Shown here: piece after piece, positions 1 through 64,000 of the stretch
Layout: each line of letters opens with the position of its first letter
How positions within the stretch are numbered: the first letter of the stretch is position 1
Origin: Prochlorococcus sp. AG-347-L20
GTDB lineage: Bacteria; Cyanobacteriota; Cyanobacteriia; PCC-6307; Cyanobiaceae
Reading direction: 5' to 3'
Assembly: GCA_003281225.1 (NCBI GenBank)
Contig: QCCP01000009.1
Coordinates: 1 to 64,000, forward strand
DNA length: 64,000 nucleotides
Program-made: the position numbers and the translations under genes
Notes under the pieces: model-generated
What the model was told of the DNA's origin: nothing
The model's database searches: none
The model's input: the letters and a program-made list of their open reading frames with translations, nothing else

Positions 1-470
1 TTGATAATTTCAGGAAAAGGCAGTCTAGGGATCAGGACGATTTAAAAATCCAACTTGTTTCAAAGACTTTAACTGCAATACTTCCTATTGTTGATAATTT
101 TGAAAGAGCAAGACAACAACTTAAACCAGAAAGTGAAGAAGCTCAAGCTCTTCATAGAAGTTATCAAGGATTGTATAAACAACTTGTAGAAGTTTTAAAA
201 CAACAGGGAGTGTCACCCATGAGAGTTGTTGGTCAGCAATTTGATCCAAACTTGCATGAAGCCGTATTAAGAGAACCTAGTGAAGAGTTTGAAGAGGATT
301 TTATTATTGAAGAATTGCAACGTGGATATCATCTAGAAGGTAAGGTTTTGAGACATGCATTGGTTAAGGTTTCTATGGGACCAGGTAAACAAAATTCACA
401 ACAGGAAGTAGAAAAGGATACAGTTGAAGGGGATGCTAACTCAGAGGTAAATACTTCTGAAGATGTATAA
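1..470 (+). CDS. grpE: GrpE nucleotide exchange factor (5' truncated by window)
   Basis: The reading frame is open from the window edge (codons from base 3), so the visible 155 codons are the C-terminal part of the gene. The residues around [14 protein letters not shown], then [18 protein letters not shown] and FDPNLHEAV, are typical of the GrpE dimer helix and beta-wing head. GrpE drives ADP release from DnaK in the cytosolic Hsp70 cycle. The first ATG inside the window lies well within the family domain and is not the start. It is followed 29 bases later by dnaJ, so the pair forms a chaperone operon. The acidic tail after about visible residue 130 is low complexity. Confidence 0.95.
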
Positions 471-499
471 ATTCCAAATTCTTATTTGAGCATTATCTA

Positions 500-1624
500 A
501 TGGCTGATTTTTACCAAATACTTGGAGTTTCAAGAGATGCTGATGCGGATACCTTAAAAAGGGCTTATAGAAAATTAGCAAGACAATACCATCCTGATGT
601 TAATAAAGAACCTGGTGCGGAAGATAAATTTAAAGAAATTGGTAAGGCTTATGAAGCATTAGCTGATCCTGAAACTAGAGCAAGATATGACCAATTTGGA
701 GAAGCAGGCCTTGGGGGTGCAGCTGGAATGCCTGATATGGGAGATATGGGTGGCTTCGCAGATTTATTTGAAACTTTTTTTAATGGCTTTGGGGGGCAAA
801 ATCCACAAGGAGGAAGAACACAAAGAAGAGGCCCTCAACAAGGAGATGATCTAAGGTATGACCTTAATATTGACTTTAAAGATGCAATTTTTGGCCAACA
901 AAGAGAAATTAAAATTCCTCATTTGGAGACATGTGAAGTCTGTAGGGGAACAGGTGCAAAACCAGGAACAGGACCCAAAACTTGTTCAACATGTGGTGGA
1001 AGTGGACAAGTTAGAAGAGCTACAAGAACACCTTTTGGTAATTTCACACAAGTAGCTGAATGTCCTTCATGTAATGGGGCTGGCCAGATAATTGCAGATC
1101 CATGTGTAACTTGCGGTGGTAATGGCGTAAAGCAAGTCAGAAAAAAATTAAGAATTAATATTCCGGCAGGAGTTGATACTGGCACAAAATTAAGAGTTTC
1201 CGGCGAGGGAAATGTTGGTTTGAGAGGGGGCCCACCTGGAGACCTTTATGTTTTTATAAAGGTTAAGAATGATTCAAAACTTAAAAGAGATGGTGTAACT
1301 ATTTATTCAGAAATAGCAGTGAGTTATTTACAGGCTATTTTAGGTGACACTGTAAAAATCACCACAGTTGATGGAGACGTTAATTTAAACATTCCAAGTG
1401 GTACGCAACCAAATACAACTCTTTCACTCGAGAATAAAGGGGTACCTAGACTTGGAAATCCGGTAGCGAGAGGAAATCATGAAGTTTTAGTAAAAGTAAA
1501 ATTACCAACTCGTATAACCGACTCAGAACGAGAGCTGTTAGAGGGTTTAGCTTCTCAATATTCAGATAAAAATATTAATTCCAGTAGTGGACTGTTTAGT
1601 AAATTATTTGGTAAAGAATCTTAA
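500..1624 (+). CDS. dnaJ: Chaperone DnaJ (Hsp40, type I)
   Basis: This is a 374-residue full-length type I DnaJ. The N-terminal J domain has the HPD triad at residues 31-33, which stimulates DnaK ATPase activity. A Gly/Phe/Met-rich linker follows at about 70-115. The zinc domain has four CxxCxGxG-type motifs ([32 protein letters not shown]; the fourth ends GN rather than a second G-x-G). The C-terminal client-binding domains complete it. It acts with DnaK and the upstream GrpE in protein folding. Its stop codon overlaps the start of the next gene by one base (TAATG), which suggests translational coupling. Confidence 0.97.
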
Positions 1625-1854
1625 TGACTTCCTTAAAGCATTTGGATCTTAAATCTGTTCCATGTCCTTTAAATGTTGTCAAAATTAAATTGGCTTTGGA
1701 GAAGTTATCTAAAAATGAACAACTTATTGTTGAACTAGATAAAGGTGAACCAGAAGAAATGGTATTAAACAATTTAAAAGAGATGGGATGTTTATTTAAA
1801 CAAATCAAAGAAAATGAAAAATTTATAAAAATAAAAATATTGAATGAAAACTAA
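1624..1854 (+). CDS. TusA/SirA-like sulfurtransferase-family protein
   Basis: This 76-residue protein has the TusA-family layout: an N-terminal DLKSVPCPLNVVKIKLALEKL segment with the conserved Cys14-Pro15, then a two-layer alpha/beta fold of family-typical length. TusA proteins carry a persulfide on this Cys and pass sulfur to tRNA thiolation or cofactor pathways. The classical CPxP motif is here CPLN, so the second proline is missing. The specific acceptor is unknown. It is coupled to dnaJ (1-base overlap) and overlaps the start of rsgA by 11 bases, so all are probably cotranscribed. Confidence 0.75.
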   Translation: MTSLKHLDLKSVPCPLNVVKIKLALEKLSKNEQLIVELDKGEPEEMVLNNLKEMGCLFKQIKENEKFIKIKILNEN

Positions 1855-2761
1855 TAGTAAATATTTAGGTTTAGTTACGAAAAAATTTAATGACTTTTTT
1901 TTGGTTGATTTAAAAAATCAAGAAAACTCTGGAAATAGCCAGAAATTTTTATGTAAGGTTAAGAAGTCTATAAATTTCAAGGATCAATTAATTTATGTTG
2001 GAGACGAAGTAGAGATTGAAAAAATTGACTTTAAAACTAAACGCGCAGTAATAACAAGTCTAATAAAAAGAAAAAACCTTTTAGTTAGACCCTCGGTTGC
2101 AAATATTTCTAACATATACGTTACTTTTTCCGTTGAAGAACCAGAGTTAAATTTATCTCAAGTTAATAGGTTTTTGATATCAGCAGAATCAATGGGAGTT
2201 GAAGTCTCATTAGTTTTGACAAAGTGTGATTTAATTTCTGATAAAAGAAGATCATATTTACTTGATAAATTTGAGAAATGGGGTTACAAAGCAATAACTT
2301 TAAATTTACAAAAATCTGATTGCTTTAAAAATTTATTAGCTGAGTTAAAGCAAAAAGAATGTTCAATTTTTATGGGCCCATCCGGAGTTGGTAAAACTAC
2401 TTTGCTAAATATGATTATTCCAGGTCTTCAAAATAGTACTGCTCCAGTTTCTAATAAAATTAAGAGAGGAAAAAATACTACTCGAAATGTTGAGTTATTT
2501 TCTTTGTCGAATCAAAGTTTTATTGTGGATACTCCTGGTTTTAATATGCAACCTCTAGAGGTTGATATTAAGTTTTTACCAAATCTTTATTCAGAAATAT
2601 ATAAACAGGTAATCGAAGAAGGAATTAAGTGTAAATTTCGTAATTGCTTACATTTAAACGATGAGGGATGTAATTTAAATAAATCCTTCGAAAGATATTC
2701 TTTTTATAGAGAAATGATTGATTCTTCTAAGATTCACTATTATCAAAACCAGGAAGATTAA
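1844..2761 (+). CDS. rsgA: Ribosome small-subunit-dependent GTPase A
   Basis: A 305-residue circularly permuted GTPase. An N-terminal OB-fold covers about residues 1-80. The G4 motif TKCD at 126-129 precedes the P-loop GPSGVGKTT at 178-186, and the DTPGF G3 motif follows. A C-terminal Cys/His zinc-binding segment contains [14 protein letters not shown]. This G4-before-G1 order is diagnostic of RsgA/YjeQ, which checks late maturation of the 30S subunit. It overlaps the preceding tusA-like gene by 11 bases. Its 3' end overlaps the convergent ebfC by 35 bases, a long antisense overlap. Confidence 0.95.
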
Positions 2762-3077
2762 GATTTAATCCACCAGTCAAATCATTCATCTTTTCTTTCA
2801 TAGTTGTAGTTGATAATTCATGAGCTTTTTGAATAGCTTGAAGAATATTTTGCTCTATTTGTTCTTTATTTGAATTTAAGATATTTTCTTGTACTTCTAC
2901 CTTTAAAGGAAGTTGGTTTCCACTTATCCAGACCTTTATCATATCATCATCACTTTTGCCTTCAATCTCCATATTTTCAAGTTCATCTTGTAATTTTTGA
3001 GCATCTTGCTGAATTTGTTTAGCTTTTTTAAAAGCTTCTGTAAGTTGTCCAAAGTTAGGAAGTCCAAAACCCGCCAT
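2727..3077 (-). CDS. ebfC: YbaB/EbfC-family nucleoid-associated protein
   Basis: A 116-residue protein with the YbaB/EbfC pattern: a Gly/Phe-rich N-terminus, a long coiled-coil helix ([19 protein letters not shown]), a beta segment ([14 protein letters not shown]) and a C-terminal helix containing [18 protein letters not shown]. Family members are small dimeric DNA-binding proteins of the nucleoid. It lies just upstream (17 bases) of murB in the direction of murC-murB transcription, so it probably ends that operon. Its 3' end overlaps rsgA. Confidence 0.93.
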
Positions 3078-3094
3078 TTTGTAAAAACGTTTCT

Positions 3095-3988
3095 TTAGTT
3101 AGGATAGTCAAAACCAATCATTCTTACTTCCGGTTGCAAATAAATCCCTTTGTTTTGTAGTACTTTTTGTTGAATTACTGTTATTAATTCATAAATATCT
3201 TTTGAACTTGCTGATGAAGTGTTAATTATAAAATTTGAATGAATTGTAGAAATTTCAGCACCGCCAATTTTAAATCCCTTTAAACCCAAATCATCAATTA
3301 ATTTTGCTGCATAATTATTTTCAGGATTTTTAAAAACACTACCAAAGCTTGGCTGATGATATGGTTGTGTTTCTGTTTTTAATTTAAGGTTATTTTTGGT
3401 TGTTTGAATTAATTTTTCTAGATTTCCATTAGGTTCAAAATGTAATCTTGCACTAATAATTGTTAATTCGTTTTTTTGAAAAGAGCTAAATCTATACTCA
3501 AAATTGATATCTTTTTTTGCAATTTCAAGTTTTTCATGAGTTTTATTATTTATAACTTTTACGGAAATAAGATTTTTTGCTAGCGATAAATTACTTGTGC
3601 CAGCATTCATATAAATTGCTCCTCCCAATGTTCCGGGAATTCCGACAGCCCATTCACCTCCTTGTAATCCATTTTTAGCAAGAGAATTAGATAATGTTGG
3701 GAGCATTACACCTGCTTCCGCTTCAACAATTCCTGAAAATGACTCTATTTTTAGAGATTTCAATTTTTTTGTACAAACAACTAGGCCTTTTATGAAAATA
3801 TTATTTATTAAAAGATTTGAACCTGCGCCAATTATTTGACATCTTTGTTTGTTTAAATTAGCCCATTTTATTAGATATGAAAGTTCTTCAACGTTTCTTG
3901 GCTCAGCAAAATATTCAGCTACTCCTCCCACTTTAATAGTTGTATAACTACTTAAATTACATTTTTCAGAAAAAATTTTTTTATTCAT
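3095..3988 (-). CDS. murB: UDP-N-acetylenolpyruvoylglucosamine reductase MurB
   Basis: A 297-residue flavoprotein that reduces UDP-GlcNAc-enolpyruvate to UDP-MurNAc with NADPH, the second committed step of peptidoglycan precursor synthesis in the cytoplasm. Visible motifs are the FAD-binding GAGSNLLI and [15 protein letters not shown], and the active-site segment [11 protein letters not shown], whose catalytic Ser is in SFGSVF. Its length fits the short type II MurB. It lies 16 bases downstream of murC on the same strand and upstream of ebfC, forming a murC-murB-ebfC operon. Confidence 0.97.
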
Positions 3989-4004
3989 AAATTAATTATT
4001 TATT

Positions 4005-5414
4005 TTAATTATATTTTTCACTTAAAATTGACCATAAATTATGACAATCACCTGCTCCCATATTCAAAATTAAATCACCTTTTTGAGTTAATTTGTAAAA
4101 ATTCTTTGTAACTTCATAATAATTATTTATGTAAATAACATTTTTATTTTTTTTATAAATCAGATCAGTGATAATTTTCGAAGTAATTTTATCTTCGTTT
4201 CCCTCTCCTGCTCCATAAATACTGGTTACATAAATTACATCTGCTTTTGATAATTCTTCAGCGAATTCTTCAGTAAATTGCTTTACTCGAGAGTATCTAT
4301 GAGGTTGAAATATAGCTATTAATCTACTTTTTTGACATTCATTATTATGTTTTTGCTGAATGAATAATCTTCCTAATTTAATCGTTTCTTTTATTTCGTT
4401 TGGGTGATGTGCATAATCATCATATAAACTTCTTTCATCTATTTGACCTCTGAATTCAAATCTTTTTTTTGGGAGTTTCAGATATTTTATATTTTTCTTA
4501 ATTTCTATAAAATCTACACCTATCATTCTTGAAGCTGCTATTGCTGCGGTAATATTAGATAGATTGTGTAATCCTGGAATTGGAATATTCAAACTACTAA
4601 TAAAATTTTCATTTTCATAATATTTTCCAATTGTATACTTTGAATTAATTTCAGTCGGAATTATTGCATAAGCTACGTTTTTAGCCGTAGTGTTTGACCA
4701 CTTACAATTAGAATAAAAATTATTTCTTGAGATTTCACAATCAAAATTAAGTAGTAATTTTTTAGAGTTTTCAGCAAAACTTTTAAAAGAAGATATGACT
4801 TCACTTAAATTAGAAAAGTGATCGCAATGATCATAATCAATGTTATTTATTATTCCGATATCAGACTTATATTTGTTAATTGTCCCATCAGATTCATCAA
4901 CTTCAGCCACTAAGAATTTTGTATTTTCTAAATGACAATTAGAGTTGTAAATAGGAATTATTCCTCCAGTTATTGTAGAAGAATTACGTGTACATAACTC
5001 AAGTATTGTAGAAAGAAATGTACTGGTTGATGTTTTTCCGTGGCTGCCGGCTACCGCCAATGTAGTATAAGTTTTCATTAGCATTGCGAGTATCTCTGAA
5101 CGATGTTTTATTGATAAATTTTTTTCTCTGCAGTACAATAATTCTTCATTTTCTGGCTTGATCGCGGAGCTTACAACAAAATTAATCAATTTGTTGGTAA
5201 ATTTTGAAATAACAAATTTAATATTTTGTTGAATTTGAGAAGTAAAGATTACTGCACCTAATTTCTCCAATTTTTTAGTTTCATCGTTTTTAACTAAATC
5301 AGATCCTGAAACTGAACAACCTTTTTTGAGTAAACCTATTGCTAACGCTGACATTCCAATACCTCCAATCCCAATAAAATGAAAATGACTTTTCAACAGT
5401 AATTTTTTATCCAA
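4005..5414 (-). CDS. murC: UDP-N-acetylmuramate--L-alanine ligase MurC
   Basis: A 469-residue Mur ligase that adds the first amino acid of the peptidoglycan stem peptide. The N-terminal Rossmann motif GIGGIGMSALA is at about 15-25 and the ATP-binding loop GSHGKT at 123-128. The central-domain DYDHCDHF and the C-terminal-domain YDDYAHHPNE motif are present. It is the first gene of the leftward murC-murB-ebfC operon. Its promoter must lie in the 192-base divergent spacer shared with gap2 (5415-5606). Confidence 0.97.
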   Translation of the reverse strand: MDKKLLLKSHFHFIGIGGIGMSALAIGLLKKGCSVSGSDLVKNDETKKLEKLGAVIFTSQIQQNIKFVISKFTNKLINFVVSSAIKPENEELLYCREKNLSIKHRSEILAMLMKTYTTLAVAGSHGKTSTSTFLSTILELCTRNSSTITGGIIPIYNSNCHLENTKFLVAEVDESDGTINKYKSDIGIINNIDYDHCDHFSNLSEVISSFKSFAENSKKLLLNFDCEISRNNFYSNCKWSNTTAKNVAYAIIPTEINSKYTIGKYYENENFISSLNIPIPGLHNLSNITAAIAASRMIGVDFIEIKKNIKYLKLPKKRFEFRGQIDERSLYDDYAHHPNEIKETIKLGRLFIQQKHNNECQKSRLIAIFQPHRYSRVKQFTEEFAEELSKADVIYVTSIYGAGEGNEDKITSKIITDLIYKKNKNVIYINNYYEVTKNFYKLTQKGDLILNMGAGDCHNLWSILSEKYN

Positions 5415-5606
5415 TGTTTATCTTTTACTTAAATCAAAATAACTTCTAGGTAAAATTTTGCTATTTTTTCTTAAAAAAAATGTTTTTTTTTCTTGAATTA
5501 ATACAAAACTAGACTTATTTGCTTAATAAATCAAAAAAACCTTACGTTATTGCACAAAATTCAGTATGATCAGCAACTTAGGTTAATCATTTAGAAATTA
5601 TTAGTT

Positions 5607-6629
5607 ATGACTTTGCGTGTTGCAATTAACGGCTTTGGCAGAATTGGTCGAAACTTTATGCGTTGTTGGCTTAGTAGAGGGGCTTACACCAATATTGAAG
5701 TAGTTGGAATTAACGTTACTTCAGATCCTAAGACTAATGCTCATCTATTAAAGTATGACTCAGTTCTTGGTCAACTTGATGGCGTTGATATTCAATATAC
5801 TGATGATACTTTTGTAATTAATAACAAGACAATTAAATGTTTCTCTGATAGAAACCCAATGAATCTCCCATGGAAAGACTGGGGTGTAGATTTGGTTATT
5901 GAATCTACTGGAGTATTTAATACAGATGTAGGTGCAAGTAAGCACTTAGAGGTAGGCGCAAAAAAAGTCATCTTGACTGCTCCTGGTAAAGGTGATGGCG
6001 TTGGTACTTATGTAGTTGGAGTCAATGCTGATACTTATAAACATAAAGATTATGATATTTTGAGTAATGCTAGTTGTACAACGAACTGTTTAGCTCCAGT
6101 AGTTAAAGTTTTAGACCAAACTTTTGGGATTAAAAAAGGCTTGATGACTACAATTCATAGTTATACAGGGGATCAAAGAATTTTAGATAATAGTCATAGA
6201 GATCTAAGAAGGGCTAGAGCTGCTGCTACAAACATCGTTCCTACTTCTACAGGAGCTGCAAAAGCAGTAGCTCTGGTTTACCCAGAAATGAAAGGCAAAT
6301 TAACAGGAATTGCAATGAGAGTTCCAACTCCTAACGTTTCAGCAGTAGATTTCGTTTTTGAATCTTCTAAATCTGTCACAGCTGAAGAAGTCAATAATAC
6401 TATCAAGGAAGCATCTCTAAGCTCAATGAAAGGCATTATTAAGTATGGAGATGAACCATTGGTGTCAAGCGATTATGCAGGTACTAATGAATCATCTATT
6501 GTTGATAGTGACCTTACCATGTGTATCGGAGATAACCTTGTAAAGGTGCTCGCATGGTATGACAATGAGTGGGGTTATAGTCAAAGAGTTGTAGATTTAG
6601 CAGAGATTGTTGCAAAAAATTGGGAATAA
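5607..6629 (+). CDS. gap2: Glyceraldehyde-3-phosphate dehydrogenase, Calvin-cycle type Gap2
   Basis: A 340-residue GAPDH. The N-terminal dinucleotide fold has [11 protein letters not shown] (9-19), the catalytic nucleophile is Cys157 in [12 protein letters not shown], and the C-terminal [13 protein letters not shown] is conserved. Length and the Gap2-like N-terminus with [19 protein letters not shown] match the cyanobacterial and plastid enzyme, which accepts NADPH and works in the Calvin cycle. It is monocistronic: divergent from murC and convergent with thiL, whose stop codon is immediately adjacent (no spacer). Confidence 0.96.
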
Positions 6630-7616
6630 TTAAAAGTGCTTGAAAGGTCTTTTACTTAATAATTTGTTTTTGTTATTATCTTTAAATTCTATTGATGGTT
6701 CACCATCAGCAAAAAAACCAATCTCGTTAATATCTTTATCAAGTTTAGATAAATTCTTCGCCCATTTTTTTGGTAAGGAGAAGACTAATTCGTAATCTTC
6801 ACCTCCAAAAAAATAATACTCGTCCCATTTATCTCCTATTGGCCAATCTTTATCTTTGGGTATTTTTTCATAATTAATAATTGCTTTGCATTTGCTAGCA
6901 CTTGCTAAGTCTTGTAAAGCTTGAAATAGACCATCACTGCTATCAGTACATCCTATTCTCTTAATTTTTTTATTTGAGCGAGTTTTTATAAGATTTTTTA
7001 GAAAATTTGGGTAAATTTTAGGGCGACAAAAATGTTCAATCGATTTACTGATTAATCTTTTATCAAGAGAAATATCATTATCTAAATAAATTTTATTTTT
7101 AATTAAAAATCCTAGTTTGCTAAGACCATGAATTCCTGTAGTTAAAATTACATCTCCCGGTTTACATGCGTTTCTTCGTAATTCAAGTTCACCTTGAATC
7201 CCAAAGGCAGTAATTGATATGGCTTTTTGATTCCCTTTTGAGCAATCTCCTCCAAGAATTATGCCGCCATATTCTTTTAAAGCTTTATTTATTCCTTTAT
7301 ATAACTCTTCAACCCAAATCCACTCAGTTCTAGAAGGTAGAACTAGGTTTATTGTAATACCAATAGTTTTCTTGCTTCCACTGGATAATAAGTCAGAGAT
7401 GTTACTAACAACTGCTTTCCACCCAAGGTCCAAAGGACAAATGGTAGTTTCATTGAAATGAACATTTTCCACCAAAGAATCAGTATTAACAAGTAAATTT
7501 TCATTTTTAGTTTTGATTAAAGCGCAATCATCTGAAATTTGGTTTTTAGGCATAAACTTTCCTAGCCTATGAATTAATTCTTTTTCCCCTATATCTTCTA
7601 ATATTTCTTTATGCAT
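6630..7616 (-). CDS. thiL: Thiamine-monophosphate kinase
   Basis: A 328-residue AIR synthase/ThiL-fold enzyme that phosphorylates thiamine monophosphate to thiamine pyrophosphate. Supporting segments are the N-terminal DDCALI, the VNTDSLVENVHF metal and nucleotide loop, GGDCSKG, and CTDSSDGLFQALQDLA, followed by FFGGEDYEL. All are characteristic of ThiL. Its start overlaps the end of the upstream cyclophilin gene by 8 bases, so the two are likely cotranscribed. Confidence 0.95.
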   Translation of the reverse strand: MHKEILEDIGEKELIHRLGKFMPKNQISDDCALIKTKNENLLVNTDSLVENVHFNETTICPLDLGWKAVVSNISDLLSSGSKKTIGITINLVLPSRTEWIWVEELYKGINKALKEYGGIILGGDCSKGNQKAISITAFGIQGELELRRNACKPGDVILTTGIHGLSKLGFLIKNKIYLDNDISLDKRLISKSIEHFCRPKIYPNFLKNLIKTRSNKKIKRIGCTDSSDGLFQALQDLASASKCKAIINYEKIPKDKDWPIGDKWDEYYFFGGEDYELVFSLPKKWAKNLSKLDKDINEIGFFADGEPSIEFKDNNKNKLLSKRPFKHF

Positions 7617-8700
7617 TTAATTTGAGGTTTTCAATCCCTTCTAAAACATCAATTGAAATAATTGTGTCATCTTTAGTAAGCTCTCCTAATACATCAAATC
7701 CATCTACAACGTAACCAAAGGCAGCATTCCTCCCGTCAATTAAATTGCGACCTGCTGGATTTAATTCTGCTTCATATAAAAAGAAGAAAAATTGCGATGA
7801 GCCATCATCAACTGCGGTATTTGAATGGGACCATCCTAGAGTTCCAAGTGTTGCAAAAGGTAATGTTGGCGTCTCTGTGTAAAGACCTAAATCTTCAAAA
7901 GTTTGATTATAAAAAGTATCTTGTTCATCAGGAATTCTAATTTCTAAGGGAACGTGACGTTCTTCGTTTGTTTCAGGATCTATGTAACCAATATCTTCAC
8001 CAATTGGATCACCTGTTTGCAGTACAAAAAATTCTTCTGCTCTGTTGATAGGTAAATCTTTGTAGAAGTTCTTTGAAGATAAATCTATAAATGCTCCCGC
8101 TGTAAGTGGGGCGTTAAATCCATCCACAATTGCTTCCATATCTCCTTTGGAGGTTTTTATATTGACTTTTGCTCTGCCCAGTAATCGTGGTAAATTATCA
8201 AATTCTTGGGGGATAGAGTATGGAAATTCATTTGGTAAAAAATATTCTTCTAATCCACCTATTTTACCTAAGGCATCTCTTCGGGCCGCTATAAATGAGT
8301 ATTTATCCTTTGATTTAGAGTAATCTTGAAGACTATCAAAATTTTCTTTAAGCTCTAAAAAAGTTTTTTCAGCAATTTTCTTTTTATCGTTTGGTAATTC
8401 TTGAATAATTTTACTCTGGTATTTTTTTAGTAAAGATTGACATTTTGTAACAGTTTTCGTAAGAGCGGGCCATCTTCCTCCTCTTACAAGGTCACTAGTT
8501 TCTTCCAATTTGTGTTGAAGTTCTTGTAATTCAACTTGCTTGATAGGGAGGGCGTTTCTGAGGATTGCGCTAGGGTCTTTTACTGCATTTCCAGTAGGTA
8601 AATCAGCTAGTACTTGAATCGGTTTTAAGAGAAAAATCTGTAAAATTACAATAGATAGAATTAAGAAAAGTTTGTTCTGATTTGATAAGAATTTTTGCAT
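7609..8700 (-). CDS. Cyclophilin-type peptidyl-prolyl isomerase, CYP38/TLP40-like, exported
   Basis: A 363-residue protein with an N-terminal hydrophobic segment (about 11-32, ending VLA) that looks like a signal peptide. A helical region (about 45-150) follows, and then a cyclophilin domain from about 185 ([53 protein letters not shown]). The helical leader plus cyclophilin arrangement is that of the lumenal CYP38/TLP40 family, which supports photosystem II assembly in chloroplasts. A periplasmic or thylakoid lumen location is inferred. Prolyl isomerase activity may be weak, as in that family. It is divergent from efp with a 43-base gap. Confidence 0.85.
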
Positions 8701-8743
8701 AGCACTCTTGCAGGTTTATGATCCTTGGGGATGTAATACAGGA

Positions 8744-9304
8744 ATGATTTCCAGTAACGATTTTCGCACAGGTACTACCATCGAATTGGATGGACAAGTT
8801 TGGCGCGTTGTAGAATTTCTACATGTCAAGCCTGGCAAGGGTTCTGCTTTCGTGCGAACAAAATTAAAATCAGTTCAAAGCGGCAACGTGGTTGAAAAAA
8901 CTTTTCGAGCCGGAGAATCAGTACAGCAGGCTATCCTTGAGAAGTCTAACCTGCAGCATACTTATGTGGAGTCTGGCGATTATGTTTTTATGGACATGAC
9001 AAGTTTTGAAGAGACAAGACTCACCTCTGAACAAATCGGTAAAGGTGCAAAGTATTTGAAAGAGGGGATGGAGGTTAATGTAATTTTTCATAATGGTAAA
9101 GTTCTAGAAGTCGAACTTCCAATATCTATCACTTTGAAAGTTACTGAAACTGATCCAGGAGTTAAAGGAGATACTGCTAGTGGGGGCACTAAACCAGCTA
9201 TTCTAGAAACAGGTGCTCAAGTTATGGTTCCTTTATTTATTTCTGTGGGAGAAATGATTAAAGTTGATACTCGTAATGACAGTTATCTTGGACGTGAAAA
9301 TTAA
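8744..9304 (+). CDS. efp: Translation elongation factor P
   Basis: A 186-residue EF-P with KOW-like domain I ([22 protein letters not shown]), the modification loop [11 protein letters not shown] with its conserved Lys, and C-terminal OB domains ending [15 protein letters not shown] relieves ribosome stalling at polyproline. The frame is open 12 codons further upstream, but the ATG at 8744 gives the family-typical length and N-terminus, so I chose it. Its stop overlaps the accB start (TAATG), indicating coupling. Confidence 0.96.
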
Positions 9305-9810
9305 TGACTATGAAATTAGATCATGATGACTTAAATCGCTTAATAGAGAAAATCTCTACAAGTGACATACAAGAGTTCTCGCTTGAGGGAGAGGATTTTA
9401 AACTTGAAATAAAAAGGAATGTATTTGATCAGAACCAAGCTGTTAAAAATTTAGTTTCTAATACTTCATTTGATAAGCAAACAATTGCTAATCAAAAAAC
9501 TATTAATGACAATATTTCTATTGTTAATGACCCTGAAGCACCTCAGGTGGCGCCCCCGGGGCGTTCTGATCTAACTGAAATTACTTCTCCTATGGTTGGT
9601 ACATTTTATAGGGCTGCGGCGCCTGGTGAGGAGCCATTCGTCGAAGTAGGTAATAACGTTAAGGTCGGTCAAACCATTTGTATTTTGGAGGCAATGAAGT
9701 TAATGAATGAAATTGAATCTGAATTTAATGCTGAAATAGTAGAGATCCTTGTTGAAAATGGAACACCAGTTGAATTTGGCCAAGTTTTAATGCGTGTTAA
9801 GCAGTCTTGA
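9304..9810 (+). CDS. accB: Biotin carboxyl carrier protein of acetyl-CoA carboxylase
   Basis: A 168-residue BCCP. An N-terminal dimerisation helix is followed by a low-complexity linker (about 45-85, ending in a Pro/Gly patch). The biotinyl domain has the EAMKLMNE motif with the biotinylated Lys at 132. It carries carboxybiotin between biotin carboxylase (accC, at 56.1 kb here) and the carboxyltransferase in the first step of fatty-acid synthesis. It is coupled to efp by a 1-base overlap. Its 3' end overlaps the convergent pdxA by 24 bases. Confidence 0.97.
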   Translation: MTMKLDHDDLNRLIEKISTSDIQEFSLEGEDFKLEIKRNVFDQNQAVKNLVSNTSFDKQTIANQKTINDNISIVNDPEAPQVAPPGRSDLTEITSPMVGTFYRAAAPGEEPFVEVGNNVKVGQTICILEAMKLMNEIESEFNAEIVEILVENGTPVEFGQVLMRVKQS

Positions 9811-10821
9811 ATTGTGAGTCATTTCTACGGCAGCCTTAATAGCCTCAATCATGCTTTGAGATTGAGCAATTCCTTTGCCAGCAATATCAAATCCCGTTCC
9901 ATGATCAGGAGATGTTCTTATAAAAGGTAAACCGATTGTGGTATTGACTGAGTAATTAAGAGCTATTATTTTCATTGGTATTAAACCTTGATCATGATAC
10001 ATAGCAAGAATGCCATCATGCTTTTCAGCATTTTTGTTATTCCAAGCTTTTACAGAAGTATTCCAGCAACTATCTGGTGATAAAGGGCCAAATAATTCAA
10101 TACCTCTATTTTTTTTATTCCATGTAATTAATGCATCATTGAGCCAATCTTTCTCTTCATGACCTAAAATTCCCTCTTCACCGGCGTGAGGGTTTAATCC
10201 TGCTACTTTTAAAGTTGGTTTATCGGTATAGGTATTACAAAAATCTTTGAAAAGATCCAATTTAGAGTGGATTAATTCTTTAGTTAATTTCTTGGGAACC
10301 TCAGAAAGGGCTATGTGGGTTGTAGCTAATAAAGTATTAAATCTCCAACCTGTAATTGGTGATTTAGCTGTGAATAACATGCCAACGTTTTTTACTCCAC
10401 ATGATTTTGCTAGTACTTCGGTTTGACCAGAGAAGTAATGCCCTGCTAGAGACCATGATTTCTTGCAAATTGGTCCTGTTACTAGTGCTGAATTAGGAGA
10501 TTGTTTTACAATTTCTATTGCTTTTTTTAAATATTGGAAACTTGAATCACCGTAATTTGATTTAGGGTCATTATTTGATGGACAAATTTTGATGTCCTGT
10601 ATTTTTAAATTTTTTGGATTTGCAAGGTTTTCTAATCCTAAGGATCTAAGATGTTCATATATATTTTGTAGGTTTTTTTTTGATCCAACTAATTCGAATT
10701 CAATATTTTCTGGAATCTCATTAGAATAAAGTGCTTTTAAGATTATTTCGGGTCCAATACCTGACTCATCTCCTACGCTTAATACGACCTTTAACGGTTT
10801 ATTTGTATTTTGAAAATTCAT
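9787..10821 (-). CDS. pdxA: 4-hydroxythreonine-4-phosphate dehydrogenase PdxA
   Basis: A 344-residue NAD-dependent, metal-dependent dehydrogenase of pyridoxal-phosphate synthesis. Visible family motifs are GDESGIGPEIILKAL at the N-terminus, GHYFSGQTEVLA, GLNPHAGEEGILGHEE (metal-ligand His) and AMYHDQGLIPMK near the C-terminus, then FIRTSPDHGTGFDIAGKG. It overlaps accB at the 3' end in convergent orientation. The SDR epimerase upstream on the same strand is only 22 bases away, so both may share a transcript. Confidence 0.96.
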   Translation of the reverse strand: MNFQNTNKPLKVVLSVGDESGIGPEIILKALYSNEIPENIEFELVGSKKNLQNIYEHLRSLGLENLANPKNLKIQDIKICPSNNDPKSNYGDSSFQYLKKAIEIVKQSPNSALVTGPICKKSWSLAGHYFSGQTEVLAKSCGVKNVGMLFTAKSPITGWRFNTLLATTHIALSEVPKKLTKELIHSKLDLFKDFCNTYTDKPTLKVAGLNPHAGEEGILGHEEKDWLNDALITWNKKNRGIELFGPLSPDSCWNTSVKAWNNKNAEKHDGILAMYHDQGLIPMKIIALNYSVNTTIGLPFIRTSPDHGTGFDIAGKGIAQSQSMIEAIKAAVEMTHNSRLLNTH

Positions 10822-10843
10822 AAAAAGTTTCAGATTTATTTTT

Positions 10844-11722
10844 TTAACTATTTAGATAGCAATTTTTTAAGCCTATTTTATAGTTTTTATAAATTAGTTT
10901 ATATCCAAGTGTTTCGCATAAAAGTTTATTAGAAACTCTTCTATTTTCCATCCAAAAAGATTGAGCAATTGGTGATAATTCCTCTTTTGCATCCTCAAAC
11001 AATATTGGCTTTGGCATTGTTAAACCAAGTAAATCGTAGCAATATTGAATTACCTCTATCTGAGAACAGGGCTCATCATCTGCAATATTAATAATCTGGT
11101 AAAACTTTAAGGAATCTTTGTTTTGCAATAGATAGATAATTGCATTTGCAATATCAGCGACATGAATTCTCGAAAATACCTGTTTTTCTTTTAATATGAC
11201 GCGAATTTTTTTATTTTTTATTGCTTCAAAAGTGGATCTTCCAGGTCCATAAATACCTGGTAACCTAAAAATTTGTACAGGTAAACCAGATTCAATCCAT
11301 TCTTTTTCACAATTTAATCTTTTATAACTTCGTTTTTGAAATGGGTTTGGTTCATTAATTTCAGAAACCCAATCACCCTTGGTGTTTCCATAAACTCCTG
11401 TTGTAGATAAATAGCCAACCCACTCTAGGGATAAACTTTTTAGTTTATTTTTAAGACTTTTCAATACTGGATCATTTCCATTTTTGTCGGGAGGTATGCA
11501 ACTAAGAATATGCGTCACTCCATCAAAAATTTCTTTATCAGGAATGACCTCGTGTTCACTGTTGAAAATAAAACTATTTGGATCTTTGCTTGCAGATCTT
11601 GTGCTTGTTAAAACAGTGCAACCAAATTTTCTAATAGTTTTTGCAAAAAAACTACCGCTGAAACCACATCCCAAGATTAAAAATTTATTTTTATTTCCGA
11701 GTATATTTGCAGGTTTCTTCAT
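10844..11722 (-). CDS. SDR-family NAD-dependent epimerase/dehydratase-like protein
   Basis: A 292-residue extended short-chain-dehydrogenase-like protein. The nucleotide-binding loop is LILGCGFSGSFFAKTIRKFG (about 17-33). YLSTTGVYGNTKGDWVSE follows, then RLPGIYGPGRS, both typical of nucleoside-sugar epimerases of the YeeZ-like, NAD-dependent type. Substrate is unknown. The usual YxxxK is not obvious: the region reads SYKRLNCEKEW, where Tyr and a Lys are close but the spacing would need an alignment. It is directly upstream of pdxA, 22 bases away. Confidence 0.8.
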   Translation of the reverse strand: MKKPANILGNKNKFLILGCGFSGSFFAKTIRKFGCTVLTSTRSASKDPNSFIFNSEHEVIPDKEIFDGVTHILSCIPPDKNGNDPVLKSLKNKLKSLSLEWVGYLSTTGVYGNTKGDWVSEINEPNPFQKRSYKRLNCEKEWIESGLPVQIFRLPGIYGPGRSTFEAIKNKKIRVILKEKQVFSRIHVADIANAIIYLLQNKDSLKFYQIINIADDEPCSQIEVIQYCYDLLGLTMPKPILFEDAKEELSPIAQSFWMENRRVSNKLLCETLGYKLIYKNYKIGLKNCYLNS

Positions 11723-11754
11723 GCTAGGTTAAAGTAGTACATATGTATTAATTA

Positions 11755-11985
11755 ATGATGAAGACAGCTTTTGAGTCCGATTTAAAATCAAAAACTTTCT
11801 GTATTTGCAAAAGTTACCCCCTTCTTGTAGAGAAAGAAATAAGTTTAGTTAGTTTTAAATTCTACCAAAAGTTATTTGTCTTTCTTATTTCATTTTCGAC
11901 AATTTTAATAATCCCAGAATCGCCAAAAGAATTGGAAAATATATGTGAGAATTATAACTCTAGAAAAATTTGTAATGTTTGGTAG
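11755..11985 (+). CDS. Small hypothetical protein with one hydrophobic segment
   Basis: A 76-codon frame starting ATG-ATG, 32 bases downstream of the divergent epimerase start and ending flush against the convergent HNH gene. The protein has one hydrophobic stretch (about 38-53, KLFVFLISFSTILII) followed by a Cys-containing polar tail (ICENYNSRKICNVW). I recognise no family. The exact fit between neighbours argues for a real gene. Its Cys/Lys-rich, low-complexity make-up is the reason for doubt. Confidence 0.5.
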   Translation: MMKTAFESDLKSKTFCICKSYPLLVEKEISLVSFKFYQKLFVFLISFSTILIIPESPKELENICENYNSRKICNVW

Positions 11986-12387
11986 TCAAGCTGCTTTATA
12001 TTCTGATTTATCTTTTATGTAATTTTTATTTTTTACCTTAGAATTTGGATTAGCCCATTGCAGTAATCTGATAGCTAATCTTAAATCTCCTTCTAACCAA
12101 GCTCTTATAGCCATTGCTCTTCGTGGATCATAAAATTTTTGCCTTCTATACCAATACAAAGCATTTTCATCTGATTTATCCCCATTACATGAAAGACATG
12201 CAGGGACACAATTTTCTGTTGTACTTAAGCCTCCCTGGCTTTGTGGTATTACATGGTCAATAGATTCAGATGGTTTTCCACAATATATACAACTTTTTCC
12301 TGTAAACTTATGAATGGATTTTCGCCATTGTCTTAATCTGAACTTAGGACACAAATCCTCTAAAAACACCGCATCATTAATATGCAT
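11986..12387 (-). CDS. HNH endonuclease-family protein
   Basis: A 133-residue protein with a compact HNH zinc-finger nuclease core: Cys33-x2-Cys36, then IDHVIPQSQGG with the catalytic-type His45, and a second Cys64-x2-Cys67 pair followed by an Asn (SCNGDKSD). This is the McrA-like HNH fold common in cyanobacterial genomes. The C-terminal helix region (WYRRQKFYDPRRAMAIRAWLEGD) is outside the core. No restriction or phage context is seen nearby, so the role is unknown and may be housekeeping. Confidence 0.85.
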   Translation of the reverse strand: MHINDAVFLEDLCPKFRLRQWRKSIHKFTGKSCIYCGKPSESIDHVIPQSQGGLSTTENCVPACLSCNGDKSDENALYWYRRQKFYDPRRAMAIRAWLEGDLRLAIRLLQWANPNSKVKNKNYIKDKSEYKAA

Positions 12388-12551
12388 TCAGAATATTTAG
12401 TTAAATAAATAATCGCTTGAATATAATAAAAGTCAACATTATGTTTTTGCTTTTTAGCCTATATTTGCAGTAAAAATATGATTTAGTGTGTTTAGATACA
12501 AAAAAGTATTTATTGAATCTAGAAAAAATTATTATCTTTTGGAAATCTTAA

Positions 12552-13016
12552 TTAATAACTATATCTATCAAGTGTTTCATCAGTAAATTCTTCAGAAATT
12601 TCGTTATTAGTTTCTTCTAATTCTTTTTCTAATTCTTTTCTTTTATTTTCTCTATCTTCTGCTTCTTTTTCTTTTCTTTTTGCTTCTTTTTCTAAATCTC
12701 GTATTAGTTGTCTATTGGGATGAAGTTTATCTAAATATTCAACGCAATAACTAAATTTTTCTTTTTCTCTTATAACTGTTTCAGTAATTTGGGCTGCTGC
12801 ATTTTTAGGTGAAACTTTGAAAATTCCGCCCTTTTGTTTTTTTATATATGAATAAGCTGCATCCCAACTGCTTTCATGGTCATTTCCGGCATCTCTCATA
12901 GAACAAAAAATTTCTGCTCCAAATGAACTTGCATTTACTTTTGACGTGATAAGAGTTAAAGGGGTGCAAATTCCAAACGCTAAAAGTATTATTTTTTTAT
13001 TCTTTAATCTTCGCAT
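12552..13016 (-). CDS. Exported hypothetical protein with charged C-terminal helix
   Basis: A 154-residue protein with a Lys-rich start and hydrophobic core (about 8-28, ending VNASS), which looks like a signal peptide. The mature domain has two cysteines (FCSMRDAGNDHESSWDAAYSYIK and KFSYCVEYLD) that could pair. A long Glu/Lys coiled-coil region (about 108-143) ends the protein. The Cys/DAGNDHESSW core resembles a family of unknown function seen in marine cyanobacteria, but I cannot name it with certainty. Transcribed alone. Confidence 0.75.
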   Translation of the reverse strand: MRRLKNKKIILLAFGICTPLTLITSKVNASSFGAEIFCSMRDAGNDHESSWDAAYSYIKKQKGGIFKVSPKNAAAQITETVIREKEKFSYCVEYLDKLHPNRQLIRDLEKEAKRKEKEAEDRENKRKELEKELEETNNEISEEFTDETLDRYSY

Positions 13017-13072
13017 TAGGCTTTTATCTTTTATTTTAAAATATCTATTATTATCGATATGTCTATATAAAT

Positions 13073-13585
13073 TTAAGATTTAATTACTCCAAATATATTC
13101 AAGCATTTCACAATTAAAGGGAGAATTAAAAGCACAGTAATTAATCTTACAGCGTGAAGAGTTGCTACAGCAGCTCCCACTCCGTATTCAGACCCTACAA
13201 GACTCATACCGCTAATGCCTCCTGGTGCTGCACCTAGAATTGTTGTTATAACATCTATATTAAGTAATCTGCTGGTCCATAATCCAATTGCTAATCCTGT
13301 AATAACTAAAGTAAAAGTTATTAAAATAGCAGGTCTCCATAAACTTTGAAGATCAACCATTGATTCTTTAGTTAAAGATGTACCAATAACTGTTCCAATT
13401 CCAATTTCTAAAATTGTCCTTGTGCCAATTGGCCACTCTGCTATATCGACTTTACCACTGATGCTTAAAATGCTTGCGCCTATAAGAGCTCCTGCAAGAG
13501 GTGCCGCTGGAATTCCAGTTTTTAAAGCTAAAGCTCCAAAAATCACACCTGCAATCAGATAATAAATTAGGTTTATGTTTGGCAT
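13073..13585 (-). CDS. AbrB/COG3180-type membrane protein, single-repeat length
   Basis: A 170-residue, almost wholly hydrophobic protein with about five or six membrane segments. The motif LGAAPGGISGMSLVGSEYGVGAAVATLHAVRL is characteristic of AbrB (ammonia monooxygenase-like) membrane proteins. Typical members are about 340-380 residues with two such repeats, whereas this one has a single repeat. It may act as a homodimer that rebuilds the full fold. The transported substrate is unknown. No partner half-gene is adjacent. Confidence 0.75.
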   Translation of the reverse strand: MPNINLIYYLIAGVIFGALALKTGIPAAPLAGALIGASILSISGKVDIAEWPIGTRTILEIGIGTVIGTSLTKESMVDLQSLWRPAILITFTLVITGLAIGLWTSRLLNIDVITTILGAAPGGISGMSLVGSEYGVGAAVATLHAVRLITVLLILPLIVKCLNIFGVIKS

Positions 13586-13718
13586 AAATTTGAGGGATGT
13601 TTGGACATAATATTAGAAAAATATTTTTTTGCTTGGGTTTATTTTCAAATTAGATTTTTGTTTTACTCTCGTAATGTCCCCTTTTGTTGGCATAATATTA
13701 ATTAAAGAATGTATTTTT

Positions 13719-13916
13719 ATGTCTTCACAAATTTCATACAAAGATAATAAAAACCGCATAAAGAAAAAATTATCTTTTTTTGAGGGTGGCCACCAACTCG
13801 AAAAATTAGAGTTTGCTCTTGCAATAGCTCAAACCAACGGTGATGAAAAAAAATCAATCTTTCTTAGAAAAAAGATTGTTGAATTAGGGGGAAATGTTGA
13901 AGAGCCAGGTACCTAA
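13719..13916 (+). CDS. Small conserved-looking hypothetical protein (65 aa)
   Basis: I chose the ATG at 13719, which gives a soluble 65-residue protein starting MSSQISYKDNK. The frame is open 30 codons further upstream, but that extension is hydrophobic and its base composition looks intergenic. The protein has a basic N-terminal half (NKNRIKKKLSFFEGG) and a helical segment (QLEKLEFALAIAQTNGDEKKSIFLRKKIVELGG) resembling a short helical hairpin. I cannot assign a function. It is convergent with the aminotransferase, whose stop lies one base away. Confidence 0.6.
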   Translation: MSSQISYKDNKNRIKKKLSFFEGGHQLEKLEFALAIAQTNGDEKKSIFLRKKIVELGGNVEEPGT

Positions 13917-13917
13917 C

Positions 13918-15081
13918 TTAATTTCCCTCTAGATATTTTGATGCAACAATTAATGCTTCACCAGCTTGTTGGGCTGAAATTTTACCGAGGGATAGAAGTG
14001 TATTACTTATAGCAGAAACTACCGAAATAATATCTCTATCATTGATATAACCCAAGTGCCCCACTCTGAATATTTTCCCCTTCAAATGATCTTGACCACC
14101 GGCAAGTAAAATATCAAAATTATTTTTTATTATTTTTCTAAATTCTTCAGCATCAATTCCTTCAGTTTTTATTGCAGTAATTGAAGGACTTAAATATTTT
14201 TCATCAGCAAATAATTTTAGATTTAAAGCCTTTACTGCATTGCTCATCGCTAATTTGTGTTTTTTGTGTCTTAGGAAAATGTTATCTAAGCCTTCTTCTC
14301 TCATCATTTTTAAAGCTTCATCTAAAGCAAAAACTAAATTAACTGCTGGAGTGTATGGATTACTGTTACTTAAAAGACTTTTTCTATAGGATTTTAAATT
14401 TAAATAAAATTTTGGTAAATTAGATTTTTCTACAGCTTCCCATGCTTTTTTGCTCATTGATACAAAGCTAAGCCCTGGGGGTATCATATATCCCTTTTGT
14501 GATCCTGAAGCAACAATATCTAATTTCCATTCATCTACTGGTACATTACAAGCTCCAAGACTTGTAACGCAGTCAACAATTGATAAAGCTGTGTTGTGCG
14601 CGCGAATATATGAACTAATAGTCTCTAGATCATTAATTACACCTGTTGAGGTTTCAGAATGAGTTAAAATAACCGCCTTTATTTCTTTTTGTTTATCTTC
14701 CTCTAATACCTTTTTGAATTCTTCTGGATTAAGTGGAGTGCCCCATTCGGAATCAATTTTTATTACTTCCAGACCAAATTCTTTAGCAACTTTGACCCAT
14801 CTTTCGCCAAATTTTCCATTTTCTCCACAAATTACTTTATCTCCTCTACTTAAGGTATTTATTATTCCAGCCTCCATTGCGGCAGTCCCACTACCAGTGA
14901 TTGTTAGAACATCATTTTTAGTTTGATGAAGCCACTGTAAATTTTTAGTTGTACTCTCTACAAGATCTTGAAATTCTTTACTGCGATGGCCTATTGGATG
15001 CTTACTTAATGCTTGTAAAACTTTTTCTGGAACTGGTGTAGGCCCAGGAATCATCAATGATAATTTTTGTTGTATGGCCAC
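13918..15081 (-). CDS. Class V aminotransferase, alanine:glyoxylate type
   Basis: A 387-residue PLP enzyme. The N-terminal LMIPGPTPVPEKVLQALSKHPIGHRS is typical of alanine/serine:glyoxylate aminotransferases. Lys196 in SGSQKGYMIPPGLSF is the PLP-binding lysine, and the HSETSTGV cofactor loop precedes it. In cyanobacteria such enzymes turn photorespiratory glyoxylate into glycine. Older annotations call this family soluble hydrogenase small subunit, which the sequence does not support. It is divergent from cbiD with a 60-base spacer. Confidence 0.9.
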   Translation of the reverse strand: MAIQQKLSLMIPGPTPVPEKVLQALSKHPIGHRSKEFQDLVESTTKNLQWLHQTKNDVLTITGSGTAAMEAGIINTLSRGDKVICGENGKFGERWVKVAKEFGLEVIKIDSEWGTPLNPEEFKKVLEEDKQKEIKAVILTHSETSTGVINDLETISSYIRAHNTALSIVDCVTSLGACNVPVDEWKLDIVASGSQKGYMIPPGLSFVSMSKKAWEAVEKSNLPKFYLNLKSYRKSLLSNSNPYTPAVNLVFALDEALKMMREEGLDNIFLRHKKHKLAMSNAVKALNLKLFADEKYLSPSITAIKTEGIDAEEFRKIIKNNFDILLAGGQDHLKGKIFRVGHLGYINDRDIISVVSAISNTLLSLGKISAQQAGEALIVASKYLEGN

Positions 15082-15141
15082 TTTTTATTAAATAGGTCAT
15101 TCTTAGATTAGTTCTCATTATATATTTTTCAATTACTTGAT

Positions 15142-16254
15142 TTGAAAAAAGGATTTTCTTTACCTTTGTGGGTTGCTGGAGCTGCTAGGGCAGCATTAAA
15201 AAAACTAGTAGGGTTACCATTTGAAAATTATGAACTGATAAAAATTCCTAATGAAAAAAAAGAAATAAAAATCGAGATTCATTCTGTTGGCTTACTTAAA
15301 GATGACTCGCATGCATTAGGAATTACCTTTGCAAAGTCTGGTTTAGATCTTGACATTACACAAAACTTAGAGATATGGACAATAGCCTCTTTAGAAAAAA
15401 TTTCTTTTAATGATCCTGTTCAAACAATACCAATAAATATTATTGCAGGATCTGGTGTAGGCATAAAAGAAGATACATCACAGATATGCATTTCTAATTT
15501 TGCCAAAGAAGTTTTATATGAAAATTTATTAGATAGTATTCCTGCCGGCTTTAATTTGAAATTAGAAATTATTTTCCCAAATGGAGCGTTTTTAGCAGAA
15601 AGAACTAGTAATAAGTCATTTGGAATTGTTAATGGATTATCTATTATTGGTACTTCTGCTGAGACTTATTCGAGTGCTTCGCCTGATCAATTAGAAGAGG
15701 CTAAAAATAATCTAGCAAAGTTAATTCAAAAAGACTTTAAAGGGGAAGTTGTATTTGTTATTGGGGAAAATGGGTTACATTTGACCAAAACTCATAATGT
15801 TAACTTGCCAATTATCAAAATTGGAAATTGGATAGGACCATTATTAGTTGATGCTGCGATAAAAAAAGTTAAAACTGTAATTCTTTTTGGTTATCACGGG
15901 AAATTAATTAAATTAGCAGGCGGTATTTTTCATACACATAATCATTTAGCTGATGCAAGAATTGAGATTCTTGTTTATTTAGCTGTTCAAGAAAAGTTAC
16001 CATCTGAAATAATAGTTGAATTATCTCAGTTAGATAATCTTGAGAATGCATTACAATTTCTTGAAAGATTTAATAAATCTTTAGCTGATAAATTATTCAA
16101 GAATTTATCAAATACGATCGAAAAGCGTTCTTTTAATTATGTAAATAGGTATGTAAAAACCAATATGGAAATCGCATCAATCATTTTTGATAGAAAAAGG
16201 AAAATTAGGTGGGCTGGAATTAATGGTAATAAGTATATTTCTTATTTTCAATGA
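15142..16254 (+). CDS. cbiD: Cobalt-precorrin-5B C1-methyltransferase CbiD
   Basis: A 370-residue protein whose N-terminus LPLWVAGAARAALKKLVG corresponds to the conserved CbiD opening. Later segments GSGVGI, the GKLIKLAGGIFHTHNHLADAR block and IGENGLHLTKTHNV also match. CbiD methylates C1 of the corrin ring in anaerobic-type cobalamin synthesis, in the cytoplasm. The start is a TTG at 15142; no ATG with a family-like N-terminus is available. It is 54 bases upstream of guaA on the same strand. Confidence 0.93.
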   Translation: MKKGFSLPLWVAGAARAALKKLVGLPFENYELIKIPNEKKEIKIEIHSVGLLKDDSHALGITFAKSGLDLDITQNLEIWTIASLEKISFNDPVQTIPINIIAGSGVGIKEDTSQICISNFAKEVLYENLLDSIPAGFNLKLEIIFPNGAFLAERTSNKSFGIVNGLSIIGTSAETYSSASPDQLEEAKNNLAKLIQKDFKGEVVFVIGENGLHLTKTHNVNLPIIKIGNWIGPLLVDAAIKKVKTVILFGYHGKLIKLAGGIFHTHNHLADARIEILVYLAVQEKLPSEIIVELSQLDNLENALQFLERFNKSLADKLFKNLSNTIEKRSFNYVNRYVKTNMEIASIIFDRKRKIRWAGINGNKYISYFQ

Positions 16255-16308
16255 GATTAATTTGTGATTCATTATGCTTTTGTAAATAAATTGAGTTAAC
16301 TTTTATAC

Positions 16309-17895
16309 ATGAGTCAAACAATTTTAAAAAAAGAACGAGACCCATCAATATTAATTTTGGATTTCGGATCTCAATATTCTGAATTGATTGCAAGAAGAAT
16401 TAGAGAAACTAATGTTTTTTCTCTTGTAGTAAGCAATTACATTTCAATTAAGGAAATTAAAAGTATTAACCCTAAAGGGATTATTTTGAGTGGAGGCCCA
16501 AATTCTGTATATGAACAAAATGCGCCTAAGTGTGATGAAAAAATTTTTCATTTAGGAATCCCTATTCTTGGCATATGCTATGGAATGCAATTAATGGTTA
16601 AAGAACTTGGAGGATCTGTTATCTCAGCAACCAAAAGAGCTGAATATGGTAGAGCACCAATAAATATAGACCAAGAATCTGACCTCCTTTCTGATGTAGA
16701 AGATAAATCTATTATGTGGATGAGTCATGGCGATTCTATTAATTGTTTGCCTGATGGATTTAAAAAAATTGCTCATACCGAGAACACACTCCATGCAGCA
16801 GTTTCAAATGATGTAAAGAAATTATTTGGCGTACAATTTCATCCTGAAGTTATTCATTCAGAGTTTGGGATGACGGTAATTAAAAATTTCGTTTATAAAA
16901 TTTCTTGTTGTGCGGCTGATTGGACAACCGAAACCTATATAGAGGAAACTATTCCCAGGATAAGAGAGCAAGTTGGTAATAAAAAAGTTTTGCTTGCCTT
17001 ATCTGGAGGAGTTGATTCCTCAACTCTTGCATTTCTTCTTAACAAAGCTATTGGAAATCAGCTTACATGTATGTTTATAGACCAAGGTTTCATGAGAAAA
17101 GGTGAACCAGAATTTTTAATGGATTTTTTTGATAAGAAATTTCACATAAAAGTTGAATATATTAATGCAAGGGAAAGGTTTATTGCCAAATTAAAAGATA
17201 TTACTGATCCAGAACAAAAAAGAAAAATTATAGGTGAAGAATTTATTAGAGTATTTGAGGAAGAGAGCAATAGATTGGGACCTTTTCAGTATTTAGCCCA
17301 AGGTACTCTTTATCCTGATGTTATTGAAAGTGCTGGGACTAATATTGATCCTAAAACAGGAGAAAGAATAGCTGTAAAAATAAAGAGTCATCATAATGTG
17401 GGTGGATTGCCAAAAGATTTACAATTTAAATTAGTTGAGCCATTAAGAAAACTTTTTAAGGATGAAGTCCGAAAAGTGGGAGCTGCTTTAGGTTTGCCGG
17501 ATGAAATTATAAAAAGGCATCCATTCCCAGGACCAGGACTAGCTATAAGAATTTTGGGAGAGGTGAATAATGAAAAACTTGATTGTTTAAGAGATGCAGA
17601 CTGGATAGTAAGAGATGAAATTAAAAAAGCAGGTCTTTACAATGATATTTGGCAAGCTTTTGCAGTATTGCTACCTGTAAAAACAGTAGGAGTTATGGGT
17701 GATAAAAGGACTTATGCATGGCCAATAGTTTTGCGTTGTGTATCTAGTGAAGATGGTATGACAGCTGATTGGTCAAAAATTCCTTTTCATATTTTGGAGA
17801 GGATTGCAAATAGAATAGTAAACGAAGTAAGTTCAGTTAATAGAGTTGTTTATGATATTACAAGCAAACCTCCTGGAACTATTGAATGGGAATAA
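16309..17895 (+). CDS. guaA: GMP synthase (glutamine-hydrolysing)
   Basis: A 528-residue two-domain enzyme. The N-terminal class I glutamine amidotransferase has the nucleophile Cys90 in GICYGMQL and the HPEV His. The ATP-pyrophosphatase domain has the P-loop LSGGVDSS (about 228-235). The C-terminal dimerisation domain ends in the conserved KPPGTIEWE. It converts XMP to GMP. Immediately behind it lies a repeat cluster (17936-18017) like that found around the argJ tails. The guaA 3' end is a known target of integrative elements in other bacteria, but I see no second guaA tail here. Confidence 0.98.
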
Positions 17896-17921
17896 AAAAT
17901 AGATTAAGACCCATGTCATAG

Positions 17922-18017
17922 TCAAGAAAACAACATCACACGTGAATCACACGTGATTTTTTGACTACCTTTTTGTAAGGATTTTCAAGCACACATCACA
18001 CAAACATCACACGTGGA
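17922..18017. repeat. Phased TCACAC/TGTGA repeats behind guaA
   Basis: Four copies of TCACA lie at 17936, 17947, 17996 and 18007, in two pairs each spaced exactly 11 bases. Three of them extend to ATCACACGTG. On the minus strand they read TGTGAT, the same motif and 11-base step found around the argJ tails at 36-44 kb, here in opposite orientation. The first pair sits in the loop of an imperfect inverted repeat (TAGTCAAGAAAA at 17929-17940 against TTTTTTGACTA at 17958-17968). That structure could also stop transcription of guaA and of the convergent protease gene. Confidence 0.65.
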
Positions 18018-18065
18018 AAAAGTTACTTTACTTTTAATTCAGGAATGAAAATGATAATGGTCTAG

Positions 18066-18983
18066 TTAACAATTAAAGAAGGACGATGAGCTGTATTTAA
18101 GAATTCCATATTCTTTTGAAATTTTATTAAAGTAATTACTGAAAAGATCAAGTGGTATTCCAAGGCCTACACCTGAGCGACTGCTTGTGTTGCTGTATTC
18201 TTCTGACATACCATGTATCGCAAAAATACCACCATAAAATCCCGTAAATTCTATTGTTTTTTCAAATGTTGGAACCCCTCCACAACTTCTTTGACCAAAT
18301 ACTCCACCTCCGCTCATCCCTGGAACAGTAGAAGAAGCCTCATACACGGCTTCATAACCTTGTTGATTACCTTTAGCTCTTGTTAACATTTTTAAGCTTG
18401 ATGTTCTAAAAACAGGAATATTTAATGCTTTTGTTGGTAGAGATACTCCCCCAATTATTGGTTTTCCAAGAATTTGCCATTCATTATCGCACTCTAAATA
18501 ACCTTGATATCCGTCGTTAAATACATCAATATTTCTAATTGAACAAAAATCAAAATCTGGTTTATAAACTAATTTTTTTAAAATATAAGCAACGGGAAAT
18601 TTAGTATCACTTTCAAAAACCCCAAGAGCTAAATCATAACCTTCAAATTCCTTAGGGTAAATAAATTTTTTTAGTTTAATCTTATTTCTTTCATCAGTTA
18701 CTGAATATATCCAATATTCTTCATTTTTAATGGGTTGACTTTGTGCTATATGCCTAGTTGTTATGAATAAATACTGATTTCCTTTCCTCCCAATTATTAC
18801 TCCAGAACCAGAAGATCCTGGAGTATCAATTCCTATAGAAACTGCTCTACTATATTTTTCCAGATAAGCTTTTTTATCTAATCCTTTAGGATGTTTTGGC
18901 CATGATTTGTATGCGAGGACAGGTGAGACATAACTTACTAAAAAGAAAAAAAGAATAATTTGTAATTTTAGGAATTTATGCAT
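18066..18983 (-). CDS. Secreted trypsin-like serine protease
   Basis: A 305-residue protein with a signal peptide (about 1-24, ending VLA) and a chymotrypsin/HtrA-like domain. A catalytic triad can be proposed: His78 in ITTRHIAQ, Asp117 in YDLALG, and Ser224 in PGMSGGGVFG with a preceding oxyanion Gly. The segment GSSGSGVIIGRKGNQYLFITTRH is typical. It has no PDZ domain, unlike Deg proteases. It is expected in the periplasm or outside the cell. It sits in an accessory patch with the guaA repeats on one side and a nuclease-like gene on the other, so transfer is possible. Confidence 0.85.
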   Translation of the reverse strand: MHKFLKLQIILFFFLVSYVSPVLAYKSWPKHPKGLDKKAYLEKYSRAVSIGIDTPGSSGSGVIIGRKGNQYLFITTRHIAQSQPIKNEEYWIYSVTDERNKIKLKKFIYPKEFEGYDLALGVFESDTKFPVAYILKKLVYKPDFDFCSIRNIDVFNDGYQGYLECDNEWQILGKPIIGGVSLPTKALNIPVFRTSSLKMLTRAKGNQQGYEAVYEASSTVPGMSGGGVFGQRSCGGVPTFEKTIEFTGFYGGIFAIHGMSEEYSNTSSRSGVGLGIPLDLFSNYFNKISKEYGILKYSSSSFFNC

Positions 18984-19047
18984 CTAGAATTAGAACGAAT
19001 TAGTTTTAATTAATTAAATACTAATAATTTATGAGATTTAAAATGTA

Positions 19048-19761
19048 ATGACCGATATTATTAAATTAAGTAGATCTACAGTTGAGAAATATCTTAGTTG
19101 TCCAAGATGTTGTGTTTTGGATAAAAAATATCAAATAAAACCGCCATCACTACCATTCACCTTAAATATAGCTGTAGATAATTTATGTAAAAATGAATTT
19201 GATTATTATAGAAATATTCAGGAGCCGCATCCTTTATTTATTAAAAATGGAATTGATGCTGTGCCTTTCAAACATAAAGATTTAGAACGTTGGAGAAGTA
19301 ATTTTCAAGGGATAAGATATAAGTCAATTGAACACAACTATGACTTTGGTGGAGCTGTAGATGATATTTGGCAAAAAAAAGATGGTCATCTTATTATTGT
19401 TGATGTAAAAGCAACATCCAGAAATAATTTTGATTGGTTTGAGACTTTTAATAAATACGAATATGCAAAAGCTTATAAAAGACAGTTAGAAATGTACCAG
19501 TGGTTGTTTAAAAAAAACGGTTTTCAAGTGGCTAAAGAAGCTTATCTTTTATATTTCAATGGAAGGAAAAATGAAGAATTATTTAATAACCAATTAAATT
19601 TTGACGTACATCTAATTAAATTAGACTGTTCTACTGCATGGGTAGAAAATAAGATAATTGATACGGTTAATTTATTACGTTCGGATGTTTTTCCAAAACC
19701 TTCTTTAAATTGCGAATACTGTAATTATTTAAAGAAGCGTTGGCAATTATCAATAACTTAA
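19048..19761 (+). CDS. PD-(D/E)XK nuclease-superfamily protein, RecB/Cas4-like
   Basis: A 237-residue protein opening LSRSTVEKYLSCPRCCVLD, as in RecB-type nuclease domains. The core can be traced as GGAVDDIW (Asp105/106), IIVDVKATS (Asp119, Lys121) and the QLEMYQWL motif (Gln146, Tyr150). Cysteines at 18, 21 and 22 plus a C-terminal LNCEYCNYL pair suggest a Cas4/AddB-like metal or Fe-S site, though the pattern is not the canonical one. No CRISPR array or cas gene is visible in the window, so a stand-alone repair or defence role is inferred. Confidence 0.78.
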   Translation: MTDIIKLSRSTVEKYLSCPRCCVLDKKYQIKPPSLPFTLNIAVDNLCKNEFDYYRNIQEPHPLFIKNGIDAVPFKHKDLERWRSNFQGIRYKSIEHNYDFGGAVDDIWQKKDGHLIIVDVKATSRNNFDWFETFNKYEYAKAYKRQLEMYQWLFKKNGFQVAKEAYLLYFNGRKNEELFNNQLNFDVHLIKLDCSTAWVENKIIDTVNLLRSDVFPKPSLNCEYCNYLKKRWQLSIT

Positions 19762-19842
19762 TATTCATGGGATAATTTTTTTATATTTCTGGAAAAATAG
19801 TGAATAAAAGATAATCTTTAATTAGAATATTAATTTAGACCT

Positions 19843-20451
19843 TTGATAAAATCGAAAAATTCTGAAAGAAAAATAACTAATCATCTTCAACAAGATGTAG
19901 TCAAAGTATCTGGTAAAACAATTTTTATTAATCCTTTTCTATATTGGCGGAGATTTGATGAAAATACTAATAGATGGCTCAGAGAGCCTGGTCAAATGTC
20001 AGAGGATCAAATTTCACCAAATAGAAATCGTTTTTATCCAGAAATAGAGTGGACTGATTTAAGTCATGAGCAAAAGCTCATAAAAGATGCAACTGTTGAG
20101 ATGTTTTTAAAAACTCTTGAATTGATAAGTACATTTCATCCTCATCTTAGTTCTGGTCAATTATTAGAAGTGGAAAGAAAAATGGCGATTATAAAAAAGA
20201 TTCCCTTCGAAAAGTGGGTAACAAAATCTTTCGCCAAAAAAGCTAAATTATTAGAAAATGAAAAAAGAAAATTTCAAAGAGAAAGATTTTTTAGTAGCTG
20301 GAGAGAATGGTTTAGCCTTGTAAATACTCAACAAGCAATTATGCCGTTAATCGTCACAATATTTATTTCTGCATTTATTGGATGGTCTTTAGGGATATCA
20401 AAGAATAGTTGTAATCCTTACTTTGAACAAAATATAAATCAATTAAATTAA
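19843..20451 (+). CDS. Hypothetical protein with C-terminal membrane anchor
   Basis: A 202-residue protein read from a TTG at 19843. The soluble N-terminal part is polar and basic, with aromatic-rich segments (NPFLYWRRFDENTNRWLREPG). A helical region (about 85-150) follows. One membrane segment (about 170-188, IMPLIVTIFISAFIGWSLG) lies near the C-terminus. I recognise no family. The next ORF on the strand is a 47-residue protein and then pbp2, all in the same direction, but the spacer of about 110 bases makes a shared operon uncertain. Confidence 0.7.
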   Translation: MIKSKNSERKITNHLQQDVVKVSGKTIFINPFLYWRRFDENTNRWLREPGQMSEDQISPNRNRFYPEIEWTDLSHEQKLIKDATVEMFLKTLELISTFHPHLSSGQLLEVERKMAIIKKIPFEKWVTKSFAKKAKLLENEKRKFQRERFFSSWREWFSLVNTQQAIMPLIVTIFISAFIGWSLGISKNSCNPYFEQNINQLN

Positions 20452-20560
20452 TTTGTTTTTGATATTTTTAAAGTATCTAAGTTAATATAATTTTGAAAAA
20501 ATAAATTTCTTATTTAAGATTATATTAAAAGGAATAATTGTTTAAATAAGGAAAAATTTT

Positions 20561-20704
20561 ATGAGTGGAGATATGAATTCAAATAATATTGAAAAGGATG
20601 ATTTTAATGTGAAAACTGAACATGGTCATTATAAAGATTTAATCGTAAAACTTAAAGAAATAAAATCAACTATTGCTTTATTGGAAAAAACAATATTTAA
20701 ATAA
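20561..20704 (+). CDS. Small hypothetical protein (47 aa) upstream of pbp2
   Basis: A 47-codon frame with ATG at 20561, preceded by AAGGA at a reasonable distance. The protein is charged with a helical C-terminal half (HYKDLIVKLKEIKSTIALLEKTIF) that has a heptad-like pattern. It ends 11 bases before the TTG start of the PBP2 gene, suggesting coupling. No family recognised. Confidence 0.5.
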   Translation: MSGDMNSNNIEKDDFNVKTEHGHYKDLIVKLKEIKSTIALLEKTIFK

Positions 20705-20715
20705 ATTTTATATTT

Positions 20716-22506
20716 TTGATAAAAACAAGTCCTAATAAAAACCTTTTTTCATTAAACAGACAACCTCTAGTCTTACTTATTTTTTCTTCTGTTTCTTTTT
20801 TATTAATACTATTTAGGTTAATTTTTTTACAACTTTTAAATTATGAATCTTTTAAGAAGATGTCAGATGAGAATAGGATCAGACTTATTGCTTCACAGCC
20901 AATACGAGGAAGAATACTTGATAAAAATGGTTATGTTTTAGCAGATAGTAGAGTTAAATATTCTTTAATAATAAAGCCTCAATCTGTTAATAAAAGCAAT
21001 TGGGGAAAACATAAATCAAGTATTTCTAACTTGTTAAATATTGATAGTGACGTAATTCAAAAAAAATACTCTGATGGTCTTAAAAATCAGAAACTTTCAG
21101 TAATTATTCTTGAGGATTTAAATGAAGATCAATTAATAAAATTTAAGGAGAATGAAGGGAATTTAATAAGTTTTGAAATAGCTACCAAATTAATTAGAAA
21201 TTATCCTTATAAATCCCTTGCTGCCCATGTAATTGGGTATACTCAGCCAATTACTGAATTAGAATATAAATTCTTAGCTAAGAATGGTTATAAATTAAAT
21301 GACTTAATTGGTAGAACTGGAATTGAATATGTTTATGAGGATTATATAAGAGGTGAATGGGGTGGAGAAATGGTTGAAGTTAATTCATTAGGAAAATTTC
21401 AAAGATCATTGGGTATAAAACCTCCAGTACAAGGTAATGATATTGAACTAACAATCGACCTTAATCTGCAATTAATTGCTGAGGAAGTTCTTAAAGATAA
21501 AAAAGCTGGAGCCATAATAGTAATGGATCCAAGAGATGGTGCTATAAGAGCAATGACGAGTAAACCTACATTTGATTTAAATTTTTTCTCAAAGGATTTT
21601 AAACCTGAGGAAGAATATAATAAACTTTTTAATTCTCCTGAAAAACCTTTATTTAATAGAGCATTAAATGCCTACGATCCAGGAAGCGTCTGGAAAATTG
21701 TAACGGCTTTAGCTGGCTTGGAAAGTGGAAAATTCCCCAGAGAAACCATGTTAGATACTAAACCATGTATAACTTATGGGAGCCAATGTTTTAGAGAGCA
21801 TAATGATTTAGGCTTTGGGTTAATAGGTTATGAAGATGCTTTAAGAGTTTCAAGTAATACATTTTTTTATCAAGTAGGTTATGGAGTAGGAGTAGATGAA
21901 ATTCATAAGGTCTCACGAAAACTTGGTTTTAATTCTTTATCTGGAATTGAAATTTCTGAACAAGAAAATATAGGATTAGTAGCTAGCAGTGAATGGGCCA
22001 AAGAAGGTAGGGGATGGGGGCAACCAGGAAGAACCCCTTGGGTCCCAGAGGATATTGCGAGTATGTCTATCGGACAAATGGTTGTTCAAGTAACTCCGAT
22101 TCAAATAGCTAGAGCATATGCAGCGATTGCTAATGGAGGTTATTTAGTTACTCCACATTTGACCAAAAAATATAGAGAATCTTTGTCTGATAAATCAAAA
22201 ATTAGACTTGATATTGATCCTAATCATATCCAGTTACTAAAAAATGGTTTACGAAAAGTTGTTGAATCTGGAACAGGTGTAGGAATTAATACTGGAGTCA
22301 CTAATCTGCCCCCAGTTTCTGGTAAAACGGGAACCGCTGAAGATTGGAAGACTGGTTTGGATCATGCTTGGTTTGTATGTTTCACTCCATCAGAGGAGAG
22401 TGAATTACTAGTTGTTGCTTTTGCCCAAAATACACCAGGTGGCGGGTCAGTTCATGCACTTCCTATGGCTAAAGAAATTTTAAAAGTTTGGAATAAAAAT
22501 AATTGA
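20716..22506 (+). CDS. mrdA: Penicillin-binding protein 2 (peptidoglycan transpeptidase)
   Basis: A 596-residue class B PBP. A short cytoplasmic N-terminus is followed by one membrane anchor (about 16-38), the PBP dimerisation domain (GRILDKNGYVLADS, then VIGYTQPI) and a transpeptidase domain. That domain has the SxxK motif in DPGSVWKI, the SxN motif in SSNTFF and KTGTAE. It cross-links peptidoglycan at the periplasmic face; PBP2 serves the elongation complex with RodA. The start is TTG at 20716, supported by the immediately following hydrophobic anchor. No rodA neighbour is visible. Confidence 0.93.
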   Translation: MIKTSPNKNLFSLNRQPLVLLIFSSVSFLLILFRLIFLQLLNYESFKKMSDENRIRLIASQPIRGRILDKNGYVLADSRVKYSLIIKPQSVNKSNWGKHKSSISNLLNIDSDVIQKKYSDGLKNQKLSVIILEDLNEDQLIKFKENEGNLISFEIATKLIRNYPYKSLAAHVIGYTQPITELEYKFLAKNGYKLNDLIGRTGIEYVYEDYIRGEWGGEMVEVNSLGKFQRSLGIKPPVQGNDIELTIDLNLQLIAEEVLKDKKAGAIIVMDPRDGAIRAMTSKPTFDLNFFSKDFKPEEEYNKLFNSPEKPLFNRALNAYDPGSVWKIVTALAGLESGKFPRETMLDTKPCITYGSQCFREHNDLGFGLIGYEDALRVSSNTFFYQVGYGVGVDEIHKVSRKLGFNSLSGIEISEQENIGLVASSEWAKEGRGWGQPGRTPWVPEDIASMSIGQMVVQVTPIQIARAYAAIANGGYLVTPHLTKKYRESLSDKSKIRLDIDPNHIQLLKNGLRKVVESGTGVGINTGVTNLPPVSGKTGTAEDWKTGLDHAWFVCFTPSEESELLVVAFAQNTPGGGSVHALPMAKEILKVWNKNN

Positions 22507-22530
22507 TAAGAAGTTTTTAATTACAAATTT

Positions 22531-23055
22531 TTATGTTTTTATTTTTTTCATTTGTAAAAGTCTTTGAATAATATCTTCAATAGTTTTTGTATCTATCGGT
22601 TTACTATACGAGGACAAAAGTTGTCTCCCTAATACCTGACTTCCTAAATGCACTAATTGAATGCGTAATGAGGTGAGTAACTCTAAACCTATTCCACCAG
22701 AGAATGTAGCAATTGCGATTGGTTGACCATTAAATAAATTCCTAAAGTCATCTCCTGAAATAGATAACCAAGCTATAAAGTTTGAGAGAATAGGGGGAAT
22801 AGAACCATTATATTCAGGAGCACAAATTACCCACTTTTCTATTGCGAAAAGCTTTTTTTTTAATTCTTCTATTACAACTGGGATATTATCTTTGCTATGA
22901 ATTCTTGGATTAAATAATGGAATATCAAGAGTAGTAAGATCTAATATCTCAGAACTTATTTTTAGTTCATTGCTTTTTTCAAGGAATTTTTCAGAAAGTT
23001 CTAGATTCTTGCCACAACTAGCAGTAATGATTATAAGATCTTTTGATTCAGTCAT
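22531..23055 (-). CDS. NAD(P)H-dependent FMN reductase
   Basis: A 174-residue flavodoxin-like reductase. The N-terminal nucleotide loop is IIITASCGKNLELSEKF, and the FMN-binding motif CAPEYNGSIPPILSNFIAWLS is diagnostic of the NADPH-dependent FMN reductase family. It is 17 bases downstream of the flv1-type gene on the same strand. It could be part of the flavodiiron operon and supply reduced flavin, but that link is inferred from position only. Confidence 0.87.
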   Translation of the reverse strand: MTESKDLIIITASCGKNLELSEKFLEKSNELKISSEILDLTTLDIPLFNPRIHSKDNIPVVIEELKKKLFAIEKWVICAPEYNGSIPPILSNFIAWLSISGDDFRNLFNGQPIAIATFSGGIGLELLTSLRIQLVHLGSQVLGRQLLSSYSKPIDTKTIEDIIQRLLQMKKIKT

Positions 23056-23072
23056 ACATTAGATAAATAAAT

Positions 23073-24875
23073 TTAATAGCTAGCACCAGTTTTACGGTGA
23101 TGAACTGCTGTCAGACTATCGGATTTTAGTATATTACCGTGTAGTACTTCAGCGTATATTACCCAATGATCTCCACATTCCATTCTCTCTTTTACTGAAG
23201 CGTCTAACCACGCTAAAGATTCAGGAATGATTATTTGTTCATTAGGAGTTAATTCAATATCTAAACCTTCAAATCTATCTTCGCCTGGTGCAAAGGGTTT
23301 TGTGAATCTTTTCAAGGGTTCTTTAAAATCTTTTTCACTAAGAATATTTAATGCGAATGAATCTCCTATTTGCAGAAGAGACTCTACCGATCTATCTTTT
23401 GCTACTGCAATACTTAATCCCGGAGGAGAAAAACTTGCTTGACTAACCCATGATGCAAGCATAGCTCCTTTAATATTATTCTCATCTTTGCCTTTAGAGG
23501 CAGTTAGAACGCAGAGTGAGCCAATTACTCTTCCAAGGGCTTGTAGCTTTGGATCCGTTTTGCTTGTAATCATTCCAGTATCAGACTTTCTAGGTTTTTT
23601 CTTTGCTTTTTTTATAATTTTTCTTCCAAAATGAGTTCCTATTTCTTCTAGCTCTTTAATCTTTGGTTTATTTGGACTGAATTTAATTCTTATAGGGTCA
23701 AAACTAAACTTAAAACCACCGTCTTTTAATTTTGTTTCAAGTAAATCTATAGCTTCACCGCTCCAGCCAAAACTGCCAAAAATTCCCACTGGCTTATCTC
23801 TATTGCCCTCTGCCAACAATGTTCCTAGTGCACTAACTATTGGAGTTGGGGCGTGACCACCCAATGTGGGTGAGCCAATTAAAAATCCATCAGCATTTTG
23901 GATAGATTTTACAAGTACATCATTAGGTGTAAATTCACAATTAATACTTTCAACTTCTACAGAGGTTCTATTTATCCCTTTAGCTAATGCATCACCTATT
24001 GAGGCTGTATTTCCATATGCACTTGCATATATCAGAGCGATCCTAGGGTTATTTGTTGAGAGATTTTCTCCCCATCTAATATAGTCATTCAAAAAGCTTT
24101 TTAAGCTATATTCGATCGCGGGACCATGTAATGGTGCAATAGTTTTTATGTCATAATCTGCAATTTTTTCAGTTATTGATACTACTTGATTAGACATTGG
24201 TGCCATTAAGCAATCATAAAAATGTTTCCTATCATTTTCTGTACTAACTCGATTTGTTTCAGACCAATATTTAGATGCAATGTGTGCAGAGAAAATTTTT
24301 TCACTAAGAAGTATTTCTTGATTACGTTCATAAATTATCAAGCCACCAGGCCAACGTGCTGTCGGAATAGGAATTAACTCTAGTGAAATATTATCTAATT
24401 CTAAATTAAGTTCTTTTTTAATTATGTTTATTTCAGGTAATTGAATTTCAATAAAGTTATCTAAGGTAGGATTTCTTTGATTCCACAGTTCGCTAATAAG
24501 TTTATAACCTGGATTAGAGCAAGTAATTGTTGTGTTTTGAAATTGGGTACTTATATTTTTTATAGTTTCAATAATTTGGGGATTAATATGACCAGAAATG
24601 AAGTTGATTTTATCTAATTTAAATTGATCGCAAAACTTAGAAATTATTTTATTCAATGAATTTAAATATTGTTTCTCAGGTGGATGAATAATAAAAAGTT
24701 CTTCATTACTTCTAATGAAAAAAGTATTAAAAGAAGTTCCTTTTTCAAGGTTAAATTCTAGTTCAAATCTTTCTTTATTTTGGTCTAAGAATCTTACACA
24801 AGAAAAATTTTCGGTAATTTCAAATTCTGATAAGTTTTGATTTTCTGCAAGTAAGCCTATATTAATATCTGACAT
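23073..24875 (-). CDS. flv1: Class C flavodiiron protein, Flv1-type
   Basis: A 600-residue three-domain protein: N-terminal metallo-beta-lactamase-like domain (about 30-260), flavodoxin domain (from IALIYASAYGNTASIGDALAKGI) and C-terminal flavin reductase domain (ASWVSQASFSPPGLSIAVAKDR). Flv1 and Flv3 work as a heterodimer passing electrons from photosystem I to O2 and protect against light fluctuation. The metal-ligand motif HxExD is replaced (SGHINPQIIE), as known for the Flv1 partner, so this subunit is not expected to hold a normal di-iron site. It is 16 bases downstream of the flv3-type gene. Confidence 0.9.
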   Translation of the reverse strand: MSDINIGLLAENQNLSEFEITENFSCVRFLDQNKERFELEFNLEKGTSFNTFFIRSNEELFIIHPPEKQYLNSLNKIISKFCDQFKLDKINFISGHINPQIIETIKNISTQFQNTTITCSNPGYKLISELWNQRNPTLDNFIEIQLPEINIIKKELNLELDNISLELIPIPTARWPGGLIIYERNQEILLSEKIFSAHIASKYWSETNRVSTENDRKHFYDCLMAPMSNQVVSITEKIADYDIKTIAPLHGPAIEYSLKSFLNDYIRWGENLSTNNPRIALIYASAYGNTASIGDALAKGINRTSVEVESINCEFTPNDVLVKSIQNADGFLIGSPTLGGHAPTPIVSALGTLLAEGNRDKPVGIFGSFGWSGEAIDLLETKLKDGGFKFSFDPIRIKFSPNKPKIKELEEIGTHFGRKIIKKAKKKPRKSDTGMITSKTDPKLQALGRVIGSLCVLTASKGKDENNIKGAMLASWVSQASFSPPGLSIAVAKDRSVESLLQIGDSFALNILSEKDFKEPLKRFTKPFAPGEDRFEGLDIELTPNEQIIIPESLAWLDASVKERMECGDHWVIYAEVLHGNILKSDSLTAVHHRKTGASY

Positions 24876-24891
24876 TTTAAAGACTTATTTT

Positions 24892-26667
24892 TTAATAGTG
24901 ATTAGCAACTTTTCTGTGATGAACTGCTGTCTTGCATGATAAGTCAGAAACATTACCATTTTCAACAATTCCGTAAATTATCCAATGATCTGGAGTCTCT
25001 AGCCTTGAACTAACTTTACAATCTAAAAAGGCGAGTGAATCTGAAAGAACTGGTCCGCCTTCAGCGATGTTGCTAATTACATCTACATCTGCAAATCTAT
25101 CAGCTCCAGGGGCAAATCTTTTTAAAAAATGTCTGAACATTTTTTGATAGTTATCTTCTCTCAGAATATTCACAACAAAACCTTTACCAACTTGCATATA
25201 TGATTCAATAGCTCTATCTTTTGCTACTGCGACTGTAATACCTGGTGGAGAAAAGCTTGCTTGACTAACCCAACTTGCGACCATTGCACTTTGTCTAAAT
25301 GTAGAACCTTGCCCTTGGCTTGCTGTAACTACATATAATCCACCACTTAATCTCCCTAATGCTTTATCTAAATTTGAATCAAGGCTCTTCATAGAGGCAA
25401 TATTCTTCTTTTTATTGATCAATTGACCCAAGTCAGTTCCAGCTTCTTCGAATTGTTGATAAACAATGGGATCCGGAATATTTTTAACCCTTAAGGGAGA
25501 GAAAGCTTCTTTTTGACCAAGTTCTCTTAATTTATTTGCTAAGGAATCTATTGGTTCATCATTTCCACCAAATGCATCATAAACTGCAGTAAATTGTTTT
25601 GGCTTTAGTGCTGCAAATAAAGTACCGAGAGATTCTTTTAATTCATTATCTGAGTCAACTGGCCATGTGGGAATGACTACTGCTTTTGATTCGGCAATTA
25701 AACTTGTTAATTCTTGCGGATCAGAAGATCTTAAATCAATTAACTGAACCTGGGCATCTGCTTTGCTAATTCCATGAGATATCGCTTGACTTAGTCGATC
25801 ACAATAACCATAGTCGCTTATGTAGCAGACTGACACAAAATCATTGCCTTTGCTTTTATTACTACTCCATTCTAGATATTTTCCTTTCCAAAAATTGACC
25901 TGATTATGGAGCAAAGGCCCATGACCAACAGCTATTGTTTTTAATTCAGGTAGCTTATCTATTCTTTTGATTGCCTGCATAACGCTTCTAGCGTTTGGAC
26001 CCATAAGGCAATCGTAATAAAAACGGAAATCATCGTATATTTCTTTTTGATCAGTGTCAAAAAATTCGTCAGAACAATAATGGAGTCCAAATGCATCGCA
26101 TGTATAAAGAACATTTGTGCTGTGATCATATGAAAATATGGTATCTGGCCAATGTAAATTTGGTGCACTTATAAATTCAATATTATGTTCTAAACCACTA
26201 TCAGGATTAGTTCCGAGATTTAAAAACTCTCCACTCTTAACCTCTAGACGTTTAAAGGGAATATGTATTTGGTCTTCAATAAATTTAAGTGCTAATTTTG
26301 ATCCAACTACTGTGATATTTTTATTTAATTCTAAAAGATTACCTATTAAACCAGAATGATCAGGTTCTGTATGGCTAGTAATTAGATAATCAACTTCTTG
26401 TGGATTGACCTTTTGCAGTAATTCTTCAAACCATAATTCTTCGAACTTTGCGTGACTAGTATCAATAATTGCTAGTTTCTCGCCTTTAATAATAAAACTA
26501 TTGTAAGTAGTTCCATTTCTTAAACCAAATTCAATATCAAATCTACTGCGATCCCAATCCAAAGATCTTATGGCACAAGAATCATCAGCAAAGTTTTGAG
26601 ATTGAACCGTCAACTTGTTATTAGTTTGTGCCAATTTAGAATTACTTGTCTGCGCAGAGGCTATCAT
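24892..26667 (-). CDS. flv3: Class C flavodiiron protein, Flv3-type
   Basis: A 591-residue paralogue of the neighbouring gene with the same domain order: diiron beta-lactamase-like, flavodoxin and flavin reductase. Here the canonical ligand motif is intact (TSHTEPDHSGL) and later ligands in YTCDAFGLH and AVGHGPLLH are present. That identifies it as the Flv3-like partner of the heterodimer that reduces O2 to water downstream of photosystem I. It is the first gene of a likely flv3-flv1-FMN reductase operon, divergent from alaS across 119 bases. Confidence 0.9.
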   Translation of the reverse strand: MIASAQTSNSKLAQTNNKLTVQSQNFADDSCAIRSLDWDRSRFDIEFGLRNGTTYNSFIIKGEKLAIIDTSHAKFEELWFEELLQKVNPQEVDYLITSHTEPDHSGLIGNLLELNKNITVVGSKLALKFIEDQIHIPFKRLEVKSGEFLNLGTNPDSGLEHNIEFISAPNLHWPDTIFSYDHSTNVLYTCDAFGLHYCSDEFFDTDQKEIYDDFRFYYDCLMGPNARSVMQAIKRIDKLPELKTIAVGHGPLLHNQVNFWKGKYLEWSSNKSKGNDFVSVCYISDYGYCDRLSQAISHGISKADAQVQLIDLRSSDPQELTSLIAESKAVVIPTWPVDSDNELKESLGTLFAALKPKQFTAVYDAFGGNDEPIDSLANKLRELGQKEAFSPLRVKNIPDPIVYQQFEEAGTDLGQLINKKKNIASMKSLDSNLDKALGRLSGGLYVVTASQGQGSTFRQSAMVASWVSQASFSPPGITVAVAKDRAIESYMQVGKGFVVNILREDNYQKMFRHFLKRFAPGADRFADVDVISNIAEGGPVLSDSLAFLDCKVSSRLETPDHWIIYGIVENGNVSDLSCKTAVHHRKVANHY

Positions 26668-26786
26668 AGAATAATTAGCTTTATAAATTAACTTTAGTTA
26701 TATAGAATATAAATTCGCGTGATTATTTTTGCGAAATAACCGAAATTACGCTTTTCTTTAATTTTTAATCTTCTTATTCTGGATAA

Positions 26787-29447
26787 ATGACATCTCAACT
26801 TATTAAAAAAATAGTTACTGGAGATGAGATAAGAAATGCTTTTTTAAAATTTTACAGTGAAAAATTACATAAAATCATTCCAAGTGCATCTTTGATTCCA
26901 GATGATCCTACGGTTATGCTGACTATTGCTGGAATGCTACCTTTTAAACCTGTTTTTTTAGGTTTAAAAGAAAGACCATCAAAAAGGGCTACATCTAGCC
27001 AAAAGTGCATCAGAACAAACGATATAGAAAACGTTGGCGTTACAGCCAGACACCATACTTTTTTTGAAATGCTGGGGAATTTCTCTTTTGGAGATTATTT
27101 TAAAAAAGAGGCTATTCAGTGGGCTTGGGAATTAGTTACTAATATTTATCAACTTTCGGCTAAAAATATAATTGTGAGTGTCTTTCATGAAGATGGAGAG
27201 TCTGCAAAAATTTGGAGAGATGAAATTGGTATTCATCCAGATAGGATAGTGAAACTAGGGGAGAAAGATAATTTTTGGTCATCTGGTAAAACAGGTCCAT
27301 GTGGACCTTGTTCAGAACTTTATTATGATTTTCATCCAGAAAAAGGTTTGCAGAATATTGATTTAGAAGATGGAGATCGTTTTATTGAATTTTATAATCT
27401 TGTTTTTATGCAATATAATCGTGACCTTAATGGAATATTGACAGATTTAAAATTTAAAAATATTGACACAGGAATGGGTCTTGAAAGGATGGCTCAAATA
27501 TTGCAAAAAAAGCAAAACAATTATGAGACAGATTTAATTTTTCCTATTATTCAAAAAATTTGTGAGATTGCAAATATTGATTATTATTCTTCAGATGATA
27601 AAAACAAAATTTCTTTAAAAATCATTGGAGATCATACAAGAGCTGTTATTCATTTAATTTCTGATGGAGTAGAAGCAAGTAATCTCGGCAGGGGATATAT
27701 ATTACGAAGGCTTATTAGAAGAATGGTCAGACATGGGAGATTATTAGGTATGACAGATGAATTTTTACCTCATATTGCTACTGTCGGGATCAATTTAATG
27801 CAAAATAATTATCCTGCTTTAAAAAATAATAATGATTTAATTTTGAATGAGATAAAAATTGAAGAAGTAAGGTTTAGGGAAACTCTTGAAAGAGGAGAGA
27901 AATTGCTAGATGAGTTAATTTCTTCAGGGCAGAAATTAATTTCTGGTTTTAAAGCTTTTGAACTTTATGATACTTATGGATTTCCTCTAGAACTTACTGT
28001 AGAAATTGCTGAAGAAAATTGTATCAGTGTAGATGTACAGGGTTTTGAAGAAGAAATGAATGCACAAAAAGAGAGAGCTAAAGCTGCTTCAAGTATTATT
28101 GATTTGACTTTAGAGGGATCATTAGAGCGAGAAATAGATCTTTTTAAGAAAACTGTTTTTAATGGTTATGATTCACTCCTCTCGGAAGCTGAAATAAAGG
28201 GTATATTCTTGGATTCAACATTAGTTAATCAAGCAAGTGAAGGCCAGAAAGTTTTAATTGTTCTTGATCAGACAACTTTTTATGGAGAATCTGGTGGGCA
28301 AGTTGGTGATATTGGAACGATATTTTCAAAAGATGTAGAGGTCTTGGTTGACAATGTTATGCGAAAGAAAAATGTTTTTTTACATTATGGAACGATCAAA
28401 AAAGGAATATTAACTACTGGACAAAAAGTTAAGACTAATGTTAGCTCTTCTAATAGAGCTAAGGCTGCTGCAAATCATACAGCTACTCATTTATTACAAT
28501 CTGCACTTAAATCAGTTGTTAACGAAAGTGTTGGACAAAAAGGTTCATTAGTAGCCTTTAATAAATTACGATTTGACTTTAATTCCTCCAATCCTATTTC
28601 TAAAGATCAAATTTCGAAGATTGAGACTTTAGTTAACTCTTGGATTATGGAAAATCATGCCTTAGAAATAAAAAATATGTCTAAGAGTGAGGCTCTTGCA
28701 AAGGGCGCAGTCGCCATGTTTGGAGAAAAATATGATGATGAAGTGCGCGTTGTTAATGTACCAGGAGTTTCAATGGAACTTTGTGGTGGCACACATGTTC
28801 AAACTACATCCGAATTAGGTTCTTTCAAAATCATTAGTGAGGAAGGAATCTCAGCCGGAGTAAGAAGGATCGAAGCATTATCAGGCCAATCAGCATTAGA
28901 CTATTTTAGTGATAGAAATTCTTTAGTCAATCAACTAAGTGATTTGTTAAAAGCAAATCCTAATCAACTTTTTGAAAGGGTTAATAATTTGCAAGCAGAA
29001 CTTATTAATAAGAATAAAGAGATACAAAAAATGAAAGATGAAATTGCATATTTTAAATACTCTTCTATTAAATCATCTTCAGAAAAAGTAAATTCTTTTT
29101 CAATTTTAGTAAATCAGATTGATGGCTTGGATGCGAATTCTTTGCAATCTGCATCACTGAATTTAACTTCTCATTTGGGGGATAAAGCAATAGTGATTCT
29201 TGGAGGTATACCAAATCCAGAAAATAAAAAGTTGTTATTTGTAGTTTCTTTAGGTGATGATGCAGTAAAAATAGGATTGCATGCAGGTAAATTAATTAAT
29301 GAGATTGCAAGAATTTGTTCTGGAGGAGGAGGCGGAAAGCCTAATTTTGCTCAAGCAGGTGCTAAAGATATTGATAAGTTAAGTGATGCTCTAGATTATG
29401 CTAAAAATTATTTGCAAAAAACATTAGATAGTCATTCTGATAAATAA
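26787..29447 (+). CDS. alaS: Alanyl-tRNA synthetase
   Basis: An 886-residue class II synthetase of standard length. Catalytic-domain motifs include [43 protein letters not shown] and [12 protein letters not shown]. The editing domain has HTATHLLQ and ELCGGTHV, which hold the zinc-site residues. The C-terminal C-Ala domain ends in [13 protein letters not shown]. It charges tRNA-Ala and clears mischarged Ser and Gly. Its 3' end overlaps the convergent speA by 16 bases. Confidence 0.98.
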
Positions 29448-31378
29448 CTACTTTTTCTGAGACTAATTTCGATTTGATCCATTAATTTCCTTGCTTCTTC
29501 AATAGTTAATTTTTTTTGATCAATTGCTGATTCAGTATTAATTCTTATAGATTCAACCAAAGAAGCTGAACTGTAATCCAATAATTGTAAAATTTCAGAT
29601 TTACTGTCCTCTTTAATAATATTTTTGACCTTATACGAATTATCTTGATTTATGTCTATATGAACAACGTTTGTACTGCCAAATAAATTGTGAAAGTTTC
29701 CTAATGCTTCTTGATAGGCTCCAGTCATAAAAATTCCAATTAGATAATCTTTATCTTCCTCTGGCTTATGTAAATTTAGTAATGATTTAATTTTTCCATC
29801 ATTAATAAAATTATTTAGTTTCCCGTCTGAATCACAAGTTAAATCTGCAAAGTTGCCTTTGCAGAACGGCTCTTCTAAGTGCCTATGTATTGGTACTATT
29901 GGAAAAATCTGATTTATTGCCCAACTATCGGGAATAGATTTAAAGATAGATAAATTTGCATAATAAGTTGATGCAAGAGTTTCTGTAATCTCATATAAAT
30001 CAGGGTGATTGATTTCATCATTATTCAGGTTATTAGAAATTTCTTTTGCGCAAGCCCAGGTCAGTTCTTCGGCATAAGCTCTTTCTTCCAAACTTAAAAA
30101 TCCTAATCTAAAAGCGACTAGGCAATCTTCTTTAAACTTTTTTGCATCATTCCATAGTTCAATTATTTGAGATAAATTTATTTTTTTGTTTTTAAGTTTT
30201 TTTAATTCATAGAAAGTTTCAAGTAAATTTGAAATTAATAATTGTTGATTTTTTTTATCAGAAATTTGTAGTTTGGAACTGACATGGCTTGTTCCTAAGA
30301 CATTAAAAATTAAAACTGAACAATGGCTAATTATTGCTCTTCCACTTTCTGAGATTATGGTTGGATGCTTTATATTATTTAATTCACATGAATCCTTTAT
30401 AGTTGCAATTACATCGTTAGCATAATTTTGAAGAGAATAATTAGTAGATGTGTTGGAGGAGGTTTTAGTTCCATCAAAATCTATTCCTAATCCTCCTCCT
30501 ACGTCGATATATTGCATTGGGGCTCCTAGTTTGCATAGTTCAACATATATTTGACTCGCTTCTTGTAATGCGTCTTTGATCACAGCAATATCACTTATTT
30601 GACTGCCTATATGAAAATGGAGCAATTTCATTTCGTTGATAAGATTTGCTTCTTTTAGTTCTTTTATTGTCAACATAATTTCTGGGATTGATAATCCAAA
30701 TTTGGAATTATCTCCAATAGATTTACCCCACCTACCACTACTTTTACTTGATAACTTTGCTCTAATTCCTATTAATGGAGTCGCGTTAAGTTCTTGAACT
30801 GCTTGAATAATTCTTTTTACCTCATCTCGTTGTTCAATAACTATTATTGGATTTTTGCCGAGTTTTCTAGCCAAAGTAGCAATCTCAATATATTTTTTAT
30901 CTTTATATCCGTTGCAAATTAATAATGAATTTTGGTTTTCAAGAAGTGCAAGACCAATTAATAGTTCTGATTTACTTCCTACTTCTAAACCAAAATTCCA
31001 TTGGCTACCAAACTCTATTATCTTTTCTAGGACATTTTTCTGTTGATTACATTTGACAGGAAAAACGCCTTGATAAATGTTCTTATATTTATAGGTTTTT
31101 ATTGCTTTTAAAAAAGAGTCATGTAATGCAGTTATTCGATCTTTCAGGATATCATTAAATCTTATGGTTAATGGAGGATTTATTTCTCTACTTTTAAGTT
31201 CTTTGACAAGTTTAAAAAGATCAATCTTATTTTCAGATTTTATATCTTTAGTTACTGATATATTGCCTTTAGAATTTATAGAAAAATATTTATCTCCCCA
31301 TTTGTCTATGTTATAAGTCGAAATACTATCTTCAATAGTCCAAATATTCTTTAATTTTTTCGGCTCAAAATTGGTCAA
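29432..31378 (-). CDS. speA: Biosynthetic arginine decarboxylase
   Basis: A 648-residue PLP enzyme converting arginine to agmatine, the entry to polyamine synthesis. The PLP lysine is in [15 protein letters not shown]. Further family segments are the HFHIGSQ motif, [14 protein letters not shown] and ISESGRAI, and the C-terminal part contains DLTCDSDGK. Length and architecture fit the SpeA type rather than ornithine decarboxylase. It is divergent from ndk with a 122-base spacer. Confidence 0.96.
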
Positions 31379-31500
31379 TTTATGTCTTAGTGATTAATAA
31401 ATGTTTTTGACAATAACTCAAAACAATATCTTTTATTTTAATGATTACTTGCCAAGTTACCACCCAAAAGTTGAATATACATAGAGTGATTATTAACTAA

Positions 31501-31959
31501 ATGACCAAAGAGAGAACCTTTATTGCAATTAAACCAGATGGAGTTCAAAGAGGATATGTTTCCGAGATTATTGGCAGATTTGAAAAAAAAGGATTTAAAT
31601 TGGTTGGATTAAAGCAATTAATTCCTTCAAAAGAACTTGCTCAAAATCATTATGGCGTACATAGCGAAAGACCCTTTTTTGGTGATTTAGTAGACTTTAT
31701 TTCAAGTGGCCCTGTTGTAGCAATGGTGTGGGAAGGCGAAGGAGTTATTTTGAGTGCTAGAAAACTAATAGGTGCAACAAAACCTCTAGAAGCAGAGCCT
31801 GGAACAATTAGAGGTGATTTAGCTATTGATATTGGGAGGAATATTATTCATGGTTCTGATGGAGAAGATACAGCAAAATTTGAAATTGATCTATGGTTTA
31901 ACGAAGAGGAATTATGCGAGTGGGAAACTTCTGATTCGAAATGGCGATCTGAAAATTAA
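31501..31959 (+). CDS. ndk: Nucleoside diphosphate kinase
   Basis: A 152-residue enzyme that balances NTP pools by transferring phosphate through a phosphohistidine. The catalytic His117 lies in RNIIHGSDG, and the N-terminal [15 protein letters not shown] and the [11 protein letters not shown] loop are conserved. It is convergent with the thiO-like gene, 3 bases away. Confidence 0.98.
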
Positions 31960-31962
31960 AAT

Positions 31963-33072
31963 TTAAATCGCAAATCTATCTAAACTAAATTTTTCTAAAA
32001 AGCTTTTTTCTATTTCTTTGAGATTTTTATTTTGAACTATTTTCAAAAGTAGATCACTTGTTATTGCAGAAAATAAAACTCCATTCCTGTAATGTCCTGT
32101 AGCTATAAAAAGATTTTCAATTTTTGATTTTCCAATAATTGGTTTTAGATCTGGTGTGCAAGGTCTAAATCCCCACCAATGTTCCATTTGTGGCCAATTA
32201 ATAGCTTCTGGCAATAAGGAGCGAATGCCTTCTTGCAGTTGTTTTATTCCATTAGGAGTATTACCCTGAATAAATTTTGAATCTTTTTCAACTGTTGCTC
32301 CAACTATAATAAGTCCATCATTACGGGGAACTAGATAAGTTTTTGGACCAAAAATAACTCTTTTCAAAAAATTCGTTGGACCTTGTATTGATAGCATTTG
32401 TCCCTTTACAGGAAAGACAGGAATTTTATTAAAAATTTTTTTACTCCAAGCACCGCTACATATGATTGCTTTTTCGCAGTTAATTTTTTTTATTTCCCCA
32501 GTGGCACATACAACTGTTGCACCTGTAATTTTGTTTTTTTCGAATGTCAAATCCTCTACTTCTGATCCCTCTTGAAATTCGACTCCATGCAAGGAGCATG
32601 CTCTCTCAAGAGCACGCATCAGTCTTCTTCGGTTATCTATTTGACCATCTTGTTCAAAAAGTAAACCATGTTTCCAAAGAGAATTTATTCCATTAATTTC
32701 TGTTTGTAGATCTTTGTGATTTAAATATTTTCCATATTCATAAGTGGGGAACTCTTCAAGATCTTCTTTGTTTTTAAAAGGAACTACTATGCCACATTTT
32801 TTTAAACCGCATTTAATATTACTATCTTGTTCAATACTTTTTATCCACTTTGGAATTAGATTTTGACTTTCTTGGCCAAATTTTAGTAATTCATCTTCGA
32901 GCCCTTCGGCATGAGTAGCTAACATTCCTGCAGCAACAAATCCAGCTGATTCATTTCTGTTTTTGCTTAAAACTAAAACTTTGTAGTTATTTCTAGAAAA
33001 TTCATAAGCAATAGATAAACCTAAAAGTCCGCCGCCAATGATTAATATTGAATTTTTGGTTTCTTGTGCCAT
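31963..33072 (-). CDS. thiO: FAD-dependent glycine/D-amino-acid oxidase-like protein (ThiO-type)
   Basis: A 369-residue DAO-family flavoprotein. The N-terminal ADP-binding loop is LIIGGGLLGLSIAYEFSRN, and AAGMLATHAEG follows. The C-terminal WGFRPCTPDLKPIIG and ATGHYRNGVLFSAITSDLL are typical of glycine oxidase ThiO, which makes the imine for the thiazole of thiamine. The thiO name is inferred from family resemblance and could be another amine oxidase. It is divergent from gatB with a short spacer. Confidence 0.82.
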   Translation of the reverse strand: MAQETKNSILIIGGGLLGLSIAYEFSRNNYKVLVLSKNRNESAGFVAAGMLATHAEGLEDELLKFGQESQNLIPKWIKSIEQDSNIKCGLKKCGIVVPFKNKEDLEEFPTYEYGKYLNHKDLQTEINGINSLWKHGLLFEQDGQIDNRRRLMRALERACSLHGVEFQEGSEVEDLTFEKNKITGATVVCATGEIKKINCEKAIICSGAWSKKIFNKIPVFPVKGQMLSIQGPTNFLKRVIFGPKTYLVPRNDGLIIVGATVEKDSKFIQGNTPNGIKQLQEGIRSLLPEAINWPQMEHWWGFRPCTPDLKPIIGKSKIENLFIATGHYRNGVLFSAITSDLLLKIVQNKNLKEIEKSFLEKFSLDRFAI

Positions 33073-33151
33073 TTAAAAATTAATATTTTTATTTGTGTTT
33101 TGGTCCTCTTTTCCTTTATATCCAATAATATTAATAAAGAGACTTTTGATA

Positions 33152-34624
33152 ATGAACAATTTGGAATCTTGGGAAGCTGTGATTGGTTTGGAAACTCATG
33201 TACAGCTTAATACGAAAAGTAAAATATTCACATCTGCTTCAACAGCTTTTGGTGATGAACCAAATACGCATATAGATCCTGTAGTTTGTGGGTTACCAGG
33301 AACTCTTCCAGTTTTGAATGAGACTGTTCTTGAGTATGCTGTAAAAACTTCGTTAGCATTAAATTTAAATGTCGCAGAACATTGTAAATTTGATAGAAAA
33401 CAATATTTTTATCCTGATCTGCCTAAAAATTATCAAATTTCACAATTTGATGAGCCACTAGCCGAAAATGGCTGGTTAGAGGTTGAAATAATTGAAAAGG
33501 ATAAAGAACCTTATATTAAAAAAATTGGTATAGAAAGGTTACATATGGAAGAAGACGCCGGAAAACTAGTCCATTCAGGTAGTGACAGATTAGCTGGTTC
33601 TAAATATTCATTAGTTGATTACAATCGTGCCGGAATAGCACTTTGTGAAATTGTAAGTAAACCAGATATTAGATCAGGTAAAGAGGCATCTGAATATGCT
33701 TCAGAGATTAGAAGAACAGTTAGATATCTAGGCGTATCAGACGGAAATATGCAAGAGGGTTCATTACGCTGTGATGTCAATATTTCAGTTAGAAAAGGAC
33801 CTGATGCTCCTTTTGGTACCAAAGTGGAAATAAAAAATATGAATTCATTTTCTGCAATTCAAAAGGCTTGTGATTATGAAATAGCCAGACAAATAGAAGT
33901 TTATGAAAATGGAGGAAAAATTTTCCAAGAAACAAGGTTGTGGGATGAAGCTAAGCAATTAACGAAAAGCATGAGATTAAAAGAAGGTAGCAGTGACTAT
34001 AGATATTTTCCTGATCCTGACTTGGGTCCAATTAAAATAACAAAAGCCCAAAAAGAAATATGGTTTAAAGAACTACCAGAATTGCCTTCAAAGAAAAGAA
34101 AGAAATATGTCAGTCAATTTAGGTTGTCTGCATATGATGCAAGGGTAATTTCTGATGAAATAAGCATGGCAAACTTTTTTGAAGAAACAGTAGCAAATGG
34201 TGCCGATGCCAAACTAGCTTCAAATTGGGTAACAAGTGATATTGTGGGCTATTTGAAATCAAACAAACTAAGTTTTAGTGAATTAAAGCTTACTCCTGAA
34301 AATCTTGCTGAAATGATTAGCATGATTTCAAAAAATATAATTAGTGGAAAAATTGCAAAAGAAATTTTACCTGAACTTATTCAAAAAAATATTTCTCCGA
34401 AAAAATTAGTTGAAGAAAAAGGGTTGGCAATGATATCTGATTCTTCAAGTATTTTACCAATAATTGATGAACTTATAAATGAGTATCCAAATGAAGTTCA
34501 AGCATTTAAAAATGGCAAAACTAAGTTACTTGGTTTTTTTGTTGGTCAACTTATGAAAAGAACAAAAGGTAAAGCTGACCCTAAACTTGCAAATAAACTT
34601 CTTATGGAAAAATTAAATAGCTAA
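33152..34624 (+). CDS. gatB: Aspartyl/glutamyl-tRNA amidotransferase subunit B
   Basis: A 490-residue GatB, the kinase and tRNA-binding subunit of GatCAB, which converts Glu-tRNA-Gln (and Asp-tRNA-Asn) to the amidated form. Motifs are WEAVIGLETHVQLNT at the start, FDRKQYFYPDLPKNYQISQFDEP, and HMEEDAGKLVH; the C-terminal YqeY-like domain ends it. The frame is open 19 codons upstream, but the ATG at 33152 gives the family N-terminus (MNNLESWEAVIGLE), so I chose it. It is convergent with coaE. Confidence 0.97.
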   Translation: MNNLESWEAVIGLETHVQLNTKSKIFTSASTAFGDEPNTHIDPVVCGLPGTLPVLNETVLEYAVKTSLALNLNVAEHCKFDRKQYFYPDLPKNYQISQFDEPLAENGWLEVEIIEKDKEPYIKKIGIERLHMEEDAGKLVHSGSDRLAGSKYSLVDYNRAGIALCEIVSKPDIRSGKEASEYASEIRRTVRYLGVSDGNMQEGSLRCDVNISVRKGPDAPFGTKVEIKNMNSFSAIQKACDYEIARQIEVYENGGKIFQETRLWDEAKQLTKSMRLKEGSSDYRYFPDPDLGPIKITKAQKEIWFKELPELPSKKRKKYVSQFRLSAYDARVISDEISMANFFEETVANGADAKLASNWVTSDIVGYLKSNKLSFSELKLTPENLAEMISMISKNIISGKIAKEILPELIQKNISPKKLVEEKGLAMISDSSSILPIIDELINEYPNEVQAFKNGKTKLLGFFVGQLMKRTKGKADPKLANKLLMEKLNS

Positions 34625-34627
34625 AGC

Positions 34628-35245
34628 TTAAAGAAGCTCTTTTATCGTATTGATCCATTTATTTTGATTATCTGAATTATCTAAAATAATATCGGAAAAT
34701 TTTCTTTTTTCTTCAAAACTTAATTGAAAATTTATCAATTTATATGCTTCTTTTTCGCTAATTTTATCTCTTGTGATAAGTCTTTTTTTTTGTAGTTCTT
34801 TAGGACATTTAACTAACCATATTTCAGTGCAAATATCTTCAAATTTTGCTTCAAACAATAATGGAATAACCAATACTATAGTTTGATTATTTCTGTATTT
34901 ACTGCATTCTTCTATCATTCTTTCTTTAATTAAGGGGTGAAGTAGTTGTTCAATCCATTCCTTGCTTGCTGAATGTTTAAAAATAATGTTCCTTAAAAGT
35001 TTTCTGTTTATTTCCCTTCCTGAATTTCTCTTATTATCAATAATTTTATTTCCAAAATAATCTAAAATTTTTTTATATCCATATGTGTTTGGTTTGATTA
35101 ATTCTCTTGAAAAATGATCTGCATCTAATATTGGTATGTTTTTATGTTTTCTAATGTAATTAGTTATGGCTGTCTTCCCACTTGCTATACCTCCTGTTAA
35201 ACCAATCCTTCTTTGGTTGTTTGTTGATTTTTGAAGAATATCCAT
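34628..35245 (-). CDS. coaE: Dephospho-CoA kinase
   Basis: A 205-residue P-loop kinase catalysing the last step of coenzyme A synthesis. The Walker A loop is RIGLTGGIASGKTAITNY, followed by DADHFSRELI and the HPLIKERM motif, then VLVIPLLFEAKFE. The stop is 3 bases from the gatB stop in convergent orientation. It is divergent from argJ by 76 bases. Confidence 0.95.
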   Translation of the reverse strand: MDILQKSTNNQRRIGLTGGIASGKTAITNYIRKHKNIPILDADHFSRELIKPNTYGYKKILDYFGNKIIDNKRNSGREINRKLLRNIIFKHSASKEWIEQLLHPLIKERMIEECSKYRNNQTIVLVIPLLFEAKFEDICTEIWLVKCPKELQKKRLITRDKISEKEAYKLINFQLSFEEKRKFSDIILDNSDNQNKWINTIKELL

Positions 35246-35321
35246 ATAATTAATAATAATCTAATTACTTAGTTTCTTTAGTATTAAAGAGTAGTTAGTA
35301 TGAATTAAAATACCAAAAAGT

Positions 35322-36560
35322 TTGAGCCAGTTAGATTCCAATTGGTCGTTTGTTGATGACAGTAAGGTAACACCAGAGGGGTTTCTTTTTGCTGGAATAT
35401 CTGCTGGTTTAAAAGCTTCTAGTAAAAAAGATTTAGCACTAATACTCGCTCCAGAAGGAAGTGTTTTTAGTGGGATGTTTACCCAATCAATAGTTCGCGC
35501 TTCTTGTGTGGATATTTGTGAGGAAAGGATTAAAACAACTTCAGGTTTTGTAAGAGCAATACTAATTAATTCTGGTCAAGCAAATGCATGTACAGGTAAA
35601 CTTGGCATTCAACATTTTCAAATTGCTACAGGAAAGATTGCGGAACTTTTAGGAATAAAAGAAAAAGAAGTTTTAATGTGCTCAACTGGTGTAATTGGTG
35701 TTCCAATACAAATAAATGATTTAGTAAAAAATTTACCGAATTTAGTTAGTGATTTAAAGGTTAATAATTTTCAAAATGCAGCAGAAGCAATTTTAACTAC
35801 TGATTTGACTTTGAAAAAAGTATCAATAGAGACGATTATTCGAGGTAGAAAAATAAAAATAGCAGGATTTGCAAAAGGTTCAGGAATGATTTACCCCAAC
35901 ATGGCTACAATGCTTGCTTTTTTAACCTGTGATGCGGGTATTCAAAAAGAAGAATGGGACAAAATGATTGCTATTGCGGTTAAAAAATCTTTTAATGCAA
36001 TATCAGTTGATGGAGAGACAAGCACAAATGATTCTTTTGTTGGAATAAATGCAGGGGAGAAAATTGAAAAAAGGTTTTTTCCAATTATCCAACAAGGGAT
36101 TGATATTGTATGTCAGAACTTGGCAAAAAATATTGCAAGGGATGGAGAGGGAGCAAATTGTTTATTAGAAGTTTTGGTTCAAGGAGCAAAAAATACAGAT
36201 GATGCAATTATGCTCGCGAAATCTATTTGTAATTCTGCCTTGGTAAAAACAGCGATACATGGTTGTGATCCGAATTGGGGACGAATCATTTCTGCTGCAG
36301 GTAATTCTGGAGTTAAATTTAATTTAAATGACGTTGACTTGTATATAGGAAACACACAGATTTTGGAAAACGGCAAGTTAAATAAATATGATCCACAAAA
36401 AGTCACTGACTATATTAATTCCAGAATGAAAGGTCGATATTTAGTAGATGATATTGTAAAAATTATGATTAATCTAAATTCTGGTGAATCGAAAGGCACA
36501 GCTTGGGGGTGCGATCTTTCTAAAAAATATGTTGAAATAAATAGCGAATATACAACATGA
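35322..36560 (+). CDS. argJ: Bifunctional ornithine acetyltransferase / N-acetylglutamate synthase
   Basis: A 412-residue ArgJ that recycles the acetyl group in arginine synthesis. It is made as a precursor that self-cleaves before Thr196 in NMATMLAF; the alpha-chain segment GQANACTG and the C-terminal WGCDLSKKYVEINSEYTT are typical. Start is TTG at 35322. The C-terminal ten codons recur three times downstream as in-frame remnants (38267, 42323, 44347), so the 3' end of this gene appears to be an integration site. The present 3' end must come from an incoming element, yet it encodes the normal C-terminus. Confidence 0.96.
   Translation: MSQLDSNWSFVDDSKVTPEGFLFAGISAGLKASSKKDLALILAPEGSVFSGMFTQSIVRASCVDICEERIKTTSGFVRAILINSGQANACTGKLGIQHFQIATGKIAELLGIKEKEVLMCSTGVIGVPIQINDLVKNLPNLVSDLKVNNFQNAAEAILTTDLTLKKVSIETIIRGRKIKIAGFAKGSGMIYPNMATMLAFLTCDAGIQKEEWDKMIAIAVKKSFNAISVDGETSTNDSFVGINAGEKIEKRFFPIIQQGIDIVCQNLAKNIARDGEGANCLLEVLVQGAKNTDDAIMLAKSICNSALVKTAIHGCDPNWGRIISAAGNSGVKFNLNDVDLYIGNTQILENGKLNKYDPQKVTDYINSRMKGRYLVDDIVKIMINLNSGESKGTAWGCDLSKKYVEINSEYTT
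36528..36560 (+). repeat. argJ 3'-end tail, copy a (within argJ)
   Basis: This is the last ten codons plus stop of the real argJ (YVEINSEYTT, TGA). It is the first of four 33-base direct repeats; copies a, b and d share the 12-base core AATAGCGAATAT, while copy c has AACAGTAAATAT. It marks the left boundary of the module array. Confidence 0.85.
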
Positions 36561-36676
36561 TTATTTAGTTTTCAAGAACCATTGTTATCATTGTATTTTT
36601 GGGACTATTTCTTTATATTTATTTTCTAGTGCGACCGAAGTGCGATTTAAAAGTGCGATCTAAAACTCACAAAATT
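36561..36676 (+). repeat. Module left-end repeat, copy 1
   Basis: Directly behind argJ is a segment closely similar to 38300-38418: both open TTATTT(A/G)TTTTTCAAG-like. Both contain CTATTTCTTTATATTTA, then three AGTG(C/T)GA iterons at 36628, 36639 and 36652. The spacings of 11 and 13 bases are the same in the second copy. The segment is non-coding and probably holds protein-binding sites belonging to the element end. Confidence 0.7.
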
Positions 36677-36723
36677 TCCAATTTCTTTTTATTCCTAACA
36701 TTTATTTTTTCAAAATTGGTTTA

Positions 36724-36757
36724 GTAAAAAGACCTGTGCAAGATCTTGCATAGGTTT
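36724..36757 (-). terminator. Rho-independent terminator of the 68-aa gene
   Basis: A near-perfect 24-base palindrome (36732-36755, half-site ACCTATGCAAGA with one change) lies just behind the stop of the leftward gene. On the minus strand it is followed by CTTTTT. A closely related hairpin ends the paralogous gene at 39714. Confidence 0.8.
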
Positions 36758-36758
36758 C

Positions 36759-36965
36759 TTAAATCATATTATGTTTAATCATTTGTTTTTTTGAATATTC
36801 TGCACATTTTTGATGTAATTCATCAGTAAATTTTCCTCTATTCATATGTAAATACTCTTCATAGAAAAAGACATTCTTACCATCAGGATCAAAATATTCA
36901 CCGCCACAAGCAAATACATCAGGAGTAAATATAAACATCAGTATGATGAGTGACAATTTATCCAT
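36759..36965 (-). CDS. Small exported protein, paralogue of the gene at 39714
   Basis: A 68-residue protein with a short signal peptide (about 1-19, ending VFAC). The remaining mature part is about 49 residues (YFDPDGKNVFFYEEYLHMNRGKF, then HQKCAEYSKKQMIKH). Cysteines at the signal cleavage region and in HQKC could pair, or the first could be lipidated. No known family. The mature part is strongly similar to the 66-residue protein at 39714-39914 in the next module, including the downstream terminator. The overlapping 77-residue gene precedes it by an 8-base overlap. Confidence 0.7.
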   Translation of the reverse strand: MDKLSLIILMFIFTPDVFACGGEYFDPDGKNVFFYEEYLHMNRGKFTDELHQKCAEYSKKQMIKHNMI

Positions 36966-37191
36966 ATTGCTCTTTTAATTCATTGAATTGGCTTTTATTT
37001 TTGCAGACTAAACCTTTGTAATCCGAGACTCCAAGATTTTTTAAAAAAGTTCCAATACCCATATATGCCATTCCACTTTCAATGAGGAAAACAACTTCTT
37101 TTTTTTCGTGAATAATCACATGAGGAGGTCCACCTCCATTGCTACTCTTTATTCTGTTAGTTCTATTTTTAACCATCGATTTAAGCCTCAA
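36958..37191 (-). CDS. Hypothetical protein (77 aa or 72 aa)
   Basis: The frame runs from an ATG at 37191, or from one at 37176 giving MVKNRTNRIK. It is a basic N-terminus followed by GGGPPHVIIHEKKEVVFLIESGMAYMGIG, which looks like a small folded alpha/beta protein, and a Lys-rich end. I recognise no family. Its 3' end overlaps the start of the 68-residue exported protein by 8 bases, so the two are probably translated from one message. Confidence 0.55.
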   Translation of the reverse strand: MRLKSMVKNRTNRIKSSNGGGPPHVIIHEKKEVVFLIESGMAYMGIGTFLKNLGVSDYKGLVCKNKSQFNELKEQYG

Positions 37192-37306
37192 AAACTTTAT
37201 TATTACACTTATTAAGTTTACTGTTTGATGAATTTTCCATATGATTTGAAAATTATTAATTCTGTAAAATATTCAATTTAAAGGTAACTAATATTTAACT
37301 TTATAT

Positions 37307-37849
37307 TCAAGACAGATCAACAACTTTTCCAACTTTTACTAAATACTTTTCACTAGAAGAACCAGTATTATCTTCTGGCTCAAGTTCTTCTCCTTTATAT
37401 GTAATTATTCCATTTTCATATTTCAATTGACTTTCATCAAACGAATCTAATTCTTGAGTAGGAAAAGAAGCTGAAGCTTTCAGAACATCGTAAAAAATTA
37501 TGCAAATTTTTTCTTCTTTGTATTGTTCTAAAAGAATGTTCAAAATATTATCTTTTTCAGGATCATTAAATTCCCAATCTTTTTCTTCATCCCCAATAAT
37601 TAATTTTCCTTTTGAATCCCATATAAATGGATCGTAATCAAAGTTGTAGATGTTTTCTTCAAAAACTTCATCTAAATCATCTTCATCTTCTATCTCATTC
37701 AATTCTTCAAGAAGTTTTTTGTCGCTAGAAAGATCTTCATCCCAAATTTTAATAACTCTTGGTTCTACAGCAGTACCAATCCATTTTATGGTTATTCCTT
37801 GATCAGACATTTTTTTACTGTTTAAGAAATAATAACTATTTAATGCCAA
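37307..37849 (-). CDS. Acidic hypothetical protein
   Basis: A protein of 180 residues from the ATG at 37849, or 167 from the more likely MSDQGITIKWIG at 37810. It is very acidic, with runs such as NEIEDEDDLDEVFEENIY, and contains several aromatic-flanked beta-like segments. No membrane segment, signal peptide or recognisable motif is visible. It is carried in the first module behind argJ. Confidence 0.65.
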   Translation of the reverse strand: MALNSYYFLNSKKMSDQGITIKWIGTAVEPRVIKIWDEDLSSDKKLLEELNEIEDEDDLDEVFEENIYNFDYDPFIWDSKGKLIIGDEEKDWEFNDPEKDNILNILLEQYKEEKICIIFYDVLKASASFPTQELDSFDESQLKYENGIITYKGEELEPEDNTGSSSEKYLVKVGKVVDLS

Positions 37850-37902
37850 AAAAATTAATTTTTAATAATATTTAAAAAAACTCTTATAAATTTGTATTTG
37901 TC

Positions 37903-38019
37903 ATGCCTTTTAAATCAGTCAAAGGAAGCGATAGAAAAGATAAACGTACTAAATCTGGATCAGAGAGAACAGCTAAACTGAAGGCTGCTGATAATAGAAA
38001 AAAGGGAAAGAAAAGATAA
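37903..38019 (+). CDS. Very small basic protein (38 aa)
   Basis: ATG at 37903 opens a 38-codon frame, MPFKSVKGSDRKDKRTK and onward, ending RKKGKKR. About 40 percent of residues are Lys or Arg and there are no hydrophobic segments, so it would be a disordered, possibly nucleic-acid-binding peptide. It is the only rightward frame in the first module and ends 37 bases before the 205-bp repeat block. Codon periodicity and the clean stop make a real gene plausible. Confidence 0.45.
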   Translation: MPFKSVKGSDRKDKRTKSGSERTAKLKAADNRKKGKKR

Positions 38020-38055
38020 GTTTTCGCTAAAAAAATCCAAACTAATTTAAAGTTT

Positions 38056-38260
38056 GATGATTATTCAACACTTAGTGGAGTGAGATCACTTTGTGACTGA
38101 AGTGCTGATGCACAACTAAATGTTATTGACATCACTAACATGTCAAAGTTCAGATCCTAAAAGTGTGATCCAAATGTGATGAGTGTGATCCTAGTGTGAT
38201 TTGTAGAGGTAATATTGGAGTCAGTTATATCAGTAGATCAGAGATAGGTGCATAATCAAA
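38056..38260 (+). repeat. 205-bp direct repeat, copy A (module right end)
   Basis: This non-coding block is about 90 percent identical and equal in length to 42112-42316. It contains four (A/G)TGTGAT iterons starting at 38162, 38173, 38182 and 38193 (steps 11, 9, 11) and the segment ATTGACATCACTAACATGTC. It ends six bases before argJ tail copy b. It therefore belongs to the element end next to the attachment core. Confidence 0.85.
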
Positions 38261-38266
38261 ACACAA

Positions 38267-38299
38267 ATAGTGTGTATCAATAGCGAATATATTACATGA
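38267..38299 (+). repeat. argJ 3'-end remnant, copy b
   Basis: In frame this reads IVCINSEYIT followed by TGA, matching ArgJ YVEINSEYTT-stop. The 12-base core AATAGCGAATAT is identical to the real argJ end. No upstream coding sequence is attached, so it is an isolated tail. It closes the first module. Confidence 0.85.
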
Positions 38300-38418
38300 T
38301 TATTTGTTTTTCAAGATTAATTGATATCACTGATTTTTTAAATCTATTTCTTTATATTTAATGTATTAGTGCGACTGAAGTGTGATCTAATAGTGCGATC
38401 TGCAATTTAAAAAATTTC
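38300..38418 (+). repeat. Module left-end repeat, copy 2
   Basis: Related to 36561-36676, with iterons AGTGCGAC at 38368, AGTGTGAT at 38379 and AGTGCGAT at 38392, again stepping 11 and 13 bases. It lies just behind argJ remnant b in the same position as copy 1 behind argJ itself. The stretch 38020-38461 holds no gene. Confidence 0.7.
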
Positions 38419-38461
38419 TAAATTATTTAATTCATTCTTTTTTTCTCAAGTATTAACAATA

Positions 38462-39493
38462 TCAACATTTAAATTTTCTGAAATTATCTCGAGCTTGCTC
38501 ATCACCAAGTTTTTTTGAAACTTTCCAATCACTGCACGCTTTCTTCCACTTATTATTCATCCAACTATATACATCACCTCTAGATCTATAAACATCAGCA
38601 GGGCTAATCAAATCAAGATCCCTATCTAATTCCAACTTTTCAACTTCTTCTTGTGGAGGAGCCATAGAAATTGCTTTCGAATAATGCGCTAATGCCTCTT
38701 CTAAATATTGTTTGGATTTTGATATTTCTTTTATATCTTTATATAAAAAATATAACTCAAATTTAGTATCACCGAGAAGAGCTGCCGTTGTATAGGTTGC
38801 ATCAAGAGTATAAGAACTCTCAGCTAATGGATTCTTGTAAGTATCAAGATTTATATTGGCTAATGTTTTTTCAAAACTCTTTTTTGCCTCTTCAAAAGAT
38901 TTTAAGGATAAAGCTTTTTTACTTTTGGATTTCTTAGCTAAGTCGTAAGTATCTCCATCTAAAACAACGAAGCCATTATCAAATTGAATATCACCTGCTA
39001 TAAAATTAACATAAGGATCTTCAGGAGAAAGATTCATTGCTTTTTCAAGGTATTTAAGTGTTTTTGAAAGACTGCCTTCTAAGTCCCAATAAAAAATATC
39101 TGCTTTAAGTGCATGAGCAAAAGCATATCCATCATCAATAACTAGAGCCACATCAATATCCTCAATAGCATCTTCATATTTATCTAATCCATAAGCATTT
39201 ATTAATGCTTTTAATATCCAACCATCTTTGGAGTTTGGGTTTTTGTTAAGAAAAGACTTTATTAACTTATTTGCTTTTAATGAATCTCCCTCTTTAAAAA
39301 AAACTAAAGCATCATCAAACTCAGAGTTATTACGTGATTTTTCTTTTTTTATTACAGACATGCTTTTTATACAGCCTTGAAAGTCAGATGCTTTTATGCA
39401 CATTTCAGCAACTTTTGGATCAATATTTGCCTGAATTGCTGAAGGTAAGGCAATAAAAGATAGTAGTGGGATAATTAATCTTTTCATTTGCAA
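38462..39493 (-). CDS. Exported tetratricopeptide-repeat protein
   Basis: A 343-residue protein with a signal peptide (about 1-22, ending IQA). TPR-like helical repeats follow (for example FFKEGDSLKANKLIKSFLNKNPNSKDGW, YEDAIEDIDVALVIDDGYAFAHALKADI and TLKYLEKAMNLSPEDPYVNFIAGDI). A C-terminal segment CSDWKVSKKLGDEQARDNF is typical of TPR proteins. Two Cys near the mature N-terminus (MCIKASDFQGCIKSM) may form a disulfide. It probably scaffolds protein contacts in the periplasm. It is the first gene (3'-most) of module 2. Confidence 0.8.
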   Translation of the reverse strand: MQMKRLIIPLLSFIALPSAIQANIDPKVAEMCIKASDFQGCIKSMSVIKKEKSRNNSEFDDALVFFKEGDSLKANKLIKSFLNKNPNSKDGWILKALINAYGLDKYEDAIEDIDVALVIDDGYAFAHALKADIFYWDLEGSLSKTLKYLEKAMNLSPEDPYVNFIAGDIQFDNGFVVLDGDTYDLAKKSKSKKALSLKSFEEAKKSFEKTLANINLDTYKNPLAESSYTLDATYTTAALLGDTKFELYFLYKDIKEISKSKQYLEEALAHYSKAISMAPPQEEVEKLELDRDLDLISPADVYRSRGDVYSWMNNKWKKACSDWKVSKKLGDEQARDNFRKFKC

Positions 39494-39680
39494 ATTTTTT
39501 CTAAATTATAGAGTGACTTTTATGTGGCTATTAGGAGATTTAAGAAAACAATATATCTAATATATCTCCAGATCAGTATCTAGATTATGAAAAGTTTTTC
39601 AAAAAAATATCTAAAACTCACAAAATTTCTAATATTGATTTCATTTATGCCATTTATTTTTCTATTAATAATTTTCTACT

Positions 39681-39712
39681 AAAAAGACCTATGCAAGATC
39701 TTGCATAGGTTG
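39681..39712 (-). terminator. Rho-independent terminator of the 66-aa gene
   Basis: A perfect 24-base palindrome (39687-39710, half-site ACCTATGCAAGA) is followed on the minus strand by CTTTTT. It starts 3 bases behind the stop of the leftward gene. It matches the terminator at 36724-36757. Confidence 0.85.
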
Positions 39713-39713
39713 T

Positions 39714-39914
39714 TCAAATCATTTTATGTTTAATCATTTGTTGATTGGAATATTTTGTGCATTTTTGATGTAATTCATCAGTAAACTTTCCTCTATTCAT
39801 ATGCAAACACTCTTCGTAAAAGAAGATATTTTTACCATCAGGATCAATATAATTGTCGGTGCACGCAAATAAGCTGGGGTTTGATATTAATATTAACGCA
39901 GCAATTATTTTCAT
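39714..39914 (-). CDS. Small exported protein, paralogue of the gene at 36759
   Basis: A 66-residue protein with signal peptide (about 1-17, ending LFAC). Its mature domain is nearly the same as in the 68-residue protein: YIDPDGKNIFFYEECLHMNRGKF, then HQKCTKYSNQQMIKHKMI. The signal peptides differ more than the mature parts. It has an extra Cys (EECLH) where the paralogue has Tyr. Upstream on the strand, 23 bases away, is the 684-residue membrane protein, so both may be in one message. Confidence 0.7.
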   Translation of the reverse strand: MKIIAALILISNPSLFACTDNYIDPDGKNIFFYEECLHMNRGKFTDELHQKCTKYSNQQMIKHKMI

Positions 39915-39937
39915 TTCATAAATTAGAAATTGCTAAT

Positions 39938-41992
39938 TTAATTACTCATATTTTTGCATAATTCTGATTCTTGAATATCTATTGGGTCTTTTCTTTCTGC
40001 ATTTATAATAGTAAGTGCTTTGTTAAAGTCAGAGCAAGCACCTTTAGTATTGCCAAGATTATATTTTATAGACCCTCTTAAGTTAAATAAAGTTGCATTG
40101 TTTCGATCTAGTTCAATTGCTTTATTAATTTCTTTCAGCGCTGATTCGTATTCTTTAGACTTAAATTTTTTCATACCTTGATTGAAATATTCATTAAATA
40201 AATCCTTCTTTGCTTGATTGGATTTAGGGGATTTCTGAATAACGGGATCAACTTTTATTTTGGCTGGTTTTTTCTGAATAACGGGATCAACTTTTATTTT
40301 GGCTGGTTTAGGGGTCAAATTAGATTCACCAATTGTATAACCAATCCCTCCAGATAAAATACTTACTAAAATTGTTATTAAAGTTTTTCTATATTTAGGG
40401 TTTGATAAAATTTCTTTTAGTTTGATCTCATCTTTTTTGATATTTTTAGGATTAAGATTTTCAATTAACTTTATTGTTAATAATTTTTCCAATAAGATAA
40501 CAGCTGATACACCTAAGAAAAGCATCATTATCCAATGAGAATAACTATTAAATATTTCTTTAAATTTAAAAATTCTAAAAATTGAATCTAATGTGGGTAA
40601 TAAAACTGCAAATCTTAAAATTAACTTTTTTGGATTGTAACTATTATTGAATATCTTAATTTTTTTAAATTCAAATTCTTGAACCTTTACTTCTTTATCA
40701 TTTGTCTTTAATTTTGCTTTTCCTAGAAGAATATTTTTTATAGAGCTAGCATCTAATGCATTGAGTTTCTTCTCAAGAACTGATTCTGATGCTTTAACAA
40801 CTATTGATCTTTCTTTTATGACAGAGATTATCCAGTAAAGTATTAATATACTTGCTCCAAATAAATAAGTTTGATTATTAGAGAAATCTGTTTTATTAAT
40901 AAAATCTGGAATTCTTGTTGCAATAAAAGTATTACTGAGCAACTGTAAAATAAAATTTAATAAATTTGCAGCAAAAAATACTAGAAACGGTTTTACATAA
41001 TTTAATCGGAACAGTTTATATGTTTTCTTTAAATTTTTTGGTTCTATAAGAATTTCTTTTTCTGAAGATCTTAAATTTGTAGCAATTACAAATAACTGAT
41101 TATCTGCAATTTGAAAGGTCTGGATAATATAAGGGTCTATTAAAGTGTCTTTAACTTTGTAATCATATTTTGTATTGTAAACTCGATAATTCCTGTTTCT
41201 ATCGCCTATTGCTGAAGTATTTTTTGCCTTGTCAAGCATGATACTAGGTAAATCTTCCTTATCTTTTAAACGATTAATTACTTGTTGATGGTCACTGTTA
41301 ATAACACCAATTCGAAGATTGGTATCTTCTCCATCCGTTAATATTTTTCTTATTTTATTGAAGTATTCTGATAGATCGGATGTGGTATTAAAGTTTTTAC
41401 TTGACTTAATAATTTGTCTTATCTTACCAACCTTATTAATTCCTAAATTTTTCCCTATTTTTTTAATGTCATGTTCTTTTAGCCTATATGATTTCAATGT
41501 TTTTTCTAAATTTGCAGATAAATAAGCAAAATCTATTTCACCTGAACCTGATCTAGTAACTGTTCTCATATTAACTTCTATTGTTCTTGTTCTAGTTACA
41601 AGCTCTCTTTTCATGCCGATCCCACTCTCTAAATCTTGTTTATTTACCCATTCTTGATATGTTTCTTGCTGTGTATCTACTGCTTCATAATCAAAATCAA
41701 AGGAATATTCGCATAAGACTTTTGAGTAGGGTATGTGAATAACGGCAGTTTCTATTATTTCGAGGTTGGCTAAATTGCTTGTTGATTTTGTTTTTAAAAT
41801 TTGAAATAAGAAATCTTTAATAGTATTTGCCGTTAGACTTCGTACTGATTTAATTTCTTTTTCTGAAAGTACTTTGACTTTCTTATTCAAGTAGCTACTT
41901 TCGCTATCAATTTTATGTTCTTTGCAAACTGAACATTCATTCCCTTCGTTAAATGTGTTTATTGATCCACAAGCTTCACATATATATTGCAT
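39938..41992 (-). CDS. Zinc-ribbon, multi-membrane, TPR-tailed protein of unknown function
   Basis: A 684-residue protein. An N-terminal zinc ribbon (YICEACGSINTFNEGNECSVC, residues 3-23) leads to a soluble domain to about 320. Hydrophobic segments follow near 330-350, 375-393, 452-465, 478-500 and 532-552. A Lys/Pro linker contains a 14-residue direct repeat (KPAKIKVDPVIQK, twice). A C-terminal TPR-type region (about 595-680, EYFNQGMKKFKSKEYESALKEI, then LFNLRGSIKYNLGNTKGACSDF) ends it. I recognise no named family. The largest gene of module 2; function unknown. Confidence 0.75.
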   Translation of the reverse strand: MQYICEACGSINTFNEGNECSVCKEHKIDSESSYLNKKVKVLSEKEIKSVRSLTANTIKDFLFQILKTKSTSNLANLEIIETAVIHIPYSKVLCEYSFDFDYEAVDTQQETYQEWVNKQDLESGIGMKRELVTRTRTIEVNMRTVTRSGSGEIDFAYLSANLEKTLKSYRLKEHDIKKIGKNLGINKVGKIRQIIKSSKNFNTTSDLSEYFNKIRKILTDGEDTNLRIGVINSDHQQVINRLKDKEDLPSIMLDKAKNTSAIGDRNRNYRVYNTKYDYKVKDTLIDPYIIQTFQIADNQLFVIATNLRSSEKEILIEPKNLKKTYKLFRLNYVKPFLVFFAANLLNFILQLLSNTFIATRIPDFINKTDFSNNQTYLFGASILILYWIISVIKERSIVVKASESVLEKKLNALDASSIKNILLGKAKLKTNDKEVKVQEFEFKKIKIFNNSYNPKKLILRFAVLLPTLDSIFRIFKFKEIFNSYSHWIMMLFLGVSAVILLEKLLTIKLIENLNPKNIKKDEIKLKEILSNPKYRKTLITILVSILSGGIGYTIGESNLTPKPAKIKVDPVIQKKPAKIKVDPVIQKSPKSNQAKKDLFNEYFNQGMKKFKSKEYESALKEINKAIELDRNNATLFNLRGSIKYNLGNTKGACSDFNKALTIINAERKDPIDIQESELCKNMSN

Positions 41993-42111
41993 AATCTTTT
42001 TTATTATTATTAATAATAAAGTTATCTCAAATTATTCTCATTTTCTTAACATTGTTTAAAATCCTCTATGCATATTCAGTTGACTAATTAATACAAAGAA
42101 ATGTAATTTTG

Positions 42112-42316
42112 GATGATTATTCAACAATTAGTGTGATGTGATGACTTTGTGACTGAAGTCCTGATGCACAACAAAATGTTATTGACATCACTAACATGTC
42201 AAAGTTCAGATCCTAAAAGTGTGATCCAAATGTGATGAGTGTGATTCAAGTGTGATTTGTAGAGGTAATATTAGAGTCAGTTATATCAATAGATTAGAGA
42301 TAGGTGCATAATCAAA
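42112..42316 (+). repeat. 205-bp direct repeat, copy B (module right end)
   Basis: Equal in length to 38056-38260 and about 90 percent identical. The four TGTGAT iterons start at 42218, 42229, 42238 and 42249 with the same 11, 9, 11 steps. As in copy A, it ends six bases before an argJ tail remnant. The surrounding stretch 41993-42458 holds no gene. Confidence 0.85.
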
Positions 42317-42322
42317 TATTAA

Positions 42323-42355
42323 TATGTGTGCATCAACAGTAAATATACGACGTAG
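42323..42355 (+). repeat. argJ 3'-end remnant, copy c
   Basis: In frame this reads YVCINSKYTT followed by TAG. It keeps nine of ten ArgJ tail positions by type but uses different codons (AAC AGT AAA TAT ACG ACG), so it was not copied recently from the resident argJ. It closes module 2 and is followed by TGCGA/TGTGA iterons at 42420, 42426 and 42437. Confidence 0.8.
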
Positions 42356-42458
42356 TTTTTGTGATTTCTGGGATCGGTTGATATGACAATAAAAAATCTC
42401 TAAAAGAATACACACCTTTTGCGACTGTGATAATTCTGTGATTATTATTTCTTCTTAA

Positions 42459-44033
42459 TTAAGGTAGTTTTATAGTTGCTAAATCTTTTGATTTAGTTTC
42501 AATAAGTGCTAGTTTTTCGAGTCTTTCTAGTCTTGCCAAAAGTGATTTATTTTGAGCAATGATTGATTGATTTTTATTTTTTAAGTCTTCGTTTTGCGAA
42601 ATAATTTTTTCGTTTTTTTCTTCAAGTGAGAAAATTTTATCTTCCATTTTTTCCTTTTCATGCATGCTTATTAAAGTGGGTTTATTTAATTCACCCAGTT
42701 TAAAGACAAATCCTGCTTTGATAACCCCACTATCTAAAGTTCCTTCTCCATAAGATTTAGAGCCACCAAAAACATATGATCCTCCAGCATTTATATCAAC
42801 TCTTTCATTAATTTTTGAGGCACAACCAAAACCTAAAGCATACCTACTGCTATAAGCACCTGTGCCAACGCCACAACTTAGTTTAGATTCTTTTGATGTT
42901 TGAGGAAGTGCAGTTAATGCTGCTGTTAAAGCAGTTGATCCAGCAACCCCTTCACCTAGTTTTTTGATATTTGTTTTATTAGTAGAAATATTATTTTTAT
43001 TGGTTGTAATATTATTTTTATTGGTTGTAATTTGAGCATTATTACCTGCTTTTACTTCTACTCCATCAATTAATAATTTACTGCCATTGGTGACATTGAT
43101 ATCGATCGCATTACCATTTTCATCTTTAGCATAAAGTTTTTGTACCCCATCTTCTTCTTTTGTAATTAGTGAATTTTTACCAATGTGAATCTCACCAGAT
43201 TCTTTTTTTGTAATTAGTGAAACCCCATCAACGGTTAAACCCTCTGCTGTTATGTCAATATCATTTCCATCAGCACCAATTTGAATAGAACCATCTGAAT
43301 TTTTTGTAATAACAGCAGCACCATCAATATTCAAACCATCAGAAACAATATCTATATCATCTGTATCCCCTCCAATTTGAACAGAACCATCTGAATTTTT
43401 TGTAATAACAGCAGCACCATCAATATTCAAACCATCAGAAACAATATCTATATCATCTGTATCCCCACCAATTTGAACAGAACCATCTGAATTTTTTGTA
43501 ATAACAGCAGCACCATCAATATTCAAACCATCAGAAACAACATCTATATCATCTGTATCCCCACCAATTTGAACAGAACCATCTGAATTTTTTGTAATAA
43601 CAGCAGCACCATCAATATTCAAACCATCAGAAACAACATCTATATCATCTGTATCCCCACCAATTTGAATAGTTCCATCGTTATTTTTTTTAATTGCGGT
43701 ATTTCCTGCCCAAGGCATTACTGTTTGAATTAAACTTCCAGAAGGCTTATCTACTAGTTCTACTGAATTAGATTCAATATCATAAATAGCCCATCCTGAA
43801 CCCCCGCCAAGGTATAGTTTTCCTTCATATTCATCAACAAAAGTGCATCCAGCACATGTTCCATAAGGACTCGTGAAACTTGTTAAGTCAGTTGCAGAGC
43901 CCGTAGAGGTGTTATATCTTTGAACTGTGTAATTTGTCCCATCAAATGTCACATTTAATATATCTGCAAAGGCAGCCTTAATAGGCAAAAATCCTAAAAA
44001 ACTTATTGCTGAATAAGCGAGTAATTTTTTCAT
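42459..44033 (-). CDS. YadA-like surface protein with tandem 32-aa repeats and coiled-coil tail
   Basis: A 524-residue protein with signal peptide (about 1-23). An N-terminal domain with YTVQRYNTSTGSATDL and paired Cys (CAGCTF) precedes five near-identical 32-residue repeats (unit contains QIGGDTDDID and SDGLNIDGAAVITKNSDG) between about 115 and 270. Heptad-like TTNKNNI repeats follow (about 336-355), then a YadA-type anchor-like region (GVAGSTALTAALTALPQ, then CGVGTGAYSSRYALGFG and VIKAGFVF). A coiled coil of about 60 residues follows the anchor region; in known trimeric autotransporters the barrel is C-terminal. Sole gene of module 3. Confidence 0.75.
   Translation of the reverse strand: MKKLLAYSAISFLGFLPIKAAFADILNVTFDGTNYTVQRYNTSTGSATDLTSFTSPYGTCAGCTFVDEYEGKLYLGGGSGWAIYDIESNSVELVDKPSGSLIQTVMPWAGNTAIKKNNDGTIQIGGDTDDIDVVSDGLNIDGAAVITKNSDGSVQIGGDTDDIDVVSDGLNIDGAAVITKNSDGSVQIGGDTDDIDIVSDGLNIDGAAVITKNSDGSVQIGGDTDDIDIVSDGLNIDGAAVITKNSDGSIQIGADGNDIDITAEGLTVDGVSLITKKESGEIHIGKNSLITKEEDGVQKLYAKDENGNAIDINVTNGSKLLIDGVEVKAGNNAQITTNKNNITTNKNNISTNKTNIKKLGEGVAGSTALTAALTALPQTSKESKLSCGVGTGAYSSRYALGFGCASKINERVDINAGGSYVFGGSKSYGEGTLDSGVIKAGFVFKLGELNKPTLISMHEKEKMEDKIFSLEEKNEKIISQNEDLKNKNQSIIAQNKSLLARLERLEKLALIETKSKDLATIKLP
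43260..43690 (-). repeat. 96-bp tandem repeats inside the surface-protein gene
   Basis: A 96-base unit recurs with near-identity. The marker AACAGCAGCA (plus strand) occurs at 43311, 43407, 43503 and 43599, exactly 96 apart; a diverged unit lies at each end. Each unit encodes 32 residues. The low divergence implies recent duplication or gene conversion, and unit number could vary by slippage or recombination. Confidence 0.9.
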
Positions 44034-44154
44034 TCGAATAATGGAGTTATTTGCTATTTTCCTAGAAATCTAAAAAAATGCCATATTTTATTTTTTTACT
44101 AAAGAAGAAGCAGGAAATTCCCATCCCCCCTCTTAATTCTGAATATCCACCTCT

Positions 44155-44285
44155 GGGATAAATGTGATTATTCTGTGATTACGCATAAGATCACAGAAAT
44201 TTATCTTAATTATCTCAAGGGTTTTTATTAAAAAATTTAAAACTGTGATTATTATTTTGCTGAATGTGATTATGGTGTGATTATT
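44155..44285 (+). repeat. TGTGA iterons at the right end of module 3
   Basis: TGTGATTA-type repeats start at 44163 and 44174 (11 apart), 44244, 44265 and 44276 (21 and 11 apart). This end is not homologous to the 205-bp block in overall sequence but carries the same motif with the same helical step before the argJ tail. The spacer 44034-44371 shows no gene. Confidence 0.65.
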
Positions 44286-44346
44286 TTCTAAAAATTTGCT
44301 CTAGTGATAGTAATGGATTACAGCAAGGTGTATATACTATTTGCCC

Positions 44347-44379
44347 TAGGTGGAAATTAATAGCGAATATACTACTTAA
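44347..44379 (+). repeat. argJ 3'-end remnant, copy d (probable ancestral end)
   Basis: After a TAG in the first codon position this reads VEINSEYTT followed by TAA, identical in protein to the ArgJ terminus but with different codons and stop. It overlaps the 3' end of the convergent membrane-protein gene by 8 bases. This looks like the original argJ 3' end, left at the far side when the modules inserted. Confidence 0.85.
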
Positions 44380-44614
44380 GTTTTAGTAAATCTAATGGTA
44401 GATATTCATTCATATAAAGAAAAAGTATTGTTAAAGTTCCAATTACAGAGCCTATAAAACCTCCAAAAAAATTAACTAATAATCCAGATTGTCTAATTAT
44501 TGCTTCTTCGTTTTTTTCTTCTTCAAAATTAGGAGAATCAACTACTTTTAAGCGCTGATTGGTTGTTGGTTGTTTAAGTTGTTGGTGTCGGATGAGGGCT
44601 TCGAAATCAGGCAT
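44372..44614 (-). CDS. Small membrane protein overlapping the ParA-like gene
   Basis: I chose the ATG at 44614 (MPDFEALIRHQQLKQPT), giving 80 residues. An ATG at 44638 would give 88 and a longer overlap. A polar N-terminus is followed by one or two membrane segments (about 45-70, GLLVNFFGGFIGSVIGTLTILFLYM). The start lies inside the 3' part of the ParA-like gene in another frame (67-base overlap), so translation is probably coupled. Function unknown; position suggests a membrane partner of the ATPase. Confidence 0.65.
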   Translation of the reverse strand: MPDFEALIRHQQLKQPTTNQRLKVVDSPNFEEEKNEEAIIRQSGLLVNFFGGFIGSVIGTLTILFLYMNEYLPLDLLKLK

Positions 44615-45219
44615 GGAATTTGTGAGGCAATTGAACAATAAGCAGACCAGCCCGTCATTCGACGAGGATCTGATCTACCTAAATCGTCTACAGCTTCAAA
44701 TACAGCATTGCCCGAGGCTTCTGCTTTATCAAATGCTGAAAGTAAGGGTATAAATGTATCAAAAACATATAAACCAAAATTTTCTAGAGCTGCTTTGGCT
44801 TGTTGCGCTGCTTTTTGCTGTCTAAAATCAACTTTTACTATTACTACAGCATGGTTAACTTTTAAGTTGTTTAATAAATTAGCTAGTTCAACAGTTAATT
44901 CTACTGATCTTGCTTTTGCAGTTGTAGGTAAGATAACTAAATCTGAACCATACGCTAAGTGTTTAAGTTCTTCATGATCACTGCTAGCCTGGCCATCAGT
45001 TATTACAATTTCTGATGATCTTGATGCTTTAGCAGCTGAACTGACGGGGAAAACTGGAAATGGAAGATTGCCTCTTGATGCGTATGCTAAAGCAGATCTA
45101 TTCTTGTCGGCATCGACTATGCAAACTTTTTTACCTTTAGAATGCCAAACACTAGCAAGGTGAATACTTGTACAGGTCTTGGCCACCCCCCCTTTTTGTC
45201 CGCAAACGGTAATGAACAA
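44548..45219 (-). CDS. ParA/MinD-family ATPase
   Basis: A 223-residue ATPase with the deviant Walker A loop CGQKGGVAKTCTSIHLA at the N-terminus, the KKVCIVDADKNRSAL segment and the VITDGQASSD and DLVILPTT segments in Walker B positions. Such proteins position plasmids, chromosomes or protein complexes by ATP-dependent gradients. No parB-like gene or obvious centromere array is adjacent. Its Walker B-like region has VITDG rather than the usual aspartate-rich D-P motif. The overlapping small membrane protein is the only partner candidate seen. Confidence 0.85.
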   Translation of the reverse strand: MFITVCGQKGGVAKTCTSIHLASVWHSKGKKVCIVDADKNRSALAYASRGNLPFPVFPVSSAAKASRSSEIVITDGQASSDHEELKHLAYGSDLVILPTTAKARSVELTVELANLLNNLKVNHAVVIVKVDFRQQKAAQQAKAALENFGLYVFDTFIPLLSAFDKAEASGNAVFEAVDDLGRSDPRRMTGWSAYCSIASQIPCLISKPSSDTNNLNNQQPISA

Positions 45220-45369
45220 TTTTTTATTTTTATTTCTCTTACTTTGGAGAATAATTTCTTAATGTCAAGAGAAATTGATTTTTAATGCTTTAAAACTTAT
45301 TTTTTGAAATATTTTAAAGAAGTTAATATTTTTAGATAACCTTATAAAGTTCCTTATTTAAATTGGCCA

Positions 45370-46332
45370 GTGAAGAAAAGAATTGGATTAGGTACGTGGT
45401 CTTGGGGGAATAAGCTTTTCTGGAATTACCAATCTACAAATGACGATGATTTACGTGAGACATATAATGAAGCGTTACGAAGAGGTTTCGATCTAATTGA
45501 TACTGCAGATTCTTACGGTACTGGGAATCTTCAGGGTAGAAGTGAATTGTTGATAGGAAAATTTTTACTAAATACTCCTTCAGCAAAGAAAAAAAGAATT
45601 CAAGTAGCAACCAAACTTGCACCTTATCCCTGGAGAATAGGTAACAGTGGTTTTAATAAACCTTTTTTAAAAAGTTTAGAAAGACTTAATAACAAATTAG
45701 ATATAGTGCAATTACATTGGTCAACTGCAAAATACAATCCTTGGCAGGAATTAGGGCTGTTGAATAATCTTTGCGATCTAAAAGATGAAGGCTTTGATTT
45801 TCAAATAGGCTTATCAAATATAGGCCCTAAAAGATTGATGAAATTAATTAATTTCCTAGCAAAAAGAGATCAGAGCCTAAAGAGTGTGCAAATACAGTTT
45901 TCTTTGCTTGCTCCCGATTTAGGAAAGCAATATCAGGTAAAAAAAATTTGCGACGAAAATAATATTGATTTCTTTGCTTATAGTCCTTTGTCCTTTGGAA
46001 TACTTTGTATTGATCCAGATAAAGAACAGAATAAAGAAAAAAGTTTTATTCGCAATGCGTTATTTGAAAACTATAAAAAACCAACATATGAATTGCGGAG
46101 GTGTTTAAAAAGAATTGCAAACCAAAGATCAGTTTCCCAAGCGCAAGTAGCAATTAATTGGTGTTGTTATCAAGGAGCTATTCCGCTCGTTGGAATGCGA
46201 AAAAAATCTCAAGTTATAGATGTATCGAATGTATTCAAGTGGAATTTAAATAAAAGTGAATTTAAAGTACTTCAGGAATTATCAAAAAAATGTTTAAAAA
46301 AAATGCCTAAAAATCCTTTTTCAAGCATTTAA
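45370..46332 (+). CDS. Aldo/keto reductase
   Basis: A 320-residue AKR-superfamily TIM-barrel enzyme. Family landmarks are LGTWSWGNK, FDLIDTADSYG (active-site Asp and Tyr), VATKLAPYPWR (Lys), DIVQLHWS (His), GLSNIGPKRL and QIQFSLL. Substrate is unknown; NADPH is the usual cofactor. Start is GTG at 45370 (GTGAAGAAAAG), the only start that gives the conserved N-terminal strand. Confidence 0.92.
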   Translation: MKKRIGLGTWSWGNKLFWNYQSTNDDDLRETYNEALRRGFDLIDTADSYGTGNLQGRSELLIGKFLLNTPSAKKKRIQVATKLAPYPWRIGNSGFNKPFLKSLERLNNKLDIVQLHWSTAKYNPWQELGLLNNLCDLKDEGFDFQIGLSNIGPKRLMKLINFLAKRDQSLKSVQIQFSLLAPDLGKQYQVKKICDENNIDFFAYSPLSFGILCIDPDKEQNKEKSFIRNALFENYKKPTYELRRCLKRIANQRSVSQAQVAINWCCYQGAIPLVGMRKKSQVIDVSNVFKWNLNKSEFKVLQELSKKCLKKMPKNPFSSI

Positions 46333-46340
46333 TTAAATTT

Positions 46341-46478
46341 TTAGCTAGATATTTTCTTATTTTTTTTTATTTGACAACCACTATTCCATAGTTCATTGGG
46401 AAATTTTTCACCAGTGAATCTAATAACTTTTGGTTTGAGATTTATTATCAAGTCATTCAGTTTTTTATTAGATTCCAT
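46341..46478 (-). CDS. Very small hypothetical protein (45 aa)
   Basis: An ATG at 46478 opens a 45-codon frame: MESNKKLNDLIINLKPKVIR, then FTGEKFPNELWNSGCQIKKN. It ends 9 bases from the convergent aldo/keto reductase stop. The FTGEKFPNELW segment looks like coding sequence, and the tight fit to its neighbour supports a gene. No family can be named. Confidence 0.45.
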   Translation of the reverse strand: MESNKKLNDLIINLKPKVIRFTGEKFPNELWNSGCQIKKNKKISS

Positions 46479-46630
46479 TTTGCAAGATTCGATTTTTTAA
46501 TAAGATAAATTAATTTAAAACTTATCTTCTCAGTATTTATACTTATAAAATTAAAAAAATTCTTTTTAATACAGGCATTTGAAGCAATATTTACACACTA
46601 ATAAATTATCTATTACATCTTCTTAGTTAT

Positions 46631-46660
46631 TTAAAAAAAGTGGAGTCCTTCCAGACTCCT
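46631..46660 (-). terminator. Terminator of ssrA
   Basis: On the minus strand GGAGTC, a 6-base loop and GACTCC form a hairpin (46642-46659), followed by CACTTTTTTT. It ends the tmRNA precursor. Confidence 0.75.
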
Positions 46661-46900
46661 CGTATCATTTGGTTGATAAGGCTGATATAACCCCATCTCC
46701 TTTATGATCAAGCAGCAACTGGTGCTGTTTGACGGGAGAAACTAACGATTTTGTTAGCATTTGTGTTTTTGCTCTAACCGAGCCGGCTTCAGTCACCTTC
46801 CTTATGCCCCGTCGAAACCATTACAACCCCAAATAGTGGAGTTGAGCGGAATCGAACCGCTGTCCGAAACATCGGTTGAGATCACCTAGTCCAATTGGAC
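46636..46900 (-). ncRNA. ssrA: Circularly permuted two-piece tmRNA
   Basis: On the minus strand the acceptor piece comes first: GGTTCGATTCCGC T-arm, then CAACTCC and the terminal A at 46837. A 6-base spacer (46831-46836) follows. The coding piece starts GGGGTTG at 46830, which pairs with CAACTCC, then GGTTTCGACGGGG. The tag reading frame runs from 46758 to 46711 and decodes ANKIVSFSRQTAPVAA with stop at 46710-46708. This inverted order of 3' and 5' halves is the known permuted ssrA of marine cyanobacteria. The outer ends are approximate. The RNA rescues stalled ribosomes with SmpB. Confidence 0.95.
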
Positions 46901-46960
46901 ATTTATATTCTGACAGGCAAAATGGTTATTGAATAGTTTTTTTACTAAGTTTTATCGTAT

Positions 46961-48085
46961 ATGAATGTAGTGGCATCATCTCCGGAAGGACTAGAGAAAT
47001 CTTTAGCAGAAGAAATTTTAAATTTAGGTGGCTTTAATATTAATACTTATAAAAGATTTATTAATTTTGAATGTGATTTTGAAACTTTTTATAGAGTTCA
47101 TTTCTATTCCAGATTAGCTTTTCGTTTTTATAGAGAAATTGCAAGTTTTAATTGCTATGACAAGCAATCTTTATATGCGGGGGTTAGAGATTCATTTGAT
47201 TGGTTAAATTGGTTGAACTTTGATAAAACGTTTAATGTTCAAGTAACTGGTAGAACATCTTCTTTAAGTCATACTCATTTCACAGCTCTTGAAGTAAAAA
47301 ATTCTATAACTGATTTGCAACAGGCAGTTTGGAATAAAAGATCAAATATTTCTCTAGATAATCCTGATTTTATAATTCATCTGCATTTAAATAATAATAA
47401 AGCAATTCTCAGTCTTCAAAGCAGCGTAGAAAGCTTACACAAAAGAGGTTATAGACCAGCAGTTGGAAATGCTCCATTAAAAGAAAATTTAGCTTCTGGA
47501 TTGATAAATATGACTCAATGGAATGGCAAAGTTCCGTTAATAGATTTTATGTGTGGCTCGGGTACTTTTTTAATTGAGGCAGTCAACCAATTCCTTGGAG
47601 TTCCCATAAATATTGATCAAGCATATCTTTTTGAGAATTGGTTGGACTTTAGGAAAGATATTTATCTTAATGAAAAAAATAAGGCAAAAAATAAAATTAT
47701 AAATTATGAAAAATTACCAACAATAATAGGGTGTGAAATTAATAAAAAGGTTTTTGAGCAGGCGAATGTAAACATATCATTAGCTGGACTCGAAAATTAT
47801 ATTGATCTTATAAATAATGATTTTTTAGAACTCCAATTAAGTTGCAGACCTGGGATAATCATATGTAATCCTCCATACGGCAAAAAATTAGGCGATGAAA
47901 ATGAATTGATTTGTTTATATGAACAAATGGGAATCTTCCTAAAAAACAATTTTTCAGGTTGGGAATTTTGGTTGCTAAGTGGAAATCCAACACTAACAAA
48001 ATATTTGAAAATGAAATCTTCATTGAAAATTCCCGTTAGCAATGGGGGAATAGATTGTAGATGGATAAAGTATTTAATAAGGTAA
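46961..48085 (+). CDS. THUMP-domain RNA methyltransferase, RlmL N-half-like
   Basis: A 374-residue protein with a THUMP-type RNA-binding N-terminus (about 1-160, SSPEGLEKSLAEEI, RVHFYSRLAFRFYRE) and a Rossmann methyltransferase domain. The domain includes SGLINMTQWNGKVPLIDFMCGSGTFLIEAVN and the catalytic IICNPPYGKKLGDE. This matches the YcbY N-half/RlmL family, which makes m2G2445 in 23S rRNA in E. coli. The exact target here is inferred. It is divergent from ssrA across about 60 bases. Confidence 0.88.
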   Translation: MNVVASSPEGLEKSLAEEILNLGGFNINTYKRFINFECDFETFYRVHFYSRLAFRFYREIASFNCYDKQSLYAGVRDSFDWLNWLNFDKTFNVQVTGRTSSLSHTHFTALEVKNSITDLQQAVWNKRSNISLDNPDFIIHLHLNNNKAILSLQSSVESLHKRGYRPAVGNAPLKENLASGLINMTQWNGKVPLIDFMCGSGTFLIEAVNQFLGVPINIDQAYLFENWLDFRKDIYLNEKNKAKNKIINYEKLPTIIGCEINKKVFEQANVNISLAGLENYIDLINNDFLELQLSCRPGIIICNPPYGKKLGDENELICLYEQMGIFLKNNFSGWEFWLLSGNPTLTKYLKMKSSLKIPVSNGGIDCRWIKYLIR

Positions 48086-48086
48086 C

Positions 48087-48488
48087 TTATTTTTTGCCTA
48101 AAACTGCCTTTGTTGTCTTGCCTAAACCTTCTAATGTTTGAGGAAGATAAGGTCCTTTAGCTAATTTTCCTCCAAGCTTCAAACTTAAGCCTGCAAGAAA
48201 TAAATCGATAAATATTATGAGTAATAAATTAAATTCAATATTCCAGTTATTATATTTCGTTAGAGAAAGATAAAAAATAATATGGATGCAAATTAGTACT
48301 AATAATAATAATGTAATACCAATTGCCAAAAATATTCCACCACTAATTAATCTTCTTTTTTCTCTATCTACTTCTTGAAGAGCTATTCTTACATGCAAAT
48401 CCATCACTGAACTTGCGATAGCTGAAATTCTCGAGGCGGTACTTGCAAAGTTTTTATTTTTTGGTTTTTCCATATTATTTTCTGCCAC
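48087..48488 (-). CDS. YqjE-like (phage-holin-3-superfamily type) membrane protein
   Basis: A 133-residue protein. A soluble helical N-terminus (about 15-45, SRISAIASSVMDLHVRIALQEVDREKRR) is followed by two membrane segments (about 48-75 and 85-105). This is the DUF1469/YqjE-like layout. Its start overlaps the upstream YqjD-like gene by 14 bases, the same pairing as yqjD-yqjE in proteobacteria. A real holin role is unlikely; no phage genes are near. Confidence 0.75.
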   Translation of the reverse strand: MAENNMEKPKNKNFASTASRISAIASSVMDLHVRIALQEVDREKRRLISGGIFLAIGITLLLLVLICIHIIFYLSLTKYNNWNIEFNLLLIIFIDLFLAGLSLKLGGKLAKGPYLPQTLEGLGKTTKAVLGKK

Positions 48489-48936
48489 TGTTAAGTAGAG
48501 TTCCTATTAGTAAACCAATACCAGCCGCAATAGCAATAGATAGTAGTGGTTTTTTTCTTATTGGATTTTCTATTTTTGGTCTAAGTGTATTGTTAAGTTC
48601 TTCTAATAATTCTTCTAATTGACTTTCGATAGGTTCAATTTTTTCTGATATTTCCCAATTGTTTTCTCTTATTGAATCGATGATTTCAAATAGTTGGCTT
48701 TTTATTCCAATTACTGAGGTTCCACTATGGCTAGCTATTACTTTAACTAAATCATCAATACTCCCTTTTGTGGCTTCAAGGGTTTGTTGTGCAATGTTAG
48801 GCCATTTTTCTTTTATTAAGGGTATTAAACTGTCAATTTTTTCAAGTAACCATTTTTCCGAAATAACTTCTTTTTCAGGAAAATCAGAGTTATTTTCTTT
48901 TTCTTCTACTTCTTTGGGAGGATGGTAAGTCTCCAT
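48475..48936 (-). CDS. YqjD/DUF883-like membrane-anchored helical protein
   Basis: A 153-residue protein with a long charged helical region (about 20-125) and a C-terminal membrane anchor (KKPLLSIAIAAGIGLLIGTLLNSGRK), as in DUF883/YqjD. E. coli YqjD associates with ribosomes in stationary phase at the membrane; a like role here is inference. It is the first of a two-gene overlapping operon with the YqjE-like protein. Confidence 0.75.
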   Translation of the reverse strand: METYHPPKEVEEKENNSDFPEKEVISEKWLLEKIDSLIPLIKEKWPNIAQQTLEATKGSIDDLVKVIASHSGTSVIGIKSQLFEIIDSIRENNWEISEKIEPIESQLEELLEELNNTLRPKIENPIRKKPLLSIAIAAGIGLLIGTLLNSGRK

Positions 48937-49123
48937 TATTTAAACTTATTTATTTTAAGATTAGACCCTATTTTCTTAATTTGGAACCCTTATCTAAAGA
49001 ATTGTTCGATTAATATATAATAAAACATATAAAAGTTTATTTACATTTTATTTATCTAGTCTGTTCTGCAAGAAGGTTTTGTTAAGCTATTACAGAATTT
49101 ATTAAATTAGTTTAAATTTCATC

Positions 49124-49261
49124 ATGGATATTACATTTGCATCCTTAATTTTTGCATCTCGCACAATCCCTACAGATTTTGGATTAGTAGCTGCAGCTAT
49201 CGCTGGAGCTGGAAGTTTGCTATTCATTGCTTTAAGATTTGTACCTGATGCAGGTAATTAA
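49124..49261 (+). CDS. Small single-span membrane protein (45 aa)
   Basis: ATG at 49124 opens a 45-codon frame. Its protein is MDITFASLIFASRTIPTDFG, then one membrane segment (about 21-37, VAAAIAGAGSLLFIALR) and a short acidic tail FVPDAGN. The size and single-span layout resemble small photosystem or cytochrome subunits of thylakoids, but the sequence does not match PsaM, PsbM, PetM or PsbX as I know them. The flanking 48937-49123 holds only AT-rich spacer and no other gene. Confidence 0.6.
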   Translation: MDITFASLIFASRTIPTDFGLVAAAIAGAGSLLFIALRFVPDAGN

Positions 49262-49344
49262 ATAACAGGAATCATCTTTAATAAAATATATCTTTATCTC
49301 AACTTTGTTTTGAAAATAGATTCGGTTTATTTATTAATTAGATA

Positions 49345-49707
49345 ATGAATAAATGGGTTTTGCTTGAACATAAAGTTTATTCTGCTAACTCGTTGGATAT
49401 TCATTATGATTTTCTTGTTGAAAATCGCATAGATTGTTTAACTTGGAAATTTTTCAAACTACCTATATTAAATCAAGCTTCTATAGAAATTATTAAGCAA
49501 CCAAATCATAGACTTGTATGGTTATCTAGGATAGAGCATGAACTTTCTGATAATAGAGGGTTTGTAAAAAGAATTGATCATGGAATATTTAAAAGTGTTT
49601 CTGATAAATTGGACTCTGAACATTATAGATTCATTTTGGATGGTGAGCTTCTTTATGGCTTGTTTGAAATTTCGGGTAATTTTTGCAGATTGAGCAAAAG
49701 CTATTAA
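49345..49707 (+). CDS. LigD 3'-phosphoesterase-like domain protein
   Basis: A 120-residue stand-alone protein. The segment WVLLEHKVYSANSLDIHYDFLVENRIDCLTW resembles the LigD N-terminal phosphoesterase core (His and HYD motif), followed by PNHRLVWLSRIEHELSDNRGFVKRIDHG and a final beta segment. LigD phosphoesterase trims 3' ends in non-homologous end joining. No ligase or Ku gene is visible in the window, so an isolated repair or RNA-end role is possible. It lies upstream of smc on the same strand. Confidence 0.65.
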   Translation: MNKWVLLEHKVYSANSLDIHYDFLVENRIDCLTWKFFKLPILNQASIEIIKQPNHRLVWLSRIEHELSDNRGFVKRIDHGIFKSVSDKLDSEHYRFILDGELLYGLFEISGNFCRLSKSY

Positions 49708-49783
49708 TACTCATTTATAAATAAACGTAATATTCCTATTGAGAATTTTTGCAAATTAGTTATTCTTATTTAGCTATTGAGAC

Positions 49784-52700
49784 TTGAGATTGGTACATAT
49801 CAATCAGGTCGAGTTTGAAAATTTTAAATCTTTTGGGGGAAATGTAAAAATACCTCTTGAAGAAGGTTTTACGGTGGTCACGGGTCCTAACGGTTCTGGG
49901 AAAAGTAATATTTTAGATGGAATTTTATTTTGTTTAGGTCTTGCTAATAGTAGAGGTATGAGGGCTGAAAGATTACCAGATCTAATAAATAACTCCAAAG
50001 TTAAAGAGGGTAAGTCATCAGAAACATCTGTATCGGTAAAATTTAATATTCAAGATTGGTCTCCCAGAGAGGACCTTCCGCCTTTGGAACTAGAAGAAGA
50101 AGAAATTGTGCTTAATAAAGGTCAAAAAGAATGGTTAGTTTCTAGAAAATTAAGGCTTATGCCAGGTGGTTCTTATGCTTCTACTTATACTTCTGATGGA
50201 AAACAATGTACCTTGCAACAAATACAGAGAATATTAAGAGATATCAGTGTTGATCCTGAGGGTAGCAATGTTGTTATGCAGGGAGATGTAACAAGAATAG
50301 TATCAATGAATAATAAAGAGAGGAGAAATCTTATTGATGAATTAGCAGGAGTCGCACTTTTTGATACAAGAATAGAACAAAGTAATGCAAAATTAAATGA
50401 CGTTTTCGAAAGACAAGAAAGATGTGAAATTTTAGAAAATGAATTGCAATTTAGTAAAAATAAGCTTGAAAAAGAATGTGAAAAAGCAAAGCGATATAAA
50501 GAGTTAAAGGCAAAACTATTACAAATAATAGAATTAGAGAAAGTTCTTATTTTTGAAAAACAAGTTAAGCATGTTGAATCTATAGAAAAAAAAGAAAGTG
50601 AATTTAAAAAAAATAAAATCTTATTGAATACACAAAAAGAATCTATTAGTAAAGAAATATCAGTTTTAGAAGATGCTTTGAAAATACTTGTTGATGAGCT
50701 TAAGGAGAAAGGAGAGGATAAATTGATAAAAGTTAATTCTGATATTGGAAGTATTAACTCTAGCTTGAGAGAACTTGATAGGATATCAATTCTGAATAAA
50801 GAAGAAGGTATTAAATTACAAAAACAGAGAGATGAAATTGCAATTTCTAAGAGGAATATCGAGTCAGAAAAGAGGAGACAAGAAAATTTCGATGATAATT
50901 TTTTAAATCAATTGAACTTGCAAATTGATGATCTCACTTTAAAACACAAACTATCCAGAAAAAAACTTTCTGATGCGGCTGGAGAATCTGGAGAATTCTC
51001 AAAACAAAGTATCAAATTAAATGTTGAGCTTGAAAGTATAAAAAATCAAATTAATCCTTTGGAAATAAAAAAAAGGAAAATTGAAGAGGAAACTATTCAA
51101 AATAATATTCAAAAAGATGAGATATTGTCACAGATCGAATCCTTAGACTTAGAAAAGCAGAAACTTTTTCAGGGAAATCAAAGAAAAAAAGAGACATCCG
51201 ATACAAAGAATAAAAATTTGGCAAGTAATAGCGCAGAAATTAATTTTTTAAAAAATGAAATCGATTTATTAATTAAAACTAAATCAAGGCTAAATAACGA
51301 GCAATTAAGGCTTTCAAAGGATTTATCTAGATTTGAAAGCAGGAAGGAAGCTTTAAACGAATCTAGAGGTTCATATGCTCTCAGAATTCTCTTAGAGGCA
51401 GGGTTAGAGGGTATACATGGTTATGTAGCTCAACTTGGAGAGGTCAGTGAGAAAAATAGATATGCATTAGAAATTGCTGCTGGAAATAGGTTAGGACAAA
51501 TTGTTGTTGATAATGATCATATTGCTGCAAAAGCAATTGAAATTCTTAAAAAGAAGAAAGCGGGAAGATTAACTTTTTTACCTTTAAATAGAATTAAAAG
51601 TCAAAAAAAGAATTTTGCAATTTCAAGATTTGAAAATAACAGGGAGAATGGATTTATTGATAAAGCTATTAATCTAATTACTTTTGATAAAGTTTATTCA
51701 GATGTTTTTCGATATGTTTTTGGAGATACTTTGGTTTTTTCAGACTTATCCTCAGCTAGGTTATCTACACAAAAAAATAGGTTGGTTACCTTAAGTGGTG
51801 AATTATTAGAAGCAAGTGGTGCTATTACAGGAGGCAGTAAGTTAAATAAAGATTTGGCTTATAGGTTTGGAATTAATAATGATATTGATGATTCCAGTCC
51901 TATAAAAGAAAGATTATTAGTTATCGAAGAAGCTTTAAAAGAGTCAGATAATGATTTGATAATAAAAAATAATAGACTTAGTAAATTAAATTCTAACCGT
52001 AGTCAAATAATTGAGGATTGTGCTTCGTTTAATAAAGAAATTGAAGTGAATCAGGATTCTCTTAAAGTTGTCTCGCAAAGAATTGAGGATTGTAAATCGA
52101 GATTAAATAAACTTGATACTGCTAATAATTTATTAGTTAACCAGTTAGACCATTTAAAAGTTGAATTGAAGCCTTATCATAATAAGTTTGATCAATTACA
52201 AACCATTCAAAAGGCAAATGATGAAAAAAATCAAAAATTATCATTAATAGCTTTTAATAACGATTTTAATAATCTTGATAAAAAACTTGAATTACTTATT
52301 AAGGAAAGAGATACATTATTAGATAAAAAGAATCAATTTGCTTTAAATAAAGAGCGTATCAATAATTCACTACAAATTACTTTATTACAAGAAAAAAACT
52401 TGCAGGAATCTATTCAACAACTCGCAATTTCACATAGTGAATGGATAGAAAAAAGAGATGCATTTAAAAAAGAGCTTTTAGATCTCAATAATGAAAAAAA
52501 TTCTCTAGAAAAGGATTTTGGTTTATTGAGAAGGAAAAGAGATGAATTAAACTCTTCAATTTCAAATAAAAGGCAAGAATATAATAACTATCTGATGAAG
52601 CTTGAATATCTTGAAAGGGATATGAATTCTCTTCAAGAAGAGATGAGGAGCGAGAAAATAAAATTAGAAAATTATAAAAAAGATCTACCTAATCCCTATC

Positions 52701-53374
52701 CAGAGTTTGGAGAATATGAAGAGAAGAGTCTTGAATCTTTGCAATCAGAAATTTCGATTATAAATGCAAAATTACAAAGCTTAGAGCCTGTTAATATGTT
52801 AGCTCTTGATGAACTAGAAGAGTTAATTGAGAGATTAAAAGGTTTGCGAGAAAAATTAGAAATTTTATCTAATGAAAGATCTGAATTATTGCTGAGAATA
52901 GAAACTGTATCTACGATGCGTCAGGAGGCTTTTATGCAAGCATTTAAAGAAGTTGATAAACATTTCAGAGAAATTTTTGCAAATTTATCTGATGGAGATG
53001 GATTTCTTCAACTTGAAAATCCTAATTCTCCTTTAGAAGGAGGATTAACTTTAGTGGCTCATCCTAAGGGAAAAAATGTCAGAAGATTAGCCTCTATGTC
53101 AGGTGGTGAAAAATCGTTAACTGCTTTAAGTTTTTTATTTGCTTTGCAAAAGTATAAACCTTCACCTTTTTATGCATTAGATGAGGTTGATAGTTTTTTA
53201 GATGGTATTAATGTTGAAAGGTTGTCAAAACTAATATCGAATCAGTCATCAAATGCTCAATTTATAGTTGTAAGTCATAGAAGGCCTATGATTAGTGCGT
53301 CTGAACGAACAATTGGGGTTGCGCAAGCAAGAGGTGCTAATACTCAAGTTCTTGGGTTACCAAATGCTGCATAA
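49784..53374 (+). CDS. smc: Chromosome segregation ATPase SMC
   Basis: A 1196-residue protein. The N-terminal ATPase half has Walker A GPNGSGKSN (34-42). Two long coiled coils (about 170-500 and 680-1015) surround a hinge with GYVAQLGEVSEKNRYALEIAAGN. The C-terminal head has LASMSGGEKSLTALSFLF and the Walker B FYALDEVDSFLD. It forms a dimer that compacts and segregates the chromosome with ScpA/ScpB. Start is TTG at 49784; an in-frame TTG at 49790 is an alternative two codons later. Confidence 0.95.
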   Translation: MRLVHINQVEFENFKSFGGNVKIPLEEGFTVVTGPNGSGKSNILDGILFCLGLANSRGMRAERLPDLINNSKVKEGKSSETSVSVKFNIQDWSPREDLPPLELEEEEIVLNKGQKEWLVSRKLRLMPGGSYASTYTSDGKQCTLQQIQRILRDISVDPEGSNVVMQGDVTRIVSMNNKERRNLIDELAGVALFDTRIEQSNAKLNDVFERQERCEILENELQFSKNKLEKECEKAKRYKELKAKLLQIIELEKVLIFEKQVKHVESIEKKESEFKKNKILLNTQKESISKEISVLEDALKILVDELKEKGEDKLIKVNSDIGSINSSLRELDRISILNKEEGIKLQKQRDEIAISKRNIESEKRRQENFDDNFLNQLNLQIDDLTLKHKLSRKKLSDAAGESGEFSKQSIKLNVELESIKNQINPLEIKKRKIEEETIQNNIQKDEILSQIESLDLEKQKLFQGNQRKKETSDTKNKNLASNSAEINFLKNEIDLLIKTKSRLNNEQLRLSKDLSRFESRKEALNESRGSYALRILLEAGLEGIHGYVAQLGEVSEKNRYALEIAAGNRLGQIVVDNDHIAAKAIEILKKKKAGRLTFLPLNRIKSQKKNFAISRFENNRENGFIDKAINLITFDKVYSDVFRYVFGDTLVFSDLSSARLSTQKNRLVTLSGELLEASGAITGGSKLNKDLAYRFGINNDIDDSSPIKERLLVIEEALKESDNDLIIKNNRLSKLNSNRSQIIEDCASFNKEIEVNQDSLKVVSQRIEDCKSRLNKLDTANNLLVNQLDHLKVELKPYHNKFDQLQTIQKANDEKNQKLSLIAFNNDFNNLDKKLELLIKERDTLLDKKNQFALNKERINNSLQITLLQEKNLQESIQQLAISHSEWIEKRDAFKKELLDLNNEKNSLEKDFGLLRRKRDELNSSISNKRQEYNNYLMKLEYLERDMNSLQEEMRSEKIKLENYKKDLPNPYPEFGEYEEKSLESLQSEISIINAKLQSLEPVNMLALDELEELIERLKGLREKLEILSNERSELLLRIETVSTMRQEAFMQAFKEVDKHFREIFANLSDGDGFLQLENPNSPLEGGLTLVAHPKGKNVRRLASMSGGEKSLTALSFLFALQKYKPSPFYALDEVDSFLDGINVERLSKLISNQSSNAQFIVVSHRRPMISASERTIGVAQARGANTQVLGLPNAA

Positions 53375-53418
53375 ACTCACTTTTTTAATTTATACGTCAG
53401 AATAATAAAAAGAAATTT

Positions 53419-54450
53419 ATGAGCTTGTCTAACACATCTGCTAATAAGAATCTTCCTAACTCGGTTCCTAGTGAACGTTTATGGTTAAGGTCAGAATTAA
53501 TGGGAACACAAGTGATAACCACTGATACTGGGAGGCGGCTAGGCGTAGTTGGCGAAGTTGTTGTTGATATCGATAGAAGAGAGGTGGTCGCTTTAGGACT
53601 AAGAGATAATCCACTGACAAGATTTTTACCAGGTTTACCAAAATGGATGCCTTTAGAAAGTATAAAGCAAGTTGGAGATGTCATTTTAGTTGACTCCATA
53701 GATTCTTTGAGTGAGAGTTTTTCTCCAGAAAGATATGGGAAGGTAATTAATTGTCAAGTGATTACAGAATCTGGACAACTTTTAGGGAGAGTTCTTGGCT
53801 TTTCTTTTGATATTGAGACTGGGGATTTGATATCTCTTGTTATGGGTGCTGTTGGTGTTCCGCTTTTAGGTGAGGGAGTTTTAAGTACTTGGGAAATACC
53901 TGTTGAGGAAATTGTAAGTAGTGGTACCGATAGGATTATTGTTTATGAAGGCGCGGAAGAGAAATTGAAGCAACTAAGTAGTGGACTACTTGAGAAACTT
54001 GGAGTCGGGGGTTCTTCATGGGATGAAAGGGAATCAAATGGATACTCAGCAAATCTTGTACCTGTTGAGAATCAGTTACTTTCAGCTTCTGAATCAGAAC
54101 AGCAAAATAATTTGGTCGAGGAATATGAAGAAGATGATTATGAAGATGATTATGAAGATGAACTTGAATATGTTGAAATAAATGGTTCTGCAGAGGAAAT
54201 AAATAACAGAAAAAAGCTATACATGGATAATGATGATTCTGATCAGATCGAGAATCAAAATAGTGTTAATCAAATAGATGAAAAAAACAATATTGATTTT
54301 AAGCAAAAGAAAAAATCAACCACTAATTTAGTTTCGAAAAGACCAATTCAAAATGCAACTGAAACTTTAGATATTGAACCATTAGATGAAAAAAATTTAG
54401 TTCAAGATAATAAAAAATCAGAAAAGTTTAAAATCGAAGATCCCTGGTAA
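53419..54450 (+). CDS. PRC-barrel domain protein with acidic tail
   Basis: A 343-residue protein with two PRC-barrel repeats (about 22-95, WLRSELMGTQVITTDTGRRLG; and about 108-180, KVINCQVITESGQLLGRVLGFSFDIETGDLI). An acidic low-complexity stretch follows (about 234-254, runs of Glu/Asp/Tyr), then a charged tail. PRC barrels bind RNA or other proteins; in cyanobacteria they are often of unknown function. It is 44 bases downstream of smc. Confidence 0.85.
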   Translation: MSLSNTSANKNLPNSVPSERLWLRSELMGTQVITTDTGRRLGVVGEVVVDIDRREVVALGLRDNPLTRFLPGLPKWMPLESIKQVGDVILVDSIDSLSESFSPERYGKVINCQVITESGQLLGRVLGFSFDIETGDLISLVMGAVGVPLLGEGVLSTWEIPVEEIVSSGTDRIIVYEGAEEKLKQLSSGLLEKLGVGGSSWDERESNGYSANLVPVENQLLSASESEQQNNLVEEYEEDDYEDDYEDELEYVEINGSAEEINNRKKLYMDNDDSDQIENQNSVNQIDEKNNIDFKQKKKSTTNLVSKRPIQNATETLDIEPLDEKNLVQDNKKSEKFKIEDPW

Positions 54451-54453
54451 TTG

Positions 54454-55719
54454 TTAAAGTTTTTTTATTGAATTAACAATTATAGAAGCAAGTTTTTTTG
54501 AAGCACCTTTATTGCCTCTTTCTTTGTGTAGATTATCCCTCATACTTTTTAATTGATTTCTATTTTTAATAAGAAATAATACTTCTCTTGCAATTTTTAT
54601 TGGCGAAATATTTCCTATTCTTTCAGGGACAATCATTCTTTTAGCTTTAATATTTGGCCAAGCAAAAAACTTCTTTTTTTTAAAATATAAATTTTTAATT
54701 ATAAAAGTTAGGAATCTATTTATGAATGAAATTTTTCCAATTACTCCAAAAATGCCATCCCATGCATTCATCATATTTAAATGTTGAGTTGGAAGAACAA
54801 CTAACATTGGAAGACTAATTGCTGCTAATTCTGCAGTATTTGCTCCTACAGTTGTAATTGCAAGATCACATTCTTTCAATATTTCATAACAAGGATGTTT
54901 CTTGATTAGATAAATCTTTGTATTTTTTGATGTTTCAATTACATAATCAAAACGAGAGGATTTGAAGTTTTTAATTGTTTTGATTTTTGATGAGTAATAT
55001 TTAGAAATTGGATTTTTGTTGCTTTGAAAAAATAAATATTCACTTTTATCAGTAGTTGGTGCAATGGGAATTATAAAATTTATATTTTGATTTTCTTCAG
55101 CGATATGATCTGCAACTTCTAAGAAGAAAGGAATTCCAACAGAAAGCTTTGCTTTCTTAGAACCAGGCAACAATGCAATGTAGTGTTTTTCTTTATTTCT
55201 TAATGATATTTCGCTATTAAGTTTGATATCTGCCATCAAATCGCCAATTACCTTACATTTATAATGAAATTTTTTAGGTATTAATTCTTTTACTTTTACA
55301 TTCATCGCAACAATTTCGTCGGTCCATTTAGGCCATCGCGCAACCCATTCAGCATAAGTGATATTTAAATAACCTAATCTTTTTGCTAATAAAATGCTCC
55401 AAAATTGATCCCCACCAAGGAAAATAACTACCCCCTTTTTTGGCCAATTAGCAAAAGAATGTGGATTTATTAATAATTTCCAAAAACTTTTCGATTTTGT
55501 AATTAATTCGAATTTATTCCATGAATTTGCAACTAAAAATTCTTTACCAGTGGCATTTGGGCAAGGAACAAGGACTAACCTAAGAGTGAAATCGTGTTTA
55601 TCTTCATCACACAGAGATTGATTTATTTTGTTCAGCTCATTCACTACGGGATTCACCCATGTAGCTAATTCACCGGGACCATTGGTAATTATAACTACTG
55701 CAACTGATTTTTTTTTCAT
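54454..55719 (-). CDS. Lipid-A-disaccharide synthase-related protein
   Basis: A 421-residue GT-B-type protein, resembling the LpxB-related family seen in cyanobacteria. Segments are ITNGPGELATWVNPVVNEL, the VIFLGGDQFWSILLAKRLGYLN region, IALLPGSKKAKL, and CDLAITTVGANTAELAAISLPMLVVLPTQHLN. The frame is open to 55785, but that extension would run through tRNA-Leu, so I chose the ATG at 55719. Whether it makes lipid A is unclear, and it may act on another glycolipid. Confidence 0.85.
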   Translation of the reverse strand: MKKKSVAVVIITNGPGELATWVNPVVNELNKINQSLCDEDKHDFTLRLVLVPCPNATGKEFLVANSWNKFELITKSKSFWKLLINPHSFANWPKKGVVIFLGGDQFWSILLAKRLGYLNITYAEWVARWPKWTDEIVAMNVKVKELIPKKFHYKCKVIGDLMADIKLNSEISLRNKEKHYIALLPGSKKAKLSVGIPFFLEVADHIAEENQNINFIIPIAPTTDKSEYLFFQSNKNPISKYYSSKIKTIKNFKSSRFDYVIETSKNTKIYLIKKHPCYEILKECDLAITTVGANTAELAAISLPMLVVLPTQHLNMMNAWDGIFGVIGKISFINRFLTFIIKNLYFKKKKFFAWPNIKAKRMIVPERIGNISPIKIAREVLFLIKNRNQLKSMRDNLHKERGNKGASKKLASIIVNSIKKL

Positions 55720-55744
55720 TGCAGTTAAACCAGAATAGATTAAG

Positions 55745-55826
55745 TGCGGACGGCGAGACTTGAACTCGCAAGGCCGAAGCCACACGCTCCTTAGACGTGC
55801 GCGTCTACCAATTCCGCCACGTCCGC
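55745..55826 (-). tRNA. tRNA-Leu (anticodon AAG)
   Basis: On the minus strand an 82-base cloverleaf is seen: acceptor GCGGACG / CGTCCGC with discriminator A, the TGGCGGAATTGGTAGACGC D region, anticodon stem CACGT / GCGTG, loop CTAAGGA, and a long variable arm (TGGCTTCGGCC), with T loop GTTCAAGTC. The long variable arm and A73 mark tRNA-Leu. The loop gives anticodon AAG, decoding CUU, and if A34 becomes inosine, CUC and CUA as well. The 259 bases to accC hold no gene. Confidence 0.93.
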
Positions 55827-56085
55827 AAAGGGTTTTCAGTAACCGGGGGATGCCTAAACCTTAAAAATATCATACATTATTGGCTGAAATAAGCATGTAG
55901 TTCTAAAAGAGTTTTTTTGAATATGATGAATAATTTTTCTATTGCATAAAACAAATATTTATACATATATAACGTTTTAGGTTGTATTGTTAAAAATGTC
56001 TTCTAATCACAAAAAATTTTGTTGAATACTTTGGCAAATAATTTTTTATTTTAAGTCATTTCATTTCTTCAATTTTATTTTCACA

Positions 56086-57435
56086 ATGGTTGAAAAAGTT
56101 TTAATTGCTAATCGTGGAGAAATAGCTTTACGAATTGTCAGAAGTTGTAGAGAACTAGGGATCGCAACCGTTGCAGTTTATAGCACTGTAGATAAGAAAG
56201 CATTGCATGTTCAGCTTGCTGATGAGGCGGTTTGCGTTGGAGATTCATTAAGTAATAAGAGTTATTTAAATATTCCAAATATACTTGCTGCTGCTACATC
56301 CAGAGGAGTTGATGCTATTCATCCTGGTTATGGATTTCTTGCGGAAAATGATAAATTTGCTGAGATGTGTAACGATCATGGCATAGTTTTTATTGGCCCA
56401 TCTCCTAAAGCTATTAGATCTATGGGAGATAAATCTACAGCTAAAGAAACTATGGAAGCAGTTGGAGTTCCAACAGTACCTGGTAGTAAAGGCTTGTTAT
56501 CAAATGTTGATGAGGCTTATAAATTGGCAGATGATATTGGCTATCCGGTAATTATTAAAGCGACTGCTGGAGGAGGTGGAAGAGGTATGAGGTTGGTTGA
56601 AAACTCTGATAATCTCGAAAAAATGTTTAAAGCAGCTCAAGGCGAAGCAGAAGCAGCTTTTGGTAATGACGGTTTATATATGGAGAAATTTATAAAGAAG
56701 CCAAGACATGTAGAAATTCAAATTCTGGCCGACAGGTCAGGTAATGTTGTTCATTTAGGAGAGCGAGATTGTTCAGTTCAAAGAAGACATCAGAAGTTGC
56801 TAGAAGAGTCTCCTAGTCCTGCAATTAACACTGAGCTAAGAAAAAAAATGGGTAAAGCAGCTATTGCTGCTGCAAAAAGTATCGGCTACGAAGGTGCGGG
56901 GACAGTTGAATTTTTAGTTGATTATGATGATAATTTTTATTTTATGGAGATGAATACTAGGATTCAAGTTGAACATCCTGTTACTGAAATGGTTACAGGA
57001 GTTGATTTAATCGCTGAGCAAATTAAAATCGCAAGCGGAGCAAATTTGGAATTTAATCAGGATGATATCCATTTAAACGGTCATGCTATTGAATGTAGAA
57101 TCAATGCTGAAGATCCTTCTCACAATTTCCGACCATCACCTGGAAAAATAACTGGGTGGCTTCCTCCTGGAGGCCCTGGTGTAAGAGTGGATAGTCATGT
57201 TTATACAGGCTATGAAATACCTCCTTTCTATGACTCATTAATTGGTAAATTAATAGTCTGGGGAAAAGATCGTAATACTGCAATTAAGCGTATGAACAGG
57301 GCTTTAAATGAATGTGCAGTAACTGGTATTCCTACAACAATTAACTTTCATCTAACCCTACTGAATAAATCTAAATTTAAGCAGGGTAAGATACATACTA
57401 AATATGTAGAAGAAGAATTATTGCCAAATTACTGA
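56086..57435 (+). CDS. accC: Biotin carboxylase subunit of acetyl-CoA carboxylase
   Basis: A 449-residue ATP-grasp enzyme that carboxylates the biotin of AccB. Markers are the N-terminal [23 protein letters not shown], the Gly-rich loop [31 protein letters not shown], and [14 protein letters not shown]. The length is standard for the single-subunit form. accB is over 46 kb away in the window, so the two subunits are not in one operon here. Confidence 0.97.
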
Positions 57436-57453
57436 GAAATAGTTAAATGATTT

Positions 57454-57768
57454 TTATGAAATATGTGTATGTAATGCAAGTTTTATAAGCCCTTGCTGAC
57501 CGACTAAAATTTCTCTTAAAAAGCTTATAAAGCCGATCCAAATTACGGGTCCAACATCAACGCCTCCAATAGGAGGAATTAGTTTTCTTGTTAAATTAAG
57601 AATAGAGCTTGATGGTATTGAAATTAATAACCATAAACCTTTACTTATATCAATTTTTGGGTACCAAGTAAGTATTAATCTTATTAGAAAAACTATAGTT
57701 AGATATGAAAGAGAAATTCCTAAACTAATATCTAAAATTTGAAGAGAGTTTACAAGCAAGGAAATCAC
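57454..57768 (-). CDS. YggT-family membrane protein
   Basis: A 104-residue protein with two hydrophobic segments (about 10-32 and 40-52), the conserved RLILTWYP motif and the SILNLTRKLIPPIGGVDVGPVIWI loop, which together are typical of YggT (Ycf19-like) proteins. Cyanobacterial and plastid members are linked to thylakoid or division functions. Divergent from psbX with an 81-base spacer. Confidence 0.9.
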   Translation of the reverse strand: MISLLVNSLQILDISLGISLSYLTIVFLIRLILTWYPKIDISKGLWLLISIPSSSILNLTRKLIPPIGGVDVGPVIWIGFISFLREILVGQQGLIKLALHTHIS

Positions 57769-57849
57769 AATTATTTAATTCATCTTAATAAATAACCCAT
57801 TGAAACGTATTTAATTCGTATTATAAATTGAGAATTTAATATTTAAAAA

Positions 57850-58035
57850 GTGTTTCAAATCTCAAATTTATTACTAGCCGCAGATTTTTCTGCTCAAGTT
57901 GCAAATAATTCCGCAGTTGGAATGATAGGTAGTTTTATTGCCGCTGCCTTACTTATCGTTATTCCAGCCACTGCTTTTTTGATTTTTGTCAGCCAGAAAG
58001 ATTCTCTCGATCGTACTTCTACTGGAAGACGCTAG
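57850..58035 (+). CDS. psbX: Photosystem II protein PsbX
   Basis: A 61-residue protein with a leader (about 1-24) and one membrane segment, [31 protein letters not shown], which matches the PsbX transmembrane and stromal motif. PsbX sits near cytochrome b559 in photosystem II and helps bind quinone. The annotated start is GTG at 57850; an internal Met would give the short form. The longer form fits the extended PsbX type seen in marine picocyanobacteria. Confidence 0.85.
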
Positions 58036-58115
58036 TTTTTGTAGAAGTTTTAAGTACACTATATATATAGGGGATATAAGTAACCCTTTAAAAAATAAAT
58101 TTTTGGAGAAAGAAT

Positions 58116-59045
58116 GTGGTCAATGCTAGTCTCAATTGGGCCAGTATTGTTGGTATAGTTCTCGCGGTATGTGGGGGAGGCCTTTATTTTTTGAGGTCTT
58201 TTAAGCCTGCCTTGGCAAGGGATTATGATGTTTTCTTTGCAGCAATTGGACTTTTGTGCGGAGGAATATTATTTTTTCAAGGCTGGAGGTTAGATCCTAT
58301 CCTTCAGTTTGGTCAGTTTTTATTAGCAGGAACTACAGTTTTTTTTGCATATGAAAGTGTGCGATTGAGGGGAGTTGCTACTGATCAAGCTAGAAGGTCA
58401 TCTTATTTTGATGATGATCCTATTTCTGATGCTCCCAGAAATTCTAGAGGCCGATTTAATTACGATTATGATAGGTTTGAAGAATCTGAAAGACCATCCA
58501 GAAGATTTAAACCTCAAGAAGATGAATTTGACGAAGAATATACGGAAGGGATATCTCGTAGGAAGGATGTTTCAAGAGCTATACCTTCTGCTGCAGCAAG
58601 TAGAAGTAGGTCATCTACGAGGGGAATAAGTCAGTTTGAAAATGACGAACCTATAAGAAGGAGAAGGCAGACTTCTGAAGATAGAAATAGTAAACAACCT
58701 GAGACAAATAACTTTGGTGAGAGAAGAAATTTATCTCGTGATGAAGTTAAAACAGGGACAAGACCCAGAATGAATCGTACAGTATCCAGAAGAGACAATA
58801 TCTCTGCTCCTGATGATTCTTCTCCAATAAGAAAAAAACCTACTAGATCCTCTATTAGGCAACAAACTTCAGCAGCTCAAGTAGAAGATGCTTCATTTAA
58901 AGATGCTAATCAAGCCAAAAAACCACGTGAGACTCGTAGAGTAAGCTCTTCGGCTAGATCAAGTTCAAAAAATCAAAATAGTAGATATAATGTTGGAACA
59001 AATAAGAAGAAACCAAGAGATAACAGTTCTAGATTTGATGATTAG
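58116..59045 (+). CDS. ycf66: Ycf66-family membrane protein with basic tail
   Basis: A 309-residue protein. The N-terminal Ycf66 domain has about three membrane segments (10-27, 41-54, 65-80) with the motif LRSFKPALARDYDVFFAAIGLLCGGILFFQGWRLDPILQFGQFLLAGTT. The remaining 220 residues are a disordered Arg/Ser/Asp-rich tail. Start is GTG at 58116, behind GGAGAA at 58104-58109. Ycf66 is conserved in photosynthetic lineages and its function is not known. It is convergent with hli. Confidence 0.9.
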   Translation: MVNASLNWASIVGIVLAVCGGGLYFLRSFKPALARDYDVFFAAIGLLCGGILFFQGWRLDPILQFGQFLLAGTTVFFAYESVRLRGVATDQARRSSYFDDDPISDAPRNSRGRFNYDYDRFEESERPSRRFKPQEDEFDEEYTEGISRRKDVSRAIPSAAASRSRSSTRGISQFENDEPIRRRRQTSEDRNSKQPETNNFGERRNLSRDEVKTGTRPRMNRTVSRRDNISAPDDSSPIRKKPTRSSIRQQTSAAQVEDASFKDANQAKKPRETRRVSSSARSSSKNQNSRYNVGTNKKKPRDNSSRFDD

Positions 59046-59321
59046 CTATAAGATTCCTGCCCATTTTAAAAACGATTGTTTACTAAATAATTCAATCAAT
59101 ACTATTGCAAGGAAGCCAATCATTGCGAATCTTCCATTAGTTATTTCAGAATAACTACTCCATCCAAATTTATATTCATCTTTAATTTCTATAGATTGTT
59201 CATCTAATTTATTGTTTCCAATTTGTTCATTGATGTAATCAGGATCGTTCTGCTGTTCTATCAAACTCTCATTTTCTAAATTAGTGGCTTCTGAGTTAGT
59301 TTGTTCTTCTTTAGAATTCAT
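59046..59321 (-). CDS. hli: High-light-inducible protein (Hli/ELIP family)
   Basis: A 91-residue protein with a long acidic Gln/Asn-rich N-terminal extension (about 1-50). A single chlorophyll-binding helix has the motif SEITNGRFAMIGFLAIVLIELF (about 58-80). Hli proteins bind chlorophyll and carotenoid and protect photosystems under high light and stress. It is 8 bases downstream of the ABC transporter gene in the same direction. The stop is adjacent to ycf66. Confidence 0.92.
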   Translation of the reverse strand: MNSKEEQTNSEATNLENESLIEQQNDPDYINEQIGNNKLDEQSIEIKDEYKFGWSSYSEITNGRFAMIGFLAIVLIELFSKQSFLKWAGIL

Positions 59322-59329
59322 TTTTTTTG

Positions 59330-61312
59330 TTAATCCTTAAAATTATACTTATCAGAAGTCAATAATTTCCAGTCTCCTTGACCATTTAATTCTAAAATGT
59401 TCTCGTGAAAATCTTTTAAGCTAGGTCTATGTCCAACACTAATAAGGGAAAGTTCTCGTTCCTTTAGTAAACTATATAGTTTTTTTTCAGTGTTAATATC
59501 TAAAGCACTTGTTGCTTCATCAAGTACTGCAAATCTTGGAGAATTTAGTAAGAGTCTTGCAAAAGCCAATCTTTGTTGCTCGCCTAGGGAAAGAATTCGT
59601 GGCCAATCTTGTTTGATATCAAGATTAGGATACCGATCCACTAAGGTTTTTAAATTTACTTCATGTAGTACAGAAGTAAGATGTTCATCACTAAATTTAT
59701 TAACTTCTGTGGGGTAACATAATTGTTCCCTTAAAGAACCAAGTAACATATATGGTTTTTGAGGTATGAATAATAATTCCCCAATTTTTGGTTTTTTAAT
59801 TACTCCCTGATCGGGTTCCCATAAACCACTAATCATTCTTAGTAAAGATGTTTTCCCGCACCCAGATGGTCCTACAACCAAAAGTGATTGATTATTGTCG
59901 ATACTTAAATTTAAATTTTTAATGATTGTTTTATTTGATCCTGGCGGGCAAAGGTCAGCATTATTAATAAGAATTGAGGGGTAATCTGAAATAACGTTTT
60001 GATTGCTTGTAGGGTTGGTTTGACTAATGGATTCAACTTTTGATTGGAATCCCTCTAATCTGCCAATACCAGCAGTAAATTTTGCAAGTTCTTCGATTTG
60101 ATTAACAATGAAAAATAACGAACCTTCAACCATTCCAAATGCAAAGCTTGCCTGAATAAAGCGTCCATAATCAATATCACCCTTAAAGTAAGGGATTGCC
60201 ATTATTAAATATGGAAAGAAATTTCCAGCATAATTAATGGATCTTCTCATGACGTCTATTATTACTCTCCATATAATCAGTAAATTAAAGTTTCTCACCA
60301 CTTCTCCTAAGCGTCTTTCAGTTTCACTTCGCTCAGGATTCTCCCCAGAGTAAAAGGCTATTGATTCAGCATTATCTCTAATATGTACTAAGCCGTATCG
60401 AAAATCTGCTTCATATCTGAGTTGATCAAAGTCAATCTTTACAAGATTTTTTCCAGCAATTAAAAGGATAGAAGTTGCAAATGCAGCGTAACCAAATAAA
60501 GAAAAAGTAAGCGTTGTACTTATACTCCATAAAATAAGAATATTAAGTGAAAATGTTAGTAGGGCATCAAAAATACCTAATGTGAAAGAGAGACTTTGCC
60601 CGGTAAAAGCTCGGGTATCATCTGTGATTCTTTGATCGGGATTATCTACATCGGTTTGTTCTTCATCATTGGGATTTAATTGGTAATAAGCTTTATTAGT
60701 CATATAATCTTTGACTAAACTTTTTGAAAGCCATTCTCTCCAAATTATTCCTAACTTATATGTAAAAAATATTTGGGAAACACGTATTGGTAGAGCCACA
60801 GCGAAACAACAAGCGTAAATCCCCAATATCCGATAAAATCCATCTTCTTGTTTTTCTACTAAAGCATTTGTTAAATCTCTTGCAATAAATCCAATACCTG
60901 CGTTTATTCCGTTTACAGCTAAAAGCATTAATACAATTATTGCAAGGAACAACCAATGTAACCATCTACGATTTTTTAATTGACGTCTTAAGCTAAAAAA
61001 GCTCCCTGATCCAATTAGAAATAAGGCAGAGAAAAGCAATCCCCAACTACCAGCCCAAATTGAATTGACAGTACTTACTACACCTCCGAAATACTTTTCA
61101 AGAAAAATGGGTTGAAAGCTTTCAAAAAAACTGATTATTCCTGTAAGACCAACAAGTACTACTCCACCAACACAAAATAAAAGAGAAATCAAAAGCCATA
61201 TGAATTGAAATCCATTACATTGATCTATAGGCAGAAAAAATGGTTGAGATAACTTCCTTAATTTTTGTAATTGGTACAGTATTTTGGATTTATTATTAAC
61301 TGTTTTATTCAT
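59330..61312 (-). CDS. ABC transporter, fused permease and ATPase (SbmA/ABCD-type)
   Basis: A 660-residue half-transporter. An N-terminal membrane domain has six segments up to about 330. The intervening motif LRYEADFRYGLVHIRDNAESIAFYSGE, then VIWR-type helices, is typical of the SbmA/BacA and peroxisomal ABCD type. The nucleotide-binding domain has Walker A VVGPSGCGKTSLL, signature LSLGEQQRLAFARLL and Walker B FAVLDEATSAL. Related plant transporters carry fatty acyl or vitamin substrates; the substrate here is unknown. The stop leads to hli after 8 bases. Confidence 0.88.
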   Translation of the reverse strand: MNKTVNNKSKILYQLQKLRKLSQPFFLPIDQCNGFQFIWLLISLLFCVGGVVLVGLTGIISFFESFQPIFLEKYFGGVVSTVNSIWAGSWGLLFSALFLIGSGSFFSLRRQLKNRRWLHWLFLAIIVLMLLAVNGINAGIGFIARDLTNALVEKQEDGFYRILGIYACCFAVALPIRVSQIFFTYKLGIIWREWLSKSLVKDYMTNKAYYQLNPNDEEQTDVDNPDQRITDDTRAFTGQSLSFTLGIFDALLTFSLNILILWSISTTLTFSLFGYAAFATSILLIAGKNLVKIDFDQLRYEADFRYGLVHIRDNAESIAFYSGENPERSETERRLGEVVRNFNLLIIWRVIIDVMRRSINYAGNFFPYLIMAIPYFKGDIDYGRFIQASFAFGMVEGSLFFIVNQIEELAKFTAGIGRLEGFQSKVESISQTNPTSNQNVISDYPSILINNADLCPPGSNKTIIKNLNLSIDNNQSLLVVGPSGCGKTSLLRMISGLWEPDQGVIKKPKIGELLFIPQKPYMLLGSLREQLCYPTEVNKFSDEHLTSVLHEVNLKTLVDRYPNLDIKQDWPRILSLGEQQRLAFARLLLNSPRFAVLDEATSALDINTEKKLYSLLKERELSLISVGHRPSLKDFHENILELNGQGDWKLLTSDKYNFKD

Positions 61313-61342
61313 TACTCGACAAGTTTTATAAGTTTTAGCAGT

Positions 61343-61621
61343 CTATTGACCAAAGCCAATAAATGAAAGTGCCCAGTCAGGTAAATTTAAGTAATTCAAG
61401 ATTTTTGTATCAAACTTATGAACTATTGGAAAAGATTTATCTAATACCCACCATAAAAGAAAAGGCAGATTAAATAAAATTTGTAATTGCCATTTATAAG
61501 TTAAAACTCTCCAAATTTTTATTAACTTAGTTTTGAGTGAATCGTCTAGCTCTTCCCAATTTTTTGATATTAAATTGAATAAATTTTTGGATTCTGTATT
61601 TAAGGAATCTGGAGTATTCAT
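61343..61621 (-). CDS. Small hypothetical protein upstream of the ABC transporter
   Basis: A 92-residue protein with a charged helical N-terminal half (NLISKNWEELDDSLKTKLIKIWRVL) and a single hydrophobic, aromatic-rich segment (WQLQILFNLPFLLWWVLDKSF). It lies 30 bases upstream of the ABC transporter on the same strand and could be an accessory membrane protein. No family recognised. Confidence 0.7.
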   Translation of the reverse strand: MNTPDSLNTESKNLFNLISKNWEELDDSLKTKLIKIWRVLTYKWQLQILFNLPFLLWWVLDKSFPIVHKFDTKILNYLNLPDWALSFIGFGQ

Positions 61622-61667
61622 TGTGTTTTACCTTATTTATAACCCATAAACATTTCTTTCGAGAGTT

Positions 61668-62009
61668 TTAACCTGGGGGCCAATTCATTTTTCTTCCAGA
61701 CAAAAAATGAATATGTAAATGAAAAACTGTTTGTCCCGATTCTTCTCCAGTATTAATTACTGTTCTCCAATTAGTTAAATTTTTTGATTTAGATATTTTG
61801 CTACCAACAAAAAGTAAATGTCCTAATAAATTTGCATCTTCTTCAATACAATCTAATAAACTAATAATTGGCTTTTTTGGAATCACTAAAAAATGTACTG
61901 GTGCTTGAGCTTGGATATCATTAAACGCAATACAAAAATCATCTTCATAAAGCTTATCGCAAGGTATTTCTTCATTAATTATTTTTTGAAATATTGTAGT
62001 TTCAGTCAT
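61668..62009 (-). CDS. HIT-family nucleotide-binding protein
   Basis: A 113-residue protein of the Hint/HIT branch. Markers are the N-terminal FQKIINEEIPCDKLYEDDFCIAF, HFLVIPKKP, and the histidine triad HLHIHFLSG near the C-terminus. Such proteins hydrolyse AMP-linked substrates. It is preceded by def with 4 bases between them, on the same strand. Confidence 0.95.
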   Translation of the reverse strand: MTETTIFQKIINEEIPCDKLYEDDFCIAFNDIQAQAPVHFLVIPKKPIISLLDCIEEDANLLGHLLFVGSKISKSKNLTNWRTVINTGEESGQTVFHLHIHFLSGRKMNWPPG

Positions 62010-62013
62010 TAGA

Positions 62014-62619
62014 TTAATTAATAGAAATTACGTCTTTTTCGTTGAACCCTTCCTTTATAAGTTCTTTGTTCAAATCATCTTTTGATGTAACTCTATCAAC
62101 AAATAATATTCCGTTTAAGTGATCCATTTCGTGTTGAATACACCTGGCCAGAAGTCCATCTGCTTTCATTTTACGTGGTCTCCCCATTTCATCTCTAAAT
62201 TTTAATTTTATAGTTGATGGTCTTACTACATTCAAATATACGCCAGGTATACTTAAACAGCCTTCTTCGTATGAATTAAGGGTTGTTCCAAAGTCTGTAA
62301 TTTCTGGATTGATTAATATTAGAGGTTCTGCTGCTGAATCTTCAAAATTTACATCTATGACAAGAAGCTCTTTGTTGATACCAATTTGAGGCGCTGCAAG
62401 TCCGATTCCTTTAGCTGCGTACATGCTTTGAAGCATTTCTCTAGAAAGTTTTCTAATCGATTCGTCAACCTTAGTTATTCTTTTGGAATTTTGTCTTAAT
62501 ACATCATCACCAAGTTTATAAATATCTAGAGATGGCTTACCTGTTTGTTCTTTTGCAATTTTTTCTGAGCTTCCATTTGTTCTTGACTTTTTTGCAAGTT
62601 GTGAAAAATGGTTTGCCAC
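62014..62619 (-). CDS. def: Peptide deformylase
   Basis: A 201-residue metalloenzyme that removes the formyl group from nascent proteins. The three motifs are GIGLAAPQIG, EGCLSIPG and QHEMDHLNG, holding the Cys and two His metal ligands plus the catalytic Glu. A short N-terminal extension (about 1-30) is variable. It is divergent from the S9 peptidase gene with a 76-base spacer and is likely cotranscribed with the HIT gene. Confidence 0.97.
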   Translation of the reverse strand: MANHFSQLAKKSRTNGSSEKIAKEQTGKPSLDIYKLGDDVLRQNSKRITKVDESIRKLSREMLQSMYAAKGIGLAAPQIGINKELLVIDVNFEDSAAEPLILINPEITDFGTTLNSYEEGCLSIPGVYLNVVRPSTIKLKFRDEMGRPRKMKADGLLARCIQHEMDHLNGILFVDRVTSKDDLNKELIKEGFNEKDVISIN

Positions 62620-62695
62620 GTTAAAAAAGTTTTTAGATAAGAGTTTAGCTATAAAAATACTAGCACTTTAATTTACTTTCTTTATATTTTTTTAA

Positions 62696-64000
62696 ATGAG
62701 TAATGATGATAAGTTAAAAGTTAGGCAAACTGAATGCAAAAAAAATGCTTTCAAGGAATTAACTATTATTAGGGATACCATTTTTTGGATTGATGTTGTT
62801 GGTGAAGGTCTAAATGAAAATGCCATTTTTTCAAGACCATTTAATGTCAAAGAAGCTATTCCCCAGCAATTAACAAGTAAAAAATATAATATTAAAAATA
62901 ATTTTCATGGATATGGTGGTAAATCTTATAAATGTATAAATTTTAAAAATAATTTTTATTTGATATGGACAGATCAGATTACCAAGGCAGTATGGTTTCA
63001 AATTTTTAAAGAGGCATCGTCAACTGATAGAAGCCAAAATAAATATCTCGTTTCAGTTCAAGAACCCAATCAACTATCTAAATCAATTGATGGAAATTTT
63101 GATTCTTCATTTGTCATTTCTGCAAATAATTTATTGTATGGAATTTGCGAAATAAATAATAGAGATTATTTATTTTCTTTAAATTTAAAAAAAACTAAAC
63201 AAGATATTCATCGAATAAAAAAATTTAAAAATTTTGCTGGAGAATTATCTTCTAATAGATCTGCTAACTTACTTTCCTGGATAGAGTGGGATTCTCCATA
63301 TATGCCCTGGGAGAAAAATGAGCTGTTTTTTGCTCAAATAGATCAAGATGGTGAGATTCAAAAAATAAAAAAATTCTCAAATAAGCTGATAAATTCCAAA
63401 AAAAACGTTTCTTTTTTTCAACCCTACTGGATAAGTGAAACACATTTGGTATGTTCTGAAGATAGTTCTGGATGGTGGAACTTATTGTTTTTAGATGTTA
63501 GTGAAATTGAGAATATTTTTATTAAGAAAAGAGTAGAGAGAAATTTGATTGAATATGGAGTACCACAATGGGTCACTGGAATAACATTTTTTTCAGGGAA
63601 TAAAAAAAATTTATTTTGTGTAGCAAAAAAAGAAAATAGTTTAATAGTGGAACAATATAAAGATCTTGAATTTGTTAATGAATTTTCTACTCCTTTTACC
63701 TCAATTAGTGATTTTAGTGTTTTTCGGAAAAAAGTTCTTTTAAAGGGTTATGGATCTGATTTTTTGGGAATTGTATTTGAAATTGATTTTGAAAAAAAAC
63801 TTTTATCAAATTTTTCTGAGCAGATATTTTTTGATCATATAAAAGTTTGTTCAAAACCTGAAACATTTTGGTTTAAAGGTTTTGAAGATAATTCAACTCA
63901 TTGTTTTCTTTATAGACCGCTTGTTGAAAATTTTAGAAAGCCACCGCTCCTTGTTAGAGCACATAGCGGACCAACTTCATGTTTTGATGGATCATATAAT
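62696..64000 (+). CDS. S9-family (prolyl oligopeptidase-like) peptidase, 3' truncated by window
   Basis: The frame opens at ATG 62696 (MSNDDKLKVRQTECKKN) and stays open to the window edge, giving 435 codons. The visible part is the N-terminal beta-propeller with repeated Trp/Phe-rich blades, for example WIEWDSPYMPWEKNELFF and GWWNLLFLDV. It ends in LLVRAHSGPTSCFDGSYN, which corresponds to the HGGP oxyanion-loop region at the start of the alpha/beta-hydrolase domain. Here the loop reads HSGP. The catalytic Ser, Asp and His lie outside the window, so activity cannot be judged. Confidence 0.85.
   Translation, partial: MSNDDKLKVRQTECKKNAFKELTIIRDTIFWIDVVGEGLNENAIFSRPFNVKEAIPQQLTSKKYNIKNNFHGYGGKSYKCINFKNNFYLIWTDQITKAVWFQIFKEASSTDRSQNKYLVSVQEPNQLSKSIDGNFDSSFVISANNLLYGICEINNRDYLFSLNLKKTKQDIHRIKKFKNFAGELSSNRSANLLSWIEWDSPYMPWEKNELFFAQIDQDGEIQKIKKFSNKLINSKKNVSFFQPYWISETHLVCSEDSSGWWNLLFLDVSEIENIFIKKRVERNLIEYGVPQWVTGITFFSGNKKNLFCVAKKENSLIVEQYKDLEFVNEFSTPFTSISDFSVFRKKVLLKGYGSDFLGIVFEIDFEKKLLSNFSEQIFFDHIKVCSKPETFWFKGFEDNSTHCFLYRPLVENFRKPPLLVRAHSGPTSCFDGSYN

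Follow-up and report, generated by a model that had tools for sequence, protein, structure and literature searches.

Prochlorococcus combines small, streamlined genomes with a very large shared gene pool, and the argJ locus of Prochlorococcus sp. AG-347-L20 raises the question of how single genes might enter and leave such a genome. In the stretch of 64,000 nucleotides analyzed here (the window), the 3' end of argJ is followed by further copies of itself, which delimit three modules (Table 1). The reading that we favor, with a probability of roughly 0.8, is that the argJ 3' end is an attachment site for a large, diverse family of small cassettes with lambda-type att sites and no recognizable recombinase gene, acted on by a tyrosine recombinase in trans.

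Table 1. Features of the argJ and guaA loci; positions are those of the window
Feature	Coordinates	Strand	Remarks
argJ, 3' end the attB-like attachment site	35349..36560	+	intact at both filled and empty junctions
Tail copy 1, argJ's own end	36540..36560	+	left junction of module 1
Tail copy 2	38279..38299	+	border of modules 1 and 2
Tail copy 3	42335..42355	+	degenerate (4 mismatches); border of modules 2 and 3
Tail copy 4	44359..44379	+	right junction; 8-bp overlap with convergent gene
Module 1	36540..38278	+	1739 bp
Module 2	38279..42334	+	4056 bp; perhaps two fused cassettes
Module 3	42335..44358	+	2024 bp
Native convergent gene	44372..44638	-	88 aa; right border of array
Native ParA-like gene	44548..45219	-	named by eye; defines empty site
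Module 1 left-end iterons	36628..36661	+	AGTGCGA type, spacing 10 and 13
Module 1 right-end iterons	38161..38203	+	AGTGTGATC type
Module 2 left-end iterons	38368..38402	+	AGTGYGA type
Module 2 right-end iterons	42217..42259	+	
Module 3 left-end iterons	42425..42447	+	TGTGATWAT, spacing 11
Module 3 right-end iterons	44264..44286	+	TGTGATTAT, spacing 11
Cargo ORF, 68 aa	36762..36965	-	paralogue of 66-aa ORF at 39717-39914; no Pfam match
Cargo ORF, 72 aa	36961..37176	-	relative in another genus's array (L197); no Pfam match
Cargo ORF, 167 aa	37310..37810	-	no Pfam, PHROGs, or NCBIfam match
Cargo ORF, 341 aa	38465..39487	-	weak TPR matches
Cargo ORF, 684 aa	39941..41992	-	C-terminal TPR
Cargo ORF, 524 aa	42462..44033	-	YadA-type anchor, 96-bp internal repeats; commonest cargo cluster
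guaA, 3' end the second anchor	16309..17895	+	
Interval from guaA to native 237-aa gene	17896..19047	.	1152 bp; 305-aa ORF at 18066-18983 (minus)
Iterons of guaA insert	17934..18014	+	ATCACACGTGA type, spacing 11

A scan of both strands of the window with AATAGCGAATATACNACNTNA, allowing up to three mismatches, returned three argJ-tail copies and no other match; 0.13 matches were expected by chance, and three or more were found in none of 100 shuffles. The copy at 42335 was missed at this setting and was picked up by a looser setting of four mismatches. The first-pass annotation had described copies of the ArgJ C-terminus, all on the plus strand, with a final stop codon overlapping the convergent 88-aa open reading frame (ORF) by 8 bp. 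The copies at 36540, 38279, 42335, and 44359 bear this out, the spacings of 1739, 4056, and 2024 bp that it gave are correct, and empty relatives show identical geometry at the overlap. The module repeats extend well past ten argJ codons, with 86% identity between the right ends (38034-38304 and 42090-42360) and 81% between the left ends (36537-36621 and 38276-38360), the latter continuing at 77%. Module 2 may represent two fused modules, because left-end sequence recurs in its interior (39609-39633 repeats 36658-36682, and 39657-39871 repeats 36702-36916); no recognizable argJ tail was found between the putative halves.

The claim that argJ is the attachment site for a family of small cassettes had been tied to two comparisons, one of the content of this interval across genomes and one of the tails at module borders, and it is supported by both. 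The content was not fixed: among 57 scorable argJ loci, 25 were empty and 32 carried inserts of 0.15 to 9.3 kb with differing contents, a filled fraction that is not an unbiased rate because of how the stretches were chosen. Sixty stretches were fetched; G173, G183, G040, G152, G085, G089, and G138 were picked from an earlier search result and the remainder for the rank of their argJ match, their completeness, or their assembly. Outside the 57 are L053 (contig end), L096 (filled, the array reaching guaA), L104 (filled as judged by tails, on a contig without the ParA gene), and L105 (filled as judged by distance, with argJ further inside). In empty relatives, argJ meets the convergent gene with the 8-bp overlap, which filled alleles keep. 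The inserts usually terminate in an argJ-tail copy, sometimes decayed, as with several right-hand tails (e.g., L063, L077, and L101). Interior tail copies in 90.7 kb of insert sequence lay 17 times on the plus strand and twice on the minus strand, and 1.14 Mb of control sequence, counted on both strands, gave 8 matches, all at the four-mismatch limit. Of 20 stretches from other genera, 6 also had repeated argJ tails, in the spelling of the local gene.

Comparison of the junctions of the 32 filled and 25 empty loci showed that the exchange falls in or near GAATATAC, a short core common to cassette and host gene that is decayed in some right copies. Insertion therefore swaps no more of argJ than its two final codons and stop, and ArgJ stays intact. 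The earlier proposal that the current argJ tail came from the latest arrival, whichever that may be, holds only for the two terminal Thr codons plus stop.

Three features go beyond the first-pass annotation: 11-bp iterons, the lack of a recognizable recombinase, and guaA as a second anchor in the same window. A short repeat at exactly 11-bp spacing was present at 62 of 120 cassette ends, compared with 0.4 and 1.5 of 120 in controls. When related ends were merged into 22 clusters, the spacing was found in 9 of the clusters and in 6 of the 22 representatives, which is weaker than the unmerged count; single-linkage clustering joined 59 of the 120 ends, with several words, in one related group. 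Of 47 modules, 30 had an iteron word common to both ends, whereas 1000 shuffles gave a mean of 8.8 and a maximum of 18. In four short modules the end windows overlap, and word sharing there is trivial (two such cases were seen, L092 and L204). When only distinct module types were counted, both ends had a word in common in 5 of 10 (shuffled mean, 1.3; as high in 4 of 1000). Recognizable iterons were missing at one or both ends of many modules, and end pairs were mismatched in some (e.g., L061, L067, and L075). Within the window, 10-mer repeats at spacing 11 were confined to five places, which lie in the argJ array or immediately past guaA. The iteron-pair pattern matched 18 stretches in genome_contigs, 13 of them from Prochlorococcus (14 sites) and five from other organisms; an argJ tail was visible in the displayed flank at 13 of the 14 Prochlorococcus sites, and at least two of the 13 stretches (L240 and L243) are not independent of the sampled loci. 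The iteron words varied between cassettes, and this variety suggests a poor fit to one arm-binding enzyme.

Exactly one ATG-started ORF of at least 80 aa was present in 42 of 60 modules; in this module set, only ATG-started ORFs were counted and outer borders were placed by geometry where the tail had decayed. Inserts of 151 and 272 bp held no ORF of 50 aa. Recognizable cargo included surface-type proteins along with restriction-type genes, contents that would suit a role in phage encounters, and much of the cargo had no recognizable identity. No conjugation families were found among the cargo clusters scanned by Pfam, and no ICE or IME ancestor came to light.

Some cassettes have spread horizontally between lineages, because cassette identity exceeds flank identity: such cassettes were 93 to 96% identical between genomes with flanks 79 to 84% identical. 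L101 and L107 shared 95.9% identity over 1115 bp with flanks at 78.6%, and the L098 cassette was 93 to 95% identical to those of seven genomes with a flank at about 83%. For 127 of the 160 shared segments, cassette identity did not exceed flank identity. Neither a circle nor a fresh junction was observed, so the mobility may be past.

No recombinase was recognized in 107.7 kb of array sequence (35 arrays, from the 32 filled argJ loci and three from other genera) by a six-frame profile search combined with a box-II motif, the best profile match having an E value of 0.77. None was found by Pfam, which covered 38 of the 47 cargo clusters through representatives (the 9 others being small ORFs of 59 to 84 aa), by PADLOC in 10 ORFs, by PHROGs in 10 ORFs, or by NCBIfam in 6 array ORFs among 10 proteins. 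Among the PF00589 matches listed for 35 genomes, none lay within an argJ insert as compared by eye. Of 25 genomes, 24 had PF00239 matches, for the most part to a single gene whose open frame is about 220 aa long, and by eye no match was placed in an argJ insert. A core recombinase profile gave no match to solved structures. In a phage-carrier search, the TTGCTTAC pair matched 11 stretches, the TGTGATTAT pair 3, and the TATRACAC pair 4, none of the last matching argJ, guaA, or integrase queries.

The argJ cassettes share with lambda-type systems a short exchange core common to the host gene and, in many though not all modules, arm-type direct repeats on both sides. Under the favored reading, a cassette circle would enter the argJ site through lambda-type, site-specific recombination by a tyrosine recombinase; strands would be exchanged in or near the core, the iterons would act as arm-type sites, and the tandem array would grow through repeated insertion at tail copies. 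The enzyme in trans would come from another mobile element or be the tyrosine recombinase that is conserved across the family.

The first of these sources, for which we judge the balance to be even, would make the cassettes CIME-like or satellite elements moved by the integrases of visiting elements such as tycheposons, cyanophages, or phage satellites. The structured att ends without int, the several iteron words, and the inserts too short for a 50-aa ORF are consistent with this view, as are the extra tyrosine recombinases variably present among relatives; according to excerpts of PMC5704250, CIMEs are elements that have lost their integration genes yet retain attL and attR. It is weakened by the failure to recognize an integrase in the 35 arrays searched and by viral_contigs, where neither the argJ-tail pattern nor a right-end motif had any match.

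The second source would be a conserved tyrosine recombinase of about 389 aa, whose gene in the AG-347-L20 genome adjoins genes resembling hemH and cobO, acting, in an integron-like system, on non-autonomous cassettes at argJ and guaA; we advance it tentatively, as possible rather than probable. This recombinase gave matches in 92 of 101 family genomes and 63 of 64 good ones, a few being weak matches to other recombinases. Residues that we take to be of catalytic type were the same in all 27 homologues aligned. Furthermore, it was the sole PF00589 match in the near-complete array-bearing genomes G172 (closed), G128, G023, G152, and G137, and it aligned over positions 10-377 of 389 with the integrase adjoining tRNA-Ser in the AG-347-L20 genome. 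However, it occurs too in genera with a single argJ tail, falls below the XerA, XerD, and XerS cut-offs of NCBIfam, and as a single enzyme sits poorly with differing iteron words, which suggest differing arm specificities; moreover, PF00589 may miss divergent integrases of these organisms, as excerpts of PMC10187409 indicate. A wider proposal appears unlikely: that in marine picocyanobacteria a resident, vertically inherited tyrosine recombinase captures recombinase-less cassettes at argJ, guaA, and perhaps other housekeeping 3' ends. Such a gene-capture system would be integron-like but separately evolved, would use arm repeats and att sites in double-strand form, and would provide the population with surface and anti-phage genes that can be exchanged for one another.

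Duplication of argJ tails by homologous recombination or gene conversion, with the insertions as unrelated illegitimate events, is very improbable: the argJ array of G042, which continues into the guaA 3' end, shows that larger recombination does occur here, but the precise junctions, paired iterons at fixed spacing, and restored reading frame speak against it. A true integron, with single-strand recombination of attC-type sites by IntI, would fit the tandem, mostly single-gene modules but can practically be dismissed, as single-strand folding was no better than in shuffles for 10 of 10 end regions (z, -1.0 to 1.8) and the 107.7 kb of arrays contained no recognized integrase.

The nearest known kinds of element are CIME accretion, additive islands, tycheposons, and integron arrays. 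Integron arrays are tandem sets of small modules, mostly of one gene, with sites in one direction; the argJ arrays differ in having no recognized intI, no hairpin-like attC, and arm-like repeats flanking a gene-tail core. SCC elements also lie in tandem, in their case at the 3' end of rlmH/orfX, likewise a conserved protein gene, some without a recombinase, and SCC recombinases are of the large serine type (ccr), whereas the target here is argJ and no large serine recombinase was recognized in the arrays. The argJ cassettes resemble CIME/ICE accretion, described in excerpts of PMC5704250 as tandem insertion at a gene end that each arrival restores, in having att-like ends without recognized integration genes, which may have been lost or never present. 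They differ in that no ICE or conjugation gene was recognized, in their size (0.15 to 9 kb) and mostly single-gene content, in their several iteron words, and in an empty/filled polymorphism that spans an ocean genus. As in the additive island fGI-2 of Methylophilaceae, which is marked by recurring tRNA-Lys gene 3' ends (PMC10872708, in part), target-gene 3' ends are repeated between successive inserts; the targets here are protein genes (argJ and guaA), 11-bp iterons are present, and no integrase was recognized in the argJ arrays. Tycheposons, cargo elements of the same organisms, are characterized in excerpts of PMC10872708 and PMC10187409 as bordered by tRNA genes, 4 to 200 kb long, and equipped with a tyrosine recombinase, which was not recognized in the argJ arrays; no tRNA lay in the argJ interval, the nearest RNA gene found being a tmRNA at 46617-46926. 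The putative P-SS2 attachment region of MIT9313 comprises five copies of a 36-bp att piece and tRNA-Met fragments in a genomic island; its target is tRNA-like, it contains decayed transposases, and the relevant section of PMC2784084 describes no compact protein-gene cassettes.

Docking at argJ would constitute a precise, non-destructive entry route for one-gene cassettes. Because both the ends and the empty sites are defined and the candidate enzymes are few, it offers a concrete and directly testable route for single-gene entry and exit in Prochlorococcus. The argJ and guaA att sites are also possible landing sites for cyanobacterial engineering.

At the second anchor, guaA and the native 237-aa gene lay 44 to 75 bp apart in 6 of 23 loci, against 1152 bp in the window. 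Elsewhere guaA has been linked with genomic islands and integrases, e.g., GIsul2 (PMC9376610, in part); the guaA inserts here differ from such islands in resembling argJ cassettes. A 60-aa marker gene at other loci was considered as a sign of the same cassette and rejected, the copies sharing part of it only and lacking iterons apart from one weak match. Some copies of this marker gene sit at guaA.

Four copies of the terminal argJ codons with a stop codon were located in the window, which lies on contig C9 (1-64000) of a 1.65-Mb, 36-contig genome. The first-pass annotation had claimed that these tails recur in plus orientation, and this was borne out: a scan of both strands of the window at no more than 3 mismatches gave three matches in all against 0.13 expected, and none of 100 shuffled sequences contained three, while the copy at 42335 needed 4 mismatches. 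ORF positions also confirmed its statement that the last tail overlaps the convergent native gene, an 88-aa ORF, by 8 bp. The sequence of module 2 suggests that it probably represents two fused cassettes with a decayed border.

Coordinates of the argJ array, the guaA locus, and candidate recombinases (window positions unless a contig of the window's genome, G000, is named)
Feature	Position	Strand	Remark
argJ tail copy 1	36540	+	with stop; argJ ends at 36560
argJ tail copy 2	38279	+	with stop
argJ tail copy 3	42335	+	with stop
argJ tail copy 4	44359	+	with stop
Left-end-like sequence plus second copy of the module 1 small-gene block	39560-39871		within module 2
YadA-anchored ORF	42462-44033
96-bp tandem repeats	43179-43694		inside the YadA-anchored ORF
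guaA	16309-17895		same window as the argJ array
~389-aa tyrosine recombinase			G000, between hemH-like and cobO-like genes; by eye
tRNA-Ser(tga)-adjacent integrase	G000:C2:59935-61050		L114
Serine resolvase-type gene (PF00239)	G000:C1:139847-140257		open frame of ~220 aa

The same annotation had called for a comparison of Prochlorococcus genomes for empty sites and other contents, and both were found. Among 200 genomes of the genus, argJ was found in 168, and 60 stretches, one per genome, were fetched and their native neighbors placed by tblastn; the sample was not unbiased, because 7 of the 60 genomes had been chosen from earlier search matches. Among 57 loci that could be scored relative to the native ParA-like gene (window included), 25 were empty, with argJ meeting the 88-aa gene just as the last tail does in the window, and 32 were filled, with inserts of 151 bp to 9.3 kb. 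Four loci (L053, L096, L104, and L105) were left out of the 57, the last three being filled as judged by tails or distances.

At most left junctions, host sequence was kept through GAATATAC and was variable beyond it, and at most right junctions, sequence was variable upstream of GAATATAC and host sequence was kept downstream; a few left copies were spelled GAGTATAC or GAATACAC, and in some loci the right copy was decayed (e.g., L063, L077, and L101). Judging from this junction pattern, argJ receives its final two Thr codons and its stop codon from the cassette. In four loci (L071, L074, L075, and L088), the upstream host codons (AACTCNG) were spelled unlike the locus's own right copy, suggesting that exchange takes place at the next G or beyond it. 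Attachment sites of the lambda type have a short core common to the host gene, flanked on both sides by direct repeats, and the argJ cassettes share this layout.

Thirty-six arrays (32 of the genus and four from other genera) were cut at tail copies into 60 modules with a median length of ~1630 bp; end windows overlapped in four modules, each <300 bp. At 62 of the 120 ends, a 9-mer (≤1 mismatch) recurred with a spacing of exactly 11 bp, against 0.4 in interior and 1.5 in core controls scaled to 120. Related cassettes do not supply independent ends, and single linkage merged the 120 ends into 22 clusters, among which spacing 11 was found in 6 representatives and in some member of 9 clusters; any other spacing was found in at most 3 of the 22 representatives. 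The same word was repeated at both ends in 30 of the 47 modules with repeats (spacing 10 to 13) at both, compared with an average of 8.8 and at most 18 across 1000 shuffles of end pairs, and in 5 of 10 distinct module types (shuffled mean, 1.3; 4 of 1000 shuffles reached 5). These iteron words included TGTGATTAT, TATGACACT, TATAACACC, TTGCTTACA, AAACCACTA, and AGTGTGATC. Since the largest end cluster (59 ends) contained several words, some cassette families may be relatives with diverged iterons. In many modules, iterons were absent from one or both ends or the ends were mismatched (L061, L067, and L075).

The guaA 3' end is a second cassette anchor. Across all 64 kb of the window, 10-mers repeated with a spacing of 11 bp occurred in five places, three in the argJ array and two directly 3' of guaA, where a 1152-bp interval precedes a native 237-aa gene. 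This interval contained one 305-aa ORF, in which an SGGG stretch looked protease-like by eye; an NCBIfam scan of the ORF gave no match. Of 23 guaA loci of the genus, including the window's own, 6 were empty (44 to 75 bp), 3 had 202 to 213 bp and an additional guaA-tail match, and the window's own had the 1152 bp; in the other 13, the fetched flank did not show the native gene. In 33.6 kb downstream, second guaA-tail matches (≤5 mismatches) numbered seven on the plus strand and none on the minus strand; upstream there were none, and the right end of the window's own insert yielded no guaA tail. In one genome (G042, locus L110), whose chromosome appears rearranged with the argJ and guaA 3' ends facing across an array, the argJ array continued into the guaA 3' end, suggesting recombination between the two arrays.

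Of 160 segments of at least 350 bp shared between inserts, 33 had a higher identity than the parA-akr flank in the pair concerned, and the other 127 did not. In the clearest cases, L101 and L107 were 95.9% identical over 1115 bp (flanks, 78.6%), and L098 matched seven other genomes at 93 to 95% over 0.7 to 1.5 kb (flanks, 83 to 84%). The pattern TATRACACYAATATRACACTA was found in 18 stretches of genome_contigs, 13 of them from Prochlorococcus with 14 sites, 13 of which were accompanied by an argJ tail in the flanking sequence printed. Other genera had repeated argJ tails in their own spelling, AATGCCGAYTAYAC: among 20 stretches examined, G283 and G250 had five copies each, G270, G254, and G263 two each, and G209 a weaker second copy; the remaining 14 had a single tail.

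No recombinase was recognized in 107.7 kb (35 arrays) by six-frame search with the core recombinase profile and box-II motif, or in Pfam scans of 38 of the 47 cargo clusters. Compared by eye, none of the PF00589 matches listed for 35 genomes, and none of those listed in a search of 200 genomes, fell within an argJ insert. Divergent integrases are reported in these organisms (PMC10187409), and a very divergent enzyme in the arrays is therefore conceivable. Integrases of visiting elements have roughly even odds (about 0.5) of being the enzymes that move the cassettes, and were weighted above the resident ~389-aa recombinase, a less likely candidate for this role. The resident enzyme was matched in 92 of the 101 genomes searched in the family (a few of these matches being weak), its catalytic-type residues were invariant in 27 aligned homologues, and it was the only PF00589 match, among those listed, in the near-complete array-bearing genomes G172 (closed), G128, G023, G152, and G137; however, it is also present where argJ has a single tail.

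Other recombinase genes were also observed. The integrase adjoining tRNA-Ser(tga) in the window's genome, with AGTCCACGC repeats alongside, is tycheposon-like. Genome G050 had two inverted copies of a tyrosine-recombinase region ~200 kb apart (L111 and L112), with several ORFs that agreed in length and in the N-terminal 60 residues printed. The serine resolvase-type gene had relatives in most of 25 genomes searched.

Judged by titles and the starts of abstracts, no literature describing argJ-anchored cassettes was found, nor was any joining argJ with attB and integrase. A citing paper (PMC10187409) attributes "cryptic elements" to the tycheposon paper, and the arrays may therefore have been mentioned before. 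The stacking of elements that lack a recombinase at the end of a gene is known from CIMEs (PMC5704250); the argJ arrays are thus a variant of a known principle.

The cargo comprised 111 ORFs of at least 55 aa in 47 clusters, and 42 of the 60 modules had exactly one ORF of at least 80 aa. The commonest cluster (22 members) included the window's YadA-anchored ORF, the sole member scanned; the copy number of its 96-bp repeats might, as a guess, vary between cells. A PEBP-like protein was the sole occupant of 847- to 850-bp cassettes. Further cargo included a thiamine-binding protein, a cytosine methylase, a helicase-type restriction enzyme, an HNH-type endonuclease, a HupE-like protein, a glycosyltransferase, and a DnaB C-terminal helicase, which we guess could act against phage replication. 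The DnaB-type gene was carried in divergent genomes (L100, L101, and L107).
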